Assembly: GCA_030648295.1 (NCBI GenBank)
Contig: JAUSID010000085.1
Coordinates: 1 to 64,000 of the forward strand
Reading direction: 5' to 3'
From: Opitutaceae bacterium
GTDB lineage: Bacteria > Verrucomicrobiota > Verrucomicrobiia > Opitutales > Opitutaceae
DNA length: 64,000 nucleotides
Made by a program: the position numbers and the translations under genes. Shown in pieces: positions 1 to 64,000 of this stretch (within the stretch, counting starts at the first letter, position 1; every line of letters starts with the position of its first letter). A model generated the notes under the pieces. That model saw only the letters and a program-made list of their open reading frames with translations. It was not told the origin of the DNA and made no database searches.

Positions 1-205
1 ATGAAAAAACCCTTTTGGTCACAGAGCGCACAGAGCTCCGACACAGAGTTCACAGAGGAAACCCCTTCGATCCAATTTGGAATGCCTGCCCATTCGCATC
101 AGGCGCGTCCAAACACCTTGTGGCCTCCTGCTGCCTCTGTGTCCGAGCTCTGTGTCCTCTGTGACCCATGCCTTGGTTCGTCTGGCTATGAAATAACCGG
201 GTTAG
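1..205. repeat. Dispersed hairpin repeat, copy 1
   Basis: This stretch is nearly identical to 20440-20679 apart from an extra insert in that copy. It carries imperfect inverted arms at 17-48 and 135-166 that match at 29 of 32 positions by eye, so it can fold into one long hairpin. An open frame runs through it, but it is repeat sequence and not a credible gene. It sits just past the 3' end of the minus-strand TonB receptor gene. No transposase is nearby, so it resembles a non-autonomous element or a transcript-end hairpin. Confidence 0.75.
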
Positions 206-218
206 TCCCTTAGTCCCA

Positions 219-3200
219 TCAATACGAATACGTCGTCGTGAACCGGAACTCGCGCGGCGCGACGAGATCGAGCCGGCTATAGGCGCGGCTGCGGCCGGGA
301 ATGATGAAACCATCAGGCGCGGTGGCGGAGGTCGAGAGCCGCACGGGAATGATGTCGGTCTGGTCGAACAGATTCGAGACGTTGACCTGGAAGCGCACGC
401 GGCCGGGCAGCCCTTTGAATTTGCGCGTGTAGCCCACCATCATGTCCGCCGCGGTGATCACGCGGCCGGTGATCTCGTTGCCGCGCGAATCTTCGCCGAT
501 CACGTTGGCGCTGCGCCAGCGCCAGCCGCCGCCTACCGTGAATCCCTTCAGCGCGCCTTCCTTGAAATCGTAGGCGGTGAACAGGCTGATCTTGTGCGGC
601 CGGACGCCCCAGCGTCTTTCCTGCTGCTCGACCTCGTCGTTCACGTTGTCGATCAGCGTGAAGATTTCCTCCGCGACGCTTTGGGAATTCGACGTCGTGA
701 GCGTCGAGAGATCGGCCGCCGGGTTCATCGCGCCCAGTTCGATCCACTTGGCGATCGTGCCGCCCGGAACGAACGCGTTCGGATCCACCACGTATTGGCC
801 GCTCGCGTCCTGTGTCACACCCTGCGTCCAGCGGCCATTCTCGGCCGGCTTCAGTCCGTACCACGTGATCACTTCCTGGGCCATGTTCTTCCGGCCCGAA
901 TCGGTGTAGGAATAATTCGCGACCAGCCGCCAGTTGCGGGTGAGATTTGCCGTGATTCGTGCCTCGTAGCCCTCGGACTGAAAATCCGAGGCGACGGCGT
1001 TCGCCGGTGGCGTGTACGCCTGGTTGATGGGCGCCCACTGGGTGTCCGAGAAAGGCAGTCCCGGTCCAACCAGCGCGCTCGCGAACGCTTCCATCACCCG
1101 CGTGTTGCGGGCCGGCGCTCCATCGAGCCCCGCGCTCGTGATCCGGCCCTTCTCGTTCGAGGTGAAATAAACCAGGCGCGCGCTCAGCCGGCCTTCGAGC
1201 AAATCGAGCCCGACCCCAAAATCCTGGCCTTCGCCCTTGGACAGCGGCGCAAGGTTGCCCTTCGGGAACACTGTACGAGCGAGCGGTGGGATGCCGACGT
1301 TCGATGAACGGTTCGCGATCAACGAAACCCAATCGAGTACATGATACACGCCGCCGACCGAAAGCGTCCGGCCCGTGACGTTCGTGATCGTCGCCTTTGC
1401 CGGATCCCGATCGACCACGTCACCAATCACGGGGTCACTGTGAAACCCGAGCTGCGTGATCGTAACGTCGTCCTCGCGATAACCGAACGTGGTCACAAGT
1501 TTGTCCTGAAAAAAGTAGCTCTGGATGACGCCCAGCATCGAATCCATGTCCTGGGTCATGCCGCTGTTGTTGGCGCCGTAGACATCATTGACGAACGCGA
1601 GGTCGTAGGTGCGGCCGCCGAAGGTGATGGAGGAGGGGAGCGTGCGCCAGTCGCCGGCCCGGTACGTTCCGTGGTCGCCCTCGGTCAGATAATTTCGGAC
1701 GGAGATGCGGTTGTTCGCGTTGTTCGGCGTGTTGTTGAAGGGCCGGCCGGCGAGGGCGAGCCATGACAGCTCATGCAGGTCGGACTGTTTCGAACGCGCG
1801 ACCGATGCCGCGATGCGATGGCGGCCGAGCCATTTCCATTTCGTGGTCAGATGGTACGAAGCCGACAGCCGCGTCTCCCTGTAGTCGCCATAATGGATGT
1901 CGCCGCGCCAGTTGCCGTCGAAGTAGAGCTGCCCCGCGTAGGGGTTGGCGGCGCCGTTCACCCCCAGCGTGCGATTCGGGTCACCGCGGAGGGTGGGCTC
2001 GTTGCCGACGAGGACGCGGGTCGTGAGGGTCGTCTCCTGGTAATTGTGCGCGAGGTTGAACGACAGGTTGCGGCTGGCCTGCCAGTCGAGCGTCGCCGTG
2101 TAGTTGTGCAGCCGCTGGCGTCGAAATGCGCCCGGGCCGCCGGCGTTACCATTTCGCGGATACAAGGAAGGATCGTTGAGCTGAAGCACCGAGCTCGTGA
2201 CTCCGGGTGTGCCGTCCGGCGCGCGCACGGCGGCGCTGTTGTAGCTGCCGGTGAGGAACGCCCCGATGCCGTCGAAGAGCGTGCCGTCATTCTCGATGAC
2301 GATGAGCCGGTGGTTGTTGCCGGTGCGATTGCCATCGCGGGTCGTGACGCCGATCGCCTGCTGCGCCGCGGTCGGCGTGGTGTTGTTGGGCGTAAAGGTG
2401 ACGGCGGTGACGCCGAGCGCCTGCCGGTTGTCGTACCACGCAAGCACCTGCTCGGAGGGCGGCGCGGTTTTCATCACGGCGGAAGAATCGTGCCCGGTTT
2501 CGCCCATGACCTTCAGCGTCAGCGCGCGGCTCGGACGAAATGTCACCGCACCGAAGATCCGCTCCTTGTCTTGAAAATCGAACCGCCGCCAACCGCCGTT
2601 TTCCTGATCGAGCGCCGCCACGGACACTGCCAGCCGGTCCTTGATCAGCGCTTTGTTCGCGTCCATCTCGATGCGGCTGCGATCCCACGAGCCGAACCCG
2701 TAGCGGAGGTTTGCGGTGTCGCGATGGGTCTCCGCCACCTTCGACGATTGGTTGAGCAGCCCGCCGGGCGCGCCGACGCCGAAGAGAATGCTGTTGGGTC
2801 CGCGGCTGTCCTCGAAACGGCCGACGCGATATGGGTCGCCGTTCGTGATGCTGGTGAAGAAGTCCATGCCCTGGCTGGCGGCGAGCCCGCGGTTCAGCGT
2901 GCGCGAGAGCAGGTTCTCGCCCGTGATCATCGGGTTCTGGCCGGAGCCGGCCTGCCAGGCGTTGGTGTCCACCTCGGCGTTGACCGAGTAATCCAGCAGT
3001 TGCGCGATGTCGGTGATTGCGAGGTCATCCAGGAATTCCTTGGTGAAAACGGCAACTGAACCCGCCGTGTCGCGCAGCCGCGTATTGAGTCGGCTGCCGG
3101 CGAGCGTGTTCTCGGCGGAGTAGCCCAGATCCTTGCTCGTGTTGACCGTGAACGGGCTGAGCTCGACGACCTCGCCTTTGTTTTCCGGTGCGGGCGTGAC

Positions 3201-3290
3201 GGGAGCTGGCGCGGTGACTTGGGCGGGAGCGGTGGTGAGTAGCAGCGCAAATACGGCCGTGATCGTGACGAGTGGGGACGTGCGGGTCAT
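219..3290 (-). CDS. TonB-dependent receptor (Opitutaceae type)
   Basis: This 1023-residue outer-membrane transporter probably imports a sugar oligomer or siderophore-sized ligand using TonB energy. Residues 1-24 look like a signal peptide. A short linker then leads into the ELSPFTVNTS segment that precedes the plug in Opitutaceae receptors. The plug follows (GSRLNTRLRDTAGSVAVFTK, about 65-200) and then a long beta barrel ending in an aromatic residue (FRFTTTYSY). A second receptor of the same architecture lies at 10570-13662 and is visibly homologous along its whole length. The gene stands alone on the minus strand, with a Gfo/Idh oxidoreductase and a GH5 glycosidase upstream in the same direction. 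The ligand cannot be read from the sequence. Confidence 0.93.
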   Translation of the reverse strand: MTRTSPLVTITAVFALLLTTAPAQVTAPAPVTPAPENKGEVVELSPFTVNTSKDLGYSAENTLAGSRLNTRLRDTAGSVAVFTKEFLDDLAITDIAQLLDYSVNAEVDTNAWQAGSGQNPMITGENLLSRTLNRGLAASQGMDFFTSITNGDPYRVGRFEDSRGPNSILFGVGAPGGLLNQSSKVAETHRDTANLRYGFGSWDRSRIEMDANKALIKDRLAVSVAALDQENGGWRRFDFQDKERIFGAVTFRPSRALTLKVMGETGHDSSAVMKTAPPSEQVLAWYDNRQALGVTAVTFTPNNTTPTAAQQAIGVTTRDGNRTGNNHRLIVIENDGTLFDGIGAFLTGSYNSAAVRAPDGTPGVTSSVLQLNDPSLYPRNGNAGGPGAFRRQRLHNYTATLDWQASRNLSFNLAHNYQETTLTTRVLVGNEPTLRGDPNRTLGVNGAANPYAGQLYFDGNWRGDIHYGDYRETRLSASYHLTTKWKWLGRHRIAASVARSKQSDLHELSWLALAGRPFNNTPNNANNRISVRNYLTEGDHGTYRAGDWRTLPSSITFGGRTYDLAFVNDVYGANNSGMTQDMDSMLGVIQSYFFQDKLVTTFGYREDDVTITQLGFHSDPVIGDVVDRDPAKATITNVTGRTLSVGGVYHVLDWVSLIANRSSNVGIPPLARTVFPKGNLAPLSKGEGQDFGVGLDLLEGRLSARLVYFTSNEKGRITSAGLDGAPARNTRVMEAFASALVGPGLPFSDTQWAPINQAYTPPANAVASDFQSEGYEARITANLTRNWRLVANYSYTDSGRKNMAQEVITWYGLKPAENGRWTQGVTQDASGQYVVDPNAFVPGGTIAKWIELGAMNPAADLSTLTTSNSQSVAEEIFTLIDNVNDEVEQQERRWGVRPHKISLFTAYDFKEGALKGFTVGGGWRWRSANVIGEDSRGNEITGRVITAADMMVGYTRKFKGLPGRVRFQVNVSNLFDQTDIIPVRLSTSATAPDGFIIPGRSRAYSRLDLVAPREFRFTTTYSY

Positions 3291-3722
3291 TGAAGTCAGG
3301 GGTCGGCACGACGTGTGGCCGTCGTGGTTTAGGTTCCGGCGGGAATGAAAGCTCTCTGCCGGTCACCGCGGCAAGGCCGGAGTCACTCACCGGGAATGAA
3401 ATTACCGAACCCCGCACTGGATCGATGCTCGCGCGCGAGTCGGCTTGACCGTTCGACCGGTCTCACGGCCCTGTCGAGGGGCAGCCGCAGATGGTAATCG
3501 ATGGTTGGTCCGATCCATCTGCGGCAGGGATGCCGCAGCCACGTACGCGTCGCGTTCGTCCTGGGAGCGCGGGCGTCCCGCCCGCAAAGCATGTCGGTGC
3601 GGGCGAGACACGCCCTCGCCAACGTGCTTTGCGGGCAGGCTCCCCGCACCCACAGGGAGTCCCGCTCGCCCGTTCGATGTCTCAGTGCCGGAGCCGGTCG
3701 AGGGGCTGGCGCTCGGCGCTAC
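3291..3722. repeat. Intergenic region with GC-rich palindromic repeats
   Basis: No gene is credible here. The stretch at 3530-3680 holds members of two repeat families. One begins CTGGGAGCGCGGGCG (from 3561) and recurs between many genes of this window. The other is a GGCTGCGGCATCCCTGCCGCAG-like palindrome near 3521-3545. Part of 3300-3420 must hold the promoter of the downstream TonB receptor, but no clear sigma-70 hexamers stand out. Confidence 0.6.
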
Positions 3723-5180
3723 TTACACTTTTCCCGGTTTCGGAACTTCGAAGCCTGCGTTGTTTGGATCCTTCAGCAGCGCGTTGGCCTCCTTCGCGAA
3801 CTGGCCGGTATGCCGCTCGGATTTCGGATCGAACGTCAGCCATGGACCCACGGTGTATTCGGCGCCGTCCTCCGGCACTCCAACTCCGTCGCGCATGATC
3901 GCGTGGAGCTTCATGAAGTGTTCGTAGGCATCCTTGTTGTCGCCGAACCGGCCGGCCTTTGCGTTGAACGGCACCTTGGTTCCGAGCCGGTACGAATTAT
4001 TCATCAGGTGCCCCATTACTGAGCCATAATGCGCGTTGAGGGCGGTGCCGTTAGCCATCTCCGGTTTTCCCGCGCGACACGCGGCGATGAAGGCGCCCCA
4101 GTTGCCACCCGGAGTCACCTTGCCCGGCGGTACGGAAACCTTCTCTCCCTTGCTGCTGCCCTTGGCGTAGTACGACCCCTTCACGATTTTCCCGCCGTCC
4201 TCGAAGTAATATTCGTTCTCCACCTGGTGGAGGTAGCCCTGGTAGTTCACGTTGCGGACATTGAAGAAGACCTGCTGTCCGTTGGGATATTCCGCGATGG
4301 CGAACATCGTGTTCGGCGTCTCACCCTGATCGTTCCACTTGAAACGGCCGCCGAGCGCCATCACCCGGGTCGGATGCGTCTGCTTTGGATCGAGCGCCCA
4401 GCGGGCCACGTCGAGCTGGTGCGTGCCCTGGTTGTTCATGTCGCCGTTGCCGGTCTTCCAGAACCAGTGCCAGTTGTAGTGGACGAGGTTGGCGTGGAAG
4501 TCGGAAATCTTCGCCGGTCCGCGCCAGAGGTTCCAGTCGAGGCCGGCGGGCGGGGCGCCGACCGGCTTGCTGCCGATGGTGTCGCGCGGCTTGCAACAGT
4601 AGCCGTAGGCCATCTTCAACTTGCCGAACTTGCCCGCGGTGATCGCCTCGTGCAGGCCCGCGATTTTTTCGTCGCTGCGGCGCTGCGTGCCATGTTGCAC
4701 CACCACGCCGTATTTTTTCTGCGCTTCAACGGCCACCCGGCCTTCCGCCACATCGTGGCTCATCGGCTTCTCAACATAAACGTGCTTCCCCGCTTGGGCC
4801 GCCCAGATCGTCATCAACGAGTGCCAGTGATTCGGCGCCGCGATCGAGATTGCATCGATCGTCGGATCTTCGAGCGCGCGACGGATGTCGGCGACGCCCT
4901 TGCAGTTGAACTTGTCGCCCGCCTTTTGCTTCAGGTTCTTCAGCGTGCGATCCAGCACGTTCTGATCGGGGTCGATCAGGTACGCGATCTCGACATTGGG
5001 TTGATCCGACCAGCCGCCAATGTGGCTCTTGCCGCGGCCGTTACAGCCCACGACTGCAATGCGCAGCCGGTTGTTGGCGCCGATGGCGCGCGCGTAGGAA
5101 TGCGTGTTGGTCGAGAGGGCGAGCGCACCGGCGGCCACCGCGGATTGTTTCAGGAAGTAACGACGAGTGATCGGGGTCAT
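3723..5180 (-). CDS. Secreted Gfo/Idh/MocA-family oxidoreductase
   Basis: This 485-residue protein has an N-terminal twin-arginine signal (RRYFLK at 6-11, then an alanine-rich stretch), so it is probably exported folded. A Rossmann domain starts at about 39 (IAVVGCNGRGKS). The family EKP motif is at 137-139 (VYVEKP), and the GTHQLDVARWAL helix supplies the usual Asp and His. NAD(P)-dependent sugar oxidation or NAD-assisted glycoside cleavage are both possible, since secreted members of this fold include glycosidases. It lies between a TonB receptor and a GH5 enzyme on the same strand, which fits carbohydrate processing. The substrate is unknown. Confidence 0.92.
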   Translation of the reverse strand: MTPITRRYFLKQSAVAAGALALSTNTHSYARAIGANNRLRIAVVGCNGRGKSHIGGWSDQPNVEIAYLIDPDQNVLDRTLKNLKQKAGDKFNCKGVADIRRALEDPTIDAISIAAPNHWHSLMTIWAAQAGKHVYVEKPMSHDVAEGRVAVEAQKKYGVVVQHGTQRRSDEKIAGLHEAITAGKFGKLKMAYGYCCKPRDTIGSKPVGAPPAGLDWNLWRGPAKISDFHANLVHYNWHWFWKTGNGDMNNQGTHQLDVARWALDPKQTHPTRVMALGGRFKWNDQGETPNTMFAIAEYPNGQQVFFNVRNVNYQGYLHQVENEYYFEDGGKIVKGSYYAKGSSKGEKVSVPPGKVTPGGNWGAFIAACRAGKPEMANGTALNAHYGSVMGHLMNNSYRLGTKVPFNAKAGRFGDNKDAYEHFMKLHAIMRDGVGVPEDGAEYTVGPWLTFDPKSERHTGQFAKEANALLKDPNNAGFEVPKPGKV

Positions 5181-5463
5181 GGGCGGAGCGTTTCAACTTC
5201 GCGGCGGGTTTTCAACCTGATGTTGTCGCGATTTGGCCCCTGGGAGCGCGGCCTCCGGCCTGCCACGGCGAAAACGATTGGCCAAACTGCGGGCGAGACG
5301 CCCGCGCTCCCAAGTCGGGCACGGCTGCGCCGCGTTCATGCAGTTGTAGGAGCGAGCTTGCTCGCGATTTAACCGGGACAATCGCCCGCAAGCGGGCTCC
5401 TTCATCGAACAGGAATGGCCCGCGATCGCGGCAGGAGTCTCGGTTGAATCGGATTGATGCCGC
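5181..5463. repeat. Intergenic palindromes
   Basis: The gap holds two palindromic repeats. The first, at about 5240-5311, has GGGAGCGCGG and CCGCGCTCCC arms flanking a longer loop. The second, at about 5347-5402, is a GGAGCGAGCTTGCTCGCGAT type with a degenerate partner. Both families recur elsewhere in the window (for example 49716-49870). No coding potential was seen. Confidence 0.6.
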
Positions 5464-7062
5464 TCACCGCTTGGGCGTCGCACCCGCATAGCGCTGCAAC
5501 AGCGTCAGCATCTCGCGATCGAGCTTGTGGCCGCGCCACTCCTCATACGTCACGTCCGCGCGACCGCTGTCGAGAATCCCGAAGCTGCCGCGGAAATTCC
5601 ACAGCGCCCAGCCGAACTCCGCCTGCTGCCACTGCTCCAGCCAGCTTTCCATCCAGCCGAGCGCCACGGCGTGCGGCGTCCGGTTGAAACATCCCCACTC
5701 GCCGACGAACACCGTTTCGCCTTTTGCGGCGATCTCCCGCCACGGCTTCAGGTATTCAATCAACGGCTGGGCCACGTTCGTGCCGGCGGGCGGAACCACG
5801 CGACCCTCGCGGGTGACGTCGTGCGGCATTTGCCGCCGGCCCCAGGTGGAGTCGGCCCACGTCACCTGCGGCGTGCCGCCGGGCGGTTGCACCGTCAGCG
5901 TGTCGAATTCAATCCAGTCGCCGTCGACGTTTTCGATCGCGAGCTCGTACGCGGTCTTTGTCAATACGACACGAAATGCGAGCGGCGACACGGGCTGGTG
6001 ATAAACCCACGAGGAACCCGACGGCACGGACTTCCACGCGTTCGGATCCGCCTTCGGATCGAAGGTGCGTTCGTTCACCAGCACGCCGGCCGCGGTCGCG
6101 CGGAGCTTCGCCTTCGCCGAGAGCTGCGTGAGGTTCAGGATGATTTCGGTGCCGGGCCTGAAGTCGCCGCGCAGCACGAGTGGCGATTTGAGCTCCGGTT
6201 TCGATGGACCATAAAAGCGGCCGACGAGGTGCGTCGGCGGCCACGTCGGCACGCGCCACGTATCGGAACCTTTCACCCAGTTCGCCTTGTAGTGGGAAAT
6301 CGTGGACGGCTGATAGCCACGCGTGGCCTGCATCACCGGTTCGAGCGCGAGCAACTCCGGCGTGGGATCGCGGCCGACATTGTTGCCGTCGACGACCACG
6401 AGCCGGCGTGGATCGATGGCGTGAATGGCCGCGATGGCGCGGCGGTTGACGAGCAGGTACGATTCGCGCGTGTTGCGCGTCGGCTCGTTCAGCAGGTTGA
6501 AGCTGAGCCACGTGGACGGGATGCCGCGATAGCGCCTGGCGAACATCGCCCAATGGGCGGCAAACGCGTCCTGCGCCTCGCGATCCTTCCAGAGGTCCAG
6601 CGCCTCGACGGGAGGGTTGATGCAGAATCCCGGCGCGCGGTGCAGATTCAGGCAGACGTGAACGTGGTATTTCTCGCCCCAGGCGATCGCCTCGTCGATT
6701 TCGCGCAGCGCGTCCTCGCGGAATTTCAGCCAGTCGCCCGGCTCGGTGTAGCAGCGGTAATCCATCGGCAGCCGGACGAAGTTGAACCCGAGCTCGGCGA
6801 TCCACTTGAAATCGTCCTCCTTGAATCGCGTGCTGCGTTGCAGCGTGAACTTTTCCAGCAGGTTGAATCCGTGCCACGTCGCCGGATCCGGCTGATCCGG
6901 CGATGCCGGCTCGGAGCCGAAGCCCGCGGCAAGCGCGAGCGTGAACAGGCCGGCGGCGAAAACCAGGCGTGAGCGTTTCACGATGCGCAGGATGACGGCC
7001 GGTGCCATGCCCGTCGATGTCCAAGCCCGCATGATCGGAAAAGTTACAACGGCAGGAGTCAT
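5464..7062 (-). CDS. Glycoside hydrolase family 5 (cellulase-type)
   Basis: This is a 532-residue secreted retaining glycosidase. A hydrophobic signal segment lies at about 32-48. The TIM barrel begins at WHGFNLLEKF, contains the acid/base in LNEP (Glu193) and the nucleophile in VFVGEWG (Glu455). Between the two catalytic strands, roughly residues 285-400, is a beta-rich insertion that makes the protein longer than a plain GH5 domain and may be a carbohydrate-binding module. The start is uncertain: ATG at 7032 or 7008, or GTG at 6981, would give a more usual signal peptide. Beta-glucan, mannan or a related linkage is possible; GH5 subfamily cannot be assigned by eye. Confidence 0.88.
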   Translation of the reverse strand: MTPAVVTFPIMRAWTSTGMAPAVILRIVKRSRLVFAAGLFTLALAAGFGSEPASPDQPDPATWHGFNLLEKFTLQRSTRFKEDDFKWIAELGFNFVRLPMDYRCYTEPGDWLKFREDALREIDEAIAWGEKYHVHVCLNLHRAPGFCINPPVEALDLWKDREAQDAFAAHWAMFARRYRGIPSTWLSFNLLNEPTRNTRESYLLVNRRAIAAIHAIDPRRLVVVDGNNVGRDPTPELLALEPVMQATRGYQPSTISHYKANWVKGSDTWRVPTWPPTHLVGRFYGPSKPELKSPLVLRGDFRPGTEIILNLTQLSAKAKLRATAAGVLVNERTFDPKADPNAWKSVPSGSSWVYHQPVSPLAFRVVLTKTAYELAIENVDGDWIEFDTLTVQPPGGTPQVTWADSTWGRRQMPHDVTREGRVVPPAGTNVAQPLIEYLKPWREIAAKGETVFVGEWGCFNRTPHAVALGWMESWLEQWQQAEFGWALWNFRGSFGILDSGRADVTYEEWRGHKLDREMLTLLQRYAGATPKR

Positions 7063-7140
7063 GGACGAAGACGACCAGCCACTGCGGAGCAGAAAGACTG
7101 GGAAAAATGCGGGCTAGCCGCTATGGGATCGGCGCGAGCC

Positions 7141-8307
7141 ATGACTTCCAGCCGGTTTGTAGAACCCAGCCCAGTCGTCGAACTTCATCTGCCGGACGGC
7201 CGCACGCTCCAGGGACCGCGCGGCGCCACCGCCGGGGAGTTGCTCGAGCCCGTCCGGTCGCAGCTCGCCGCGCCGCTCGTCGGGGTGATTGTGAACGGTG
7301 AACTTCAGGAACTCACCTATCCGATCACGATGGAGGCGCGGGTCCGGCCCGTGACGATGAGCGATGTCGACGGCGCGCGAATCTACCGCCGGTCGCTGAC
7401 ATTTCTGCTCCAGGCGGCATTCGGCGGATTGTTCGGCGCCGCGTCGTTGAACATCGATCACGCGCTGACTTCGGGCGGCTATTTCTGCAACGTCGCCGGC
7501 CGGCCGCCGCTGACCCCCGGCGAAATCGCCGCGCTCGAGGCGGAGATGCGCCGGCTGGTTGCGCTGGATTTGCCCTTCACGCGGCGCGAGGTTCCGGTCG
7601 CCGAGGCGATCACCCATTTCGAAAAGCGCGGGTTTCACGACAAGGCCCAACTGTTGAGCCATCGCACGAAATCCATGCTGACGCTGTATCAACTCGGCGA
7701 GCACCTCGAACGGCTGCTGGCGGGCGAGCAGGTGCAGCTGCCGCGGTATAATTTCCAGGCGGGCCGGCAGGAGCCGGGCGAAATCATCCGGTTGCAGGCG
7801 GGCCAGCTCATCATCCTCGAGGGGATCCACGGGTTGAACCCGCGGCTGATTCCTCCCGCCCTGGCGGCGCAGTCGTTCCAGGTCTACGCGTCGGCGCTCA
7901 CCCAGCTGAACATCGACCGCCACAACCGGGTCGCCACCACCGACACGCGGCTCATTCGCCGGATTGTGCGCGATGCCCGCGATCGCGGCTATAACGCCAC
8001 GCAGACGATCAGCCGGTGGGAGTCGGTACGCCGGGGCGAGAAGCTGCACATCTTTCCGTATCAGGAAAACGCGCACGTCATGTTCAACTCGGCGCTGGTC
8101 TACGAATTGTCCGCGCTGCGGCCGCTGGTCGAACCGCTTTTACGCCAGGTGCCGCCGGGGACACTGGAGTACATGGAGTCGTCGCGGCTGCTGGCATTCC
8201 TGGAATGGTTCCTGCCCATCGAAACCGAATGGGTGCCCGACAATTCGATCCTGCGTGAATTCATCGGGGGTTCGATCCTGAAGGATTTCAAGGTCTGGGG
8301 CGTTTGA
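7141..8307 (+). CDS. Nucleoside (uridine) kinase-like protein lacking the P-loop
   Basis: The 388 residues match the family in which a TGS plus threonyl-tRNA-synthetase-like second domain precedes a uridine-kinase/phosphoribulokinase domain. Residues 12-185 cover TGS (LPDGRTLQGPRGATAGELL) and the second domain (ALTSGGYFCNV). From residue 188 the text is the distal kinase half: PRYNFQAGR, IILEGIHGLN, ALTQLNIDRHNR, TDTRLIRRIVRD and the C-terminal NSILREFIGGS. The segment between them, roughly 165-170 residues that carries the Walker A GxxxxGKT and the following Asp/Tyr site, is absent, with the join near base 7701. Family members I recall are about 550 residues. The frame stays open, so this is an in-frame loss. 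ATP binding should be abolished. An ATG at 7123 is an alternative start. Confidence 0.82.
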   Translation: MTSSRFVEPSPVVELHLPDGRTLQGPRGATAGELLEPVRSQLAAPLVGVIVNGELQELTYPITMEARVRPVTMSDVDGARIYRRSLTFLLQAAFGGLFGAASLNIDHALTSGGYFCNVAGRPPLTPGEIAALEAEMRRLVALDLPFTRREVPVAEAITHFEKRGFHDKAQLLSHRTKSMLTLYQLGEHLERLLAGEQVQLPRYNFQAGRQEPGEIIRLQAGQLIILEGIHGLNPRLIPPALAAQSFQVYASALTQLNIDRHNRVATTDTRLIRRIVRDARDRGYNATQTISRWESVRRGEKLHIFPYQENAHVMFNSALVYELSALRPLVEPLLRQVPPGTLEYMESSRLLAFLEWFLPIETEWVPDNSILREFIGGSILKDFKVWGV

Positions 8308-8622
8308 CGGCGCGCAGTACGGAACAGCGGGAGCTGATTCGTTATGACGCGCCGCGGAGAAAGGAGCAGGGAGAAGGGAGCAGGGGAGCAGAAGCCAGAG
8401 GCCAGACGTCAGACGTCAGAGGCCAGATGTCACACCGATTGTCGGCTCATTCCGCAAGTGGCTGCGGCTTCCAGCCGCAGTTCCGGTACGTGTTGCGATC
8501 GGATCTGCGGCAGAGCCTGCCCTGAGCTTGTCGAAGGGATGCCGCAGCCACTTCAGAAATACGCGCGGCCGGGAGCGGTGGAGCTTGCGGTTGATCCGCG
8601 CCACCTTCGAGTCTCCCGCACT
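8308..8622. repeat. Intergenic region with low-complexity and palindromic repeats
   Basis: Bases 8359-8428 are purine-rich and made of short imperfect repeats (GGAGCAGGGAGAAGGGAGC, then CAGACGT repeated). Bases 8451-8555 hold a GGCTGCGGCTTCCAGCCGCAG palindrome and a partner containing GCTTGTCGAAGGGATGCCGCAG. The genes on either side converge here (plus-strand kinase-like gene, minus-strand sulfatase), so hairpins may serve as a shared terminator. No gene seen. Confidence 0.5.
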
Positions 8623-10089
8623 TCACGGAAACTTCGCGGTCTTTCCGACCGCGTCGCGCCGCACGGTGCCATCGGCGGCGATCAAGGGTTGCGGATGCAC
8701 GACGCGGCCGAGCGGCCTGCAGCCCGGACCGATACCCTCCAGCCCGAGATCGCCGGTCATCTTGTCCGCCAGTGCGCGCAGCCGCTTCACTTCGTCAGGG
8801 TGCTGCGAGGCGATGTTTCGCGCCTCGGCGATGTCGTTGCCGAGGTGGTGAAGCTCACCGGATTTCAGGTGCAGTTTCCACGGGCCGGACCGGACGGCAT
8901 CGAGGACGAAACCACGAAAGTAATAAAAGCTGTCGCGCGGTGGCTTGGCCGGATTCCCGACGAGCACCGGCCAGATATCGACCCCGTCGATCTTGCGATC
9001 GGATGGCGCTCGCGTGCCCGCGAGCCCGGCAAAGGTCGGCAGCACATCCATCATCGTCGTGATCGCGTCCGTGGCCGTGCCGGCGGGAATTTTTCCGGGC
9101 CACCACGCGATCGTGCAGACGCGGATGCCGCCTTCGAACGTCGTGCCCTTGCTGCCGCGGAGCGGGGTGTTGACCGCGCCCTGGCCTACCGGCCCGCCAT
9201 TGTCCGACGTGAAAAGGACGAGCGTGTTCGCGTCCAGTTTCAGCTCGCGCAACGCGGCGAGCACCTGGCCGACGCTCCAGTCCACCTCCTGCACCCAGTC
9301 GCCGAGCAGCCCGTTGCCCGAGCGGCCGAGGAATTCATCGCGCGGATACACGGGAAAGTGCACGGCGCTGTGCGCGAGGTAGAGAAAGAACGGCCGGTCG
9401 CGGCGCTCGCGGATGAATGCCACCGCGCGCTCGGTGTAGCGACGCGTGAGTTGCACCTGGTCCTCGCCGCGAACCCGCGCGATCACGCGATCGTTTTCCA
9501 GCAGCGCGAGCGGCGGCTGGTTGCCGCGAACGCCCGTTTCGTCGCTCGTCACCGCCGCCTTCGCCTTGGCCCCGGCTTTCGGCGTGGGGAGTGGCTGGCC
9601 GCGGTTGCTCTTGGTGCCCTCCGATGCGGGGCCCATGTCGTTCGAATACGGCAGCCCGAGGTACGTCTCGAAACCCTGCCGGGTCGGCAGGAACGGTTCC
9701 TGATCGCCAAGATGCCATTTACCCACCGCGGCCGTGGCATAGCCGGCATCTTTCAGGACTTCGGCGATGGTCCGCTCGTTGGGATTGAGCCCGACCTCGC
9801 CGGCGGGGAACAGCACGTGTGGAATTGGCAGCGCGCGTTTCGGATAGCTGCCCGTCATCAGTGCCGCGCGTGACGGCGAGCACACGGGCGCCGCGTAATG
9901 GCTGGTGAGTTTGCGGCCTTCCTTCGCCATCCGATCGAGCTCCGGCGTCCGATTGCGGCCGCCAAACGGCCCGATCTCAGCATAGCCAAGATCGTCAATG
10001 TTGATGATGATCAAATTGGGTCGCGGTGCGCCCGCGGCGGCGGCGATGGCGGCGGACAGGAGAAAAACCAACGGCGAAAGCAGTTTCAT
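8623..10089 (-). CDS. Sulfatase, family S1 (secreted)
   Basis: This 488-residue enzyme hydrolyses a sulfate ester. The signal peptide covers about 1-20. Metal-binding Asp residues lie in IINIDDLGYAEIG (about 29-40). The formylglycine site is C70 in APVCSPSRAALMTG, with Cys converted by a formylglycine-generating enzyme. KWHLGD, FTSDNGGP and GGIRVCTIAWWPGK follow in the usual order. The start at 10089 gives a normal signal peptide, whereas the upstream ATG at 10149 adds a non-signal stretch. It faces the second TonB receptor across a 480-base gap of repeats. The glycan substrate is unknown. Confidence 0.95.
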   Translation of the reverse strand: MKLLSPLVFLLSAAIAAAAGAPRPNLIIINIDDLGYAEIGPFGGRNRTPELDRMAKEGRKLTSHYAAPVCSPSRAALMTGSYPKRALPIPHVLFPAGEVGLNPNERTIAEVLKDAGYATAAVGKWHLGDQEPFLPTRQGFETYLGLPYSNDMGPASEGTKSNRGQPLPTPKAGAKAKAAVTSDETGVRGNQPPLALLENDRVIARVRGEDQVQLTRRYTERAVAFIRERRDRPFFLYLAHSAVHFPVYPRDEFLGRSGNGLLGDWVQEVDWSVGQVLAALRELKLDANTLVLFTSDNGGPVGQGAVNTPLRGSKGTTFEGGIRVCTIAWWPGKIPAGTATDAITTMMDVLPTFAGLAGTRAPSDRKIDGVDIWPVLVGNPAKPPRDSFYYFRGFVLDAVRSGPWKLHLKSGELHHLGNDIAEARNIASQHPDEVKRLRALADKMTGDLGLEGIGPGCRPLGRVVHPQPLIAADGTVRRDAVGKTAKFP

Positions 10090-10569
10090 TGGCGGCGGCG
10101 TTTTTTGCGAATCGGCTTCGAAGCGACGCGAACCGCTGCGGAGAGTCAACTTCGTCGGAGGGTCGGATGGTCAGATGGTCGGAGGCGCAGAGGCGCAGAG
10201 GAGCAGAGGCGCGGAGGGGCGGAGGGACGGAGGTGCGGAGGGACGGAGGTGCGGAGGAGCAGAGGCGCAGAGAAGCGGTCAAGGTGGCGGTGTTTTGCGA
10301 CCGAGCAGCGGCCGGTGGAGAAAAACGATGGTTTCGCTCTCGAACGTTCCCATCCCCGTCCTGAGCGGCCAGAAGCCGCGGTGAGCCCTGGGAGCGCGGG
10401 CGTCTCGCCCGCCAATGGAACCCGTGACCGTTTTGCAGTCCGCCGGAAAGCTCACACTTTCCGCAACGGCGATCCTGACTAACGCGGCGTTCGCCGCCAC
10501 CCTGCGCGAACTTACCCCATTGCCGATTGCCTCTATGGTTTTCGACGGGTTGAACTTTCGCCGCGTTAG
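10090..10569. repeat. Intergenic region with purine-rich tandem repeat
   Basis: Bases 10157-10285 form an imperfect tandem array of GGAGGCGCAGAGGCGCAGA-like and GGGACGGAGGTGCGGA-like units of about 8-16 bases. Bases 10388-10413 hold a CTGGGAGCGCGGGCG palindrome. Translating any frame gives only low-complexity peptide, so no gene is called. The promoter of the downstream minus-strand sulfatase should lie next to 10090, but nothing resembling consensus boxes was found. Confidence 0.6.
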
Positions 10570-13500
10570 TTAGAATGAATACGTCGTCGTGAAACGGAAC
10601 TCGCGCGGCTGGACCAAATCGTAGCGGCTATACGCGACGCCGCGGCCACCCGGCAGCATGAGCCCGTCGGGGTTGGCCTCCGAAACCGAAAGCCGCGACG
10701 GAATGATGTCGGTGCGATCGAGCAGATTCGAGACGTTCACCTGGAACCGCACTCTGCCGCGCAGGCGTGGGAATTTTCGCGTGTAGCCCAGCATCAGGTC
10801 AGCCGCGGTGATCACCTTGCCCGTGATTTCCTGACCCTGCGAATTGGATCCGATTACGTTGGCACTCCGCCAGCGCCAGCCGCCGCCAACCGTAAATCCT
10901 TCCAGCCGGCCCGTCCTGAAATCGTACGCCGTAAACAGGCTGATTTTGTGCGGTCGCACCCCCCAGCGTTTGATCTGCTGCTCGCGCTCGTCGTTCAGCG
11001 TGTCGACGAGATTGAAGATCTCCTCTCCGATCGTGACGCCGGTGGATGTCGTCAGCGTGGACAGGTTGGCCGCCGGATTCATCGCGCCCAACTCGACCCA
11101 TTTCGCCACTGCGCCGCCGGCGGCGAATGCGTTCGGGTCGACAACATACTCGCCCGCGGCGTTCTGGGTCACGCCCTGCTGGAGAAGCACCGGTCCGTTC
11201 GGCTTCAGGCCGTACCAGGCGAGCGCTTCGGGCGCCAGGTTCTTGCGCCCCGAGTCGGTGTAGGAGTAGTTGGCCACGAACCGCCAGGTGCGGGTGAGAT
11301 TGGCCGTGATGCGGGCCTCATACCCTTCAGATTCGAAGTCGGAGGAAATCGAGGAGACGGGCGGCGTGTAAGTTCTGCGCAGTTCGGCCCACTGGCTCGA
11401 GGAGAACGGCACTCCGTTGCCGGCCAGCACGGTGCCGAACGCATCCATCACGCGGATATTCCGATCGCGCAGCTGATTCGCCACCGGGGCCGTGACGCGG
11501 CCGATTTCGCTGCCCTTGAAATAAACGAAGCGCGCGTTCAGCCGGCCGTCGAGCAGATCGAAACCGAGCCCGTAATCCTCGCCCTTGCCTTTCGAGAGCG
11601 GCGCGAGGTTGCCGTCGGGAAACACGGTCCGCGCGAGCGGAGGAATGCCGACGTTCGAGGAGCGATTCGCGATCACCGACATCCAGTCGAGGGCGTGGTA
11701 CACAATGCCAGCCGTGCGCGTCTGCCCGACCATGTGGTTCACGATGCCATTGGCGGGATTCAAATCGACCACGTCGCCGCGGATCGGATCGTCGTAATAG
11801 CCGAGTTGCGTGTTTTTGACCCTGTCCTCGCGATAGCCAAACGTGGTCACGAACTTGCCGCCAAAAAAGAAGCTTTGCACCGCACCCAGCATGGAATCCA
11901 TCTGCTGGAGCATCCCGCCGTTGTCGGCGCCGCCCGACTCCACGTTCGCGTACGCGGTTTCGTAGGTCTGGCCGCCGAAGCTGATCGTCGGCGGCAGTTT
12001 CCGCCAGTCGCCGGCCCGATACGTACCATAATCCCCCTCCGTGAGATAATTCCGGATCGTGAGCCGGTTGTTGGCATTGCTCGGAGTGGGATTGAACGGA
12101 TGGCCGGCGAGCACGAGCCACGAGTTGGCGCGGCGATCGAGCGTGTCGGTGCGCGAAACCGAGGTCGCGAGCCGGTGGCGGCCGAACCATTTCGATTTGG
12201 TGTCGAGCGTGTATGAGGCGGAGAGCCGGGTCTCGCGGCTGTCGCCGTAATGCACGTCCTGCGTCCACGTACCGTCGAAGTAGAGCTGGCCCGCGTAGGG
12301 ATTGTTCGGGCCGGTGACGCCGAGCGTCCGGTTCGCGTCGCCGCGCAGAATCGGCGCGTTGCCGTTCATCAGGTGCACGACCGCGTTCGTCTCCTGGTAA
12401 TTGTGCGCGAGATTGAGGATCAGGTTGCGCGTCGCCTGCCAGTCGAGGGTGAGCGTGTAGTTTTTCAGGCTCTGCTCGCGAAACATCCCGGGCCCGGTCG
12501 CGTTGCCGTTGAGCGGGTAAAATGACGGATCATAAATCCGCAGCGCGGAGCCAGTGACGCCGCGAGTCCCGTCCGGCGCGCGGACGGCCGCGTTGTTGTA
12601 GGTGCCGGTCAGGAACGTGCCGATCGCGTCGAAGATCGTGCCGTCGTTTTCGACGTAGATCGCGCGGTGGTTGTTGCCGCCGCGCGCGCCATCCCGGCCG
12701 ATCACGCCGAGCGCCTGCTGCGCCGCGGTCGGCACGACATTGTTCGGCACGAAGGTCACCGCGTTCACGCCGAACGCCTCGCGATTGTCGTACCAGGCGA
12801 GCACCTGTTCGGAATCCGCGAAGGAGCGGACCACCGCGGTGGTGTCACGGCCGGTTTCACCCATGGCGGTGAAGGTGAGATTGCGGCGCGGCCGGAACGT
12901 GACCGAGCCGAAGATCCGCTCCTTGTCCTGGAAATCGAACGCGCGCCAGCCGCCGTTCTCCTGGTCGAGCGCGGCGACCGACACCGCGAGCTTGTCCTTC
13001 ACCAGCACCTTGTTCGCGTCGACCTCGAGCCGGCTGCGATCCCACGAGCCCATGCCATAGCGGATGTTCGCCGTGTCGCGGTGAGTCTCGGCGATCTTGG
13101 ACGACTGGTTGATCAACCCGCCGGGCGCACCGATGCCAAAGAGGATGCTGTTGGGGCCGCGGCTGTCCTCGTAACGGCCAACCCGATACGGATCCGTCGG
13201 CGTGATGCTGGTGAAGTAATCCATGCCGAAGCTCGCGATCAGCCCGCGGATCTGGATGCCGGGCGTGAGGGCGTGGCCGCCGATGATCCGGTTCTGCTCC
13301 GAGCTCGCGCCCTGCGAGTTCGTGTCCATCTCGCCATTGACCGAAAACTCGACCAGTTCGCGGATGTCGGTGATGCCGGCGTCGTCGAGAAACTCCTTGG
13401 TGAAAACGGAAACCGAGCTCGCAGTGTCGCGCAGCCGGGTGTTGAGCCGGCTGCCGGCGAGGGTGTTTTCCGCGACGTAGCCGATGTCGCGGCTGGTGTT

Positions 13501-13662
13501 GACGGTGAAAGGGCTGAGCTCGACGACGGCGTCTTTCGCCTCGGGTTTTGGGGCGGCGGGATCAGCGGACGTGGGCGTATTCGTCGTCGCCGTGGTTTGG
13601 CCGCTCGCGGTGAGGGCAAGGCTGAGCGAACAGGAGAAGACCAGGAGGGTGCGGAGTCTCAT
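10570..13662 (-). CDS. TonB-dependent receptor (Opitutaceae type), paralogue
   Basis: This is a 1030-residue outer-membrane receptor homologous along its full length to 219-3290. It shares the ELSPFTVNTS stretch, the GSRLNTRLRDTA plug start, the EDSRGPNSILFG motif and the barrel end FRFTTTYSF. The signal peptide is about 1-21, followed by a Thr/Pro/Ala-rich linker. The two receptors enclose Gfo/Idh, GH5, kinase-like and sulfatase genes, as if an ancestral receptor duplicated around a catabolic cassette, or two cassettes joined. The gene diverges from a DUF302 gene across a 260-base intergenic region. Confidence 0.93.
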   Translation of the reverse strand: MRLRTLLVFSCSLSLALTASGQTTATTNTPTSADPAAPKPEAKDAVVELSPFTVNTSRDIGYVAENTLAGSRLNTRLRDTASSVSVFTKEFLDDAGITDIRELVEFSVNGEMDTNSQGASSEQNRIIGGHALTPGIQIRGLIASFGMDYFTSITPTDPYRVGRYEDSRGPNSILFGIGAPGGLINQSSKIAETHRDTANIRYGMGSWDRSRLEVDANKVLVKDKLAVSVAALDQENGGWRAFDFQDKERIFGSVTFRPRRNLTFTAMGETGRDTTAVVRSFADSEQVLAWYDNREAFGVNAVTFVPNNVVPTAAQQALGVIGRDGARGGNNHRAIYVENDGTIFDAIGTFLTGTYNNAAVRAPDGTRGVTGSALRIYDPSFYPLNGNATGPGMFREQSLKNYTLTLDWQATRNLILNLAHNYQETNAVVHLMNGNAPILRGDANRTLGVTGPNNPYAGQLYFDGTWTQDVHYGDSRETRLSASYTLDTKSKWFGRHRLATSVSRTDTLDRRANSWLVLAGHPFNPTPSNANNRLTIRNYLTEGDYGTYRAGDWRKLPPTISFGGQTYETAYANVESGGADNGGMLQQMDSMLGAVQSFFFGGKFVTTFGYREDRVKNTQLGYYDDPIRGDVVDLNPANGIVNHMVGQTRTAGIVYHALDWMSVIANRSSNVGIPPLARTVFPDGNLAPLSKGKGEDYGLGFDLLDGRLNARFVYFKGSEIGRVTAPVANQLRDRNIRVMDAFGTVLAGNGVPFSSSQWAELRRTYTPPVSSISSDFESEGYEARITANLTRTWRFVANYSYTDSGRKNLAPEALAWYGLKPNGPVLLQQGVTQNAAGEYVVDPNAFAAGGAVAKWVELGAMNPAANLSTLTTSTGVTIGEEIFNLVDTLNDEREQQIKRWGVRPHKISLFTAYDFRTGRLEGFTVGGGWRWRSANVIGSNSQGQEITGKVITAADLMLGYTRKFPRLRGRVRFQVNVSNLLDRTDIIPSRLSVSEANPDGLMLPGGRGVAYSRYDLVQPREFRFTTTYSF

Positions 13663-13922
13663 TGATGGGTCGGACCGGTTGGAATGGGGCTACGGCAGCG
13701 TTCCGCTGCAGGAATCAGCGGCGTGGCGGGAGGGGAAAACGGTATGAGTGGGCGCCGCATCTTTCGCGTCAATCCCCGCGATCGTCACATTTGGAAGATT
13801 TTTCCGCGCGCCGGTGTCGGCCGCCGCGAATCCGCTCCCGATCGGAATCGTCTGATTTCATTGGTAAAACGCCATTACCTGCACTGAGTGTGGAACTGAT
13901 TCGAACCAACCTGGAGGACCCT

Positions 13923-14318
13923 ATGAATTCCGATGCATTGATCACCCGGCGCTCCCGCCGGCCGCTGGAGCAGGTTTGCGCGCAGCTGCCCGACATCGTG
14001 CAGAAGCACAAATTCGGGCTGCTCGGCACCCACGACCTGAAGGAAAAAATCCAGAGCAAGGGGCTGCAATTCGAGCGCGAGTGCCGCGTGTTCGAAGTGT
14101 GCAGCCCGGCGCAGGCGAAGGCGGTGCTGGACCGCGCCATCGAGGTGTCAACCGCTCTGCCCTGCCGGATTGCGGTGTACCAGGAAGCAGGTGACACCGT
14201 GCTGGCGACGATCAAGCCGACAACGCTGCTCGGGCTGTTCGGCGCCGGCGAGGCGCGCGGCATCGCCGAGGAGGTGGAGCGCTCGATGGTGGCGATCATG
14301 GACGACGCCGCTCGTTGA
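13923..14318 (+). CDS. DUF302 domain protein
   Basis: This small soluble protein of 131 residues matches the DUF302 fold. The signature is visible as KHKFGLLGTHDLKEKI near the N-terminus, VFEVCSPAQAKAVL in the middle and CRIAVYQEAGDTVLATIKP before a helical end. The biochemical role of DUF302 is not established. The start is fixed by a GGAGG at 13913-13917 with a five-base spacer; the longer open frame upstream has no such site. It diverges from the TonB receptor and converges on the aldo/keto reductase. Confidence 0.88.
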   Translation: MNSDALITRRSRRPLEQVCAQLPDIVQKHKFGLLGTHDLKEKIQSKGLQFERECRVFEVCSPAQAKAVLDRAIEVSTALPCRIAVYQEAGDTVLATIKPTTLLGLFGAGEARGIAEEVERSMVAIMDDAAR

Positions 14319-14337
14319 GCGGCGGTCAGGTGTTTGC

Positions 14338-14467
14338 GTAGCAGCCGAGGTAACGAGGCTGGGACGTATCGACCCGGCTGGCACGAATGCGCGATGTTGG
14401 GCGCCGCATGTGATCGTCCTGACTTCCGAACGCGCACAAGCCCCAGCCTCGTCACCTCGGCTGCTAC
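14338..14467. terminator. Long inverted repeat between convergent genes
   Basis: Arms at 14338-14363 and 14442-14467 are complementary at 25 of 26 positions and enclose a 78-base loop. The arm begins GTAGCAGCCGAGG. It lies exactly between convergent stop codons (DUF302 at 14318, aldo/keto reductase at 14492), so a bidirectional terminator role is plausible. The same arm sequence recurs near 20344, 41339, 42885 and 54640, so it is also a dispersed repeat. Confidence 0.6.
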
Positions 14468-14491
14468 ACACCAGCGGTTCGATGGTCGCAA

Positions 14492-15514
14492 TTACCGGTT
14501 CACCGCCGCCATGGCCGGCGCGGCGTAACGATCGCCGGACGCCGACCCCGCTGGCAGGACGGCGTCGATTTCACGCAACTCGTCGCGTGACAATTCGATC
14601 GTGGCGGCCGCCAGGTTTTCCTCGAGGAAGCCGATTCGTTTGGTGCCGGGAATCGGGATGATGTCTGGTCCCTGCGCCAGCACCCACGCGAGCGCGAGCT
14701 GGCTGGCGGTGCAGCCTTTGCGCCGCGCGAGGTCCTGGATCTGTTTCACCAGATCGAGGTTCTTCTGGAAATTTTCGCCCTGAAACCGCGGTGCGTGCCG
14801 GCGGTAATCGTCCGCCGGCAAGTCGTCGATCGTCTTGAACTGCCCGGTCAGGAATCCGCGGCCGAGCGGACTGTAGGCGACGAACGCGATCCCAAGCTCG
14901 CTCACCACGGGCAGGACACCCGTCTCGGGCTCACGACTCCAGAGCGAGTATTCGGTCTGGAGCGCGGCAATGGGGTGCACTTTCGCCGCGCGGCGAATGG
15001 TCGCCGGCGCCGCCTCGGAGAGGCCGAGATGACGCACCTTGCCGGCGCGCACGAGCTCCGCCATTGCACCCACCGTGTCCTCGATCGGCACCTTCGGGTC
15101 GACCCGATGCTGGTAATAGAGATCGATCGTCTCGACCTTCAGCCGCCGGAGGCTGGCCTCGCAGCACTCGCGCACATAGGCGGGATCGCCGCGCACGCCG
15201 AGAAATTCACCCTTGGGCCCGCGAACATTGCCGAACTTCGTGGCGAGGACGACCGCGGTACGACGGCCCGCGATGGCCTGGCCCACCAGCGTCTCGTTGC
15301 GGCCACTGCCATACATGTCGGCCGTATCCAGAAAATTACCGCCAAGTTCGAGGTAGCGGTGAATGACGCGGATTGATTCGGCGTCGTTCATCTGGCTCGG
15401 TTCGTAAAACTCGCTCATGCCCATGCAGCCGAGGCCGATTTCGGCGATGGCGGGCCCGCGGGCGCCCAGCTGGCGCTGGCGCAGTCGGATATCTTTTCGG
15501 GTTCCGGAGGTCAT
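14492..15514 (-). CDS. Aldo/keto reductase (cytosolic)
   Basis: This 340-residue NADP-dependent reductase has the family tetrad visible: Asp and Tyr in [12 protein letters not shown], Lys in VLATKFGNV and His in DLYYQHRVD. The C-terminal cofactor segment is [16 protein letters not shown]. It has no signal peptide when started at the ATG at 15514; the longer open frame back to 15742 reads through a repeat and is not credible. The closest general type is the YajO/voltage-channel-beta-like class acting on small carbonyls or sugars. It is the last of four minus-strand genes, but a 280-base gap separates it from the third. Confidence 0.92.
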
Positions 15515-15794
15515 GCCGGCAGTGAACGCCCGTGGCGGAACAGCGCAAGCGGCCGCTGAATTCCCGGCTGCAGGGCCGGCGCTTGCCGCCGGGCCGCGAA
15601 ATGCACACGGAACGCACACCCGTTCGCAAATGCGCCGCGGCGCCCCCGCCGCGGCAATAGTAGGACATTCAGCCATCGAAACGCGGCGAGGGCGCCGTGT
15701 CTCCATGGTACGAAAATCCGAAGACCAACGCAGCCCTGCCACCGACGTTCTTCACATATTACGTTAAGATTCGCCTCGGGGCGGGCCGCGGCTC

Positions 15795-16895
15795 TCAACG
15801 GTGCAGCTGAAACGTGGCACTCGCGACGCGCCGGCCGTTGACCTGCAAGTCGACGCGATGCAGGCCGGCGTAATGCCGGCGCGTCGTGAAATCGCGCACG
15901 AGCTGGTTTTTCGCGAGGTTCACGCTGCCGCGCGGCTGCAGATCGGTTTCCGTCCACTTGAAAACCTTCGGCGAACTCGAGCCGTTCGCCCGCACATAAT
16001 GCACCACGTAATCGACGATCACGCGCCGGGCGGTCTTCGCGCGCGACGTGATCCGTGCCACGAAACGCAGCGGCTGGCCGAGCCGGAGCCGGCGCGGCGA
16101 GACTTGCAGTTCGGCCGCAAAGTCCGCGGTGGTGGCCGCCTCGGCTCCGAGCAGCCGCAGTGCGCGCGGTTCGCCGCGTTTCACCAGCGTGCGCGCCGCG
16201 CGCCGCACGATCCATTCGCGATGCGGAACGGCGGTGCCCCAGTGCTCCAGCAAGTCGAGGACCCACGCCGGATGATCCTTGGCGATGTCGTTCAGGTTGT
16301 TCGCGACCGACCGGCGGACGAAGACCGACGGGTCGTCCTTCAACGCTTCGAGGATCGCGCGAAGCGGCTCCGGGTTCCGGATCAACTCATTCAGCCGTCG
16401 TCCCCACGGCAGCCGCGGGCGACATCCCTCGCTCGCCAGCCGGCGCACCGCTTCGTCCGGATCCGTCGTCCACCGCCGCATCACGGCAAGCGTGCCGGTG
16501 AGATCGCGTTCCAGGAAGGTGCGAATGGAGAACTCGGCCGAGCCAAACCGGGTGAAGAAGCGAAGAGCCTCGAGCGCCTCGGCGGTGTCGTGGCCGTAAC
16601 GCGCCACAAAATCGGAAAGAAAAATCGCGATGAAGCTGTGTCCAATCCGCGGCGCGAGTTGCCGCAGCACGGCGATTTTCTGCGCATAATCTCCCGGCAG
16701 GGCGGCCTCGACGGCGATGGAGGTCTGCTGCATTCGCGTCATCAGTGAACGCTCCGGCAGTCCCTCGAGGGCGAGCGCGAGAAACCGGCGTCGATCGGAC
16801 CGCGGTTCAATCGCGGCCAGCTCGCGGGCGAGTCGCCGGTAAAGCGGCTCGTTGAACCAATCCTTGAATGCATCGGGTTCGGATTTTGCGGCCAT
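15795..16895 (-). CDS. AlkC-like DNA alkylation repair protein
   Basis: The 366 residues match the HEAT-like AlkC/AlkD alkylpurine glycosylase superfamily, in particular AlkC. The helical repeat region contains ARYGHDTAEALEALRFFTRFGSAEF, then RRLASEGCRPRLPWG, then the diagnostic FVRRSVANNLNDIAKDHP. A beta-rich C-terminal part from about 240 (LRLGQPLRFVARITSRA) follows. Enzymes of this type excise 3-methyladenine and related cationic lesions without base flipping. The gene sits 68 bases downstream of the ChaN lipoprotein on the same strand, with no ada or alkB neighbour, so regulation is unclear. Confidence 0.85.
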   Translation of the reverse strand: MAAKSEPDAFKDWFNEPLYRRLARELAAIEPRSDRRRFLALALEGLPERSLMTRMQQTSIAVEAALPGDYAQKIAVLRQLAPRIGHSFIAIFLSDFVARYGHDTAEALEALRFFTRFGSAEFSIRTFLERDLTGTLAVMRRWTTDPDEAVRRLASEGCRPRLPWGRRLNELIRNPEPLRAILEALKDDPSVFVRRSVANNLNDIAKDHPAWVLDLLEHWGTAVPHREWIVRRAARTLVKRGEPRALRLLGAEAATTADFAAELQVSPRRLRLGQPLRFVARITSRAKTARRVIVDYVVHYVRANGSSSPKVFKWTETDLQPRGSVNLAKNQLVRDFTTRRHYAGLHRVDLQVNGRRVASATFQLHR

Positions 16896-16963
16896 CCACC
16901 AAACGCTGAGAATCCGCGCCCATGCGACGAGCGGAATCCAACCGTCGGACTGCGCGGGCCGGG

Positions 16964-17962
16964 TCAGCGCGTGATCGGCGGATGACCGGCCGGCAGCGCA
17001 TGAGTCGAACGCGGGAGGATCCGTACATAATCGCCGGGCGGCCGGCCCAGCGAGCGGAGGTCCGCATGCGAGATCGTCACGTCGCGACTCTGGGCCTTCT
17101 CCGCCGCCGTCAGCTCTAGCTCGCCGCTTTCGCTGACCAGGATTAGCCGCTCGACGATTCCGGTTTCGCGCCGCCGGACACTCGCGGCCGTGCCGAGCCC
17201 GAAACGCGTGTGCCCGGCGCCGAGCACGACAAATGCGGTGCGCTTGGCGCCGGCGTCCGGTCCGCCGCGCGCCGCGACGATGTTCGCGGCCATCACTTCA
17301 TCACGCGCGAGCTGGGCCTCGAACATCGGCCGCAGTTTCGCGGGATCAGCCGCCACGTGCACCGCCAGCTGCAAGTTCGTCAGCCGTTCGTAGTCCGGGT
17401 CGTCGAGCCGCAAATCGGCGGGCAACTGCGCGCGCTGTTCCGGGGTGAGTTGCGCCACGCCGCCGCCGCGGCTGATCGCGCGAATCAGATCAGCCGGCGC
17501 ATTCAATCCGCGCACGGGGATGCCATGTTGCCGGGCGAAGTCGCACAGCGGCTGATAATCCAGATAGTTTCGCCACTTCGAGGGCCAGTCGATCTCCCGC
17601 GCGAGGGTCGCGAAATCGATCTCGCGGGCATTGTAGCGATCGACCGCCGGCTGATCGCGGGCCTCGAGCTGCTCGAGACAGAGCACCAGGGGCACCCGGC
17701 GGGCGAAAAGTTCCTGCAGCAGCGACAGCTGGACGGCGTGGTGACGCGCGATGGTATGCGTTTCGCCCGCATAGACGACGCCGGCCGTGGCGACATCCTC
17801 GAGCAGGTCCGCGGGTGCAATCTCGTCGCCGCTGACGAGGTCGAGCCAGAACTCGCGCGGCGGGCGAGGGAGCGGGCCGGCGACGCGTACCGGCGGCGGC
17901 ACGCTCGTGCACGCCGCCAGCGCCAGCATCGCGCCGGCGAGCGAGAGGGGAAGGAATTTCAT
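16964..17962 (-). CDS. ChaN-family haem-binding lipoprotein
   Basis: This 332-residue lipoprotein has a lipobox LAAC with Cys18 after a hydrophobic signal, so it should be anchored to a membrane. The ChaN domain is recognised by VYAGETHTIARHHAVQLSLL and LEQLEARDQPAVDRY. Campylobacter ChaN binds haem, and related proteins are thought to act in iron or haem uptake. The start at 17962 is chosen because the upstream in-frame ATG (18004) would bury the signal. It follows the TIM-barrel isomerase by only 29 bases, so co-transcription is likely although the functions do not obviously connect. Confidence 0.87.
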   Translation of the reverse strand: MKFLPLSLAGAMLALAACTSVPPPVRVAGPLPRPPREFWLDLVSGDEIAPADLLEDVATAGVVYAGETHTIARHHAVQLSLLQELFARRVPLVLCLEQLEARDQPAVDRYNAREIDFATLAREIDWPSKWRNYLDYQPLCDFARQHGIPVRGLNAPADLIRAISRGGGVAQLTPEQRAQLPADLRLDDPDYERLTNLQLAVHVAADPAKLRPMFEAQLARDEVMAANIVAARGGPDAGAKRTAFVVLGAGHTRFGLGTAASVRRRETGIVERLILVSESGELELTAAEKAQSRDVTISHADLRSLGRPPGDYVRILPRSTHALPAGHPPITR

Positions 17963-17991
17963 GATCAGCTTTGCGCGCTTCGCCGCAAAGC

Positions 17992-18873
17992 CTACACGTC
18001 GCACAGCCGCATCATTTTTTCCAGCGTCGGCAGCGCATCCTTGGTCGGCGTGTATTCATGCGAGACGTACCCTTGGTAGCCGGCCGCGATGATGGCCTGG
18101 CAGATCGCCGGATAATTCAACTCCTGCGTTTCGTCGAATTCGTGGCGGCCGGGGTTTCCCGCGGTGTGAATGTGCGCGATGAACGCGATGTTGTCCTTAA
18201 TCGTGCGGATGATGTCCCCCTCCATGATCTGCATGTGGTAAATGTCGTAGAGCAGCTTCACCCGCGGTGAATTCACGCGCTTGCACATCTCCACGCCCCA
18301 GGCGGTGTGATCGCACATGTAACCGGGATGATTCACTTTGCTGTTCAACAGCTCGGTGCAGAGCGTGACGCCCGCGTCCTCGGCCTGCGCCTTGATCGCG
18401 TTCAGGAACGCCACGCAGTTGTCCATGCCCTGTTCGTCGGAGATGCCGGCGCGGTCGCCCGCCAGCACGATCACGTTCGGCGCCTTGACCTCGGCCGCGG
18501 CCTTGATCGCGGCCCGCATCTTCGTCTCGGTCTCGGCATGATTCTTCCGGTCGTTGATCCCCGCTTTGATCCCGCTGCCGCCGGGAACCATGGTCGGGAT
18601 GAGCCCGTATTTTTTTAGCGCCGGAAATGCTTCGGCCCCGACCAGGTCGATGCCATGGGCGCCGAGCCGGGCCGCCTCGCGACACATGCCATCGATGTCG
18701 AGGTTCACGCCTTTGAACACGCCGCGGCAAACTCCCTGTTTGATTCGGTTTTTCCGCGGCGTGGCGGCCGCGGGCGCGGCGAGACCGGTTGCGCTGATGA
18801 CCGATAATGCGCCGACGGTCCCGAAGGTGGTGATGAAATCACGGCGGCGGAGGGAAGACTGGGTGGTTTTCAT
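17992..18873 (-). CDS. Secreted hydroxypyruvate-isomerase-like TIM-barrel protein
   Basis: The 293 residues begin with a twin-arginine-like signal (SLRRRDFITTFG, then an alanine-rich segment). They continue as an AP-endonuclease-2/Hyi-type TIM barrel. KQGVCRGVF, GIDLVGAEAF, LCTELLN, LLYDIYHMQIMEGD, HIHTAGNPGRHE and YVSHEYTPT are typical metal-binding strands. Such enzymes interconvert hydroxypyruvate and tartronate semialdehyde or epimerise ketoses; the exported versions common in Verrucomicrobia and Planctomycetes have unproven substrates. The start at 18873 is chosen to give the signal; the frame extends to 19146 without it. It is divergent from the secreted aldo/keto reductase and shares a control region with paired palindromes. 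Confidence 0.88.
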   Translation of the reverse strand: MKTTQSSLRRRDFITTFGTVGALSVISATGLAAPAAATPRKNRIKQGVCRGVFKGVNLDIDGMCREAARLGAHGIDLVGAEAFPALKKYGLIPTMVPGGSGIKAGINDRKNHAETETKMRAAIKAAAEVKAPNVIVLAGDRAGISDEQGMDNCVAFLNAIKAQAEDAGVTLCTELLNSKVNHPGYMCDHTAWGVEMCKRVNSPRVKLLYDIYHMQIMEGDIIRTIKDNIAFIAHIHTAGNPGRHEFDETQELNYPAICQAIIAAGYQGYVSHEYTPTKDALPTLEKMMRLCDV

Positions 18874-19101
18874 GGTGGCAACGATGGGCTGGAGGGCGGA
18901 TGTCCGCGCGGGCGTCATACCCGCGAGAGCAGAGGCAATCTTGCCCGCCCCCGCCATGACGGCGAGTCCCGGCCTTGCTCGGATTTTGCGGAACTTGACG
19001 CACGGTTTGCGCGCAGATGGCCAGCGGCCGTGACGATTGGCTGAAAGGTGAAACGAGTCGCGCACTGCCGCCCGCGCCCGCGTCAGCTCCCGCCCGAGGG
19101 A

Positions 19102-19124
19102 AATGTCATCCATTAGATGACATT
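19102..19124. promoter_or_regulatory. Palindromic operator candidate, site 1
   Basis: Arms AATGTCATC and GATGACATT flank CATTA. The arms are perfectly complementary and the spacer has one asymmetric base. A second copy is centred 37 bases downstream. Both sit in the 378-base divergent region between the TIM-barrel isomerase and the aldo/keto reductase, closer to the latter. The same core recurs as a pair at 59377-59454, upstream of a sulfatase. Confidence 0.7.
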
Positions 19125-19138
19125 CGGGCGAGGGAGCG

Positions 19139-19161
19139 TTTGTCATCTATTAGATGACAAA
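19139..19161. promoter_or_regulatory. Palindromic operator candidate, site 2
   Basis: Arms TTTGTCATC and GATGACAAA flank TATTA, giving a perfect 23-base palindrome centred at 19150. It lies 90 bases upstream of the reductase start codon. The length, dyad symmetry and AT centre are what a dimeric helix-turn-helix regulator (for example GntR or MarR type) would need. The regulator is not in this window. Confidence 0.75.
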
Positions 19162-19251
19162 GGATACAGCGGCGTTTCGCGCGTGGCGGGGCGCCGTGAA
19201 ACGCGGCCGGTCGAGGGTTGCACCGCCGCGGCGGAAGCGTAACCTCGCGCC

Positions 19252-20259
19252 ATGAAACGGCGCGATTTTATTGCGACACTCGCCGCCTCAGGCGCGGCGA
19301 TGATGACGGCGGCAGAGGAAAACACGGCAACGCGGGACGCGCTCGGCGTTGTGCTGCCGAAGCGGCGGCTCGGCCGCACCGCCGAGTTTGTCACCATGCT
19401 CGGCGTCGGCGGCTACCATGTGGGCTGGACGACGGAAAGGGATGCCCAGGCCGTGATCGAGGCGGCGCTTGCCGGTGGTGTCCGCTTTTTCGATACGGCG
19501 GAATCGTACCAGAAGGGCGAGAGCGAAACGCGCTACGGAAGGTTCCTCGTGCCGAAATACCGGTCGCACGTGTTCCTGATGACCAAGTCGACCGCGAAGA
19601 CCGCGGCCGAGCTGCGCCGGCACCTCGACGACTCGTTGCGACGGTTGAAGACCGATCATGTCGACCTGTGGCAGGTGCACAGCCTGGCCAGCCCGCAGGA
19701 CGTCGACGACCGCCTCGCCAATGGCATCCTCGATGTGCTGGCGGAAGCGAAGGCGAGCCGGAAGGTGCGTTTTGTAGGGTTCACCGGTCACAGCAACCCC
19801 GAGGCGCATCTGCGAATGCTGGAGCGGACCAAGGACAGCCAGCCGTTCGACACCTGCCAGATGCCGGTAAACGTGCTCGATCCGAGCTACCACAGCTTCA
19901 CCGTCCGCGTGTTGCCGGAGTTGCAGAAGCGGAACATCGCATTGCTCGCGATGAAGACGCTCGCGGATGGCCGGTTTTTCGGTCTGAAGCGGGTGAACGA
20001 CCGCGTCGTCTGGCAGACTGAGAAGCCGCTCGTGCCCGGCCGGATCAGTGTGGCGGAAGCGCTGCGGTTTGCCTGGTCGCTGCCGATCAGTGTCCTGATT
20101 TCGGGCAACGAAAACGCCTCGATGATCGAGGAGAAGATTGCGCTCGCGAAATCGTTCACGACCCTGAGCGCGGCCGACCGCGGTCGGTTGGTGGCAAAGG
20201 TGGCGGACTTGGCGGATGGCAAAATCGAATATTTCAAGCGACCGGTGAAAGCAGGCTGA
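19252..20259 (+). CDS. Secreted aldo/keto reductase
   Basis: This 335-residue aldo/keto reductase has a twin-arginine-like start (MKRRDFIATLAASGAAM), unlike the cytosolic paralogue at 14492-15514. The tetrad appears as Asp and Tyr in RFFDTAESYQKG, Lys in FLMTKSTAK and His in DLWQVHSLAS. Export of an NADP-type fold through Tat parallels the exported Gfo/Idh proteins here and suggests periplasmic sugar redox with a bound cofactor. Two palindromes sit directly upstream, so expression is probably controlled by a specific regulator shared with the sulfatase at 59553. Confidence 0.9.
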   Translation: MKRRDFIATLAASGAAMMTAAEENTATRDALGVVLPKRRLGRTAEFVTMLGVGGYHVGWTTERDAQAVIEAALAGGVRFFDTAESYQKGESETRYGRFLVPKYRSHVFLMTKSTAKTAAELRRHLDDSLRRLKTDHVDLWQVHSLASPQDVDDRLANGILDVLAEAKASRKVRFVGFTGHSNPEAHLRMLERTKDSQPFDTCQMPVNVLDPSYHSFTVRVLPELQKRNIALLAMKTLADGRFFGLKRVNDRVVWQTEKPLVPGRISVAEALRFAWSLPISVLISGNENASMIEEKIALAKSFTTLSAADRGRLVAKVADLADGKIEYFKRPVKAG

Positions 20260-20272
20260 TGAGACGGCTCGG

Positions 20273-20334
20273 CTGGGAGCGCGACCGCCCCCGGTCGCAA
20301 TTCCTTAAGCGACCGGGGGCGGTCGCACTCCCAG
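20273..20334. terminator. Strong hairpin after the aldo/keto reductase
   Basis: Arms at 20273-20298 and 20309-20334 pair over 26 bases with one mismatch around the loop AATTCCTTAA. It starts 13 bases after the reductase stop codon, which fits a transcription end. The outer arm (CTGGGAG) is shared with the window-wide GGGAGCGCGG repeat family and the core (GACCGGGGGCGGTCGC) recurs near 49770. Confidence 0.6.
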
Positions 20335-20439
20335 GAAAGTCGTAGCAACCGAGGTGACGAGGCGGGATAGCTCGGTTCACCATCCGGTAAATGGAGCCGC
20401 TGCGCCCCTCGCGGCTAACCCGGACACTTCACCGGCTGA

Positions 20440-20679
20440 ATGAAAACCCCCTTTTAGTCACAGAGCGCACAGAGCTCCGACACAGAGTTTACCCGCCTAT
20501 GGCGGCGCCGAAGGCGACCAGGGTTCACAGAGGAAAACCCTTCGATCCAATTTGGAATGCCTGCCCATTCGCATCAGGCGCGTCCAAACACGTTGTGCCT
20601 CCTGCTGCCTCTGTGTCCGAGCTCTGTGTCCTCTGTGACCCAGGCCTTGGTTCGTCTGGCTATGAAATAACCGGGCTAA
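20440..20679. repeat. Dispersed hairpin repeat, copy 2, carrying an insert
   Basis: This is the same element as at 1-205, with the same imperfect inverted arms, but it is about 35 bases longer. The extra bases are the 36-nt double-hairpin element at 20488-20523, placed immediately after the left arm. Outside the insert the two copies differ at only a few positions by eye. Confidence 0.75.
20488..20523. mobile_element. 36-nt double-hairpin insert, copy 1
   Basis: The insert starts TTTACCCGCC and ends GACCAGGG. It contains two small back-to-back stems: CCGCC with GGCGG around TAT, then CGCC with GGCG around GAA. Comparison with the intact repeat at 1-205 shows it interrupts CACAGAGTT and TCACAGAGG, with TT present on both sides. 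The other copy at 63697-63732 differs at one base and interrupts an unrelated palindrome. Confidence 0.6.
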
Positions 20680-20790
20680 GTGTGCAAAGTCCGGTCTCTT
20701 CGCGGCGCTGGACAAGATATGATGAGCAATGCGCGTTGAACGGTCCTCGCCGGGGGAGGAGCATCCGGCCCGGAGTAAATCCTTTCGCCC

Positions 20791-22140
20791 ATGAAACCTC
20801 CCCCTTCGCTCACCCGCCGTCAATTCGTCGCGCAATCGGCCGGAGCGGCCGCCGCGTTCACGCTCCTCTCGCCCGCCCGGAGCCACGCCGCGTCGCCGGC
20901 GAACAAGATCGTCGTGGGCGTGATGGGGCTCGGCGGCCGCGGCTCCTACCTGGCGCACGCCTTTGCCAACCGGCCGGACACCGACGTCGCCTATATCTGT
21001 GATGTTGATACGCGGAAATTCTCCCGGACGCGCGATGCCGTCGAGGAGGCGCAGGGCAAGGCCCCGAAGCAGGTGCAGGACTTCCGGCGGATACTCGAGG
21101 ACAAGAGCGTCGATGTCCTGATCAACGCCACGCCCGACCACTGGCACGCACCCGCGAGCATCATGGCCTGCCAGGCGGGCAAGGACGTGTATGTGGAAAA
21201 GCCGATGACCCACAACGCGTGGGAAGGGCGCAAGATGATCGAGGCGGCGCACAAGTACAAACGCATCGTGCAGGTCGGCATGCAGTCGCGGAGCGCGGGG
21301 TATCTGGCCGAGGCGGCGGCCCACATCCGGTCGGGCAAGCTCGGCGACGTTTATCTCGTGCGGGTGTTCAACATGATGCAGCACTCGATGCGGAAGGCCG
21401 GCCCGGCCGAGCCGCCGCCGGTGCCCGCGGGTTACGACCACGACCTCTGGTGCGGGCCGGCGCCGCTGCTGCCCTACGACCCGTCGCGGCGCTGGCTCGA
21501 CCGCTGGGAATACAGCTGCGGCGCGATTGCCGGCGATGCCGTGCATCAATTGGACCTGGCGCGATTCCTGATCGGCGATATGCCGTTTCCCGGCACGGTG
21601 GTCCACGCCGGCGGCGTCAACGCGCTGACGGATGGTCGCGATGTTCCGGATACACAGCTGGTGACCTACGAGTACGGCAAGCTCACCCTGTTGTTCGAGG
21701 CGGCGTTGTGGACGCCCTATATGATGAAGACGCCGCCCACGCGGCGCGACAAGGGCCAGATGCCGAACTGGCCCTTCAACGCCACGCGCATCGAGGTGCT
21801 GGGTACGAAGGGGTTCATGTATTTCGGCCGGCATGGCGACGGCTGGCAGGTGTTCAACGACAAGGCCGAGTCGGTGATCGGAGTGCCCGGCCGCCAGGCG
21901 GACAAGGAGCACCAGGATAATTTCCTCGCGTGCGTGCGCAGCCGGAAGGAGCCGGTGGCGAACGTGACGCAGGGACACTACTCCGCGATGCTGTCGCACC
22001 TGGCCAACATCTCGTACCGCGCGGGTAACAAGAAGCTGACGTTCGATCCCGTGACCGAGACGTTCAAAGGCACGCCCGAGGCGAACCAGTTCCTGCGTCG
22101 CACGTATCGCGCGCCGTGGGGAATTCCCGACGCGGTATGA
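20791..22140 (+). CDS. Secreted Gfo/Idh/MocA-family oxidoreductase
   Basis: This 449-residue protein has a Tat signal (TRRQFVA at 8-14). The dinucleotide fold starts at VVGVMGLGGRGS (about 41). The substrate-site motif VYVEKPMT has E136, K137 and P138, and AVHQLDLARFLI supplies the Asp/His helix. The C-terminal half contains LTLLFEAALWTPY and a late conserved FLACVRSRKEPV. It is coupled by ATGA overlap to the formylglycine-enzyme-like gene, so the two products are probably made in equal amounts. Likely role: oxidation or rearrangement of a sugar in the periplasm. Confidence 0.93.
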   Translation: MKPPPSLTRRQFVAQSAGAAAAFTLLSPARSHAASPANKIVVGVMGLGGRGSYLAHAFANRPDTDVAYICDVDTRKFSRTRDAVEEAQGKAPKQVQDFRRILEDKSVDVLINATPDHWHAPASIMACQAGKDVYVEKPMTHNAWEGRKMIEAAHKYKRIVQVGMQSRSAGYLAEAAAHIRSGKLGDVYLVRVFNMMQHSMRKAGPAEPPPVPAGYDHDLWCGPAPLLPYDPSRRWLDRWEYSCGAIAGDAVHQLDLARFLIGDMPFPGTVVHAGGVNALTDGRDVPDTQLVTYEYGKLTLLFEAALWTPYMMKTPPTRRDKGQMPNWPFNATRIEVLGTKGFMYFGRHGDGWQVFNDKAESVIGVPGRQADKEHQDNFLACVRSRKEPVANVTQGHYSAMLSHLANISYRAGNKKLTFDPVTETFKGTPEANQFLRRTYRAPWGIPDAV

Positions 22141-23300
22141 GACGGGGCGGGGGGGCACGCCGGTGCGCGACCGCGACCGCGGGTATCGCGATCGCTGTGT
22201 GCTCCGCCTTTCTGACCCTGCCGGCGGCGCGGGCGCAGTGGCTGCCGGTGCGCGATGTGAGCGTCGACTCCGGTACGACCGAGGTGGCGGGACAATTTCT
22301 CGCCATCGATTACCAACTCGACGTGGCCGATCTCTCGGCGCTGTCGCCGGCGTATGTATTTGTACGCTGCAGCCTGGACGGGGGCGCCCATTGGGCCTTG
22401 GTCCCGGCGCACCAGCTGCGCGGCGACGGACATGACCTCGTCACGTCCGGCGGCCGGAAGACGATCATGTGGTGGGGCAGCGAACAACTCGGGCTGATGG
22501 GCGAGCAGGTGGAACTCAAGGTCAGCGTGCGGGCGATTCGGATGGTCCGGGTTGCGGGCGGTTCGTTCGTGGCGAAATTCATTCCGGGAGGTGGCTTCGA
22601 CGACTCGAAGAGCCGGCTCGAGACGGAGACGCTGCCCACTTTCCACCTCGCCCGCTGCGAGACAACGATCGCGATGTATGCCGATTACCTGAACGAGACC
22701 GGCCGGAATGGGCGCGGCTGGAACCGGCTGATGGCAAATCCGGAGCGTTGCGGCATTCAGCGCGAGGAGAACGATCGCTACACCGTCTCGGCCGGCCGGG
22801 AAAATCATCCCATCAACTACGTGTCGTGGTACGAGGCGCAGGCGTTTCTCCATTGGTGCGGGTTGCGGCTGCCAACCGAGCGCGAGTGGCAGAAATCCTT
22901 TCGCGGCGGGCTTTTCCTGGACGGCGACGAAACGAAACGGCTCCAAAACCCGAAACCCGAGCGGAAATACCCGTGGGGCGATGAATCGCCGGAGGCGGGC
23001 GGATTCTGGCGGTGCAATTGCGACGTGGCCGACCGGAACCGCGCCCCGCAGCTGTCGCCGGTGGGAAGCTACACGCGGTTCAACAGCCCGTACGGCGCGA
23101 GTGATCTCTCGGGCAACGTCGCCGAATGGACGCTCGATTCGTACGCGACGTCGTATCACGCCGGGTTGGACGGCTACCGGATGGTGCGCGGCGGCTCGTA
23201 TATGGATCCGGCCGCCGGCTGCGATGCGCTCGCCGGCGCCTCGCAGCTGCCCGTCAAGCGCGCGAGCATCGTCGGGTTTCGGGGGATGCGACCGAATTAG
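22137..23300 (+). CDS. SUMF1/FGE-like secreted protein without the catalytic Cys motif
   Basis: The 387 residues start at the ATG that overlaps the previous stop (ATGA). A signal peptide is followed by a beta-rich N-terminal domain of about 100 residues. The formylglycine-enzyme-like fold then runs from VRVAGGSFVAKF to GFRGMRPN. Fold landmarks are GLRLPTEREWQKSF, YPWGDE, ASDLSGNVAEWTLDS and MVRGGSYMD. In true formylglycine-generating enzymes, GGSY is followed by a Cys pair in a CxxxYCxRYR context; here the text is PAAGCDALAGASQLPVKRA. It is therefore unlikely to activate the many sulfatases nearby and more likely serves as a binding or other SUMF1-fold enzyme. Confidence 0.85.
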   Translation: MRRGGGARRCATATAGIAIAVCSAFLTLPAARAQWLPVRDVSVDSGTTEVAGQFLAIDYQLDVADLSALSPAYVFVRCSLDGGAHWALVPAHQLRGDGHDLVTSGGRKTIMWWGSEQLGLMGEQVELKVSVRAIRMVRVAGGSFVAKFIPGGGFDDSKSRLETETLPTFHLARCETTIAMYADYLNETGRNGRGWNRLMANPERCGIQREENDRYTVSAGRENHPINYVSWYEAQAFLHWCGLRLPTEREWQKSFRGGLFLDGDETKRLQNPKPERKYPWGDESPEAGGFWRCNCDVADRNRAPQLSPVGSYTRFNSPYGASDLSGNVAEWTLDSYATSYHAGLDGYRMVRGGSYMDPAAGCDALAGASQLPVKRASIVGFRGMRPN

Positions 23301-23352
23301 AATGCGTTGGTACGTTGAGCACGCATTTTGTCGATCGGAACGAATAGGAGTT

Positions 23353-23425
23353 GTAGGGCGTCTGCTTGCAGACGCATGGTGCAAATCCGAATTCATTACG
23401 CGGCGTCCGCAAGCGGACGCCCTAC
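23353..23425. repeat. Inverted repeat hairpin
   Basis: GTAGGGCGTCTGCTTGCAGA at the left pairs imperfectly with the right arm ending GCGGACGCCCTAC, and each arm also contains a small hairpin of its own. It lies 52 bases after the FGE-like gene and may terminate that transcript. Confidence 0.5.
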
Positions 23426-23508
23426 AAAACGGGAATCGGTTGCGGCCGGCCGCGCGGGAAATTCGTGGTCAACGTCCGATGAACTGATTCAGCTATCGTT
23501 TGCCCCTC

Positions 23509-24696
23509 ATGAAGACCGACCCTTTCTCGTCTCGTCCGGACAACATGCCCCGCCGTGCGTTCGCGCGGGCGGTCGCCGCCGGTGTGCTCGGCGCGGCCGT
23601 CGGCCGGCCGGCGTCGGCCGCCGCGCCTGCCGCGACCCGGCCGCAGCGCAAGAACATGCTCCACCATGTCGGCGGCGATTATCACTGCACGATGGGCGAG
23701 CATTGGACGTCGAAACAGAATTTTGAATACCACCAGCGGTTTGGCGTCCGCCACCTCACCGCCAACACGAGCCGAATCGATGGCGGCAGCGGCGGGGGGA
23801 GCGGAAAGAAATCGGCCGCCAGCGGCAGCGGCGATTGGGATTTCGACACGATGAAACGCTGGCGCGATCTGTGCGATCGCGGCGGGATGATTTGGGAGGC
23901 GATCCGGATGGAACCGAACTACATCTACCTGCGGCCGGGCGACGAGCGGGAGCGAAAGCTCGCCTCCATCGCCGGCAACATCGAGAAGGCGGGGAAGGTC
24001 GGCGTGAAGATCATCACCATGCACTGGACGGTGATTCCGATCCGCCGCAACGGTCGCACGCCCGGTCGCGGCGGCTCGAGTTACCATTCGTTCAAGCTCG
24101 AGGATGACTGGCGCTCGCTGCCGGTCGGGCCGCGCGGCGTCGTGTCCGAAGCCGATTACTGGGAGCGCATCGCCCACTTCTTGAAAACCGTGATTCCGGT
24201 GTGCGCGCAGCACGATGTGCGGATGGCCGTCCACCCGTATGATCCGCCGGGCCTGCCGCGTGGTTACCAGGGCACGGAAAACTGGGACGGTGCGCCGGCC
24301 ACCGTGCTCGAGTCGCTCCAGCGGTACGAGGCGATCGTCGACAGCCCCTATAACGGAATCCAGCTCTGCCTCGGCACGTGCATGGAGGGTTTGAAGAATC
24401 CGCGCGCCGAACTGCTCCCGGTTGTCCGCTACTTCGGTTCGAAGGGAAAAATCCACCAGGTGCACATGCGAAACATCCGCGGCGGGCTGCACCATTTCCA
24501 GGAGGTTTACATCGACGAGGGCGAGGCGAACTTCATCGAGGTCGTGCGTGCGCTTCGCGACACCGGATACGCGGGATCGTATTGTCCGGATCACATGCCG
24601 ACGCATCCGGACGATCCCAAGGGTTACCAGGGATTCGCCCACGCGTTCGGCTACATCCGCGGGTTAATCGACGCGGCGAACGCCGAAGTGGCGTAG
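23509..24696 (+). CDS. Secreted mannonate-dehydratase-like TIM-barrel enzyme
   Basis: The 395 residues open with an arginine-containing signal (MPRRAFARAVAAGVLGAAV), probably Tat. The rest resembles UxuA. IWEAIRMEPNYIY, MHWTVIPIRR, MAVHPYDPPGLPRG, QLCLGTCMEG, IHQVHMRNIRGG and YCPDHMPTHPDD are the metal-ligand and substrate strands of mannonate dehydratase, which removes water from D-mannonate. Cytosolic UxuA lacks a signal, so this exported homologue may act on another sugar acid. The start at 23509 is preferred because the signal begins there; 23500 is also in frame. A sulfatase follows 135 bases later. Confidence 0.82.
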   Translation: MKTDPFSSRPDNMPRRAFARAVAAGVLGAAVGRPASAAAPAATRPQRKNMLHHVGGDYHCTMGEHWTSKQNFEYHQRFGVRHLTANTSRIDGGSGGGSGKKSAASGSGDWDFDTMKRWRDLCDRGGMIWEAIRMEPNYIYLRPGDERERKLASIAGNIEKAGKVGVKIITMHWTVIPIRRNGRTPGRGGSSYHSFKLEDDWRSLPVGPRGVVSEADYWERIAHFLKTVIPVCAQHDVRMAVHPYDPPGLPRGYQGTENWDGAPATVLESLQRYEAIVDSPYNGIQLCLGTCMEGLKNPRAELLPVVRYFGSKGKIHQVHMRNIRGGLHHFQEVYIDEGEANFIEVVRALRDTGYAGSYCPDHMPTHPDDPKGYQGFAHAFGYIRGLIDAANAEVA

Positions 24697-24831
24697 CCGG
24701 GAAATTTCACCCCGCGGTTTGAGCCGCAACCAAAGGGTATCCAACTCGGAACAAGGTTTCCAATCCCGCTCGAAGTCCGACCGAATCATTGACCATTCCC
24801 GCCGGGCGATGAAGCTGGCCTCCGTTCTTCC

Positions 24832-26448
24832 ATGAAACTCCTGTCCCCATTGTTCATTGCGGCGGCGCTGTCCGCCGGCGCCGCATTCGGTGCCGCCCCG
24901 GCGACATCCACCCGGCCGAACATCCTGTTCATCTTCTCCGACGACCACGCCCAGCATGCGATCTCGGCCTACGGATCGAAGGTGAACCAGACGCCGAACA
25001 TCGATCGACTCGCGGCGGCTGGCGCGCGCTTCACGAATTCCTTTGTCACAAATTCCATCTGCACGCCGAGCCGGGCGACGCTGCTGACCGGCCAGTATTC
25101 CCATTTGAATGACGTCCCCGTGTTCAACCGGTTCGATGGCTCGCGCGATAACGTCGCGAAACGCCTCCAGGCGGCCGGATATCACACGGGCATGATTGGG
25201 AAGTGGCATCTCGGGTCGGATCCGACCGGTTTCGATCGCTGGATCGTGCTGCCGGGTCAGGGGCAGTATTGGGACCCGGTATTCCTCGTTCCCGGGCGCA
25301 AGCTCACGATCAAGGGCCACTGCACGGACGTCACGACGGACCTTGGCATCGAGTGGTTGAATACCCGGCCGAAGGACAAGCCGTTTTTCCTGATGCTGCA
25401 TCAAAAGGCGCCGCACCGCTCGTGGGAGCCGGACGAGCGGAACAAGGCGCGATTCAAGGACAAGGTATTCCCCGAGCCCGCCACGATGCGCGACGACTAC
25501 GCCACGCGGCCGGCGGCGCTGCCCGCCAACCAGCAGACGGTCGCGCGCGATCTCACGCGGCGGGATCTCAAGCTCGAGCCGCCAGCCGATCTCGCCGGCC
25601 CCGCCCGCAACCAGTGGCTCGGCGTCAAGCCGATGGAACTCGAGGTCACGCAGCCCGATGGCACGAAGAAGACGCTCCGCGGCGATGAGTTCGTGCGCTG
25701 GAAATACCAGCGTTACATGCAGGACTACCTTGCCTGCGTGCAGGGCGTCGACGACAGCGTCGGCAAGGTCCTGGATTACCTGGAGCGTACGGGGCTGGCG
25801 AAGAACACCATCGTGTTCTACTGCGCTGACAACGGCTGGTACCTCGGCGATCTCGGGCTGTACGACAAGCGCTTCATGTATGAGCCGGGCCTGAAAGTTC
25901 CGCTTATTGCGCGGGGTCCGGGAATCAAAGCCGGCAGTTTGCCGGCGCAATTCGTGGTCAACATCGATCTGGCGCCAACGTTTATCGATCTCGCGGGGGC
26001 GACCATTCCCGCCTCGATGCAGGGCCGCTCGCTCGTGCCGCTGCTGCACGGGCAATCACCGCGCGACTGGCGCACCTCGATCTACTACCGCTATTACCAC
26101 GATCCCGGCCACCACAACACCGCCGCCCACTACGGGGTGCGCACGGCGACGCACAAGCTGATCCATTATTGGAAGAAGGACGCGTATGAGATGTTCGATC
26201 TGCGGAAGGATCCAACCGAGCAGCACAATCTCCTTTTCGACGCCGCCGAGGCGCGGAAGCCGGAGGTCGCGGCGAAGTTCGCGGAACTGAAGGCCGGGAT
26301 CGCCCGGTGGCAGCAGGAGTACAAGGACGACGGCCGGTATGCCGATCCGGCGACCTGGCCCAAGGGAAGTGCCGATGGTCCGTTCCCGCAGCCGTCGATC
26401 GGAACGAAGACGGTGGCCGAAGCCGTTGCCGCGACGGTTGGGCGCTAG
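24832..26448 (+). CDS. Sulfatase, family S1 (secreted)
   Basis: This 538-residue enzyme has a signal peptide over about 1-21. The metal site is IFSDDHAQHAISAYG, and the formylglycine Cys is C77 in SICTPSRATLLTG. KWHLGS, HQKAPHRSWEPD and CADNGWYLGDLGLYDKRFMYE follow. The form with SDDHAQHA, a long insertion of about 80 residues before the second metal site, and FMYEPGLKVPLI resembles sulfatases related to N-acetylglucosamine-6-sulfatase and heparan or mucin enzymes, but the substrate is not proven. It lies downstream of the sugar-acid enzyme on the same strand. Confidence 0.95.
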   Translation: MKLLSPLFIAAALSAGAAFGAAPATSTRPNILFIFSDDHAQHAISAYGSKVNQTPNIDRLAAAGARFTNSFVTNSICTPSRATLLTGQYSHLNDVPVFNRFDGSRDNVAKRLQAAGYHTGMIGKWHLGSDPTGFDRWIVLPGQGQYWDPVFLVPGRKLTIKGHCTDVTTDLGIEWLNTRPKDKPFFLMLHQKAPHRSWEPDERNKARFKDKVFPEPATMRDDYATRPAALPANQQTVARDLTRRDLKLEPPADLAGPARNQWLGVKPMELEVTQPDGTKKTLRGDEFVRWKYQRYMQDYLACVQGVDDSVGKVLDYLERTGLAKNTIVFYCADNGWYLGDLGLYDKRFMYEPGLKVPLIARGPGIKAGSLPAQFVVNIDLAPTFIDLAGATIPASMQGRSLVPLLHGQSPRDWRTSIYYRYYHDPGHHNTAAHYGVRTATHKLIHYWKKDAYEMFDLRKDPTEQHNLLFDAAEARKPEVAAKFAELKAGIARWQQEYKDDGRYADPATWPKGSADGPFPQPSIGTKTVAEAVAATVGR

Positions 26449-26846
26449 ACTCCTCGAGCTCCCAAACTCGTTCTGAACAGATCAAGTTTTCGTAAATTCC
26501 CAAACTGTCATTCTGAGGGCCGCCGAAGAATCCATTGGCGCGTCCGGCTGTGAGCATCGTGCTGGGTTCTTCGCCAAGCCTCAGAATGACAAACCGGGAA
26601 TTGTGTCGGGTCTGTGGCTGCGCTTCGCCAGCCGAACCGCGCGTCACAAATGAGCAGACCCATGATGGAGGGACGACCTCCACGACGTCCGCATTCGGGC
26701 ACAACCCACGTTCCGACTTTTCCCGAACGGGATGTTCTCCGGAATGGAACTGGTATCGCCGCGTCCGCGAACGGACGACCCGTTGGTGCCGAATGCCGCA
26801 TGAACAGGGTTGGCGCGTCGACGGACATTGTTCACGGTCGATCCCG
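26449..26846. repeat. Intergenic region with one long inverted repeat
   Basis: The gap holds the GTCATTCTGAG hairpin (26507-26590) soon after the sulfatase stop. About 250 bases follow in which several short open frames on both strands look non-coding. The leader of the next sulfatase must lie here. No recognisable promoter or operator was found. Confidence 0.5.
26507..26590. terminator. Hairpin repeat of the GTCATTCTGAG family, copy 1
   Basis: The left arm begins GTCATTCTGAG and the right arm ends CTCAGAATGAC, with GAAGAATCC and GGTTCTTC continuing the pairing inward. It lies 58 bases after a sulfatase stop codon. A second copy at 28324-28406 follows the next sulfatase, so the family marks 3' ends here. 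Confidence 0.55.
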
Positions 26847-28211
26847 ATGAAATGCCGACCACTCCGCTTCGTGTGCGCCCTGATCCTGCTCGCTTCGGTA
26901 GCCGCAGCGCGAGGCCCCAATATCGTCATGATCCTCGCCGACGATCTCGGCTGGGCCGACCTGGGCCATGACGGATCGAAAATCGACACGCCGAACCTCG
27001 ACCGGCTCGCGAAGGAGGGCACCAAGCTCACGCGGTTTCACTCGTCGGCGCCGATGTGCTCGCCGACGCGTTCCGCGTTGTTGACCGGCCGCTACCCACA
27101 CAGCGTCGGCGTGCCGGAACTGGCAAGCCCGACGGCGCGTGGCAAGGTGCCGGTGCTGGAGCTGAGCCACGAGGCGATCACGATTCCAGAGGCGCTCGGC
27201 CCCGCGGGTTACCGTAATGTCATGGTCGGAAAGTGGCACCTCGGATACAACAAGCGGGCCTGGCCGAGAACCCACGGGTTCGACGAGTTCTGGGGCTCGT
27301 TGATTGGCACGCCGACTTTCTGGCGGCCGAAGGAAACGTATCACAACGAGACCGCGATCGAGGTGCCCGGCTACTACACCGATTTGCTCACCGACAAGGC
27401 GATCGAGTACCTGAAGTCGACACCGCAGCCGGGGAAGCCAATCTTCCTCTACCTCGCCTACAACGCGCCGCATTACCCGCTCGAGGCGCCGCCGGAACTC
27501 GTGGGCAAATACCGTCGCCGGCTTCCGAATACGGGCCTGTTTGCGATTTACGCCGCGATGGTCGAGCAGCTCGATACCGGCATCGGCCGCGTGCTCGCGG
27601 CGCTCGACGAACTGGGGATGACGCGCGACACGCTCGTCGTCTTCACGTCGGACAACGGTCCCACCGCGGAGCTGACCGGCTACGGGCCGGAGGGCGCGGA
27701 CATCTCGAACGGGCCGCTGCGCGAGCACAAGTTTTCCACCCATGAGGGCGGCATTCGGGTGCCGTTTCTGGCGCGCTGGCCGGGAAAAATCCCCGCCGGC
27801 AAGGTGCGCGACGAGCTCGCGGTCACGATGGACCTGATGCCAACCTTCCTCGAGGCGGCCGGCGTGACGGCGAAGCACGAGATGAACGGGCGCTCCATCC
27901 TGCCGCTGCTTACCGGCGGCGCCTTCCAGCGGCCGGAAGCCGTGCATTGGGAAATCCAGCATAACGCCGCGGTGATTCGGGGCGAATGGAAGCTGGTGCA
28001 TCAATTCTGGCGCCCGCGGCCCTTCCTGTATCGCTGGCTCGAGGACACGGGGGAGAACAACGATCTGGCGGAAAAGAATCCCGCGCTCGTGCAGGAACTC
28101 ATGGCGCTCCACGATCAATGGAAGGCGCGCAACTATCCCAATCCCGTTCCGCGGGTGACGGCGCACTCGGCGTATCTTTTCCCGATGGCGGAGAAGCCGG
28201 CGGCCCGGTAG
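26847..28211 (+). CDS. Sulfatase, family S1 (secreted)
   Basis: The 454 residues begin with a short signal (MKCRPLRFVCALILLASVAA). Metal-binding IVMILADDLGWADLGHDG follows, with formylglycine C71 in APMCSPTRSALLTGRYP. GKWHLGYNKRAWPRTHGFDEFWG, YLAYNAPHYPLEAP, FTSDNGPTAE and EGGIRVPFLARWPGKIPAG complete the arylsulfatase A-type layout. The upstream open frame to 26535 crosses a repeat hairpin, so 26847 is the likely start. It is one of eight intact sulfatases in the window. Confidence 0.95.
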   Translation: MKCRPLRFVCALILLASVAAARGPNIVMILADDLGWADLGHDGSKIDTPNLDRLAKEGTKLTRFHSSAPMCSPTRSALLTGRYPHSVGVPELASPTARGKVPVLELSHEAITIPEALGPAGYRNVMVGKWHLGYNKRAWPRTHGFDEFWGSLIGTPTFWRPKETYHNETAIEVPGYYTDLLTDKAIEYLKSTPQPGKPIFLYLAYNAPHYPLEAPPELVGKYRRRLPNTGLFAIYAAMVEQLDTGIGRVLAALDELGMTRDTLVVFTSDNGPTAELTGYGPEGADISNGPLREHKFSTHEGGIRVPFLARWPGKIPAGKVRDELAVTMDLMPTFLEAAGVTAKHEMNGRSILPLLTGGAFQRPEAVHWEIQHNAAVIRGEWKLVHQFWRPRPFLYRWLEDTGENNDLAEKNPALVQELMALHDQWKARNYPNPVPRVTAHSAYLFPMAEKPAAR

Positions 28212-28782
28212 CCGTGGAGCCGGCGTTGAAGCGAACGCCCTCCACTCGCTCACGCTCGTAGCCACGGATCCGCGGCGCCGGCCTTTTCGTCCCCGCGAGC
28301 GTGACAGACGGCGTGAGCAGCCTGTCATTCTGAGCGCCAGCGAAGAATCCAGCCACCTACACGCATGCCATCGCGCTGCTGGATTCTTCGCTTCGCTCAG
28401 AATGACACGCCGGGGTGGTATTGATGAGTTTGCCCAGTCTGGTGAGCGACTCGGCCTTGGTAGCGACGAGCGCCAGCGAGTCGACGAAGCGCGGTTACGA
28501 TTCCATTCATCGGCTCGTTCCGCGCTCGCCGCTACCGGCGCGAAGCGGGCCGGCTGCCGCCCTGGGCGCATCTCACTTTCTTGCACGGGCGGCGCTCTCC
28601 TCGCGCCATAGATGGGCGGCTGGAAAGCCGCCCTTCCGCCGGAGCGGCGGCTTTCCAGCCGCCGAAGCTTGGCCACGATGCCAGGTGGTGATTCGGCAAG
28701 AAAGTGAGATGCGGTGCGCCCTCCCACGACGGAACGTGCGTTGACGGCGCCGGCGGCGGCGTCACTGTCCTGCTTTCCGCCT
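28212..28782. repeat. Intergenic region with hairpin repeats
   Basis: The 571-base gap contains the GTCATTCTGAG hairpin (28324-28406). It also has a palindromic block at about 28612-28665 built of GGCGGCTGGAAAGCCGCCC and its partner. The remaining sequence shows no convincing coding frame. The last 100 bases precede the NIPSNAP gene and probably include its promoter. Confidence 0.5.
28324..28406. terminator. Hairpin repeat of the GTCATTCTGAG family, copy 2
   Basis: Arms at 28324-28352 and 28379-28406 are complementary at almost every position, starting GTCATTCTGAGCG and ending GCTCAGAATGAC, around a 26-base loop. It lies downstream of the sulfatase ending at 28211. Confidence 0.6.
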
Positions 28783-29577
28783 ATGAAACTGCCCCGCCTC
28801 CTGTTCGCGTTCCTTGCCTGCGTCGCGCTCGGTTCCGCCGCCCCGGCGGCAGCCGCTTCAAAATCCCCGGCCTCGGGATCGTCCGGGCCGGTGTACGAAC
28901 TCCGCACCTACACGGCCACGCCGGCAAACCTCGATAAGGTGGCGGCGCGGTTCCGCAACGATACGGTGCGGATCTTCGAGAAGCACGGGATGAAAAACAT
29001 CGGTTACTGGATTCCGATGGACGAGAAGGACGGCAGCGGCGACAAGCTGGTTTACCTGCTCGAGCACGCGAGTCGCGATGCCGCGAAGGCGTCATGGAAG
29101 TCGTTCAGCAGCGATCCGCAATGGCAGGAAGTCCGCAAGCGCACCGAGGCAAACGGCAAGATCGTCGCCAAGGCCGAGTCCGTGTTTCTCGAGCCGACGA
29201 ATTATTCCCCGGTCATGAAGCCGGGCAAGGGCAAGGGCGCCCCGCGGGTTTTCGAGCTGCGCACGTATGCCGCGGCGGAGGGAAAGCTCCCGGCGCTCGA
29301 CGCCCGGTTCCGCGATCACACGCTGAAGATTTTCGCGAAGCACGGGATGACCAACCTCGGCTATTTCCATCCCACCGACGCCGACAAGGGCGCGGGCAAC
29401 ACGCTGGTTTATTTCCTCGCCCATGCGAATCGCGACGCCGCGGCCGCGTCATGGAAGGCCTTCCGCGATGACCCCGGCTGGGTGAAGGCGCGGACCGCGT
29501 CGGAGAAGGACGGCAAGCTCACCACGAAAGTCCAATCGGTGTTCCTGACGCCGACAGACTTCTCGACGTTGAAATAG
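28783..29577 (+). CDS. Secreted protein with two NIPSNAP domains
   Basis: The 264 residues consist of a signal peptide (about 1-25) and two tandem NIPSNAP domains. The first starts VYELRTYTATPANL and has FEKHGMKNIGYW; the second starts VFELRTYAAAEGKL and has FAKHGMTNLGYF. The two halves are alike enough to be an internal duplication. NIPSNAP is a dimeric ferredoxin-like fold whose bacterial role is not settled. The start at 28783 gives the signal peptide; the frame is open to 28714. It follows a sulfatase but is separated by repeats, so co-regulation is doubtful. Confidence 0.88.
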   Translation: MKLPRLLFAFLACVALGSAAPAAAASKSPASGSSGPVYELRTYTATPANLDKVAARFRNDTVRIFEKHGMKNIGYWIPMDEKDGSGDKLVYLLEHASRDAAKASWKSFSSDPQWQEVRKRTEANGKIVAKAESVFLEPTNYSPVMKPGKGKGAPRVFELRTYAAAEGKLPALDARFRDHTLKIFAKHGMTNLGYFHPTDADKGAGNTLVYFLAHANRDAAAASWKAFRDDPGWVKARTASEKDGKLTTKVQSVFLTPTDFSTLK

Positions 29578-29628
29578 TCGCGGTGATGCGGCGCCGGCGA
29601 GCTCGAGGACGAGGGCGCGCCGGTTAGT

Positions 29629-31464
29629 TCACTGCTGGACGAAAGCGGGGTCCGTGCCTTCGCGGACCACCACGGTCGTCGACGTCATCATGTACCTCGG
29701 CGAGTCGTCCAAGTCGAAACCCACCCCGACGCCGAATTTGCCGGCCGGCAGCTTTTCGCGGGGGACGGAGAGCTCGAAACCCGAGTAGATGGCATCCCAC
29801 CGTTCATTCGCGTCCGCGACGTCCGGGCGGAGCTGAGGCAGGGCCTCGAAGGCGAATATCCCGGTGGCGGACCGGAAAACGATGCTGATTCCTCCCGCGC
29901 GGATCGTCTCGTCGGGGCAGAACGCCCAGCCGCGAATGCGGAAGAGCGCGGGCGTGTCCTCCACCTCCTCGATGAAATAGACGGCGTCGTCGATTTCCGT
30001 GGCCTCATGGAGGACGATGGGCTTGAGGTCCGTGAGCTCGAGGGTATCCGGATCCGGCAGTTCGAAGATTCGCCGTGCTTCCGTTTCCCGGACCAGGGCG
30101 TCGGCCCGGGCGGGATCCGGATAAAGCACGGTCTCGGCTTCAGCAAAGGTTCCATGCTCATGGTAGGCGAGCACCGCCGTTTCCGTTCGCTGCGCGAAGA
30201 TGCGTCCGGCGTTGGCGTGGGCATCGTTCGCGGCCAGGTTGAAGACCGCGAGCAGCCCGAGCACCGGCGCGAGCAGCCAGCGGTGACGGGGAAAGTGGGC
30301 GAGCAGGCGCTCCACCAGCAACCAGACGAGCAGCGCCCACGCGACCGAACTGAGGACGATGTAGCGCGAAGTGATGGGCGCCCATTCACTGGAGAGCAGG
30401 GCGCGGCCCCAGGCAATCATCGCCATCGCGCCCAGGCACCAGGCGATAAGTGCGAGTCCCAGCCGTTCGCGGGGTAACGTTCGGCGCAGGAGGAGGAGCG
30501 GAGCGAGGATGAGCGCGGCCCCGCACCACGGTGCGATCGTCACATCATCGAGCGCGGGCGAACTGCCGGCGATGGTCAGCCAGTACACGATCACGCGCGG
30601 CAACTCGGCGAAGCCCGGCAGCCGGTGGCCGGCGTTCACCTGAAAGCCGGTGAAGAAAAGCAATCCCGCCAGTGCGGCGGCGAGCGTCCACCAGGCGGCA
30701 TCGCGCCAGCGGCGTGCCGCGATCAGCAGCGCCGCGCCGGCCGGCCAGACGAGCAGTCCGTGCGCCAGCGAAAACGTGGCGAAAACACCGCCGAGGCTGG
30801 CGACTGGCACCGACCAGCGCGCCCGCGCTGCCAGCGCGACGAGCGCGGCGGTGGCTGCGAACACAACGAAGAAATGATCGATCGACGCTCCAGACCAGAA
30901 CAGGCTTTCGTGGTGCTGCAGCTGGAACACGACGAGCGCGAAAATCGCCGCCAGCCTCAGCCGCGCGCTGCCGCCCCGCACAGACGTGAGTAACAGCCCG
31001 AACACGCCGATGAGGAAAAGATCACCGATGACGGCGAGAACCGCGAAATTAACGCCGCCGAAAATGAAGTAGGCGCCGGCGAAGATCAGCCGGCTCGCGA
31101 CGATTCGGTGCTCGTTCGTGACCGCGAGCAGCCGGTTCACGATTTCGCCGCCACCCGCGCCAGAATCGAGCGCGATTAGGAAATCCAAAACGGTGTCGAA
31201 TTCGTCCCAGTTGGGAATATTCCGGACCCACGCGGCCACTTGCAGGGTGAGGAACGCGAGCGGAAGTGCCGCCAGCAGCGCGCACACCCACCGGGGCCAT
31301 GACGCAACAATTGCGGTCCGGATCTCACGCTGCCGGGAGGGGAGCGCACCGCCGGCGGGCAATGGCGGCGGGGCCAGCATTGACAATCCGGACGGCGTGC
31401 TGGAGCGGGAGACGTCCAGAGTGGGCGACACGACGTCCGTCTTCAACCGCCGGCGTCCGCCCAC
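29629..31464 (-). CDS. Polytopic membrane protein of unknown function
   Basis: The 611 residues form about ten or eleven hydrophobic helices between residues 55 and 430. The first periplasmic loop contains NIPNWDEFDTVLDF, and an Asp-rich first loop is a feature of GT-C glycosyltransferases. A C-terminal soluble domain of about 180 residues (IRGWAFCPDETIRAGGISIVF to the end) looks beta-rich. This layout resembles bacterial membrane mannosyl- or arabinosyl-transferase-like proteins, but I do not recognise the family. ATG at 31380 (MLAPPPLPAG) is a good alternative start. It lies 27 bases downstream of the SDR-DUF2867 gene, probably in one transcript. Confidence 0.75.
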   Translation of the reverse strand: MGGRRRLKTDVVSPTLDVSRSSTPSGLSMLAPPPLPAGGALPSRQREIRTAIVASWPRWVCALLAALPLAFLTLQVAAWVRNIPNWDEFDTVLDFLIALDSGAGGGEIVNRLLAVTNEHRIVASRLIFAGAYFIFGGVNFAVLAVIGDLFLIGVFGLLLTSVRGGSARLRLAAIFALVVFQLQHHESLFWSGASIDHFFVVFAATAALVALAARARWSVPVASLGGVFATFSLAHGLLVWPAGAALLIAARRWRDAAWWTLAAALAGLLFFTGFQVNAGHRLPGFAELPRVIVYWLTIAGSSPALDDVTIAPWCGAALILAPLLLLRRTLPRERLGLALIAWCLGAMAMIAWGRALLSSEWAPITSRYIVLSSVAWALLVWLLVERLLAHFPRHRWLLAPVLGLLAVFNLAANDAHANAGRIFAQRTETAVLAYHEHGTFAEAETVLYPDPARADALVRETEARRIFELPDPDTLELTDLKPIVLHEATEIDDAVYFIEEVEDTPALFRIRGWAFCPDETIRAGGISIVFRSATGIFAFEALPQLRPDVADANERWDAIYSGFELSVPREKLPAGKFGVGVGFDLDDSPRYMMTSTTVVVREGTDPAFVQQ

Positions 31465-31491
31465 GCCAAGGGGAAGTACCTGACAATTTCG

Positions 31492-32946
31492 TCAGGCGCG
31501 CGGGCCACTGGCTTCCCGCACCATGTCCGCGGCCAGGTGCTCGGCCCGCCGCGCCAGCGCGTCGACCATGGCGGAGAAGATGAACTGGTGAAATGGATAC
31601 AGGCCATACCAGTAGAGGGTCCCGATCAGTCCGTTGGGCGCGAAGAGCGCGGTCTGGACGAGCCGCGTGCCGCCGTTCTCCGGAAAGGTTTCCCACTGCA
31701 GCCAGGCGCGGCCGGGCAGCCGCATCTCCGCCCGCAACCGCAGCAGTCGCGGCGGCTCCGCTACCTCGACGCGCCAAAAATCGAGCGCCTCGCCGGGTAG
31801 GATTTCATCCGGATGCCGGCGACCGCGGCGCAGCCCCGGACCGCCGACCATCCGATCAATCGCGCCGCGGACGATCCACGCCCACTCCCATCCCGGCCAG
31901 CCACGATCGCCACCGATGCCGCTGAAGGCGCGAAAGACCGCGGCGGCGGGCGCAGTCACGAGCCGCGAGCGTGTTTCCCGCGCGAGCCCTTCCCGATCGA
32001 CGAGTTCCCACGTCGGGCCCTGTCCGAGCGCGCCGGACCAGCGCGTTTCGATCTCGCCCTGCTGCACCCGCTCCAGCGCCAGGACCACGGCGGTGCGGTA
32101 GCTGATCGGCGTCACGCGCGGAAAGAGTTGACGGGCGCGCGTCGGGTCCGCCACGAGCGACTGGACCATGCCCTGGACAATCGGCACCGCGAGCGCGTTT
32201 GGAATCGGCGTCAGCGCGCCGATGCCCCGTGCCGCCAGGCGCGGCACCAACGCGGGCACGGTGAAGATCCACCGTCGCAATCGGCGCAGCTCGGCGTACG
32301 TTTCGATCATCCGGCGAAACGTGATCCGCTCGCAGCCGATGTTCACGACGCCCATCCCCGGCAGGGCGCACGCTTCGACCAGGTAGGACAGCACGTCGCG
32401 AATCGCGATCGGCTGCACCTCGTGATCGATCCACGACGGCGCCAGGATCAACGGCAGCCGTTCCGTGAGATAACGCACCATCTCGAACGACGCCGAACCG
32501 GAACCGATCACCGGGCCGGCCCGGAACTCGGTGGTCGGCACCACGGCGGCCAGGATTTGGCCGACTTCCGCGCGACTCGTGAGATGCTCGGAGGCGGAGC
32601 CCTCGGGTTGGATTCCGCCGAGGTAAATCACATGCCGCACCCCCGCGGCGTGCGCCGCCTCGCCAAACCGTCGCGCCGCCATCCTGTCGCGCGCGGCGAA
32701 ATCCTTTCCGGCGCTCATCGCGTGAACGAGATAATACGCCGTGTCCACGTCGCGCAGCGCGGTGTCCAATCCTTCACCCGTGAGCACGTTGCCGGTCGCG
32801 AGCTGCACGGCGCCAGCCCATGGCCGTCCCGCGATCCGCCGCGGATCGCGCACCAGCGCGACCACTTCGCGCTCCGCGCCGAGCAACCGCGGGACGAGAC
32901 GTCCGCCCACGTAGCCTGTCGCGCCGGTTACAAGGATCTTCGTCAC
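31492..32946 (-). CDS. SDR oxidoreductase with C-terminal DUF2867
   Basis: The 484 residues begin, with a GTG start at 32946, directly at KILVTGATGYVGGRL, an extended short-chain-dehydrogenase NAD(P) site. The N-terminal half contains AYYLVHAM and VRHVIYLGGI, typical of atypical NmrA-like SDRs. From about 335 to the end (TRSRLVTAPAAAVFRAF, LVQTALFAPNGLIGTLYWYGLYPFHQFIF) is the DUF2867 module, a lipid-binding-like START-related fold. Such fusions are widespread in bacteria and are thought to act on membrane lipids or quinones. The upstream ATG at 32994 adds an unlikely Cys-rich leader. The membrane protein follows closely. Confidence 0.85.
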   Translation of the reverse strand: MTKILVTGATGYVGGRLVPRLLGAEREVVALVRDPRRIAGRPWAGAVQLATGNVLTGEGLDTALRDVDTAYYLVHAMSAGKDFAARDRMAARRFGEAAHAAGVRHVIYLGGIQPEGSASEHLTSRAEVGQILAAVVPTTEFRAGPVIGSGSASFEMVRYLTERLPLILAPSWIDHEVQPIAIRDVLSYLVEACALPGMGVVNIGCERITFRRMIETYAELRRLRRWIFTVPALVPRLAARGIGALTPIPNALAVPIVQGMVQSLVADPTRARQLFPRVTPISYRTAVVLALERVQQGEIETRWSGALGQGPTWELVDREGLARETRSRLVTAPAAAVFRAFSGIGGDRGWPGWEWAWIVRGAIDRMVGGPGLRRGRRHPDEILPGEALDFWRVEVAEPPRLLRLRAEMRLPGRAWLQWETFPENGGTRLVQTALFAPNGLIGTLYWYGLYPFHQFIFSAMVDALARRAEHLAADMVREASGPRA

Positions 32947-33330
32947 CGCGTGCCCACAGGACACCGTCGATTGGCCGGCACGACAAGACCGCAATGCGTG
33001 ACGTGGTGGCGGCGGGACGCGGGGAGCGGAGGCGTCATTCCATGCGGCGATCGGACCACGAGCCGTGAAGCAGCGCAGTCGTTTGCCCAGGACGCGCCGC
33101 CCGTGGCCGCGCCATCGGGGTGTTCGAGCCGAAACGGAAATATTCCCGGGCAGGCGCCGCTTTCGCTTTTGACAACGGCTGCGGCAGCCAGTATCAGGCC
33201 GCTCCTCTCTTCGGCGTACATTGTGTGTGTTGCGGCCGATGTAGCCCCAGCTACCCCAACGCGAAACAGCCTAAGATCGGGTCATTGACTCCATCGATGA
33301 CCGAGTTAAGCGCCCATCCGGGCCAGCCCC
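32947..33330. promoter_or_regulatory. Divergent control region of the flavoprotein/D-LDH operon
   Basis: This 384-base gap separates the SDR gene (minus) from the flavoprotein (plus). It contains a good sigma-70 promoter (33169-33197, listed separately). Nearer the start codon is a small dyad, GGTCAT at 33280-33285 and ATGACC at 33297-33302, with 11 bases between. The dyad is only a weak operator candidate. No repeats of the window-wide families were seen. Confidence 0.4.
33169..33197 (+). promoter_or_regulatory. Sigma-70 promoter candidate for the flavoprotein/D-LDH operon
   Basis: TTGACA at 33169-33174 is a perfect -35 box. After exactly 17 bases, TATCAG at 33192-33197 matches the -10 consensus at four of six positions. 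It would give a leader of about 125 bases before the flavoprotein start at 33331. Confidence 0.4.
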
Positions 33331-34701
33331 ATGTCGAACCTCGCGCCAACCTCCTCGCCGTCCACGCTGCAACTCGGCCATCTCGAGTCGCACTCGCGGG
33401 TACGCGTGGCGGTCATCGGCGGCGGGCCGGCCGGCTCGTTCTTCAGTTATTTCTTCCTCGAGCTGGCGGAGCGCGTGGGCCTCGACGCTCAACTCGACGT
33501 TTTCGAGCCGAAGAATTATGCCCGCGGCGGTCCCGCCGGTTGCAACATGTGCGGTGGCGTGGTCTCCGAGTCACTGGTGCAGATGCTCGCCACCGAGGGC
33601 ATCAACCTGCCGGCGACGGTCGTCGCCCAGGCCATCGACTCCTATGTGCTGCACATGGACGTGGGGGTGACACGGATCAAGACCCCGCTGCAGGAAATGC
33701 GCATCGCCGCCGTCTACCGCGGCGCCGGCCCGCGCGGCGCGCCGGAGAACACCTGGAGCAGCTTTGACCATTTCCTGCTCGACCGGGCGGTGGCGAAAGG
33801 CGCCCGCGTCGTGCCGGAAAGGGTACAGTCGGTGACCTGGAATGAAAGCCGTCCTCAGTTGAAAACGCGCGAGGGCACCTCCGGCACGTATGATTTCCTG
33901 GTGGTGGCCACCGGCGTGAACGGGGCGGCGCTCAAGATGTTCGAAGGGTTGGGGCTGAATTATCAGCCGCCGGGCACCTCGAAGACCTATATCGCCGAGT
34001 TTTTTCTCGGGCGCGAAACGATGGAAAAGTACCTCGGCCATGCCATGCATGTGTTCCTGCTCAATCTGCCCCGGCTGGAATTCGCCGCGCTCATCCCCAA
34101 GGGCGATTACCTCACGTTCTGCCTGCTGGGCGAGAACATCGACGAGGCCCTGGTGCAATCTTTCCTGAATTCCGCGGAGGTGCGCCAATGCCTGCCGCCG
34201 GGCTGGCAGCGACCGGAGAAATTCTGCCACTGCTCGCCGCGCATCACCACCAGCGGCGCGGTGCACCCGTTCGGCGACCGCGTGGTGTTCATTGGCGACT
34301 GTGGCATGGCGAGGCTCTACAAGGACGGAATCGGCTCGGCCTATCGCACGGCCAAGGCCGCGGCGAGGACCGCGGTGATGGAGGGCATCGCGCGCGGACA
34401 CTTCCATCGGCACTTCCGGCCCCTGTGCGAGGCCATTCGCCGCGACAATCTCGTGGGCAAGCTGATTTTTGCGTTCACCCGACAGATTCAACATCATCGC
34501 TTCGCCCGCCAGGCCATGTTGCGCATGATCACGCGCGAGCAACAAGGCTGCGGTGCGCCGCGCATGAGCATGGTGTTGTGGGATACATTCAGCGGCAGCG
34601 CATCGTATGGGGATGTCTTCCTGCGCACGCTGCACCCATTTTTTTGGTGCCGTTTGCTCTGGGAATGCCTCCGGAGCCTCCGGGCCCGTCCGCTAAACTG
34701 A
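33331..34701 (+). CDS. FAD-dependent oxidoreductase, geranylgeranyl-reductase-like
   Basis: This 456-residue flavoprotein has its FAD site VRVAVIGGGPAGSFFSYFFL at about 24-43 and a conserved Cys-containing PAGCNMCGGVVSESLVQ (about 69-85). The second dinucleotide-type strand DFLVVATGVNGAAL and GDRVVFIGDCGMARLYKDGIGSAYRTAK, the FAD ribityl-contact motif, complete the p-hydroxybenzoate-hydroxylase-like fold. The C-terminal 90 residues are helical with aromatic-rich ends, suggesting membrane contact. The CxxC-type Cys pair suits a reductase for isoprenoids or quinones. It is the first gene of a tight operon with two cyclic-nucleotide-domain proteins, with a stop-to-start gap of 0-18 bases. Confidence 0.87.
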   Translation: MSNLAPTSSPSTLQLGHLESHSRVRVAVIGGGPAGSFFSYFFLELAERVGLDAQLDVFEPKNYARGGPAGCNMCGGVVSESLVQMLATEGINLPATVVAQAIDSYVLHMDVGVTRIKTPLQEMRIAAVYRGAGPRGAPENTWSSFDHFLLDRAVAKGARVVPERVQSVTWNESRPQLKTREGTSGTYDFLVVATGVNGAALKMFEGLGLNYQPPGTSKTYIAEFFLGRETMEKYLGHAMHVFLLNLPRLEFAALIPKGDYLTFCLLGENIDEALVQSFLNSAEVRQCLPPGWQRPEKFCHCSPRITTSGAVHPFGDRVVFIGDCGMARLYKDGIGSAYRTAKAAARTAVMEGIARGHFHRHFRPLCEAIRRDNLVGKLIFAFTRQIQHHRFARQAMLRMITREQQGCGAPRMSMVLWDTFSGSASYGDVFLRTLHPFFWCRLLWECLRSLRARPLN

Positions 34702-34719
34702 ATGAAACAGGAGCATGCC

Positions 34720-35130
34720 ATGGAATCCGGAAACTTGGGCAAAATCTATCGCAACGGGGAAGTGATCATCATGCAGGGCGAAAACGGCGACTGCATGTAC
34801 GTCATCCAGGTGGGCGAGGTCGAAGTGCTGCAACGGCTCGGCTCCGATGAGGTCCGGCTGGCGGTGCTCGCGCCGGGCGATTTCTTTGGCGAGATGGCGC
34901 TCTTCGAACGCGAGGTTCGCTCCGCCACCGTACGCGCGATCGGCGAGGCCCGCGTGCTCACGGTCGACAAGCGCACGTTCATGAGCCGGGTGCACGAAGA
35001 TCCCTCTCTCGCCTACCGGCTCGTGAAAATCATGTCCCAGCGATTGCGGCGGCTGAACGCCGCCTATACGCGGGTCTCTGCCCATCCGTTCAATCAGTCC
35101 GCTGCCACGCCCTCGGCGCAGACTCCATGA
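34720..35130 (+). CDS. Stand-alone cyclic-nucleotide-binding domain protein
   Basis: This 136-residue protein is a single Crp/PKA-type cNMP-binding domain with no HTH or other domain. The phosphate-binding cassette is intact: FFGEMALF (Glu58) and [10 protein letters not shown] (Arg67), so cyclic nucleotide binding is plausible. The start at 34720 is chosen over 34702 because AGGAG at 34709-34713 is spaced six bases from it. It overlaps the next gene by ATGA and follows the flavoprotein almost immediately. It may act as a diffusible or docking regulator of its operon partners, but this is inference. Confidence 0.9.
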
Positions 35131-36602
35131 GCCAGCCCGCGCCACTGTCAGCCCTTCTCCGGCAGGTCGGGGTATTCGGCCAGCTCGATGACCAGGCCGT
35201 GCGGCTGCTCGAGGAGCAGATGCGGCTGGTCGTCTTTCAGCCGGGCGAGGTGCTCTGTCGCGAAGGCGAGCCCTCCGACCGGATGTTCATCATCGTCTCG
35301 GGCGAAGTCGCGGTGTTGAAGCAAGTGGACGGCGCGCAACCGGTCGAAGTGGCAATGCTCCAGGCGGGTGAAATTGCCGGCGTGATGAGCCTGTTCGGGC
35401 CGGCCCTGCGGTCCGCCACACTCCAGGCGCGCGGCGACGCCCGGGTGTGGACGCTCGACCAAGCGGCGTTTGACCAGTTGCTCCAACGCCACAGTGTCCT
35501 GGCCCGGGCCGTGCTCGCGTCGCTCAGCCGCCATTTGCGGCGCGAAACCTCCGTCGTCGCGCGGCTGCTCTCCCGCGACGACGCCCGGCGGTTCAAGATC
35601 GCGTTCTTCGATTCCAAGCCGTACGTGGAAACGGTTTTCCGCGAGCGCAACCGGCACAACGACGCGCTGGAGTTTTTCGAGGCGCGGCTCACGCGCGAAA
35701 CCGTGTCGCTCGCCGCCGGATTCAAGGCCGTGTGCGTGTTTGTCAACGACCGCGTTGATGCGGCGGTCGTCGAGGAGCTGCGCGATCTGGGCGTCGAGCT
35801 GATCGCCTTGCGCTGCGCCGGTTTCAACAACGTCGACCTGGCCGCCTGCGAGCGCCATGGTCTCAGCGTGGCGCGGGTGCCGGCCTACTCGCCTCATGCG
35901 GTGGCCGAACACGCCGCGGCCCTGATGCTGACCCTGAACCGCCGTATCCATCGTGCTCACACGCGGGTGCGCGAAGGCAACTTTTCCCTGGCCGGGCTGG
36001 TGGGTTTCGACCTGCACGGCAAGACGGCGGGCATCGTCGGCACGGGCAGGATTGGCCAGTGCCTGGCGCACATCCTGGCCGGCTTCGGCTGCCGGCTGCT
36101 GGCCCACGACGTGTTTCCCGATCCCAAGCTGGTCGAGCGCGCAGGGGTGCGCTACGTCCCGCTCGCCGAATTATTCGCCGCTTCCGACATCATCAGCCTG
36201 CATGCACCACTGACGCCGCAGACGCGCCACGTGATCGATGCCGCAGCCATCGCGCGGATGAAACGCGGGGTCATGCTCATCAACACCTCGCGCGGCGCGC
36301 TGATTGACACCCGCGCGCTGTTGCACGGATTGAAGACCGGGCAGATTGGCTACGCCGGCCTCGATGTCTACGAGGAGGAAAGTGAATACTTCTTCGAGGA
36401 CCGCTCTGATCGCGTCATCACCGACGACGTGCTGGCGCGGCTGATGACGTTCAACAACGTGATCGTGACCAGTCACATGGCGTTTCTTACCCGGGAAGCG
36501 CTGGCCAACATCGCCGATGTGACCCTGGACAACGTCCACGAGTTCATGCAGGGCAGGCGCGGCGTGGAATTGACGAACCGCGTCGCCGCTGCGGCGGGGT
36601 AA
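35127..36602 (+). CDS. cNMP-binding domain fused to D-lactate dehydrogenase
   Basis: The 491 residues are a fusion. Residues 1-140 form a cNMP-binding-like domain ([40 protein letters not shown]). The cassette Glu is replaced by Val86 while Arg95 is kept, so canonical cAMP binding is doubtful. Residues 157-491 are a D-lactate dehydrogenase of the LdhA type: IAFFDSKPY, the NAD site GIVGTGRIG (302-310), catalytic Arg389 in INTSRG, Glu418 in DVYEEE, and His450 in [32 protein letters not shown] is close to the LdhA C-terminal signature. All three catalytic residues are present, so it should reduce pyruvate with NADH under control of the N-terminal domain. Confidence 0.9.
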
Positions 36603-36730
36603 ACCGGCGCGCCCATCACGCGGTTTGCCGGCACGCATTGCGGACAAAGCGCCCCGGCATTCCGCACTCACTGGCGCCCACCTCTACACTTCGAACAACA
36701 AGTCCAATATCCGGCAGACGGTGGTATGCT

Positions 36731-38050
36731 TCAGGCGCCGTTGCCCACGTCCTTCATGTGACCGCCGAGGTAGGTTTCGTAGGCCGCCAGATCGAGGAGC
36801 CCGTTGCCGCTGAGATTGAAAAGAATGACGCGCGTGCGTCCTTCCTCGCGACAGCGGATCGCCTCGTCCACCACGGCCGCGATCGCGTGCGACGACTCGG
36901 GCGCGGGGAGCAGCCCCTCGGTTCGCGCAAAGAGGACGCCGGCCTCGAAGACCTTCAATTGTGGATACGCGACCGCCTCGATCAGCCCGAGTTTCAGGCA
37001 GTGGCTCACCATCGGCGCCATGCCGTGATACCGCAGCCCGCCGGCGTGGATGCTGGGCGGCATGAACGTGTGGCCGAGCGTATACATCTTGAGCAGCGGC
37101 GTCGTCTCCGCCACGTCGCCGAAGTCGTACTTCAGTTCGCCCTTGGTGAGCGACGGGCACGAACTCGGTTCGACCGCGACGATCCGATATTTCTTTTTCT
37201 CGACGAGCTTGCGCCGGACAAAGGGAAACGTGAGACCCGCGAAATTGCTGCCGCCACCGGCGCAGCCGAGGATCACGTCCGGTTCCTCGCCCGCCATCTC
37301 CATCTGGCGGATGGATTCCTGCCCGATGATCGACTGGTGCAGGCACACGTGATTCAGGACGCTGCCGAGCGCGTATTTGGTCCCGGGCGTTTTCACCGTG
37401 TCCTCGATCGCCTCGCTGATCGCGAGCCCGAGGCTGCCGTTGCTCTTGGGGTCGGCCGCGAGCATTTTCCGGCCAAACTCGGTGTGCTCGCTCGGGCTGG
37501 CGTGAACCGTCGCGCCATAGGCCTGCATGAGCAGCTTGCGATACGGCTTTTGGTGGAAGCTGACCTTCACCATGTAAACCGTGCACTCGAGCCCGAACAC
37601 GCTGCAGGCCATCGCGAGCGACGAGCCCCACTGACCCGCGCCCGTCTCGGTCGCGAGCCGCTTCGTGCCCGCGACCTTGTTGTAGTACGCCTGGGGAATC
37701 GCGGTGTTTGGCTTGTGGCTGCCGGCGGGACTCACGCCCTCGTATTTGTAGTAGATGTGCGCCGGCGTCTTGAGCGCCTTCTCCAGCCGCACGGCCCGCA
37801 GCAGCGGCGTTGGCCGGTAGAGGGCGTAAACGTCCCGCACTTCCGGCGGAATCTCGATCGAGCGCTCGCCGCTCATTTCCTGCGCCACGAGATTCTCCGG
37901 GAAGATCGCCGTCATCAGGTCCGGCGTGACCGGCTCGCGGGTGCCGGGGTGAAGGGGCGGCGGCAACGGCTCCGGGAAATCCGCGAGCAGGTTATACCAG
38001 TGCGTGGGCATCTCGGCGGCGCCGAGGAGGAATTGCAGGGGCTGGCTCAT
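36731..38050 (-). CDS. TrpB2-type tryptophan synthase beta subunit
   Basis: This 439-residue PLP enzyme belongs to the TrpB2 subclass, with no trpA beside it. The Schiff-base Lys is K113 in [29 protein letters not shown], the phosphate-cup region [13 protein letters not shown], and [23 protein letters not shown] are typical. The enzyme condenses serine with indole. TrpB2 enzymes often work without an alpha subunit and may salvage indole. ATG at 38050 is chosen because the frame upstream is open but non-homologous. It lies convergent to the D-lactate dehydrogenase gene and 128 bases from it. Confidence 0.92.
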
Positions 38051-38393
38051 GATGGAAGAAGGGGGCCGCCGCGCGCATTCGTTGCGACGGGTGCATCGCG
38101 ACGCGTGACAAGCGGCGGAACAGAAGGGCGCGCACGAGAGGCGGTGCGCTGCGCCTTGGGCATGAGGGTCGCGGAGGGAACGGGAACTACGTTCGGCCGC
38201 GGCCAACCGGCGCGGCGGCCGCGCCTTGGAACTGCGCGCGAAGGAAACGGGGGGCACTGCCCGTGACAAACCCAAACCGCGCCGCGAACGAAGTTTTATC
38301 CGGCGAAAAGCTCCCACTTTCCGCCACCGAGGCCAATGCTGGCTGCAGCCGCGCGGATCCGAAATTCAAATGCTCAAATGATCGGACCGTCAG
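38051..38393. other. Intergenic region, nothing clear
   Basis: This 343-base gap separates the TrpB2 start from the minus-strand sensor kinase stop. It must hold the trpB promoter. A purine- and Gly-codon-rich stretch near 38130-38260 has open frames but no homology signs. No repeat of the window-wide families and no tryptophan leader or T-box-like structure was recognised. Confidence 0.4.
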
Positions 38394-39335
38394 TTACAGC
38401 GCGAACCCTGACGCCGGCGAACTCGTGGGGGCGGGCAGCCAGATTCGCACTTTCGTGCCGTGGCCCTCCTCTGAATCGATCCAGAACCGCCCGTTGAACT
38501 GCTTCGTCGCGAGGAATGCTTTTGTCAGCCCATACCCTCCACCCATGGTGCGGTGGTCCGCGACGTTCCGTCCGCGGCGGCCACCTTCCACCACGGCGGG
38601 GATTTCGTTCGCCGGGATGCCGCGGCCGGTGTCACTCACCACGCCGCGGAATCCGTCCGGTCCCGAGTGAATGGCGGCATGAATTTGGCCGCCGGGTGGG
38701 GTGTATTTGCGTGCGTTGGCGATCAGGTCGCGTATCACATCCTTGAACACGGCGGGCATGAACACGCTCGTGCCGCGCGCACTCTCGAATTTGAGATCAA
38801 CATGGTAGTCGGTGCTCTGCTGGAGCGCGAGGTTGCTGACAATCCGATAGCGGCCATGGGCGTTTTGTTCGAGCGCGCGGAGGAACTCCTGAAAATCGGC
38901 CTCGAGCTCAGCCACCGTGAACGTGCTCCAGGGCGTGTTGCCGTTGGCCGATGCCCGGGCGAGCAGCTCACGCGCGCGCACGCGCAGGATCCACGACAGC
39001 GAGCGGAGATTTTCCTTCGACTCGATGACGGTCGGGGCGCGGGCGAGCCGAGGTGAGCGTTGCAGGTGCGATTCCAATTCGGCGTCGACGGTGATGTCCA
39101 ACTCGTCCAGCCGCGTCGCATCGACGAGAGCCACCCGCGGATCGCGCAGCCGGGCGATCCGTTCCTCGCAACTTTGGATGCCGACCGTCAGCAGCGCCGG
39201 ATTGTCGGCGAGGTGACGCCCAAGGATGGTGAGTTCCTCGCGCAGCATATTGTAACCGTTCCACAGGCTGTGGGCCTGCACGAGCGCGCACTGCTCCGCG
39301 GTGAGCGGGGATATCGTCGTAATTTCGACTTCCAT
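38394..39335 (-). CDS. Orphan sensor histidine kinase
   Basis: The 313 residues have no transmembrane helix or PAS domain. An atypical helical dimerisation region with His at AHSLWNGYNMLREEL (about 21) precedes an HATPase_c domain: N-box DVIRDLIANARKYTPPGG, G1 box VSDTGRGIP, and G2-like MGGGYGLTKAF. The phosphoacceptor context is not a canonical HELRTP H-box, so the autophosphorylation site is uncertain. No response regulator is adjacent. The input may be cytosolic, or the protein may work as a stand-alone phosphatase or phosphotransfer partner. Confidence 0.85.
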   Translation of the reverse strand: MEVEITTISPLTAEQCALVQAHSLWNGYNMLREELTILGRHLADNPALLTVGIQSCEERIARLRDPRVALVDATRLDELDITVDAELESHLQRSPRLARAPTVIESKENLRSLSWILRVRARELLARASANGNTPWSTFTVAELEADFQEFLRALEQNAHGRYRIVSNLALQQSTDYHVDLKFESARGTSVFMPAVFKDVIRDLIANARKYTPPGGQIHAAIHSGPDGFRGVVSDTGRGIPANEIPAVVEGGRRGRNVADHRTMGGGYGLTKAFLATKQFNGRFWIDSEEGHGTKVRIWLPAPTSSPASGFAL

Positions 39336-39724
39336 GGCAGCGATGCGTTTTTGGCGCCGGCCCGCCGGGGCTGGCGCGCGGCGTCATCATCACGATAAAG
39401 CGCGGCCCACTCTACGCACCTTTTGGCAATATCGGCCCGTTTGCGGCCGGAACCGCAAATCCGGAAGTGAGGCAACCGCGAATGAACGCGAATGAACGCG
39501 AATAAAGCCAAACCCAAACTCGGATGAGGCATACAGATCACAGTTTCGCGTTCATTCGCGGTTACCGGCTGCGTCGCGCGACCGCCAACTCGCGGCGGCC
39601 GCGCATTGCAGAAATTCTGCGATAAGTTTCGCGACGCTGCCGCGTTTTTGATCGCGTCGGCCGGCTCGGCTTGCATCGTTTCCCTCCCCCGGACCGCGAT
39701 CAGCCGTCACGCTCCATTCCCGCC
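39336..39724. other. Intergenic region with one perfect hairpin
   Basis: Perfect 19-base inverted arms lie at 39474-39492 and 39545-39563 (starting AACCGCGAATG), with CGAATGAACG repeated in tandem beside the left arm. The gap separates divergent genes (sensor kinase minus, repeat protein plus). No other structure or promoter was identified. Confidence 0.5.
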
Positions 39725-40540
39725 GTGAACGTCTTCAGCATCCTTCGCCCCAAGTACAAGCATCCCGATCCAGCGCAACGTGCCGCGGCAGTCGCGACGC
39801 TGACGGATCAGCTGCTGCTGTCCGATATGGTGGCGACCGATGACAATTCCACGGTCGTTACGGCGGCGTTGCACCGGATCACCGATCAGAAGATTCGCGC
39901 TCAGATCGCGAAGGGTGGCGGACCGATGAATGTAGCGGCGCTGGAAGGCATCAACGATCCGCATTTGCTCTCATCGATCGCGCGCCACGCTGCGTCCGCG
40001 GAAGTGCGAGGACTGGCCGTCGCACGGATCGACGATTCACGAACGCTTGCGGCGATCATGGCGCACGAGCCCGATCCCTCTGTGCGGCAACTGGCGCGGC
40101 TCAAGCACCGCGGCGCCGATCCGCTGCAGCTGCATTTGAAGAACGTGTTGTCGAATCTCGACGTGGCAATGGTGGCCGAGCCGACGGGAGACGCATTTAG
40201 CGGCAGCCTCGACGAGATATGCACGGCGTTGTCGTCGGACGGCCGTTTTCAAATCGACGCCCTGGTCACCGAGCCCGGTCAGCATCGGGATGCCGTGCCG
40301 GCGCAGGGCGAAACTGAGGCGATGACAAACCCCGCCGCTGCGCCTGCCCCTTCAGGTTGGGTCGAATTGCTCGCCCACCATCGTGACGGCGGCAAAAACC
40401 CGGCGAGTCCCGGCCAGTCGGTTCATTTTCAGATCAAGATCTGCCGCCGGGGCGAAAATCAGTACGAATGGCGGGTGAGCGAGCGACGCGTTGAACTGAC
40501 GAACGACGTCGCGTCGTGGGCGTCGTCGTCGAACACCTGA
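39725..40540 (+). CDS. HEAT-like repeat protein of unknown function
   Basis: This 271-residue cytosolic protein probably starts at GTG 39725, giving VNVFSILRPKYKHPDPAQRAAAV, a beginning often seen in HEAT/DUF349-type proteins. Alpha-helical repeats run to about 160 (ALHRITDQKIRAQIAK, ALEGINDPHLLSSIAR, LAVARIDDSRTLAAIM). A variable linker follows and then a short Trp-containing tail. The ATG at 39671 is in frame but adds a Pro-rich segment. No catalytic motif is visible; a scaffold or adaptor is possible but unproven. Confidence 0.65.
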   Translation: MNVFSILRPKYKHPDPAQRAAAVATLTDQLLLSDMVATDDNSTVVTAALHRITDQKIRAQIAKGGGPMNVAALEGINDPHLLSSIARHAASAEVRGLAVARIDDSRTLAAIMAHEPDPSVRQLARLKHRGADPLQLHLKNVLSNLDVAMVAEPTGDAFSGSLDEICTALSSDGRFQIDALVTEPGQHRDAVPAQGETEAMTNPAAAPAPSGWVELLAHHRDGGKNPASPGQSVHFQIKICRRGENQYEWRVSERRVELTNDVASWASSSNT

Positions 40541-40807
40541 CGTCAGGGGTGCGGTAATTCGGTTCACCATCCGGTGAATGGAGCCGCGGCGCCCCCGCCG
40601 CGGTTGTGCACAACGTTTTTCAGTGGGACGCGGCGAGGGCGCCGCGTCTCCATTGGATGCTCGTTGTGCGGACTCAACTGCATGGTTCCGGCTCGAAAGC
40701 GTAGCGCGACTGCGACTCCGCGAGCTTTCGGACCCAGACGCTACGAGTGCGAATAGCCGGCCGCGTGAAGCGGCCGGTGCAGTTGGTGCCGAGCTAAACC
40801 TGCCGGG
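40541..40807. repeat. Intergenic region with palindromic elements
   Basis: GGTTCACCATCCGGTGAATGG occurs near 40561 and continues into a palindromic CGGCGCCCCCGCCGCGG block with a partner near 40630-40655. The same elements are found near 20378 and 15640-15700. No gene seen. Confidence 0.5.
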
Positions 40808-41095
40808 CTAGGGTTTCGCGTCGTAGAAGATTCCGCGCGTTTCGAACTCGGGTGCCTTCGTCGTCACCCAGTCCACGTGCTCGTCCTTCAAATCACCCAC
40901 CGCGAACATGCTGCCCTCCATTCGCGTCGTGCCGAGCCGATCGCGGCACAGCAGGCCGACGCGTTTGGCGCCGAGTGCGGTGAGTTTTTCCGCCAGTTCG
41001 GCGGCGGCGCTGACTTCGACATACGATGTCGTCGTCGTGGGACCGTTTTTCTTTTTCCGCGCGACGGGAGTAAAGAGTCCAATGCGTTTTTTCAT
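40808..41095 (-). CDS. Small protein of unknown function
   Basis: The 95 residues start MKKRIGLFTPVARKKKNGP. The N-terminal basic patch leads into a mixed alpha/beta body (AELAEKLTALGAKRVGLLCRDRLGTTRMEGSMFAVG) and DEHVDWVTTKAPEFETRGIFYDAKP. I do not recognise a family. Codon use resembles neighbours, and a complete frame with a plausible start at 41095 supports a real gene, but there is no homology evidence. Confidence 0.5.
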   Translation of the reverse strand: MKKRIGLFTPVARKKKNGPTTTTSYVEVSAAAELAEKLTALGAKRVGLLCRDRLGTTRMEGSMFAVGDLKDEHVDWVTTKAPEFETRGIFYDAKP

Positions 41096-41508
41096 GGGGA
41101 AGGGGGAGAGGGCCGACACCGTAACAAACCGACGGGCGAAGCCAAGAACAGCTGATGCGATTTTTTTGGGTCATTTCTCGAAGGGTCTGTTTGGCGTGCT
41201 TTTCGCCTGGAGCATCGTGGCGGTGAAAAACCTGCCGCCCGCTGAAGTGAACGCGCCGGCGACGGCCGCACGTCCGCCCACGGTGCGCGCTTGTCGGACC
41301 GCGCCCGGTTGCGCATCGCAATCGACCAGGCGCAACTCGTAGCAGCCGAGGTAACGAGGCTGGTTTGGACCGGTCGGCGAACCGCTCCAGCCTCCTCACG
41401 TCGGCCGCTACGCGTAGCAGCGGAGGTGACGACGCTGGCGGACCGGTCGGCCGAGCATTCCATCCAGCCTTCTCACGTCGGCTGCCACGCGGAGGGCTGA
41501 ATCCCGCT
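41096..41508. repeat. Intergenic region with two hairpins
   Basis: Two related inverted repeats lie here. The first, 41339-41411, pairs GTAGCAGCCGAGGTAACGAGG with its imperfect complement CCTCCTCACGTCGGCCGCTAC. The second, 41414-41488, has the same arms with more mismatches. They belong to the family at 14338-14467. The rest of the gap holds no gene. Genes on both sides are minus strand, so a terminator for the downstream-facing oxidoreductase is likely. Confidence 0.5.
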
Positions 41509-42798
41509 TCAGCCGATTATCATCCGCCGCGCCTTTGCATCGAACCGGACCCTCCGGCCTGATTCGCACGCGGCGGCCCCGATGATGGACGCGATGGAAT
41601 GCGCGTAGCCGGCGTGCACATCGGCGTGCGTCTGCACCTTGTTCGCGCGGATGCATTCGAGCCAGTTTTCCATGTGCCCGGAAATTTTCACCGGCGTCGC
41701 GGTCACGGGCGCGCGCAGGCGATCCTTGCCGCCGCCATCGCCGATCGCGACGAAAGTGTCGGTCGGTGAAAACGGGCAGTGCATCGTGCCGTTCGTCCCG
41801 TAAAGCGAGATTTCCGATTTCGGACTCGCGTTGGCGAGCCGGCTGCTGAACTGGAGGATGAAGCCCTTGGGAAAATAGAAGAGGCACTCCTGCGCATCGG
41901 TGTGCTCGCGTTCCTTAAACACCAGATGCTCGCCGACGCCAACGGCGTAGGCCGGCAGCGGATCGCCGGCCAGCCAGCTGCCGAGATCGATCACGTGGAC
42001 GCCGAGCAGTCCGACCAGGCCGACGCTGTATTGTTTGTACAGCTGCCAGCAGCGAAACTGCCGCGGATCGAAGGGCGCCGCCGGCAATCCGGACCGGAAC
42101 TGCTCCCAATCCACGTCCTCGCGCCGGACGTTCGAGAAGTCGCGAATCCACGACGGGACGTTGCGGTGATACGACGTATCCACCTTGATGATCTGCCCGA
42201 GCGCTCCGGAGCGGACGAGCTCGGCGGCGGCCGCGAAGTTGCCGCTCGAGCGGAACTGCGTGCCGACCTGGCAGACAATCCGGTGTTTTGTCACGGCGTC
42301 GACGGCGGCATTGGCATCCTCGACTCGCGTCGCCATCGGCTTCTCCACATACGCGTGTTTCCCGGCCCGCGCGGCATCGACGAGGATGGGGCTGTGCGAG
42401 AAATCGGGCGTGGCAATGATGACGGCGTCGACCTCGGGCAACGCGAGCAGGTCCTGATGCCGGCGAAATGTTTTCGGCCTCCGCCCCGTTGCCTTTTGCA
42501 CCTTCGCCGCGGTGGCTTCGAGATTGACCGTCCACACATCACACAGCGCCACGACGTCGAGATTCCAGGCGGCGTGATTCTTGAGGCACGGCGCGATGAC
42601 GTCGTTGCCGCGACCGCCGCAGCCAATCAGCGCGATCCCGAGCCGGCCACTGGCCCGGGATCCCGCCGCGCGCGCCAGCGAGGCGAAGGAAAATGAGCCG
42701 GCCACCGCCGTGCCGAGCGCGAGCGACGACGAGCGGAGGAAATTTCGGCGGGATGAATCCGGCCCTCTGGTCGCGCGGCCAATCTTTTCGTTTTTCAT
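41509..42798 (-). CDS. Secreted Gfo/Idh/MocA-family oxidoreductase
   Basis: This 429-residue protein has a clear Tat signal (SSRRNFLR at about 15-22, then a hydrophobic region ending at ARAAG). The Rossmann strand is GIALIGCGGRGND, the motif AYVEKPMATR has E152 and K153, and GVHVIDLGSWLAG supplies the active-site helix. FYFPKGFILQFSSRLAN lies in the C-terminal half. The start at 42798 is selected because the frame above it crosses a repeat. It is one of four exported members in the window, which are not close copies of each other, so each probably handles a different substrate. Confidence 0.92.
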   Translation of the reverse strand: MKNEKIGRATRGPDSSRRNFLRSSSLALGTAVAGSFSFASLARAAGSRASGRLGIALIGCGGRGNDVIAPCLKNHAAWNLDVVALCDVWTVNLEATAAKVQKATGRRPKTFRRHQDLLALPEVDAVIIATPDFSHSPILVDAARAGKHAYVEKPMATRVEDANAAVDAVTKHRIVCQVGTQFRSSGNFAAAAELVRSGALGQIIKVDTSYHRNVPSWIRDFSNVRREDVDWEQFRSGLPAAPFDPRQFRCWQLYKQYSVGLVGLLGVHVIDLGSWLAGDPLPAYAVGVGEHLVFKEREHTDAQECLFYFPKGFILQFSSRLANASPKSEISLYGTNGTMHCPFSPTDTFVAIGDGGGKDRLRAPVTATPVKISGHMENWLECIRANKVQTHADVHAGYAHSIASIIGAAACESGRRVRFDAKARRMIIG

Positions 42799-43012
42799 AC
42801 GCTGGAGGAATGAGGCTGGAGCAAACCGTCGTACCGGGGTCGACGCAACGGCGATTGCAGTCCCAGCCTCCTTACGTCGGCTGCTACCTTCAGACCGCGT
42901 TGACCTCAACGCGGTTTGTACTGTTATCGCCCAACGAGTGGTCTTGAGATCAGGCCGCTCCAGTTTTCCGCATTAGTCCGGCTGTCCGGTCGAGTCATCC
43001 CACCTCTGCCCC

Positions 43013-44428
43013 ATGAGAATCTTTCCTTTGTGCTTTGCCCTCTGGTTTTGCGCCGCGAACACCGGCTGGAGCTCCGGTACGCGGCCACCGAATCTCGTTT
43101 TCATCCTGACGGACAATCAGGGCGCGTGGACGCTGGGCTGTTATGGCAATCCGGACATTCGCACGCCGCACATCGATCGGCTCGCTGCCGAGGGCACACG
43201 CTTCACGCGCGCGCTCAGCAGCAACCCGGTGTGTTCGCCCACGCGGGCGACGTTCCTGACCGGCCTGATTCCATCGCAGCACGGCGTCCACTCGTTCCTC
43301 GACCCTCAGTATATGATGGGTCCGCGGGCGTACAACACGCTGGCCGAGTTCACCTCGATCGGCGAGGTGTTGCGGGATTCCGGATACGTTTGCGGGCTGA
43401 GCGGCAAGTGGCACCTCGGCGCGAACCTGACGCCCTCGGAGGGATTTTCGTTCTGGATCACGAAGCCGGACGGTTCCACGCGGGAGTTCTATGATCAGCA
43501 GATCATCGAGCATGGCCAGATCCGCGTCGAGGCCGGCTATACCACGGACCTCTGGACGCGGAAAGGCATCGATTTCATCGAGGCGAACAAGGCGCGGCCG
43601 TTCTTTCTTTTTCTCGCTTACAACGGCCCGTATTCACTCGGACCACTGATGCTCAATCGCGCCCGCACCCGTCACGCCGATTACTATCGCGACCGGCATT
43701 TCTCGAGTTTCCCGATTGATGCGATGCACCCGTGGCAGCACGCGAACAAGAATTTCCACAACCAACAGGTCGCGATGGAACGCGTGGCGGCCGAGACGAG
43801 CGGGATTGACGACGGCGTAGGGGAAATCATGGCGACGCTGAAGCGGCTCGGGCTCGATGAAAACACCCTCGTCGTCTACGCCGCCGACCAGGGCTGGATG
43901 GGTGGACAGAACGGCATGTGGGGCATGGGCGATCACTTCCGGCCGACCGGTGCGCACGAACTGATGATGCAGATTCCGCTGCTCTTCCGGCAGCCGGGCA
44001 AGGTTCGTGCGGGCGGGACGGATGACCGGCTGGTGAGCAATTACGATTTCATGCCCACGGTGCTCGGTCAGTTGGGCCTCGGCGGACGGATGCCGCAGCA
44101 ACCCGTGTCGCCGGGCCGTGATTTTTCCGCCGCGCTCCGCGGCGAGACGCTCAACTGGGACAACGTGATCTTTTACGAGATGGAAACGACGCGAGCGGTC
44201 CGGACCGACGACTGGAAATACGTGGCGCGATTCCCGAATGGACCGTTCGAGCTGTACGACGTGAAACGCGACCCGCGGGAGCGATTCAACCTGATCGGCC
44301 AGCCGGGCACGGATGCGACCCGCGCCGCGCTCGCGCAGCGACTCGATCAGTTTTTCGCCCGGTATGCGGATCCGCAATACGACATCTGGAAAGGCGGCCG
44401 CTCAAAAGCAAAGCGGCACACGGAGTGA
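43013..44428 (+). CDS. Sulfatase, family S1 (secreted)
   Basis: The 471 residues begin with a signal peptide (about 1-20). The metal-binding segment is FILTDNQGAWTLGCYG, with DN in place of DD. Formylglycine C74 is in NPVCSPTRATFLTG. SGKWHLGAN, YNGPYSLGP and YAADQGWMGGQNGMWGMGDHF follow. Its GWMGGQNGMWGMGDHFRP stretch is characteristic of one sulfatase subgroup with few known substrates. It ends at a purine-rich tandem repeat. No other enzyme of a pathway is adjacent except a secreted unknown further downstream. Confidence 0.93.
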   Translation: MRIFPLCFALWFCAANTGWSSGTRPPNLVFILTDNQGAWTLGCYGNPDIRTPHIDRLAAEGTRFTRALSSNPVCSPTRATFLTGLIPSQHGVHSFLDPQYMMGPRAYNTLAEFTSIGEVLRDSGYVCGLSGKWHLGANLTPSEGFSFWITKPDGSTREFYDQQIIEHGQIRVEAGYTTDLWTRKGIDFIEANKARPFFLFLAYNGPYSLGPLMLNRARTRHADYYRDRHFSSFPIDAMHPWQHANKNFHNQQVAMERVAAETSGIDDGVGEIMATLKRLGLDENTLVVYAADQGWMGGQNGMWGMGDHFRPTGAHELMMQIPLLFRQPGKVRAGGTDDRLVSNYDFMPTVLGQLGLGGRMPQQPVSPGRDFSAALRGETLNWDNVIFYEMETTRAVRTDDWKYVARFPNGPFELYDVKRDPRERFNLIGQPGTDATRAALAQRLDQFFARYADPQYDIWKGGRSKAKRHTE

Positions 44429-44719
44429 AGACGCGGAAGACGCGGAAGACGCGGAAGACGCGGAAGACGTAGAAGACGGGAAGACGTAGAAGACGGGAAG
44501 ACGTAGAAGACGGGAAGACGTTGGAAGATGCGGAAGACGGGAAGACGAGGAAGACGAGGGAGACGAAGAAGACGGGAAGACGAGGGAGACGAAGATTAGG
44601 CCGTGTTTTCAACTCGTGAAGAAACCTCGGCGTAGCGGAACGCGTGAGCGTTTCGCCGGTATGGCGAAAGCCTCACGGCTTCCGCTACACTGGCGTCCGC
44701 TTTTGAAAACATCGTGTCG
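44429..44719. repeat. Tandem repeat and inverted-repeat element
   Basis: Bases 44429-44597 are an imperfect array of GCGGAAGAC and TAGAAGACGGGAAGACG units of 9-15 bases. Next is the element at 44605-44710 listed separately. No coding sequence; the array is short, degenerate and lacks spacers, so it is not a CRISPR array. Confidence 0.7.
44605..44710. mobile_element. 106-bp element with 8-bp terminal inverted repeats
   Basis: GTTTTCAA at 44605-44612 is the complement of TTGAAAAC at 44703-44710. Inside, GTAGCGGAACGCGTG near 44632 and its imperfect complement ending TTCCGCTAC near 44688 form a second stem. The right end abuts exactly the point at which the sulfatase remnant loses its frame homology. 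Confidence 0.55.
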
Positions 44720-44820
44720 GGCCGCTGATCGTCGCTGACGATGAGAAGGACGTTCGGTGCGGTCCGGGCCGCCTCGGCGATGGCGAGCCTAACGCACAGG
44801 GCGAGGCCAACGTATCGCAT
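44711..44820 (-). pseudogene. Truncated sulfatase remnant
   Basis: A minus-strand frame beginning MRYVGLALCVRLAIAEAARTA reads on as PNVLLIVSDDQRPDT, the secretory start plus metal-binding motif of an S1 sulfatase. After about 37 residues, homology stops at the edge of the 106-bp inverted-repeat element and the frame runs on through repeat sequence. No formylglycine site or other sulfatase part is present. It overlaps the upstream part of the next plus-strand open frame. Confidence 0.75.
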
Positions 44821-44959
44821 TCGGTTTCATCGTCAGACGGGGATTGGGATCGATGTTCTCACGATGGAAAGGTCAGCGGCACGCGAGGGGAATGGAATTA
44901 CGTCGAAAAAAACAATGGGTCGTCCGACGCTTCGGCCGACATTGCAAACAAGCCTCACG

Positions 44960-46693
44960 ATGATGGCCAGGATGCCAGGCCGCCGGCGCGGTGGGGCCGC
45001 GCGGCGTTGGATTTTCCCGGTGGCGCTGCTGCTGTTGCCGTTCGGCGCCACGGCGGCCGCCCCTGAGTCGCTGGCAGCGCAGGCTCGGCGCAACGGCGAG
45101 CAGGCGAGGAAGGCACTGGTCGACAGCAACCGGATCATGCACGCATGGCTGCGTCACCGCGACCCGGATACGGGGTTGCTGCCGCGCAACGTCCAGGACA
45201 CGCCGCCGCTGTTCAAGCACGCGGTGAACCTGACCTGGACGGTGAAGGACTCGGCCGCCGACCTTTATCCCTTCATGGTGCTGGCCGCGCGCTTCACCGA
45301 GCCGACGCTGTATGGCGGCGCGATGCTCGACCTCCTGCGGCAGGAAGTCCTGTTGAGCACGCGGATCGGCCGGCTGGCGGACGATGTGCAGCCCGGGCGC
45401 GGCGGCTTCGTGCGGACGAAGCCGGACATGGGTGCGATCATCTTTGGTTCGAGCGAGTACATGAAGGACGGGCTGCTGCCCCTGACGGAGATGCTCGGCG
45501 ACACCCCGTGGTATCACCGGATGGAGGGAATTGCCGCCGATGTGATCCGGCACGCACCGTTCAAGACCAGCCATGGGGCGCTGCCGGCGCAAAGCTGCGA
45601 GGTAAATGGCAACATGCTCCAGGTCCTGAGCCGGCTGTATTGGAAAACCGGCGACGAGAATTACCTCAACACCGTCATCGCCATCGCGGACTTCTACCTG
45701 CTCGACATGCTGCCGAAGACGCAGTTTGTGCCGGTCGATCGCTGGGATTTTGCGGGCCAGAAACCCGTGGCACTGCGCTTTCGGCTTTCCGATCATGGCA
45801 ACGAGATCGTCGGCGGGCTTTCCGAGGCGTTCGTCCTCGCCAGCCACCAGCGGCCGGACAAGGCGGCGCAATACCGGCCGGCGTTTGTCTCGATGATGGA
45901 TCAGTTGCTGAAGCTCGGGCGGAACGCGGACGGAGTGTGGCATGACGAGATCGACATCGGCACCGGCGCGAGTCTGACCAAGCGACATGCCCATTGCTGG
46001 GGCTACATGTTCAACGGCGTCTACACCGCCTATATGGCCACGGGCGAAACCCGGTTTCGCGCCGCCGTTGAGCACGCGATCCAGTCGGTGGCGGAACGTC
46101 CGCGCTACCTGTTCGACGAGTCACCGCCGATCGCGAGCTGGAAGGCGAACGCCTATTCGGATTCGATCGAGTCGGCGCTCGTCCTGCTCAACCGGATCCC
46201 CCACGCCGGGCTCGCCCGGGAAATTGACCCCGCGGTCGAAAAGATGCGGGCCATCATCCGGCCGAGCGGAATCGTCGAGGGTTGGTATGGCGACGGAAAC
46301 ACGATCCGCACCCTGTTGATGTATGCGCTGTGGAAGTCGCAAGGCACGCAACTCGAACCTTGGAGTCGTACGGTGGCGTTGGGCGCCGTGCGGGAAGGCG
46401 ACGAGGTCACGCTCAGCGTCTCCGCACCGGAAGGTTGGTCGGGAATGCTGCGTTTCGATTATCCGCGCCACCGGGTGCACTGGCACCTGCCGGTGAATTA
46501 CCCGCGGCTCAACGAGTGGCCGGAGTGGTTCGCGGTCGAGGATGATCGCAGGTACTGGGTGCAGATCGGCAACGGCGTCCGTGAACCCCGGATTGGGGCC
46601 GAGCTGCGTCGCGGTCTGGCGGTCAACGTGGCGCGCGGCGAGACGTTGTTGATCAAGATAACCGAGGGTGGTGCGCCGCCGTATGGACGGTAG
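44960..46693 (+). CDS. Secreted alpha-helical protein, possible toroid glycoside-active enzyme
   Basis: This 577-residue secreted protein has its signal peptide after an Arg-rich n-region (RRWIFPVALLLLPFGATAAA). The mature part is mostly helical, with repeated long helices carrying conserved Trp/Tyr/His (WTVKDSAADLYPFMVLAARF, GLSEAFVLASHQRPD, HAHCWGYMFNGVYTAYMATGE), as in (alpha/alpha)6-toroid enzymes such as unsaturated uronyl hydrolases or C5-epimerases. A beta-rich C-terminal end follows. I do not recognise the family. Start 44960 is preferred; the frame is open to 44741, overlapping the sulfatase remnant. Confidence 0.75.
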   Translation: MMARMPGRRRGGAARRWIFPVALLLLPFGATAAAPESLAAQARRNGEQARKALVDSNRIMHAWLRHRDPDTGLLPRNVQDTPPLFKHAVNLTWTVKDSAADLYPFMVLAARFTEPTLYGGAMLDLLRQEVLLSTRIGRLADDVQPGRGGFVRTKPDMGAIIFGSSEYMKDGLLPLTEMLGDTPWYHRMEGIAADVIRHAPFKTSHGALPAQSCEVNGNMLQVLSRLYWKTGDENYLNTVIAIADFYLLDMLPKTQFVPVDRWDFAGQKPVALRFRLSDHGNEIVGGLSEAFVLASHQRPDKAAQYRPAFVSMMDQLLKLGRNADGVWHDEIDIGTGASLTKRHAHCWGYMFNGVYTAYMATGETRFRAAVEHAIQSVAERPRYLFDESPPIASWKANAYSDSIESALVLLNRIPHAGLAREIDPAVEKMRAIIRPSGIVEGWYGDGNTIRTLLMYALWKSQGTQLEPWSRTVALGAVREGDEVTLSVSAPEGWSGMLRFDYPRHRVHWHLPVNYPRLNEWPEWFAVEDDRRYWVQIGNGVREPRIGAELRRGLAVNVARGETLLIKITEGGAPPYGR

Positions 46694-46856
46694 GCCCGGC
46701 TCCGGGCGAGGTTGGTCTTTCTCGTTCTCCCTGACAGAACCTGCGGGCGAGACGCCCGCGCTCCCAGGGGAACAACGCCGTGTGATTCGTCGTGGTTTGG
46801 CGAATCCGAAATCCGAAATCCGCAATCCGAAATCGACCGGCGCCCGCGCTCCCCGG

Positions 46857-48896
46857 TCAATACCGCAGGTCGAGCTTCATCCAGATCATGCGCCCCGGCT
46901 CCATCACCCGCGTCACCTGCACATAACCCGGGATGGAACTGCCGCTCCGGCTCAAGTGCTCGGCGTAGGCGCGGTCGAAAATGTTGTCGATGCCCGCGGT
47001 GACACGCGCGTGCCGATGAAAACTCCAGCCCGCATTCAGGGCCGCGACCGCAAACGCATCCGACGTGGCGATGTCCTGGCCGGCGATATTGCCCTGATTG
47101 GGCGCGACCCGATGCTGGGCCGCCACCCAGCGACCCACGGCACCAGCCGACCATCTCACCCCGGCGTAGGCGAGCGCGAGCCGACCCTCGAGCGGCGGCT
47201 GCTGCGCGAGCGGACGGTGATCCGTGAGGTTGTCGCCGCGCACGTACGTGAGGCTCGCGTCCGCGCGCCAGTAACCGCCAAACCGCACCGACGTGGTCGC
47301 TTCGCCGCCCCACGTGCGGGCGTCGACATTCCGCGAGATGGTCGCGGTGCGCATGCCCTTCCGCACGCCGCTTTGGATGAGGATGTAATCGTCGATCCGG
47401 CTGGCGAACGTTGAAACCGATGCGGAAAAATTTCTTCCGCGCACGATCACGCCGGCGTCCAACTGTGCCGTGCGCTCCGGTTCGGTCGCGAACGCGCTCA
47501 CGGACGCTGCGTTCTCCTTCGAGAAAACCTCCCAATAATCGGGAAAGCGCGAGGCGTAACCGATTCCCGCATACGCAGTGGCCCGCCCGTGCTCGTGCTC
47601 GAGCCGGAAGAAACCCGATCCCAGCGCCTCGTGACGGTGCTGGCCCGCCGTCGGATTCGGCGTCGTTCCCGCCATGCCCGACGCGATCGTCGCGCGATGA
47701 TCTGTCATCCGCCAGCGATCGAGGCGCCCGCCCGCGATCCAGCGGCCGTGTTCCGACCACGGGTGCGCGAGTTCCGCAAACACCCCGGTCTGATCGAACT
47801 TCGCATCGTCCGTTCGCGGGAGCATCGACCAGGCGACGATCGCCGCATTCTCAGTGCTGCGGATCCGGTGGCGGTTGCTTTGGAAATCGATGCCGGTGTC
47901 GACGGTCGTGCCGGCCACGCGGCCGTTTGCCAGCAGCCGGCCGCCGCGCGTCCGCCGATCCGGATTCGACACCGAGGGATTCGGCATTGCGGCCGACGGC
48001 CGGAAGACGCGCTGGGTGTAGTTGTCCATCACGTGATCGACGGCATTGAGATACGCGCGGGCCTCGAGCCGCTGCAAAACTGCGCCGCTGACCTGGCGCG
48101 TGAATCCGAGCGCCAGGTTTTCGCGCGCGAATTTTGCGCCGTCCATTGCGCGATCCGCATAGCTTGCCTCACCGTCGCCGCGAGCCGCCGTCAGCTCGAT
48201 GACGGTTTGTGCATCCGTGGCCCACGCCACGGCGGTCTGCGCGTTCCAGCGTTCATAGCCGGAGTGAACTGCCGCGCCTTTGCCATCCTCGTAGTCGCGG
48301 GAGGCGGAACGGGTCACATTCGCCTCGACAAACGCCGGACGTACGACGGCGCGCAATCGCGCGGCCTGATCATTCCGCCCGAAACTGCCGAGCGTGATCG
48401 AACCGCTCGCGTCGTTGGTGTGGCGCATCGCCCAATCGGGATCGCGTTCAAAACGGACGACTCCGGCCGAGTACCCTGGTCCATCGACCACGCTCTGCGG
48501 CCCCTTGAGCACGGTGACGCGATCGAAAGCGGCGGGATGAACATACGCGGTGGGCGGATCCATCCGGTTGCCGCAGCCGCCGAGAATGACATTCCCATCC
48601 GCCAGGATGCCGAGCCGGGAGCCGGCCATTCCGCGCAAGACCGGGTCGCCATCGCTGCCGCCTTTGCGGATGACCGAGAATCCCGCGATGCCGCGCAGCA
48701 ATTCGGCGCCGTCCTGCACCGGCATCGGTTGGGCCGGTGACTGCGGATCGGCGGTGATGACGAGTGGTCGGTCGGCGTGGTGGGCGGTCACGACGACCGG
48801 TGAAAGCAGGATTTGCTGCGCGCCGCAGCGCGCGGCGGGAAGAATTGCGAGCAGGGTGATCGCACTGGTGGAAACGAGCGGGGAAGGGAAAATCAT
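46857..48896 (-). CDS. oprC: TonB-dependent copper receptor (OprC/NosA type)
   Basis: The 679 residues begin with a signal peptide (IFPSPLVSTSAITLLAILPAA). The plug matches the copper-receptor class: GMAGSRLGILADGNVILGGC, MDPPTAYVHPAAFDRVTVLKGPQSVV, and GPGYSAGVVRFERD are close to OprC/NosA. The barrel continues to KLDLRY. The family imports copper, which nitrous-oxide reductase or other cuproenzymes need. It is shorter than the sugar-type receptors in the window. ATG at 48896 is chosen because the open frame to 49193 lacks a signal. A CxxC protein lies 130 bases upstream on the same strand. Confidence 0.9.
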   Translation of the reverse strand: MIFPSPLVSTSAITLLAILPAARCGAQQILLSPVVVTAHHADRPLVITADPQSPAQPMPVQDGAELLRGIAGFSVIRKGGSDGDPVLRGMAGSRLGILADGNVILGGCGNRMDPPTAYVHPAAFDRVTVLKGPQSVVDGPGYSAGVVRFERDPDWAMRHTNDASGSITLGSFGRNDQAARLRAVVRPAFVEANVTRSASRDYEDGKGAAVHSGYERWNAQTAVAWATDAQTVIELTAARGDGEASYADRAMDGAKFARENLALGFTRQVSGAVLQRLEARAYLNAVDHVMDNYTQRVFRPSAAMPNPSVSNPDRRTRGGRLLANGRVAGTTVDTGIDFQSNRHRIRSTENAAIVAWSMLPRTDDAKFDQTGVFAELAHPWSEHGRWIAGGRLDRWRMTDHRATIASGMAGTTPNPTAGQHRHEALGSGFFRLEHEHGRATAYAGIGYASRFPDYWEVFSKENAASVSAFATEPERTAQLDAGVIVRGRNFSASVSTFASRIDDYILIQSGVRKGMRTATISRNVDARTWGGEATTSVRFGGYWRADASLTYVRGDNLTDHRPLAQQPPLEGRLALAYAGVRWSAGAVGRWVAAQHRVAPNQGNIAGQDIATSDAFAVAALNAGWSFHRHARVTAGIDNIFDRAYAEHLSRSGSSIPGYVQVTRVMEPGRMIWMKLDLRY

Positions 48897-49026
48897 GAAC
48901 GGACAAGGACAGGGGAGGGACGACTTCACGCCGCGCGGAATGTTTCCGCGCCGGTGCGGCATTGATGGGCAGTCGAAACAACACGGGCTGTGCCCGTGGT
49001 GAGAGCGTGCAGGCGCACGCCAGCGC
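48897..49026. other. Short gap within the copper-receptor transcription unit
   Basis: The 130 bases lie between the CxxC protein stop and the copper receptor start. No hairpin repeat is obvious; a read-through transcript is plausible. Confidence 0.3.
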
Positions 49027-49515
49027 TCAGGCTGCGGTCGTGACTGCAAACCGCGGTGGTGGCACCGGCGGAGCCGCGCGCCAGCTTGGTGGTTGCGGCG
49101 AGTTGTCAGGTCGAGCGAACGCGATCCGGTTCGGCGATTCGGCAGCGATTGCCCTGACGGAAGGAAGGAGCAGGAGCGGTTTTTCGGTCGCATGAAGATC
49201 GACTGTCACATCGCCGGCTTGATCGTGCCTTGCCGCCTGGATGGTCCGGCAGGCGCCGCACATCGCATCAGGCGAGAACGTGGTCTCGAGCGCGGCGGCC
49301 AGCGGCTGCACCCGCGAATACGAAAACCACATTCGCGCCCATGCGGCGACCTGGAGTACATCCCAGTGTGCCCCCGTGGCCAGCGTCCACCCGAGCAGGA
49401 GCACGATGACTCGTGCGCGATCGCGCCGGCCGATTCGGCGAACACGAGCACGTCCGCCCCTGCGCCCGAGACGGGGGCGCAGGCAGGAAGGCAGGATCGT
49501 ACCGATGGCCAGCAT
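49027..49515 (-). CDS. Small membrane-anchored CxxC protein next to the copper receptor
   Basis: This 162-residue protein has a basic N-terminus and one hydrophobic segment (RVIVLLLGWTLATGAH). The conserved-looking region WDVLQVAAWARMWFSYSR then leads to AALETTFSPDAMCGACRTI, with a C86-x2-C89 pair. The rest is low-complexity and Pro-rich. I have seen small proteins with a helical W-x-L-Q-V segment and CxxC beside copper receptors, and infer a role in copper handling. The function is otherwise unknown. It is co-directional with the receptor and preceded by an FNR-like site. Confidence 0.7.
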   Translation of the reverse strand: MLAIGTILPSCLRPRLGRRGGRARVRRIGRRDRARVIVLLLGWTLATGAHWDVLQVAAWARMWFSYSRVQPLAAALETTFSPDAMCGACRTIQAARHDQAGDVTVDLHATEKPLLLLPSVRAIAAESPNRIAFARPDNSPQPPSWRAAPPVPPPRFAVTTAA

Positions 49516-49892
49516 CGCCGAACACTAGCCCGATCGGGTCAGTGCGTCTTTGACTTATATCAATGCCACGGCTGATTGCAAAAGCCGGGCAGCGCGGGCC
49601 TCCGACCTTCCGAGACATTGCGGGCGAGACGCCCGCGCTCCCAGGGCCGATCGCCATAGTGGCTGCGGCATCCCTTCGACAAGCTCCTGTCTCCTACATT
49701 CCGATATCCGTCGATGTAGGAGCGAGCTTGCTCGCGATGGGGAGCGGGACGGCCGCACCGCGATCGTTGCGACCGGGGGCGGTCGCGCTCCCATTCAAGG
49801 CAATCGCCTGCAAGCAGGCTCCTACGTTCCGATCTCCGTTGGTGTAGGAGCGAGCTTGCTCGCGATTTCAGCCGCGCCGAGCACGGCGCGGC
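49516..49892. repeat. Intergenic region: FNR-like box and palindromic repeats
   Basis: Near the CxxC gene are an FNR-like box (49550-49563) and AT-rich sequence. From about 49619 the gap fills with repeats: a CGGGCGAGACGCCCGCGCTC palindrome, GGCTGCGGCATCCCTTCGAC, and two GGAGCGAGCTTGCTCGCGAT elements. No gene. Confidence 0.55.
49550..49563. promoter_or_regulatory. FNR/CRP-family box upstream of the copper unit
   Basis: TTGAC-TTAT-ATCAA matches the FNR/Anr consensus TTGAT-N4-ATCAA with one mismatch. It lies 35 bases upstream of the CxxC protein start, a usual activator position. NosA/OprC receptors are associated with anaerobic growth in Pseudomonas. No FNR gene is in the window. Confidence 0.5.
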
Positions 49893-52800
49893 TCAGAACT
49901 GCCCGCGGACGCCGACCGTCCAGAACGCACCATAATCGGAGTGGCGGATCAGGATGTCGGTGCGGTTCGGGCCCCAATATGTGCGCTGCGGCCGGTTGAA
50001 GATGTTGCGCGCATTTACGAAAAACGTGGCGCGCGGGGAGAACCGGTAGCCCAACTGCATGTCGTGCGCGGACCGCTCGCCGTTCATCGCCACCCAGCCG
50101 CGCGCGGTGGTGCTGGTGGAAACGGCGCCCGGACGGTAAATCGGCACCCAGACGAAATTCCAGCGGAAGGTGAACCCGCGCGGGTGATCGAAGGAGATGC
50201 CGCCGTTCGCCAGGTTTTCCGGCCGGCGGAAGTTCTCGTAATCGTCGAAGTGCAGCACCGTGTAGTTGCCGAACACCGACAGCCGCTTCCAGATTCCGGG
50301 CAGGAACACCATGTTCTGCCGGTAGCTGAATTCGACCGTGCTGACGTGCGCCTTGCCGATGTTTTCGACGGTGGTGACGCGAAAGCCGCGAAGATCAAGC
50401 CCGTCCTGATTCGGGAAATCCTCGTCCGGATCCAGATCGTACCGGTTACTGCGAATCAGGTTCGTGATGTCGCGCCGCGAGCCCGAGACGGTGAAGAACC
50501 CGGCCCGCTTCGGGAAGTAGTACTCCGCACTGAAAAACAAGTTCCGGCCGTGCTCCGGCTGCAGACCCGGATTCGGTATGTTAGCGGTGGGCGGGATCAC
50601 ATCCTCGTTGACCGTCACTCCGCTGGCCAGATTGTTGAGGTTCGGCCGCGTGATGGAATCATTGAACGAGGCGCGGAACACGATGTCGCTCGTCAGCCGG
50701 TACGTCGCGTGCAGGTACTTCAGCCAGGTGTGATAGTCCGAGGAGTTGACGGCATCGGTGCCGTATCGGGCTTGATAATACTCGGCTGTAGTGGTGGGGA
50801 TGTTGGCCAGCGGGTTCCCGGTCAGGACCAACTTGGCGTAATTATCGCCGCGATCCGTCGGCCCGCGGGCTGAGCTGCGCGTTTTCTCCACGCGGACTCC
50901 CGGGGCGAGGTCAAACCTGGGCGTCACCTTCAGGATGAGCTGGCTGTAGGCGGAGTCGATTTGCTCCTTGATGTCCCAGTGGTTCCGCAGGGCGAGGAGC
51001 AATTTCTGCTCATCCGAGGGCTGCACAAATCGTTCCGGGTGCGCGCCGAACTCTCGCGCCATCCAGAAGCGGTCGAGCGCGGGCAAGTCCTGCAGGTTGC
51101 CGCCGGCGAGATTCCCCACGCTGTAATGCGCCTCCGGGGTCCAGCGCTCGTCGCCGGTATTCGGCAGTTGGTCGGGCCCAAGGTACGTGTACGACGGGTT
51201 GGCGGGTTGGAAGCGATCGACGTTTCGAATCTGTTCGCTGATGTCGCCACCCCACTTCAAGACCGCGGGGATTTTCCAGCTCTGCCACGAATAGCGCAGG
51301 TCGGTCTTGGCCGTCCATTTCTGGTCCTTGCCCGTATTGGTTCGCAGGTTCATCCGCGCGGGAAACGTGTAGTTCTCGAGCCGGCGCCAGTCCGGACCGG
51401 CCAGTTGGGTGATGTTGATCGCCTCATCGCCGCCGTTTTCCCGGTCCCAGCGGAGGGTGAGGCCGGGTAGCTGACTCGTGGTGGCGGTGTCGAAGAAACC
51501 CATTTCGACGGTGTGATAATAATTCGTGCTGCGCGACATCTGGGCCTGGGCGTCCGCGCGGAAGGCGCCGCGCCGGTAGGTGGCACCGAGCGCCGGAGTC
51601 ACGGTCGCGCCGTGCTTGTTGAAGCCGTTCCCGCTGTAGAACTCCGACGTCGCGTTGGTCGACGTCTGGCTGTTGAGCGAGTATTCGACCGCGGGGTCCC
51701 GTGGGTCCGTCGCCAGCTGGCCGTTGATCGCATTGTTGAACCGCAGCGCGGCGTTCCGCTGGTAATTGCGGGCGGAATACGTGTTGTAGTCGATCCGGCC
51801 CCACACCATCACGTCGGGCGAGAGCTTGTAGTCGAGCCGCAGGTTATAATTTCCGCGGCTGGTGATCTTCGGCGCGTCGATCAGGGAAACGTTGTTGAGC
51901 CGCGGAATTTCGGTGGCGTTGTCGGACGCATCGTTATTGGCCGTGTAAGCATGGCTGACGAGGTTCTGCTCGCCCATCGTCCGCGAGAAGCTCACGCCGG
52001 CAATCACGCCCAGTCGTTCGCGAAACACGTCGGAATACTCGAGCGACCCGTTGGGCTGGAGCTTGAAGAGCTTGCGATCGCTTGGTCCCGGCGTTCGCTG
52101 CAGCGTCGCCTGGTGCGAATTGATCCCCGTGCTGGCCGACCAGCGGACGAGCCGGCCTTTCCGGTCGAACGCGCCGCGGCTGCGGAGGTTGACCACGCCG
52201 GCGAGCGCACTGCCGGAGACGTCTGGCGTCGGGGTCTTGCTCAGTTCGACCGTTTCGATGCTGGAAATAGAGAGCTGCTCGAACTCGAACGCCCTCCCGG
52301 TGCCGATGCTCGACGAGCCGGCGCTCGCGATCGGGGCGCCGTCCATCAGGATGGTCGCGTACTTCGGGTCGAGCCCGCCGATGCTGACCGTCCGGACGTC
52401 GGCGTCAACGTAGTCCAGCATCACGCCGGGCATCAGCTTCATGAATTCGCCGACATTGCCCTCGGAGACGTCACCGAAGGCGTCCGAGGCGACGACCTGC
52501 TTGATCTCGAGCGCGGACTTCTGCTCCTGGATGGCTTGGAAGTTGCCGTCGCGCTCCGTGGTCACCCGGAACTCGCCGAGCTTCACGACCGCATCGTCCG
52601 CTTTGCTGCCCATCGAGAAATCGCGGGTCACCGTCTGGCCGGCACCGACGAGCACGGTCGCTTCCGCGGGATCAAGTCCGGCATACGACACGACGAGCCG
52701 GGCATCGCCGGCGGGAACGCCCGTGAGCGTGTAAACGCCGCCTGATTCCGCCACCGTGGAAACGCTGGTGCCTGCGACCGTGACGGTGGCGCTGCGCAGA

Positions 52801-52952
52801 TACTGGCCGGTCCCCTGGTTCAGGATCCGGCCGGTGATCGTGCCGGTGCCGGTTTGGGCCTGGATTGTGAGGGGGCTGGCGAGAACGAGAATAGCGCCGA
52901 GCGCGCCGAGCGCGGCGCGAATTTTTCCAAAACGCGGGATGAGGTATGGCAT
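49893..52952 (-). CDS. TonB-dependent receptor with carboxypeptidase-like N-terminal domain
   Basis: The 1019 residues begin with a signal peptide (about 1-32). A carboxypeptidase-regulatory-like beta-sandwich (GTITGRILNQGTGQYLRSAT to about 115) is next, then KLGEFRVTTERDGN and the plug starting at ALEIKQVVASDAFGDVSEGNV. MKLMPGVMLDYVDADVRTVSI and SIGTGRAFEFEQLSISSIETVEL are plug landmarks. The barrel ends VGVRGQF. The type is common in Proteobacteria and Verrucomicrobia for oligosaccharide uptake. It differs from the two receptors at the left end and from the copper receptor. Plus-strand esterase and sulfatases diverge from it. Confidence 0.92.
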   Translation of the reverse strand: MPYLIPRFGKIRAALGALGAILVLASPLTIQAQTGTGTITGRILNQGTGQYLRSATVTVAGTSVSTVAESGGVYTLTGVPAGDARLVVSYAGLDPAEATVLVGAGQTVTRDFSMGSKADDAVVKLGEFRVTTERDGNFQAIQEQKSALEIKQVVASDAFGDVSEGNVGEFMKLMPGVMLDYVDADVRTVSIGGLDPKYATILMDGAPIASAGSSSIGTGRAFEFEQLSISSIETVELSKTPTPDVSGSALAGVVNLRSRGAFDRKGRLVRWSASTGINSHQATLQRTPGPSDRKLFKLQPNGSLEYSDVFRERLGVIAGVSFSRTMGEQNLVSHAYTANNDASDNATEIPRLNNVSLIDAPKITSRGNYNLRLDYKLSPDVMVWGRIDYNTYSARNYQRNAALRFNNAINGQLATDPRDPAVEYSLNSQTSTNATSEFYSGNGFNKHGATVTPALGATYRRGAFRADAQAQMSRSTNYYHTVEMGFFDTATTSQLPGLTLRWDRENGGDEAINITQLAGPDWRRLENYTFPARMNLRTNTGKDQKWTAKTDLRYSWQSWKIPAVLKWGGDISEQIRNVDRFQPANPSYTYLGPDQLPNTGDERWTPEAHYSVGNLAGGNLQDLPALDRFWMAREFGAHPERFVQPSDEQKLLLALRNHWDIKEQIDSAYSQLILKVTPRFDLAPGVRVEKTRSSARGPTDRGDNYAKLVLTGNPLANIPTTTAEYYQARYGTDAVNSSDYHTWLKYLHATYRLTSDIVFRASFNDSITRPNLNNLASGVTVNEDVIPPTANIPNPGLQPEHGRNLFFSAEYYFPKRAGFFTVSGSRRDITNLIRSNRYDLDPDEDFPNQDGLDLRGFRVTTVENIGKAHVSTVEFSYRQNMVFLPGIWKRLSVFGNYTVLHFDDYENFRRPENLANGGISFDHPRGFTFRWNFVWVPIYRPGAVSTSTTARGWVAMNGERSAHDMQLGYRFSPRATFFVNARNIFNRPQRTYWGPNRTDILIRHSDYGAFWTVGVRGQF

Positions 52953-53417
52953 GGTGGTAGTTCAGTCAGGGTTTGGTGAAAGAATCGGAAACCGTGGCGG
53001 CGGAGTCCGTCGCTTGGGCGAGGGCGGCGGGGCGCGACCGCGTTTACAGGGTAGACGGCGGTCGTGTTGTCAGGCTAACAGCGGCGAGCCGAAGTCAACC
53101 TCGGGCCAAAGACAACAGATCAATGAACCCTAGGATTGATCCCTCGAATGACGCCTGGGAGCGCGGGCGTCCCGCCCGCAATTGAGTTCCCTGTCGGTGG
53201 TGCGGTGTCGCGCCGAACGAATCGGGAGGTGCAATGGCCGAACGGCGGCGCCTCCGAAGGATTTGTGCTGGTCGTGTAGAGGCGGCCATTGCATCTTCGG
53301 TCCGCAGTCGGTCGCCGCACGCTGCAACTGGCATTGAGCGGAAGCAGCGCAACGGTTTCGAAGCCGGCTGTCCATTTACCGATCGATCTAAATTTTTCGG
53401 TTCCCCCCCGACTCCCC
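52953..53417. repeat. Divergent intergenic region with repeats
   Basis: The 465-base gap between the TonB receptor (minus) and the esterase (plus) includes a CTGGGAGCGCGGGCG palindrome at 53155-53180. Nearer the receptor are GC-rich sequences with no clear promoter. The region 53220-53400 has open frames in both directions that do not look coding. No paired palindrome of the GTCATC type is present here. Confidence 0.5.
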
Positions 53418-54359
53418 ATGAAAAGTCCTCAACTGCTCGTTCGCGGCATCGTGCTCGCGTCGCTTCTCCTCGGCTCGGTGCCGGCGACGGTCCTGGCCCA
53501 GCAATCGAAAAAAGCCGCGCCGGTGCGGCCCGCGCCAGATCTCACGGACGTCAGTTACGGTCCGCACGAGCGGAATATCCTCGATCTGTGGAAAGCGAAA
53601 TCGAGCAAGCCAACACCACTGGTGGTGTTCATCCACGGCGGAGGCTTCCGCGCCGGCGGGAAGGAAAATATTTCCGTGCCGATGCTCCAGCAACTACTGG
53701 CGCGGGGCATCACCGTCATGGCGATCAACTACCGGTTGTCGCCCCAGGTCAGCTTCCCCGCGCATTACATGGATTCGGCGCGGGCGATCCAGTTCGCCCG
53801 CACGAAGGCGAAGGAGTGGAACATCGATCCGAAGCGCATCGGCGCGACGGGCGGCTCGGCCGGCGCCGGCACGTCGCTCTGGATCGGTTTCCACGATGAG
53901 ATGGCTGTTCCGAAGAGCGCGGATCCGGTGCTGCGGCAGTCGACGCGACTTACCTGCATGGCGGTGATCGGCGCGCAGAGCAGTTACGATCCGCGGGATA
54001 TCACCAAATGGGTCGGCGCGTCGGCAGCCGAGCATCCGGCGTTGTTGCCATTCTTCGGCGTGAAACCGGAGGAGCGCGACACCCCGAAGGCGCACAAGAT
54101 TTACGAGGCGGCATCCGCGATCAACTACCTGACGCGCGACGATCCGCCGGTGTATGCCTACTATTCAGAAGGACGCGTGCTCCCCGCCACTGCGAAGGCA
54201 GGGCAGGGAATTCACCACATCAACTTCGGGCTGCGACTGAAGGAGAGGATGGATGCGCTTGGCATCGAGTGCACCGTTCGGCATCGCGATGAAGGCGCGA
54301 AGCCCGACGAGGAAATCGTTGCGTTCTTCGTCAAGCACCTGAAACCGGCCGGCGCGTAG
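53418..54359 (+). CDS. Secreted alpha/beta hydrolase (esterase)
   Basis: This 313-residue protein is exported by a Sec signal (about 1-27). The oxyanion-hole motif HGGGFRAGG (73-81) and the nucleophile elbow GGSAG (Ser147) place it in the hormone-sensitive-lipase/acetyl-esterase group. The usual general base is likely in the [10 protein letters not shown] or later region, and a late His is in VRHRDEGAK. Removing acetyl or other ester groups from polysaccharide would fit its place next to a sugar-type TonB receptor and sulfatases. Start 53418 gives the signal; the frame opens at 53289. Confidence 0.9.
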
Positions 54360-54707
54360 CAGCCGTGAGGAGGCTGGCAACTGCACCTCGCACCTCGCTC
54401 AACCGCTTCGTCACCTCAGCGGTCACGAACAGACCAAACTGGAACTCATGTGAACCGTTCCCCGGGGAGCGCGGGCATCCTGCCCGCAATTTCCCGAATG
54501 CGGCCGGGTGCAAAGTGAGCTCGGATCGAAGTGGTATCCTTCCTGGGAGCGCGGGCGTCTCGCCCGCAATTTCTATTGCCGGCCGAACGCCGCGCTCACG
54601 CTCCAAAATCACGGGCGGGACGCCCGTGCCACACCCAATCCCCAGCCTCGTCACCTCAGCTGCTACAACCCCAGCCTCGTGACCTCGGCTGCTAACAAAC
54701 CCTTTCC
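54360..54707. repeat. Intergenic region with palindromic repeats
   Basis: The 348 bases hold two GGGAGCGCGGGCG palindromes (54471-54497 and 54543-54569). They also hold a CACGGGCGGGACGCCCGTGCC-like palindrome near 54610 and two CCAGCCTCGTCACCTC half elements near 54640-54690. No gene. The sulfatase promoter must lie within or just after these. Confidence 0.55.
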
Positions 54708-56150
54708 ATGAAACGCATACTTCTCCCCCTGCTGTACTGTCTCCTATTCGGTTTCTCTTTCGCGGCGCAGCCGGCATCGCGGCCCAACATCATCTTCATC
54801 CTCGCGGATGATCTCGGGTGGGGCGATCTCAGCTGCTACGGCAACACGTTTCTCAAGACGCCGAACCTGGATCGGCTCGCACAACGCGGCACGCTCTTCA
54901 CCAACTTCTACGTGAACGGCTCCGTCTGTTCGCCGAGCCGTTGCGCCTTCTTCACCTCGCAGTATCCCGCCCGTCACCGGATTCACGGGCATTACGCGAC
55001 CCCCGAGCAGAATACCGCGCGCGGCATGTCGCAGTTCCTCGACCCGAAAGTGCCGAACATCGCGACGACCATGAAGCAGGCCGGCTACGCGACCGCGCAC
55101 GTCGGCAAATGGCACCTTGGGAGCAATTCCGGTGGGCCGCAGCCCGGCGCCTACGGCTTCGACTTCGTCGGCTCCGGCGAGACTGGCGGCGCGGACGTTT
55201 CGAAGAGCGATCCCTATTATCGCGCGAAATCGACCGAGCTGTTCGTCAACGAAGCGCTGCGTTTCATCCAGGGTCGCGGCGACAAGCCGTTTTACCTCCA
55301 GCTCTGGACGCTCGTGCCGCATGCGACGCTGAACCCGACGCCCGAGCAGATGAAACCGTTCGAACGGTTCAGCAATCCCAACATCCCGCACAAGAGCGCG
55401 CGGACGGTTTACTACGCGAGCGTGAGCGAACTGGACACGCAAATCGGGCGGCTGCTCGATCAGCTGGAGAAGCTCGGGCTCGCCGACAATACGGTCGTGT
55501 TCTTCAGCAGCGACAACGGTCCGGAGGAAATCTTCATCGGCAACGCCGGGCACAGCGGCGTCGGCTCGCCCGGTCCGTTTCGCGGCCGGAAGCGCAGCCT
55601 CTACGAGGGCGGCGTGCGCGAGCCGTTTATCGTGCGCTGGCCAGGGAAAATTCCGGCCGGCCGAATCGATGACACTTCGGTTCTGGCCGGGGTCGATTTA
55701 CTGCCCACGGTCTGTCGCCTCACCGGTGTGCCCATGCCGGTGGGCCACGTCTCGGATGGCGAGGATGCGAGCGACATCCTGTTCGGCCGCCCGCGCGTGC
55801 GCACGCGGCCGCTGATGTGGGAGTGGCGGTTCAACATCGCCGGCCACGTGTGGAACCGCAGCCCGCAGCTCGCGATCCGCGAGGGCGACTGGAAGCTGCT
55901 GATGAACCCGGACCGCTCACGCGTGGAGCTCTACGACATTCCGCGCGACCCGATGCAGGTCGGCAACGTCGCGTCCGCGCATCCCGACATTGTCGCGCGT
56001 CTCTCGGCCAAAATCCTCGCGTGGCAAAAGGATCTTCCGCCTGGCCCGCTCGACGCGACGGCGGGCAGGAACGATTATCCGTGGCCGGGAAAGGAACCAT
56101 CCACCGCCACCGAGCCGCTCGCGAAGAAGAAGGGCAAGAAGGCAAAGTGA
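54708..56150 (+). CDS. Sulfatase, family S1 (secreted)
   Basis: The 480 residues start with a signal peptide (1-19). FILADDLGWGDLSCYG provides metal ligands, and C74 in GSVCSPSRCAFFTS is the formylglycine site. GKWHLGSN, SSDNGPEEIFIG and RKRSLYEGGVREPFIVRWPGKIPAG complete the fold, which is arylsulfatase A-like. The C-terminus is Lys-rich (KKKGKKAK), a tail shared in style with the following sulfatases. It is the first of three adjacent sulfatase genes that may be one transcript. Confidence 0.95.
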   Translation: MKRILLPLLYCLLFGFSFAAQPASRPNIIFILADDLGWGDLSCYGNTFLKTPNLDRLAQRGTLFTNFYVNGSVCSPSRCAFFTSQYPARHRIHGHYATPEQNTARGMSQFLDPKVPNIATTMKQAGYATAHVGKWHLGSNSGGPQPGAYGFDFVGSGETGGADVSKSDPYYRAKSTELFVNEALRFIQGRGDKPFYLQLWTLVPHATLNPTPEQMKPFERFSNPNIPHKSARTVYYASVSELDTQIGRLLDQLEKLGLADNTVVFFSSDNGPEEIFIGNAGHSGVGSPGPFRGRKRSLYEGGVREPFIVRWPGKIPAGRIDDTSVLAGVDLLPTVCRLTGVPMPVGHVSDGEDASDILFGRPRVRTRPLMWEWRFNIAGHVWNRSPQLAIREGDWKLLMNPDRSRVELYDIPRDPMQVGNVASAHPDIVARLSAKILAWQKDLPPGPLDATAGRNDYPWPGKEPSTATEPLAKKKGKKAK

Positions 56151-56248
56151 GGGGCGGCGCCCCGCGCGTTTTTAACGTAATACGTTTCGTCTTGCGGATT
56201 TCAACGCGCTCGCCAGCGCTCCTCCTCCAATCCAGTTTGCAGGTCTTC

Positions 56249-57607
56249 ATGAGATTTTTCCGGCTCGCCGCCCTGTCGCTTCTCGTCTTCCCGCTCGGAG
56301 CTTCGGCGGCCCAGCCCGCCGCGAAGCCCAACGTCCTCATCTTCTACCTCGACGACATGGGCTGGGCGCAGCCGGGCGTTTACGGCGGCAAACTCGCGCC
56401 GACTCCGGCGATGGACGCGATTGCGCGCAACGGCGTGCGCTTCACCGATGGATACGTGTCCGCGTGCGTCTGCGGGCCGAGCCGCGTCGGGCTGATGACG
56501 GGCCGCTACCAGGCGCGGTCCGGACATGACGCCAATGGCAATCGCGACGGCCGCGAACTCGTCGTCAGCGAAACGACGCTGGCGCAGCGGATGAAGGCGG
56601 CGGGTTACACCACCGGGATTGTCGGCAAGTGGCATCTCGGCGACACCAACGAAAAATTCATGCCCGCCTCGCGCGGCTTCGATTACGCCGTCGGCACGCT
56701 CGGCAATATTGGCGAGGGCACCGGTCCCTCGTATTTCCGCGGGAACGAAAAGGTCGAGGACCTGCCCGGTGCGCCCGTGACGTCTCCAGTTTATCGTGAC
56801 CAAGCGGTGAAGTTCATCAGTGCGAACCGCGGCCAGCCCTGGTTTCTCTATGTCGCGTTCAACGCGGTGCACACGCCGCATGTCGCCTCGCCGCACTGGC
56901 TCGCGAAATTCAATCACCTCGAGGGCCGCGTGAAGAACTACGCGGCGAACATCGCCGAGGCGGACGAGGCAATTGGGGTGGTAATGACGAAGCTGCGCGA
57001 ACTCGGACGCGAGGAAAACACGCTGGTATTCTGCATCAGCGACAACGGCGGCGCCTCGGCCGATGCCGAGATGGGCGGGCTGCGCGGGCGCAAGTGGTAT
57101 GTCTGGGAAGGTGGTGTGCGCGTGACCTGGATGGCGCAGTGGAAGGGACGGATTCCCGCCGGCCGGGTCAGTCATCAGCCGGTGATTCAGCTCGACGTGC
57201 TGCCGACGGCGCTCGCCGCTGCGGGCGTGCAAACGCAACCGGCTTGGCAGCTCGATGGTGTGAACCTGCTGCCACTGCTCGAAGGCAAGGCGCCGGCCCT
57301 GGCCCCGCGCGAGCTGTATTTCCGTTTCGGGGTGCAGTATGCCGTGCGGCAGGGCGACTGGAAACTCGTCAAGGCTTCGGGTGACATGGTCCCGATGCTG
57401 GTGAACCTTGCCCGTGACCCCGGCGAGAAGACGGATCTCGCCGCCCAGGAGCCGGAAAAGGCTCGCGCGCTGCAGGCGCTCTTCGATCAATGGAATGCCA
57501 CCATGTCGCCGCCGCGCTGGGAGGATCGCCGCTGGGACGGCCACGAGCAGCATCAGATTGACAAGCGCGCGAAAATGAAGGGCGAAGGAACGAAGCGAAA
57601 GAAATGA
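56249..57607 (+). CDS. Sulfatase, family S1 (secreted)
   Basis: The 452 residues have a signal peptide (1-20). Metal site IFYLDDMGWAQPGVYG precedes C75 in the variant motif CVCGPSRVGLMTGRY (Gly in place of Ser or Thr after Cys). GKWHLGDTN, NAVHTPHVASPHW, ISDNGGASADAEMGGLRGRKWYVWEGGVRV follow. The start at 56249 is preferred; the frame runs back to 55817 over the previous gene in another frame. The Lys-rich tail resembles that of its neighbours. It overlaps the next sulfatase by four bases, so they are translationally coupled. Confidence 0.93.
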   Translation: MRFFRLAALSLLVFPLGASAAQPAAKPNVLIFYLDDMGWAQPGVYGGKLAPTPAMDAIARNGVRFTDGYVSACVCGPSRVGLMTGRYQARSGHDANGNRDGRELVVSETTLAQRMKAAGYTTGIVGKWHLGDTNEKFMPASRGFDYAVGTLGNIGEGTGPSYFRGNEKVEDLPGAPVTSPVYRDQAVKFISANRGQPWFLYVAFNAVHTPHVASPHWLAKFNHLEGRVKNYAANIAEADEAIGVVMTKLRELGREENTLVFCISDNGGASADAEMGGLRGRKWYVWEGGVRVTWMAQWKGRIPAGRVSHQPVIQLDVLPTALAAAGVQTQPAWQLDGVNLLPLLEGKAPALAPRELYFRFGVQYAVRQGDWKLVKASGDMVPMLVNLARDPGEKTDLAAQEPEKARALQALFDQWNATMSPPRWEDRRWDGHEQHQIDKRAKMKGEGTKRKK

Positions 57608-59244
57608 ACGCCACCGCCCGCTGTATCCACTTTATGTCAACGATGAATCGCCTTCCCCCCTTCCTTTTCGCGCTGCTGCTGAGCTTGGGATATGGATTGA
57701 CCGCCCCTGCCCATGCTGCCGCTCCGGCGCGGAAACCCAACGTGCTCATGTTTCTCGTCGACGACATGGGATGGATGGATTGCGGCGTGTATGGCTCGAA
57801 GTATTACGAGACGCCGAACATGGATCGCTTCGCGCAACGCGCGATGCGGTTCACCGATGCCTACGCGACGCCGCTGTGCTCGCCGACGCGTGCCACCATC
57901 CTCTCTGGGAAATACACCGCGCGGCACGGCACCACGACGGCAAGCGGCCACATGCCGCCGCAGCCGCCGGGCCATGTCTTCCTGCCCGAGACGGCGCCGG
58001 CGAATCGCGCGGTCATCACGCCGGAGAGCAAGAACTACCTCGATCCGGCGGAGTATACGCTGGCGGAGGCGCTGCGCGATGCGGGCTGGCGCACGGGCCA
58101 CATCGGCAAATGGCACCTCGGCCTGACCGAGCCGTACTGGCCGGAGAAGCACGGTTTCGATCACGCGGTGCACGCGCATCCGGATCCCGGACCGCCGAGT
58201 TATTTTTCGCCCTACGGCTTCCGCGAATTCCAGTCGTACCAGGATGGTCCGCCCGGCGAGTACATCACCGACCGGCTGACGGACGAGGCGATCCAATTCA
58301 TCGAGTCGAATCGCGAGCGTCCCTTCTTCCTCGATCTGTGGCACCATGGCGTCCACGGCCCGTGGGGACACAAGCCCGAATACACGAAGCAATTCATGGC
58401 GAAGAAGGATCCGACCGGCCGGCAGCACAACCCGATCATGGCGTCGATGCTCAAGAGCGTGGACGAGAGTTTCGGCCGGATCCTGGACACGCTGGATCGA
58501 CTGAAGCTGACGGAAAACACGATCGTGATCTTCTACTCGGACAATGGCGGCAACACGCACAGCAACACGCCGGAGGACAGCCGGGCGAAGGCGGTGGGCA
58601 AACTGGCGGAGGAGCGGCTGAAGGACTGGCGCAAGTGGGCCGGCGACGAACCGCCGACCAACAATACGCCGTTGCGCGACGGCAAGGGGACGCTCTACGA
58701 GGGCGGCGTGCGCGTGCCGCTGATGTGGTCATGGCCGGGCGTGGTGAAACCCGGAACCGTTTCGGGCGAGGTGGTCGGCGCGGTTGACCTGTATCCGACG
58801 ATTCTGGACGCCGTCGGGGTCCAGCGCCCGGGGCAGCAGAAGCTCGACGGCGTGAGCTACGTGCCGGTGCTGAAGACGGGCGCGAAGCTGAATCGCACGG
58901 CGTATTTCCAATACTTCCCGCATGGCAATGCCGGCAAGGCGCCCGGCGTCACCGTGCGCTCGGGTGATTTCAAGCTCATCCGCTGGTTCGAAACCAACGC
59001 GAAGGCGCCGGAAAAATACGAGCTCTACAACCTGCGCGAGGATCTCGGCGAGTCGAGGAACCTCGCCGGCAAAATGCCGGCGAAGGTGAAGGAACTCGAT
59101 ATGCTGATCGACGGGTTCCTAAAGGACACGAACGCGACCTACCCGAGACCAAATCCGGCGTATCGTCCCGGAGCCGCCGGCGAAGGCAAAGCGGGGGCGG
59201 CCGGCGACCCGGCAGCGAAGAAGAAAAAGAAAAAGGCGGAGTGA
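57604..59244 (+). CDS. Sulfatase, family S1 (secreted)
   Basis: This 546-residue enzyme overlaps the previous gene by ATGA. The signal is probably residues 14-38 (MNRLPPFLFALLLSLGYGLTAPAHA), so ATG at 57643 is an alternative start. FLVDDMGWMDCGVYG and formylglycine C92 in TPLCSPTRATILSG are clear; GKWHLGL, FYSDNGGNTHSN and LYEGGVRVPLMWSW follow. An insertion of about 35 residues (SRAKAVGKLAEERLKDWRKW) sits in the active-site half. The C-terminus ends in a Lys tract. It probably forms a three-sulfatase cascade with its neighbours. Confidence 0.95.
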   Translation: MNATARCIHFMSTMNRLPPFLFALLLSLGYGLTAPAHAAAPARKPNVLMFLVDDMGWMDCGVYGSKYYETPNMDRFAQRAMRFTDAYATPLCSPTRATILSGKYTARHGTTTASGHMPPQPPGHVFLPETAPANRAVITPESKNYLDPAEYTLAEALRDAGWRTGHIGKWHLGLTEPYWPEKHGFDHAVHAHPDPGPPSYFSPYGFREFQSYQDGPPGEYITDRLTDEAIQFIESNRERPFFLDLWHHGVHGPWGHKPEYTKQFMAKKDPTGRQHNPIMASMLKSVDESFGRILDTLDRLKLTENTIVIFYSDNGGNTHSNTPEDSRAKAVGKLAEERLKDWRKWAGDEPPTNNTPLRDGKGTLYEGGVRVPLMWSWPGVVKPGTVSGEVVGAVDLYPTILDAVGVQRPGQQKLDGVSYVPVLKTGAKLNRTAYFQYFPHGNAGKAPGVTVRSGDFKLIRWFETNAKAPEKYELYNLREDLGESRNLAGKMPAKVKELDMLIDGFLKDTNATYPRPNPAYRPGAAGEGKAGAAGDPAAKKKKKKAE

Positions 59245-59376
59245 TCGGGTGCGGCGCAGGCATGGTCACTGAACTGATGTTAAACAGCGGGCTTGCGCCG
59301 CGGGGCAAGGAGCGAGGAGCAGAGAGCAGAACCTGAGAATTTCGAAGATGTGAAATGCGTGAGGTGTAGGTGGCCA

Positions 59377-59399
59377 TTTGTCATCTAATAGATGACATC
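59377..59399. promoter_or_regulatory. Palindromic operator candidate, site 3
   Basis: Arms TGTCATC (59379-59385) and GATGACA (59391-59397) flank TAATA, giving a perfect 19-base palindrome with one more matching base on the left than at the right. The core is the same as sites 1, 2 and 4. Confidence 0.7.
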
Positions 59400-59433
59400 C
59401 GCAATTGGGCGTCCCTGCGGAACGCGGCGGCAT

Positions 59434-59454
59434 TTGTCATCTATTAGATGACAA
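59434..59454. promoter_or_regulatory. Palindromic operator candidate, site 4
   Basis: Arms TTGTCATC and GATGACAA flank TATTA, a perfect 21-base palindrome centred at 59444 and 56 bases from the centre of site 3. It is 99 bases upstream of the sulfatase start codon. Confidence 0.72.
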
Positions 59455-59552
59455 GTGCGGTGTGAGTTCAAAGCCAGGCCGCCAGTTTGCCGGTCGTGGC
59501 GGAGCGCGTTGACCTCAGGGCGCTTTCGGGCGTTTGCTCCGTCGCCCTCATC

Positions 59553-61040
59553 ATGAACCTCCCCGTTTGTCCTGCTGCGGTTCGCTCACTCCGGGCATTC
59601 GTGCCTGTCCTCGCGGTGGCGCTTGCGCTGGCCGCCTCCGCTCGCGCCGCCACGCCGCGCAAGCCGAACTTCGTCCTCATCTACACCGACGATCAACGCT
59701 ACGACGCGCTGGGCGTCGTGCAGCGCGAACAGGGCAACAAGGGACGGTTCCCGTGGTTCAAGACGCCGCACATCGATCGCATCGCGGCCGAGGGCGTGCG
59801 ATTCCGAAACGCATTCGTCGTGCTCTCGCTCTGCGCGCCGAGCCGCGCCGTGTTTCTCACCGGCCGCTACAATCACCTGAACGGCATCGCCAACAATGCG
59901 ACGCCGTTTCCGGAAAACAGCGTCACACACGCGACGCTGCTGAAGTCGGCGGGGTACACGACGGCGTCCGTCGGCAAGTGGCACATGGACGGGCAGAGCG
60001 GCCAGCGGCCCGGCTTCGATTATTCGGCGAGCTTTATTGGGCAGGGACAGTACTTCGACTGTCCGATCGAGATCAACGGCAAGCCAACGCCGAGCACCGG
60101 CTGGGTCGACGATGTGACGACGGATTACGCAATCGACTTCATGCGACGGCATCGTGACGCGCCGTTTTCGCTCGTACTTGGATTCAAGGCGTGCCACCTG
60201 CCGCGGCAGCCGCCTGAGCGCGCGAAGGATCGTTTTGCGGGCGCGAAAGCGCGCCCGGTCCCGAACATCGGTACGCGGGCAATTTATGGCGACGGCGAAA
60301 GCGCGGCGCGCAAGGCGAAGGGGAAAAGCCCGGCCGTGAACGACGGCACGTCGGTTGACTTGAATTATTTTCGCTGCATCTCGGCCGTCGACGACAATGT
60401 GGGCCGGGTCCTGGCCGCGTTGGACGAGCTGAAACTCACGGACGACACGTTCATTGTGTTCACCAGTGACAATGGTTTTTACCTCGGTGAACACGGGTTG
60501 GACAACAAACGTTCCGCCTATGACGAGTCGCTGCGGATTCCGCTGGTCATCCGCTATCCGCGCATGATCGCGCAGGGATCGTTGCGCGACGAGATGGTGC
60601 TGAACCTCGATTTTGCGCCAACGCTGGTGGATCTCGCCGGCGTTTCAGTTCCCCGCGGCATGCAGGGGCAGAGCTGGCGTTCGCTGCTGGCCGGAAAACC
60701 GGCAAACTGGAGGCAGTCCTTCCTCATGGAATATTTCTGGGAGAACAGTCACCCCGACACGCCGACGCTGGTGGGCGTCCGGACGACGACGGCCAAGCTC
60801 ATCACGTATCCGGGCCATGCCGAGTGGACGGAGCTCTTCGATCTCGCGAACGACCCGTTCGAAACGAGGAATCTCGCGAACGACACCCGGAATCGGGAGT
60901 TGCTTGCCAAAATGAAGGCGGAGTTCGGCCGGCAGGTGAAGGCCACGGGTTTTGTGATTCCCGAATATGCGCACAAACCCGGTGACCCTCTGCCGCCGAA
61001 ACAGCCGAAAGCGAAAGCCAGGAAAGCAAACGCGCGTTGA
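59553..61040 (+). CDS. Sulfatase, family S1 (secreted), palindrome-regulated
   Basis: The 495 residues have a signal peptide up to about 33. Metal-binding VLIYTDDQRYDALG and C94 in LSLCAPSRAVFLTG (Ala in place of Ser or Thr after Cys) are followed by GKWHMDGQSG, FKACHLPRQPPERA, FTSDNGFYLGEHGLDNKRSAYDE. DNGFYLGEHG is typical of heparan/N-acetylglucosamine-6-sulfatase-like sulfatases. The start at 59553 is preferred over 59487. A pair of palindromes in its leader is shared with the aldo/keto reductase at 19252, suggesting that the same regulator controls both. Confidence 0.95.
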   Translation: MNLPVCPAAVRSLRAFVPVLAVALALAASARAATPRKPNFVLIYTDDQRYDALGVVQREQGNKGRFPWFKTPHIDRIAAEGVRFRNAFVVLSLCAPSRAVFLTGRYNHLNGIANNATPFPENSVTHATLLKSAGYTTASVGKWHMDGQSGQRPGFDYSASFIGQGQYFDCPIEINGKPTPSTGWVDDVTTDYAIDFMRRHRDAPFSLVLGFKACHLPRQPPERAKDRFAGAKARPVPNIGTRAIYGDGESAARKAKGKSPAVNDGTSVDLNYFRCISAVDDNVGRVLAALDELKLTDDTFIVFTSDNGFYLGEHGLDNKRSAYDESLRIPLVIRYPRMIAQGSLRDEMVLNLDFAPTLVDLAGVSVPRGMQGQSWRSLLAGKPANWRQSFLMEYFWENSHPDTPTLVGVRTTTAKLITYPGHAEWTELFDLANDPFETRNLANDTRNRELLAKMKAEFGRQVKATGFVIPEYAHKPGDPLPPKQPKAKARKANAR

Positions 61041-61240
61041 TTGCTGAGGTCACGCCCACGGTTTGGGATGACCATGGCCGGTCTCGCGCCGTGGCCGCAT
61101 CTGGCGTCCCCGCCGACCGGTTGCGACATCCCTATCATGGATTCACGAAATGGATACCGCTCGATGAGCTTGATGCCCGCGATCGCGGTGCAGGAGCCAC
61201 GATTCTTGACGGGAGCTTCGTCTCGCGGCAGCCTGCCCCG

Positions 61241-61999
61241 ATGAAACCGGCGCGAAACCAACGAGTGGACGAGCGATCCGAACGCGGAGAAGTCGATCGG
61301 TTTCAAGTGCCGGCGCGAACGCGGTGTGCGCTGTGTTTCCCGCGCGTGGATTCCTGGCGGGACGGTGTGAGCCTGGCGCTGCTGACGGTGGCCACTTTTA
61401 TCATGACAACACCACCGGTTCGTGCGGCGGAACGCCCGGGCCTCTTGTTCCGCGAGGATTGGAAAGAAACACCCGCGGCCACGCCGGTCACGCAGGAGCA
61501 TGTGGCGAATCCGGATTTGATCGTGAGCCGGCATGGACCGGCTGAAGCGCTGATCAAGAAGAGCCACCACGACAAGCCGGCCGATGATCCGTTTTATATC
61601 TGGTCCGGTGAAGCGGATCGCAACTGGGCGATCAGCCTGCGGCACCGGTCGGCAGGAGTGGACCTTTCCGGGCCGGCAAAAATTCGCTGGCGCGCGAAGC
61701 AGAGTGGATTCCGACAGCTGCGGATCATCCTGAAGCTGGCCAGTGGCAGCTGGATCGTGAGCGACCAATACGACGACGAGTCAGCCGACTGGCGCGTTCG
61801 TGAATTCAACCTGCCGGACATCCGCTGGCGTGAGTTGAACATCAAGCGCGTCGCGGAGGGAAAATGGGTGCCGGCCCCGGATTTGAGCGCAGTCGAGGAA
61901 ATCGGTTGGACCGATTTGATGCCCGGCGGCGGCACTCCAGCTTCGTCGCGCCTCGATTGGATCGAAGTGTATGGCCGCGCGGTGTCGCGAACGCCATAG
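61241..61999 (+). CDS. Secreted beta-rich protein of unknown function
   Basis: The 252 residues include a hydrophobic segment at about 35-60 (GVSLALLTVATFIMTTPPVRA) that may be a signal peptide. The mature part is beta-rich (LLFREDWKETPAA, WAISLRHRSAGVDLSGPAKIRW, LRIILKLASGSWIVSDQYDD, WIEVYGRAV), like a jelly-roll carbohydrate-binding module. I do not recognise the family. The start is uncertain: 61037 and 61403 (MTTPPVRAAE, after the hydrophobic segment) are in frame. It lies 200 bases after a sulfatase and 168 before a Gfo/Idh gene. Confidence 0.7.
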   Translation: MKPARNQRVDERSERGEVDRFQVPARTRCALCFPRVDSWRDGVSLALLTVATFIMTTPPVRAAERPGLLFREDWKETPAATPVTQEHVANPDLIVSRHGPAEALIKKSHHDKPADDPFYIWSGEADRNWAISLRHRSAGVDLSGPAKIRWRAKQSGFRQLRIILKLASGSWIVSDQYDDESADWRVREFNLPDIRWRELNIKRVAEGKWVPAPDLSAVEEIGWTDLMPGGGTPASSRLDWIEVYGRAVSRTP

Positions 62000-62167
62000 C
62001 TCGTAGAGCGACGGCGAAAGGCGGGGGTTGTTTGTCAGACCGTGGAAGCGGCGCGCGCACGGCGAATCGTCCGCCATTTGCTCCGGGGTTGTAATATCTG
62101 GCGCGGCCGGGCAGCGTTCGGGCCTGTACTGGCATCGAGAAGATGGATCCCAAAACCGGAGGCTTAC

Positions 62168-63448
62168 ATGAACCCACCAGCAGCGATCACGCGTCGGAAT
62201 TTCGTCGCCATGAGTGCGGCGGCAGTGGCCGCCCCCGCGATCTTGCGCGGCGTTGATCTCGCCCAGGAACCGGTCCGGATCGGTCACATTGGCCTCGGCA
62301 CGCGCGGGTGGGATCTGATCCGCTACACGGGCGCTATTCCGGAGGCGAAGGTCGTCGCGCTGTGCGACGTGTACGGTCCGCACCTGAAACGCGGGCTCGC
62401 GGCCTCCGGCAACGAGCAGGCGAAACTTTACCGCGACTACCGCGAACTGCTCGCCGATCCGAAAGTGGAAGCCGTCGTCATCGCGACGCCTGATCACTGG
62501 CACGAGAAAATGGTCCTCGACGCGGTCGCGGCCGGGAAGGCGGTCTATTGCGAGAAGGGGCTCACCACTTCAATCGCATCCGCAAAACGGATGCGCGCGG
62601 CGGTGAAGAAGTCCGGCGTGGTTTTTCAGCTGGGGCACCAGGGGCGTCAGCTGCCCGCGACGGCGGAAGCTGGCCGGCAGATTCGCGACGGGAAGATCGG
62701 CGATCTCACGCTCATTCACATCGGCCGCTACTTCAACGGCACGAAGGAGCGCGCACCGTGGCGCTGGTACGGTTATTACAGCATCTGGGAGCGGCCGGAT
62801 CCGGCGCAGGTGCGAAAGGACGTCGACTGGGAGAAGTGGCTCGGGGCGTCGCCGAAGATCGAATTCAACGAGCGGCATTTCTGGCACTGGCGGTGTTACT
62901 GGCCGTACGGCACCGGGCAGGCGGGCGATCTGTTGAGCCACGAAACCGATCACGTGCAAACTGTGCTCGGCTGGGGCATCCCCGACACCTGCTCGTGCAC
63001 GGGGCTGAACGCGTATTACAAGGACGACCGGCAGGTGCCCGACACGTGGCTGGCGGCGTATCGTTTCGAGAAACACGGTTGCTCGATGACCTTCGAGGGC
63101 TGCATGAATTCAAAGCGGGTTCAGCCGCCCGAGTATATCGGCCGCGACGGCCGGTTGATTTTCAATGGCATCGGCCAGGACGCGAAACGCTTCTGGGTTT
63201 ATCCGGACGGCGCGGCGTATCCGCACATGGGCAAGATGCCGGAGCCGACCTACACGTATGATCTCGTGGCCGGAGAAAAATGGCCGAGCCACATGGAGGA
63301 CTTCCTGCGCTGCGTGCGGACGAAGGAGCGCCCGAAGTGCAACATCGACGAAGCGTTCATCGAGGTTGTCACGCTGCTGATGAGCACCGAATCGTACCGC
63401 CTGAAGCGCGAGGTCCGCTGGGATCCGAAGAAAGAGGAAATCGTCTAA
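62168..63448 (+). CDS. Secreted Gfo/Idh/MocA-family oxidoreductase with EKG variant
   Basis: This 426-residue protein has a Tat signal (TRRNFVAM at 8-15) and a start supported by GGAGG at 62158-62162 with a five-base spacer. The Rossmann strand is IGHIGLGTRGWD. The usual EKP is replaced by EKG (E129, K130, G131) in VYCEKGLTT, and DLLSHETDHVQTVLGWG replaces the common GGxxxDxxxH helix, although His residues remain. These changes alter the substrate pocket. It is the last intact gene before the window end and has no adjacent partner except the beta-rich secreted protein. Confidence 0.9.
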   Translation: MNPPAAITRRNFVAMSAAAVAAPAILRGVDLAQEPVRIGHIGLGTRGWDLIRYTGAIPEAKVVALCDVYGPHLKRGLAASGNEQAKLYRDYRELLADPKVEAVVIATPDHWHEKMVLDAVAAGKAVYCEKGLTTSIASAKRMRAAVKKSGVVFQLGHQGRQLPATAEAGRQIRDGKIGDLTLIHIGRYFNGTKERAPWRWYGYYSIWERPDPAQVRKDVDWEKWLGASPKIEFNERHFWHWRCYWPYGTGQAGDLLSHETDHVQTVLGWGIPDTCSCTGLNAYYKDDRQVPDTWLAAYRFEKHGCSMTFEGCMNSKRVQPPEYIGRDGRLIFNGIGQDAKRFWVYPDGAAYPHMGKMPEPTYTYDLVAGEKWPSHMEDFLRCVRTKERPKCNIDEAFIEVVTLLMSTESYRLKREVRWDPKKEEIV

Positions 63449-63917
63449 TCCGGAACCCTTCCGTCCCAACCGGAAATCGCGTTTTGCGCCGGACGAGAAA
63501 GAACAACGGTTTCCTGGGAGCGCGGGCGTCCCGCCCGCAAAGATCGAGTGGCTGCGGCTTCCCCATTCGGCAGGCCTCTCGACAAGCTCGAGGCCTGTCG
63601 ACAAGCTCGAGGCCTGTCGCGGGGCAGCCGCAGATTCGGTAGGATTGGCGATCGGCATTTCTCTGCGGGCGAGCGCGCCCCACCATCACGGGCAGGTTTA
63701 CCCGCCTCTGGCGGCGCCGAAGGCGACCAGGGATGCCCGTGCCACTTCAATCCATGCGGGGCGAGACCCACCTTCGCCAAGGCTTCGGCGGGCAGGCCGC
63801 CCGCGCTCCCAGGTGACGCGCGCTCCCACGGAACGCCTGCCAGCAGCCCCCTGCATCAAAGCGCGCAGGCTGACCCTGGAATAATCCGCGGCGCGAGAGT
63901 GGCCCGGCCTGTCGTCG
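63449..63917. repeat. Intergenic region rich in repeats, with nested insert
   Basis: The gap contains a CTGGGAGCGCGGGCG palindrome at 63514-63540, a doubled TCGACAAGCTCGAGGCCTG unit near 63579-63617, and the second 36-nt double-hairpin element (63697-63732) placed in the loop of a CACGGGCA/TGCCCGTG hairpin. A GCGGGCAGGCCGCCCGCGCT palindrome lies near 63790. No gene seen. Confidence 0.6.
63697..63732. mobile_element. 36-nt double-hairpin insert, copy 2
   Basis: The sequence starts TTTACCCGCC and ends GACCAGGG, matching 20488-20523 at 35 of 36 positions. CACGGGCAGG precedes it and ATGCCCGTG follows. Without the insert, these would form the ordinary CACGGGCAGG ATGCCCGTG palindrome of the window. 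Confidence 0.6.
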
Positions 63918-64000
63918 TCATGATCCCGGCGCGTCGAGCATCAGCACCGCCGTCACCGGATGATCGAAATGCGTGTTGGCGTAGACGAATTCGCGCTGGG
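63918..64000 (-). CDS. Partial gene, C-terminal end of unrecognised protein
   Basis: Reading the minus strand from the window edge gives QREFVYANTHFDHPVTAVLM, then LDAPGS and a stop at 63918-63920. Codon third positions are GC-rich as in neighbours. YANTHFDHP resembles the NTHxDH motif of endonuclease/exonuclease/phosphatase enzymes, but the early stop does not suit that family. Only 26 residues are inside the window, so the product cannot be named. Confidence 0.35.
   Translation of the reverse strand, partial: QREFVYANTHFDHPVTAVLMLDAPGS

Follow-up and report, generated by a model that had tools for sequence, protein, structure and literature searches.

Results

Gene organisation and domain content

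The window, a stretch of 64,000 nucleotides from an Opitutaceae bacterium (contig JAUSID010000085.1), carries three open reading frames on the same strand, coding for a flavoprotein, a stand-alone cyclic-nucleotide-binding (CNB) domain and a protein in which a CNB domain precedes a D-lactate dehydrogenase (LDH) (Table 1). The three frames, and the ATGA overlap between the last two, are present as claimed in the original prediction. The start of the free CNB gene is better placed at 34720 than at 34702, to judge from an AGGAG upstream and from the relative in the groundwater Verrucomicrobia MAG L009, which begins at the matching Met; the numbering of Glu58 and Arg67 is correct when counted from 34720. 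A sigma-70 scan found no promoter, and terminator-like sites were no more frequent than chance level.

Table 1. Features of the operon, in positions of the window
Feature	Position	Strand	Basis
Flavoprotein, FAD-type, remote geranylgeranyl-reductase superfamily; operon gene 1	33331..34701	+	ORF list, Pfam; L009 ortholog, 83% identity
Stand-alone CNB protein, canonical phosphate-binding cassette (Glu58, Arg67)	34720..35130	+	ORF opens at 34702; Pfam
CNB-LdhA fusion, 491 aa	35127..36602	+	ORF list, Pfam, alignment with other fusions
ATGA overlap: fusion ATG; free-CNB TGA	35127..35129; 35128..35130	+	
CNB beta-roll of fusion, PF00027, residues 35-122	35229..35492	+	Pfam
Fusion pocket codons: Val86; Arg95	35382..35384; 35409..35411	+	
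C-helix-like connector into LDH domain, residues 123-150	35493..35576	+	AlphaFold model; CRP-family alignments
LdhA domain of fusion, residues 158-478 (PF00389)	35598..36560	+	Pfam, sequence and fold matches
Fusion LDH codons: Arg389; Glu418; His450; Met451	36291..36293; 36378..36380; 36474..36476; 36477..36479	+	

Pfam assigned PF00027 (7.3e-22), PF00389 (5.7e-32) and PF02826 (residues 265-452, 1.3e-55) to the single open reading frame of the fusion, and PF00027 (1.8e-22) to the free protein; the PF00027 scores were 77.6 and 79.5 bits respectively, with a cut-off of 27.5. These E-values rule out a chance domain match, and a sensor domain and a D-lactate dehydrogenase do lie in one gene, as had been proposed. 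No HTH family was found in the fusion by the Pfam scan, and the LDH occupies that place. The catalytic part is of the LdhA type both by its domains (PF00389 and PF02826) and by its closest solved relatives, LdhA of P. aeruginosa (5z20) being the best match in sequence (2.5e-120) and also the closest in fold. Catalytic residues Arg389, Glu418 and His450 are intact and, like Val86 and Arg95, stand in the sequence exactly as first reported. The Glu of a canonical cassette contacts ribose. In the free CNB both Glu and Arg are present and the cassette is canonical; in the fused CNB of the window the canonical Glu is absent (Val86) and Arg95 is present. The third gene is thus a candidate for an LdhA-type, NADH-dependent D-lactate dehydrogenase with an N-terminal CRP-type sensor. 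In an AlphaFold model of the fusion the CNB and LDH domains were confident, with a helix between them. The junction was weak (pLDDT below 50 at residues 146-149, pTM 0.65), so that the placement of the domains and the continuity of the helix are uncertain.

Distribution of the fusion

A search for the same domain pair showed that it is real, conserved and rare. The fusion was found in 10 distinct genomes: that of the window (G000), G524 (the MAG L009), G275, G891 and G893, the last three from the window's phylum, and G523 (L010, a Spirochaetia MAG) with G678, G702, G734 and G745 from the same phylum as G523. The G745 copy is partial and stops at a contig end. L009 and L010 are MAGs, and for these as for the other genomes assembly quality is hard to judge. 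As nine further genomes carry the fusion in a single open reading frame, a frame error joining two genes, which had been named as a possible flaw, is ruled out.

Rarity was assessed in overlapping samples. In the window's order the fusion was present in 1 of 177 genomes, of which 37 had an LDH match at 1e-60, and in the window's phylum in 2 of 387 (128 at 1e-60). The corresponding figures were 3 of 148 for the class of G275 (16 at 1e-120), 3 of 47 for the order of G893 (6 at 1e-120), 5 of 344 for the phylum of G523 (39 at 1e-100) and 4 of 30 for the order of G523 (10 at 1e-100); none was found among 199 genomes from the phylum of an Acidobacteria MAG, G525 (6 with an LDH match at 1e-100). At most four candidates per genome were scored in the 387- and 344-genome surveys, where second copies may escape. 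A GTDB contig scan, which reaches close relatives only, gave 34 loci with two fusions (L009 and L010). When 157 loci were compared, 131 contained an LDH, 105 of them without a CNB in the stretch and 26 with one; 23 of these 26 were fusion copies, partly duplicates, and three were separate adjoining genes. Twenty further matches from the surveys of the window's phylum and of the G523 phylum, a part of such matches (14 with an open frame above 400 aa, and six in which the match starts by query residue 138), yielded no hidden divergent CNB with a CNB profile. Most of the LDH-bearing genomes surveyed have no CNB on the enzyme, and the idea that the N-terminal domain is a common appendage of LDH genes can be dismissed.

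Phylogeny and selection

In a tree made from the LDH part only, with 99 domains, the nine complete fusions formed one clade (100/96), with bootstrap support not fully settled. Left out were duplicate loci, own-genome CNB-only loci, L122 (truncated) and L035-L042, which are distant or contain no LDH. Within this tree the window and L009 grouped with the Spirochaetota fusions (97/86), apart from G275, G891 and G893. The fused CNB parts also grouped together, with SH-aLRT values of 89 and 87 in two trees of short domains, some on long branches. The topology of the LDH tree suggests that the fused LDHs share one origin. Duplication of the fused domain as the source of the free CNB was considered and is unsupported, since the fused CNBs cluster apart from the free pair.

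Nei-Gojobori dN/dS values between the window and L009 were 0.20 for the flavoprotein, 0.18 for the free CNB, 0.21 for the fused CNB and 0.12 for the fused LDH. Between G893 and G891 they were 0.10 for the CNB and 0.07 for the LDH, with synonymous sites near saturation; for G678 and G702, where synonymous sites were saturated, pN was 0.045 in the CNB and 0.069 in the LDH. By these estimates the fused CNB is under purifying selection in all three pairs and less constrained than the LDH in two, and the selection speaks against an inert appendage.

Two pocket types and a co-varying active-site residue

The cassette Arg is kept in all 10 fused CNBs. At the Glu position the fusions fall into two types: G275, G891 and G893 have a Glu and Arg cassette (GEMS), and the other seven carry Val (the window and L009) or Ile (the five Spirochaetota), giving GVMS or GIMS. 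Within the Val/Ile group pocket positions G-[VI]-M-S and R-S-A-T are identical in 7/7, as are R138 and V144 in the C-helix region. The earlier description of the fused pocket as degenerate holds for the loss of Glu in the window, and in 7 of the 10 fusions; it fails as a description of simple decay, with Arg universal and Glu retained in three.

The residue after the catalytic His differs between the same two groups. It is Met in all six complete Val/Ile fusions (Met451 in the window) and Gln in the three Glu-type fusions and in the 90 unfused LDHs of the tree; Gln here is a usual feature of LdhA-type enzymes, unproven as a defining one. Because the tree contains a single split, the association of Val/Ile86 with Met451 amounts to one event. 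The two residues are linked by lineage, and may or may not be linked by function. Other LDH positions distinguish the fusions as a whole from 22 unfused enzymes (alignment A3): position 167 is V, T or M in fusions and Asp in 22/22 unfused, position 168 is Glu in 10/10 fusions and Arg in 13/22 unfused, both lying close to the domain junction, and positions 180, 217 and 360 are also distinctive.

Origin of the sensor module

Against several CRP/FNR chains, the profiles of the fused CNBs stayed aligned across the C-helix and the hinge (to positions 150/151 and 155/156), and the PKA/PKG matches among those listed ended at about 114-135. Ranked by E-value, kinase CNBs and a multi-CNB protein of an apicomplexan came ahead of the regulators. 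Four NCBIfam models were common to all 10 fused CNBs, namely Pat, CRP, family 2B encapsulin and a bacteriocin-transport family, and the NtcA model was matched by five; in the single row shown all scores were far under the curated cut-offs (Pat, 49.3 of 460 bits). From the CRP/FNR matches through the C-helix, the NCBIfam models and the AlphaFold helix we infer that the LDH sits where a CRP/FNR regulator has its HTH DNA-binding domain.

Operon neighbours and genome context

The three-gene order is kept in L009, with 81-85% identity and different flanking genes; for the remaining eight fusions, the flanking sequence read (short for G891, at 3.3 kb, and for G745, at 5.8 kb) contains neither the flavoprotein nor the free CNB gene. 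Conservation of the order, looked for after the original prediction, thus extends to two genomes of 10, and the pairing is possibly special to this operon. The Ile variant is kept in the five Spirochaetota without a free CNB neighbour in the stretch read, and on this comparison the free CNB would be no general requirement of the fused enzyme. The surroundings of the fusion are alike in G678 and G702. Their neighbourhood gave one 30% match with that of G523, from a gene near the fusion, and shared nothing with that of G734, which rules out a conserved fusion neighbourhood across Spirochaetota.

The flavoprotein scored 38.6 bits with TIGR02032 (geranylgeranyl reductase), below the cut-off of 158.8, and to call it an isoprenoid or quinone reductase, as was done earlier, is guesswork. 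Among 240 genomes of the phylum, that of the window alone gave a match to it, the G524 ortholog not being among the matches there; the window's genome also encodes a paralog (32% identity) that is extended at its C-terminus. No significant match was found among solved structures and none among plasmids, and the mean pLDDT of the structure model was 54.9. The window's genome contains eight PF00027 domains above threshold. Class III cyclase domains above threshold number four, all near-complete, with two partial matches besides. Given these cyclase domains, cAMP or cGMP is probably present in the cell for the free CNB, which may bind either.

Discussion

Relation to known systems

Titles and abstract beginnings in the open-licence literature contained no description of a CNB paired with D-lactate dehydrogenase, and in the available text of one paper with both terms they occur only in lists of separate genes. 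The tetrameric allosteric LdhA enzymes (P. aeruginosa 5z20, F. nucleatum and E. coli) have the LDH domain and catalytic residues in common with the fusion. Mycobacterial Pat, whose NCBIfam model matched all the fused CNBs (far below its cut-off in the single row shown), is an enzyme with an N-terminal CNB and is regulated by cAMP, but it is a GNAT acetyltransferase and not an LDH. Bd1971, a c-di-GMP phosphodiesterase with CNB and EAL domains, likewise has a CRP-like sensor N-terminal to an enzyme and matches the free CNB as well as the fused ones in sequence; it differs in its enzyme and in having demonstrated control by cAMP (PMC6717892, in part). D-3-phosphoglycerate dehydrogenase with ACT/ASB domains joins a 2-hydroxyacid dehydrogenase to a ligand-sensing domain, but one of another fold with L-serine as effector; the D-lactate dehydrogenases discussed in the same text are without additional protein domains (PMC4230899, in part). 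Bact_Pyrredox, in Table 1 of PMC2246266, is a further CNB joined to a redox enzyme, with tandem CNBs and a pyridine nucleotide-disulphide oxidoreductase, but there the enzyme is a different one, N-terminal to the CNBs, and the cassette consensus has Glu. The same table, in which the canonical cassette carries Glu, gives NtcA, a DNA-binding protein, as GVLSLLTGSDR, in which, as in the window, Val replaces Glu and the Arg is retained.

Models for the fused sensor

We favour, at slightly better than even, an allosteric CRP-type module on LdhA, in which the Val/Ile pocket probably takes an anion other than a cyclic nucleotide or else forms a ligand-free assembly element. Ligand entering the pocket of the fused CNB would move the C-helix. 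This helix runs on into the first strand of the catalytic domain, and its shift would change how the LDH domain closes or how the subunits pack, and with that the activity. Bd1971, in which a CRP-like sensor holds the enzyme active (PMC6717892, in part), is a precedent for such a sensor acting on an attached enzyme. For the fusion we infer enzyme activity, allosteric control, the direction of the effect and the ligand. Since Arg is kept and the canonical Glu replaced by Val or Ile, the ligand in this subgroup is probably not cAMP or cGMP; the cassette fits a non-nucleotide anion, or none. A more specific form, in which an NtcA-like pocket takes a 2-oxo acid or another carboxylate through Arg95 and is coupled to an LDH with a co-changed (Gln to Met) His loop, would have carbon status set D-lactate output at the enzyme itself, and we consider it rather unlikely. 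In NtcA, according to the portion of PMC12937710 available, bound 2-oxoglutarate meets Arg88 where the CRP Arg takes the cAMP phosphate, with further contacts from Arg129 and Glu134' on the C-helix.

The fused domain might still answer cAMP or cGMP, as its Glu-keeping relatives presumably do, the Val or Ile just lowering affinity. The universal Arg95, the three relatives with Glu and Arg, and the four near-complete cyclase domains of the genome all speak for this, as does Epac, classed as cAMP-dependent with Gln at the Glu position in Table 1 of PMC2246266. The hydrophobic residue is conserved in seven proteins from two phyla, however, which points to a changed ligand site and not to drift, and NtcA, with Val at that position (PMC2246266, Table 1), senses 2-oxoglutarate (PMC12937710, in part); we judge retained cyclic-nucleotide sensing to be improbable. 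Much the same standing is given to a fused CNB that binds nothing and now serves for dimerisation or assembly of the LDH. Loss of Glu would fit such a domain too, and some CRP-family proteins take no ligand; there are non-allosteric members, with cavities filled by salt bridges (PMC12937710, in part). The conserved R138 and V144 of the C-helix region agree with it, and the faster change of the CNB in two of three pairs fits a less constrained module and tells against an allosteric one. The conservation of the Val/Ile group extends beyond the helix to the pocket itself, however, and we hold a purely structural role to be unlikely.

The original prediction had the free CNB sensing cAMP or cGMP and acting in trans on a degenerate docking domain, the flavoprotein answering to that signal as well. 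A tight three-gene operon retained between two genomes with different flanks, and a canonical cassette in the free protein, are what this arrangement would lead one to expect. As a general mode it is not supported: eight fusions lack such neighbours in the stretches read, some of them short, and three keep the Glu; the near-confinement of the flavoprotein to the window's own genome in the phylum survey also weighs against it. Signalling in trans is not the likeliest reading, and we think it very doubtful.

Returning to the allosteric CRP-type module, the fused sensor would probably let a signal of the cell bear on fermentation at the enzyme itself, and the fusion is plausibly a new mode of D-lactate dehydrogenase control. 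A covalent CRP-type sensor would allow a branch point of fermentation to be controlled directly and independently of transcription, and a family with both canonical and changed pockets offers a natural test of ligand change in a CNB while the output is kept. Scoring of all 26 candidates in the window's genome gave no LdhA-type enzyme besides the fusion, the next D-2-hydroxyacid dehydrogenase having 35% identity; G524 also has an unfused LdhA, with 57% identity.

Stand-alone CNB genes and a flavoprotein paralog

In three genomes drawn from the phylum of the fusion-bearing Spirochaetia MAG G523, an unfused LdhA is placed outside the clade formed by the LDH domains of complete fused proteins. A small separate CNB gene lies immediately upstream on the same strand, and its product has the canonical Glu and Arg of the cassette. 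The surroundings of the pair are syntenic in all three loci, which were therefore counted as one lineage. By eye, the CNB-LdhA gap in each contains a palindrome resembling GGTAWTATAWTAC.

Coordinates of related loci
Feature	Genome	Locus and positions	Strand	Genome match
Small CNB gene + unfused LdhA	G592	L158 4161-5666	both on one strand	
Small CNB gene + unfused LdhA	G615	L159 3940-5447	both on one strand	
Small CNB gene + unfused LdhA	G620	L160 4711-6218	both on one strand	
Flavoprotein paralog	G000	L132 817-2925	minus	G000:C73:14772-16142

The assemblies of the window's own genome, G000 (9.1 Mb, 4% contamination), and of a genome with a Glu-keeping fusion, G893 (14.1 Mb, 9% contamination), are both fragmented, which makes it uncertain how genes on different contigs are linked. 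The G000 flavoprotein paralog is 32% identical to the window flavoprotein and shares its GCNxCxG motif. At its C-terminus it carries about 200 additional residues, which by eye look SRPBCC-like.

The free CNB ORF in the window has two possible starts within 34702-34735, one directly 3′ of the flavoprotein stop (34702) and one preceded by AGGAG (34720). The matching Met start of the relative in the Verrucomicrobia groundwater locus of the same three-gene order supports 34720 as the probable start.
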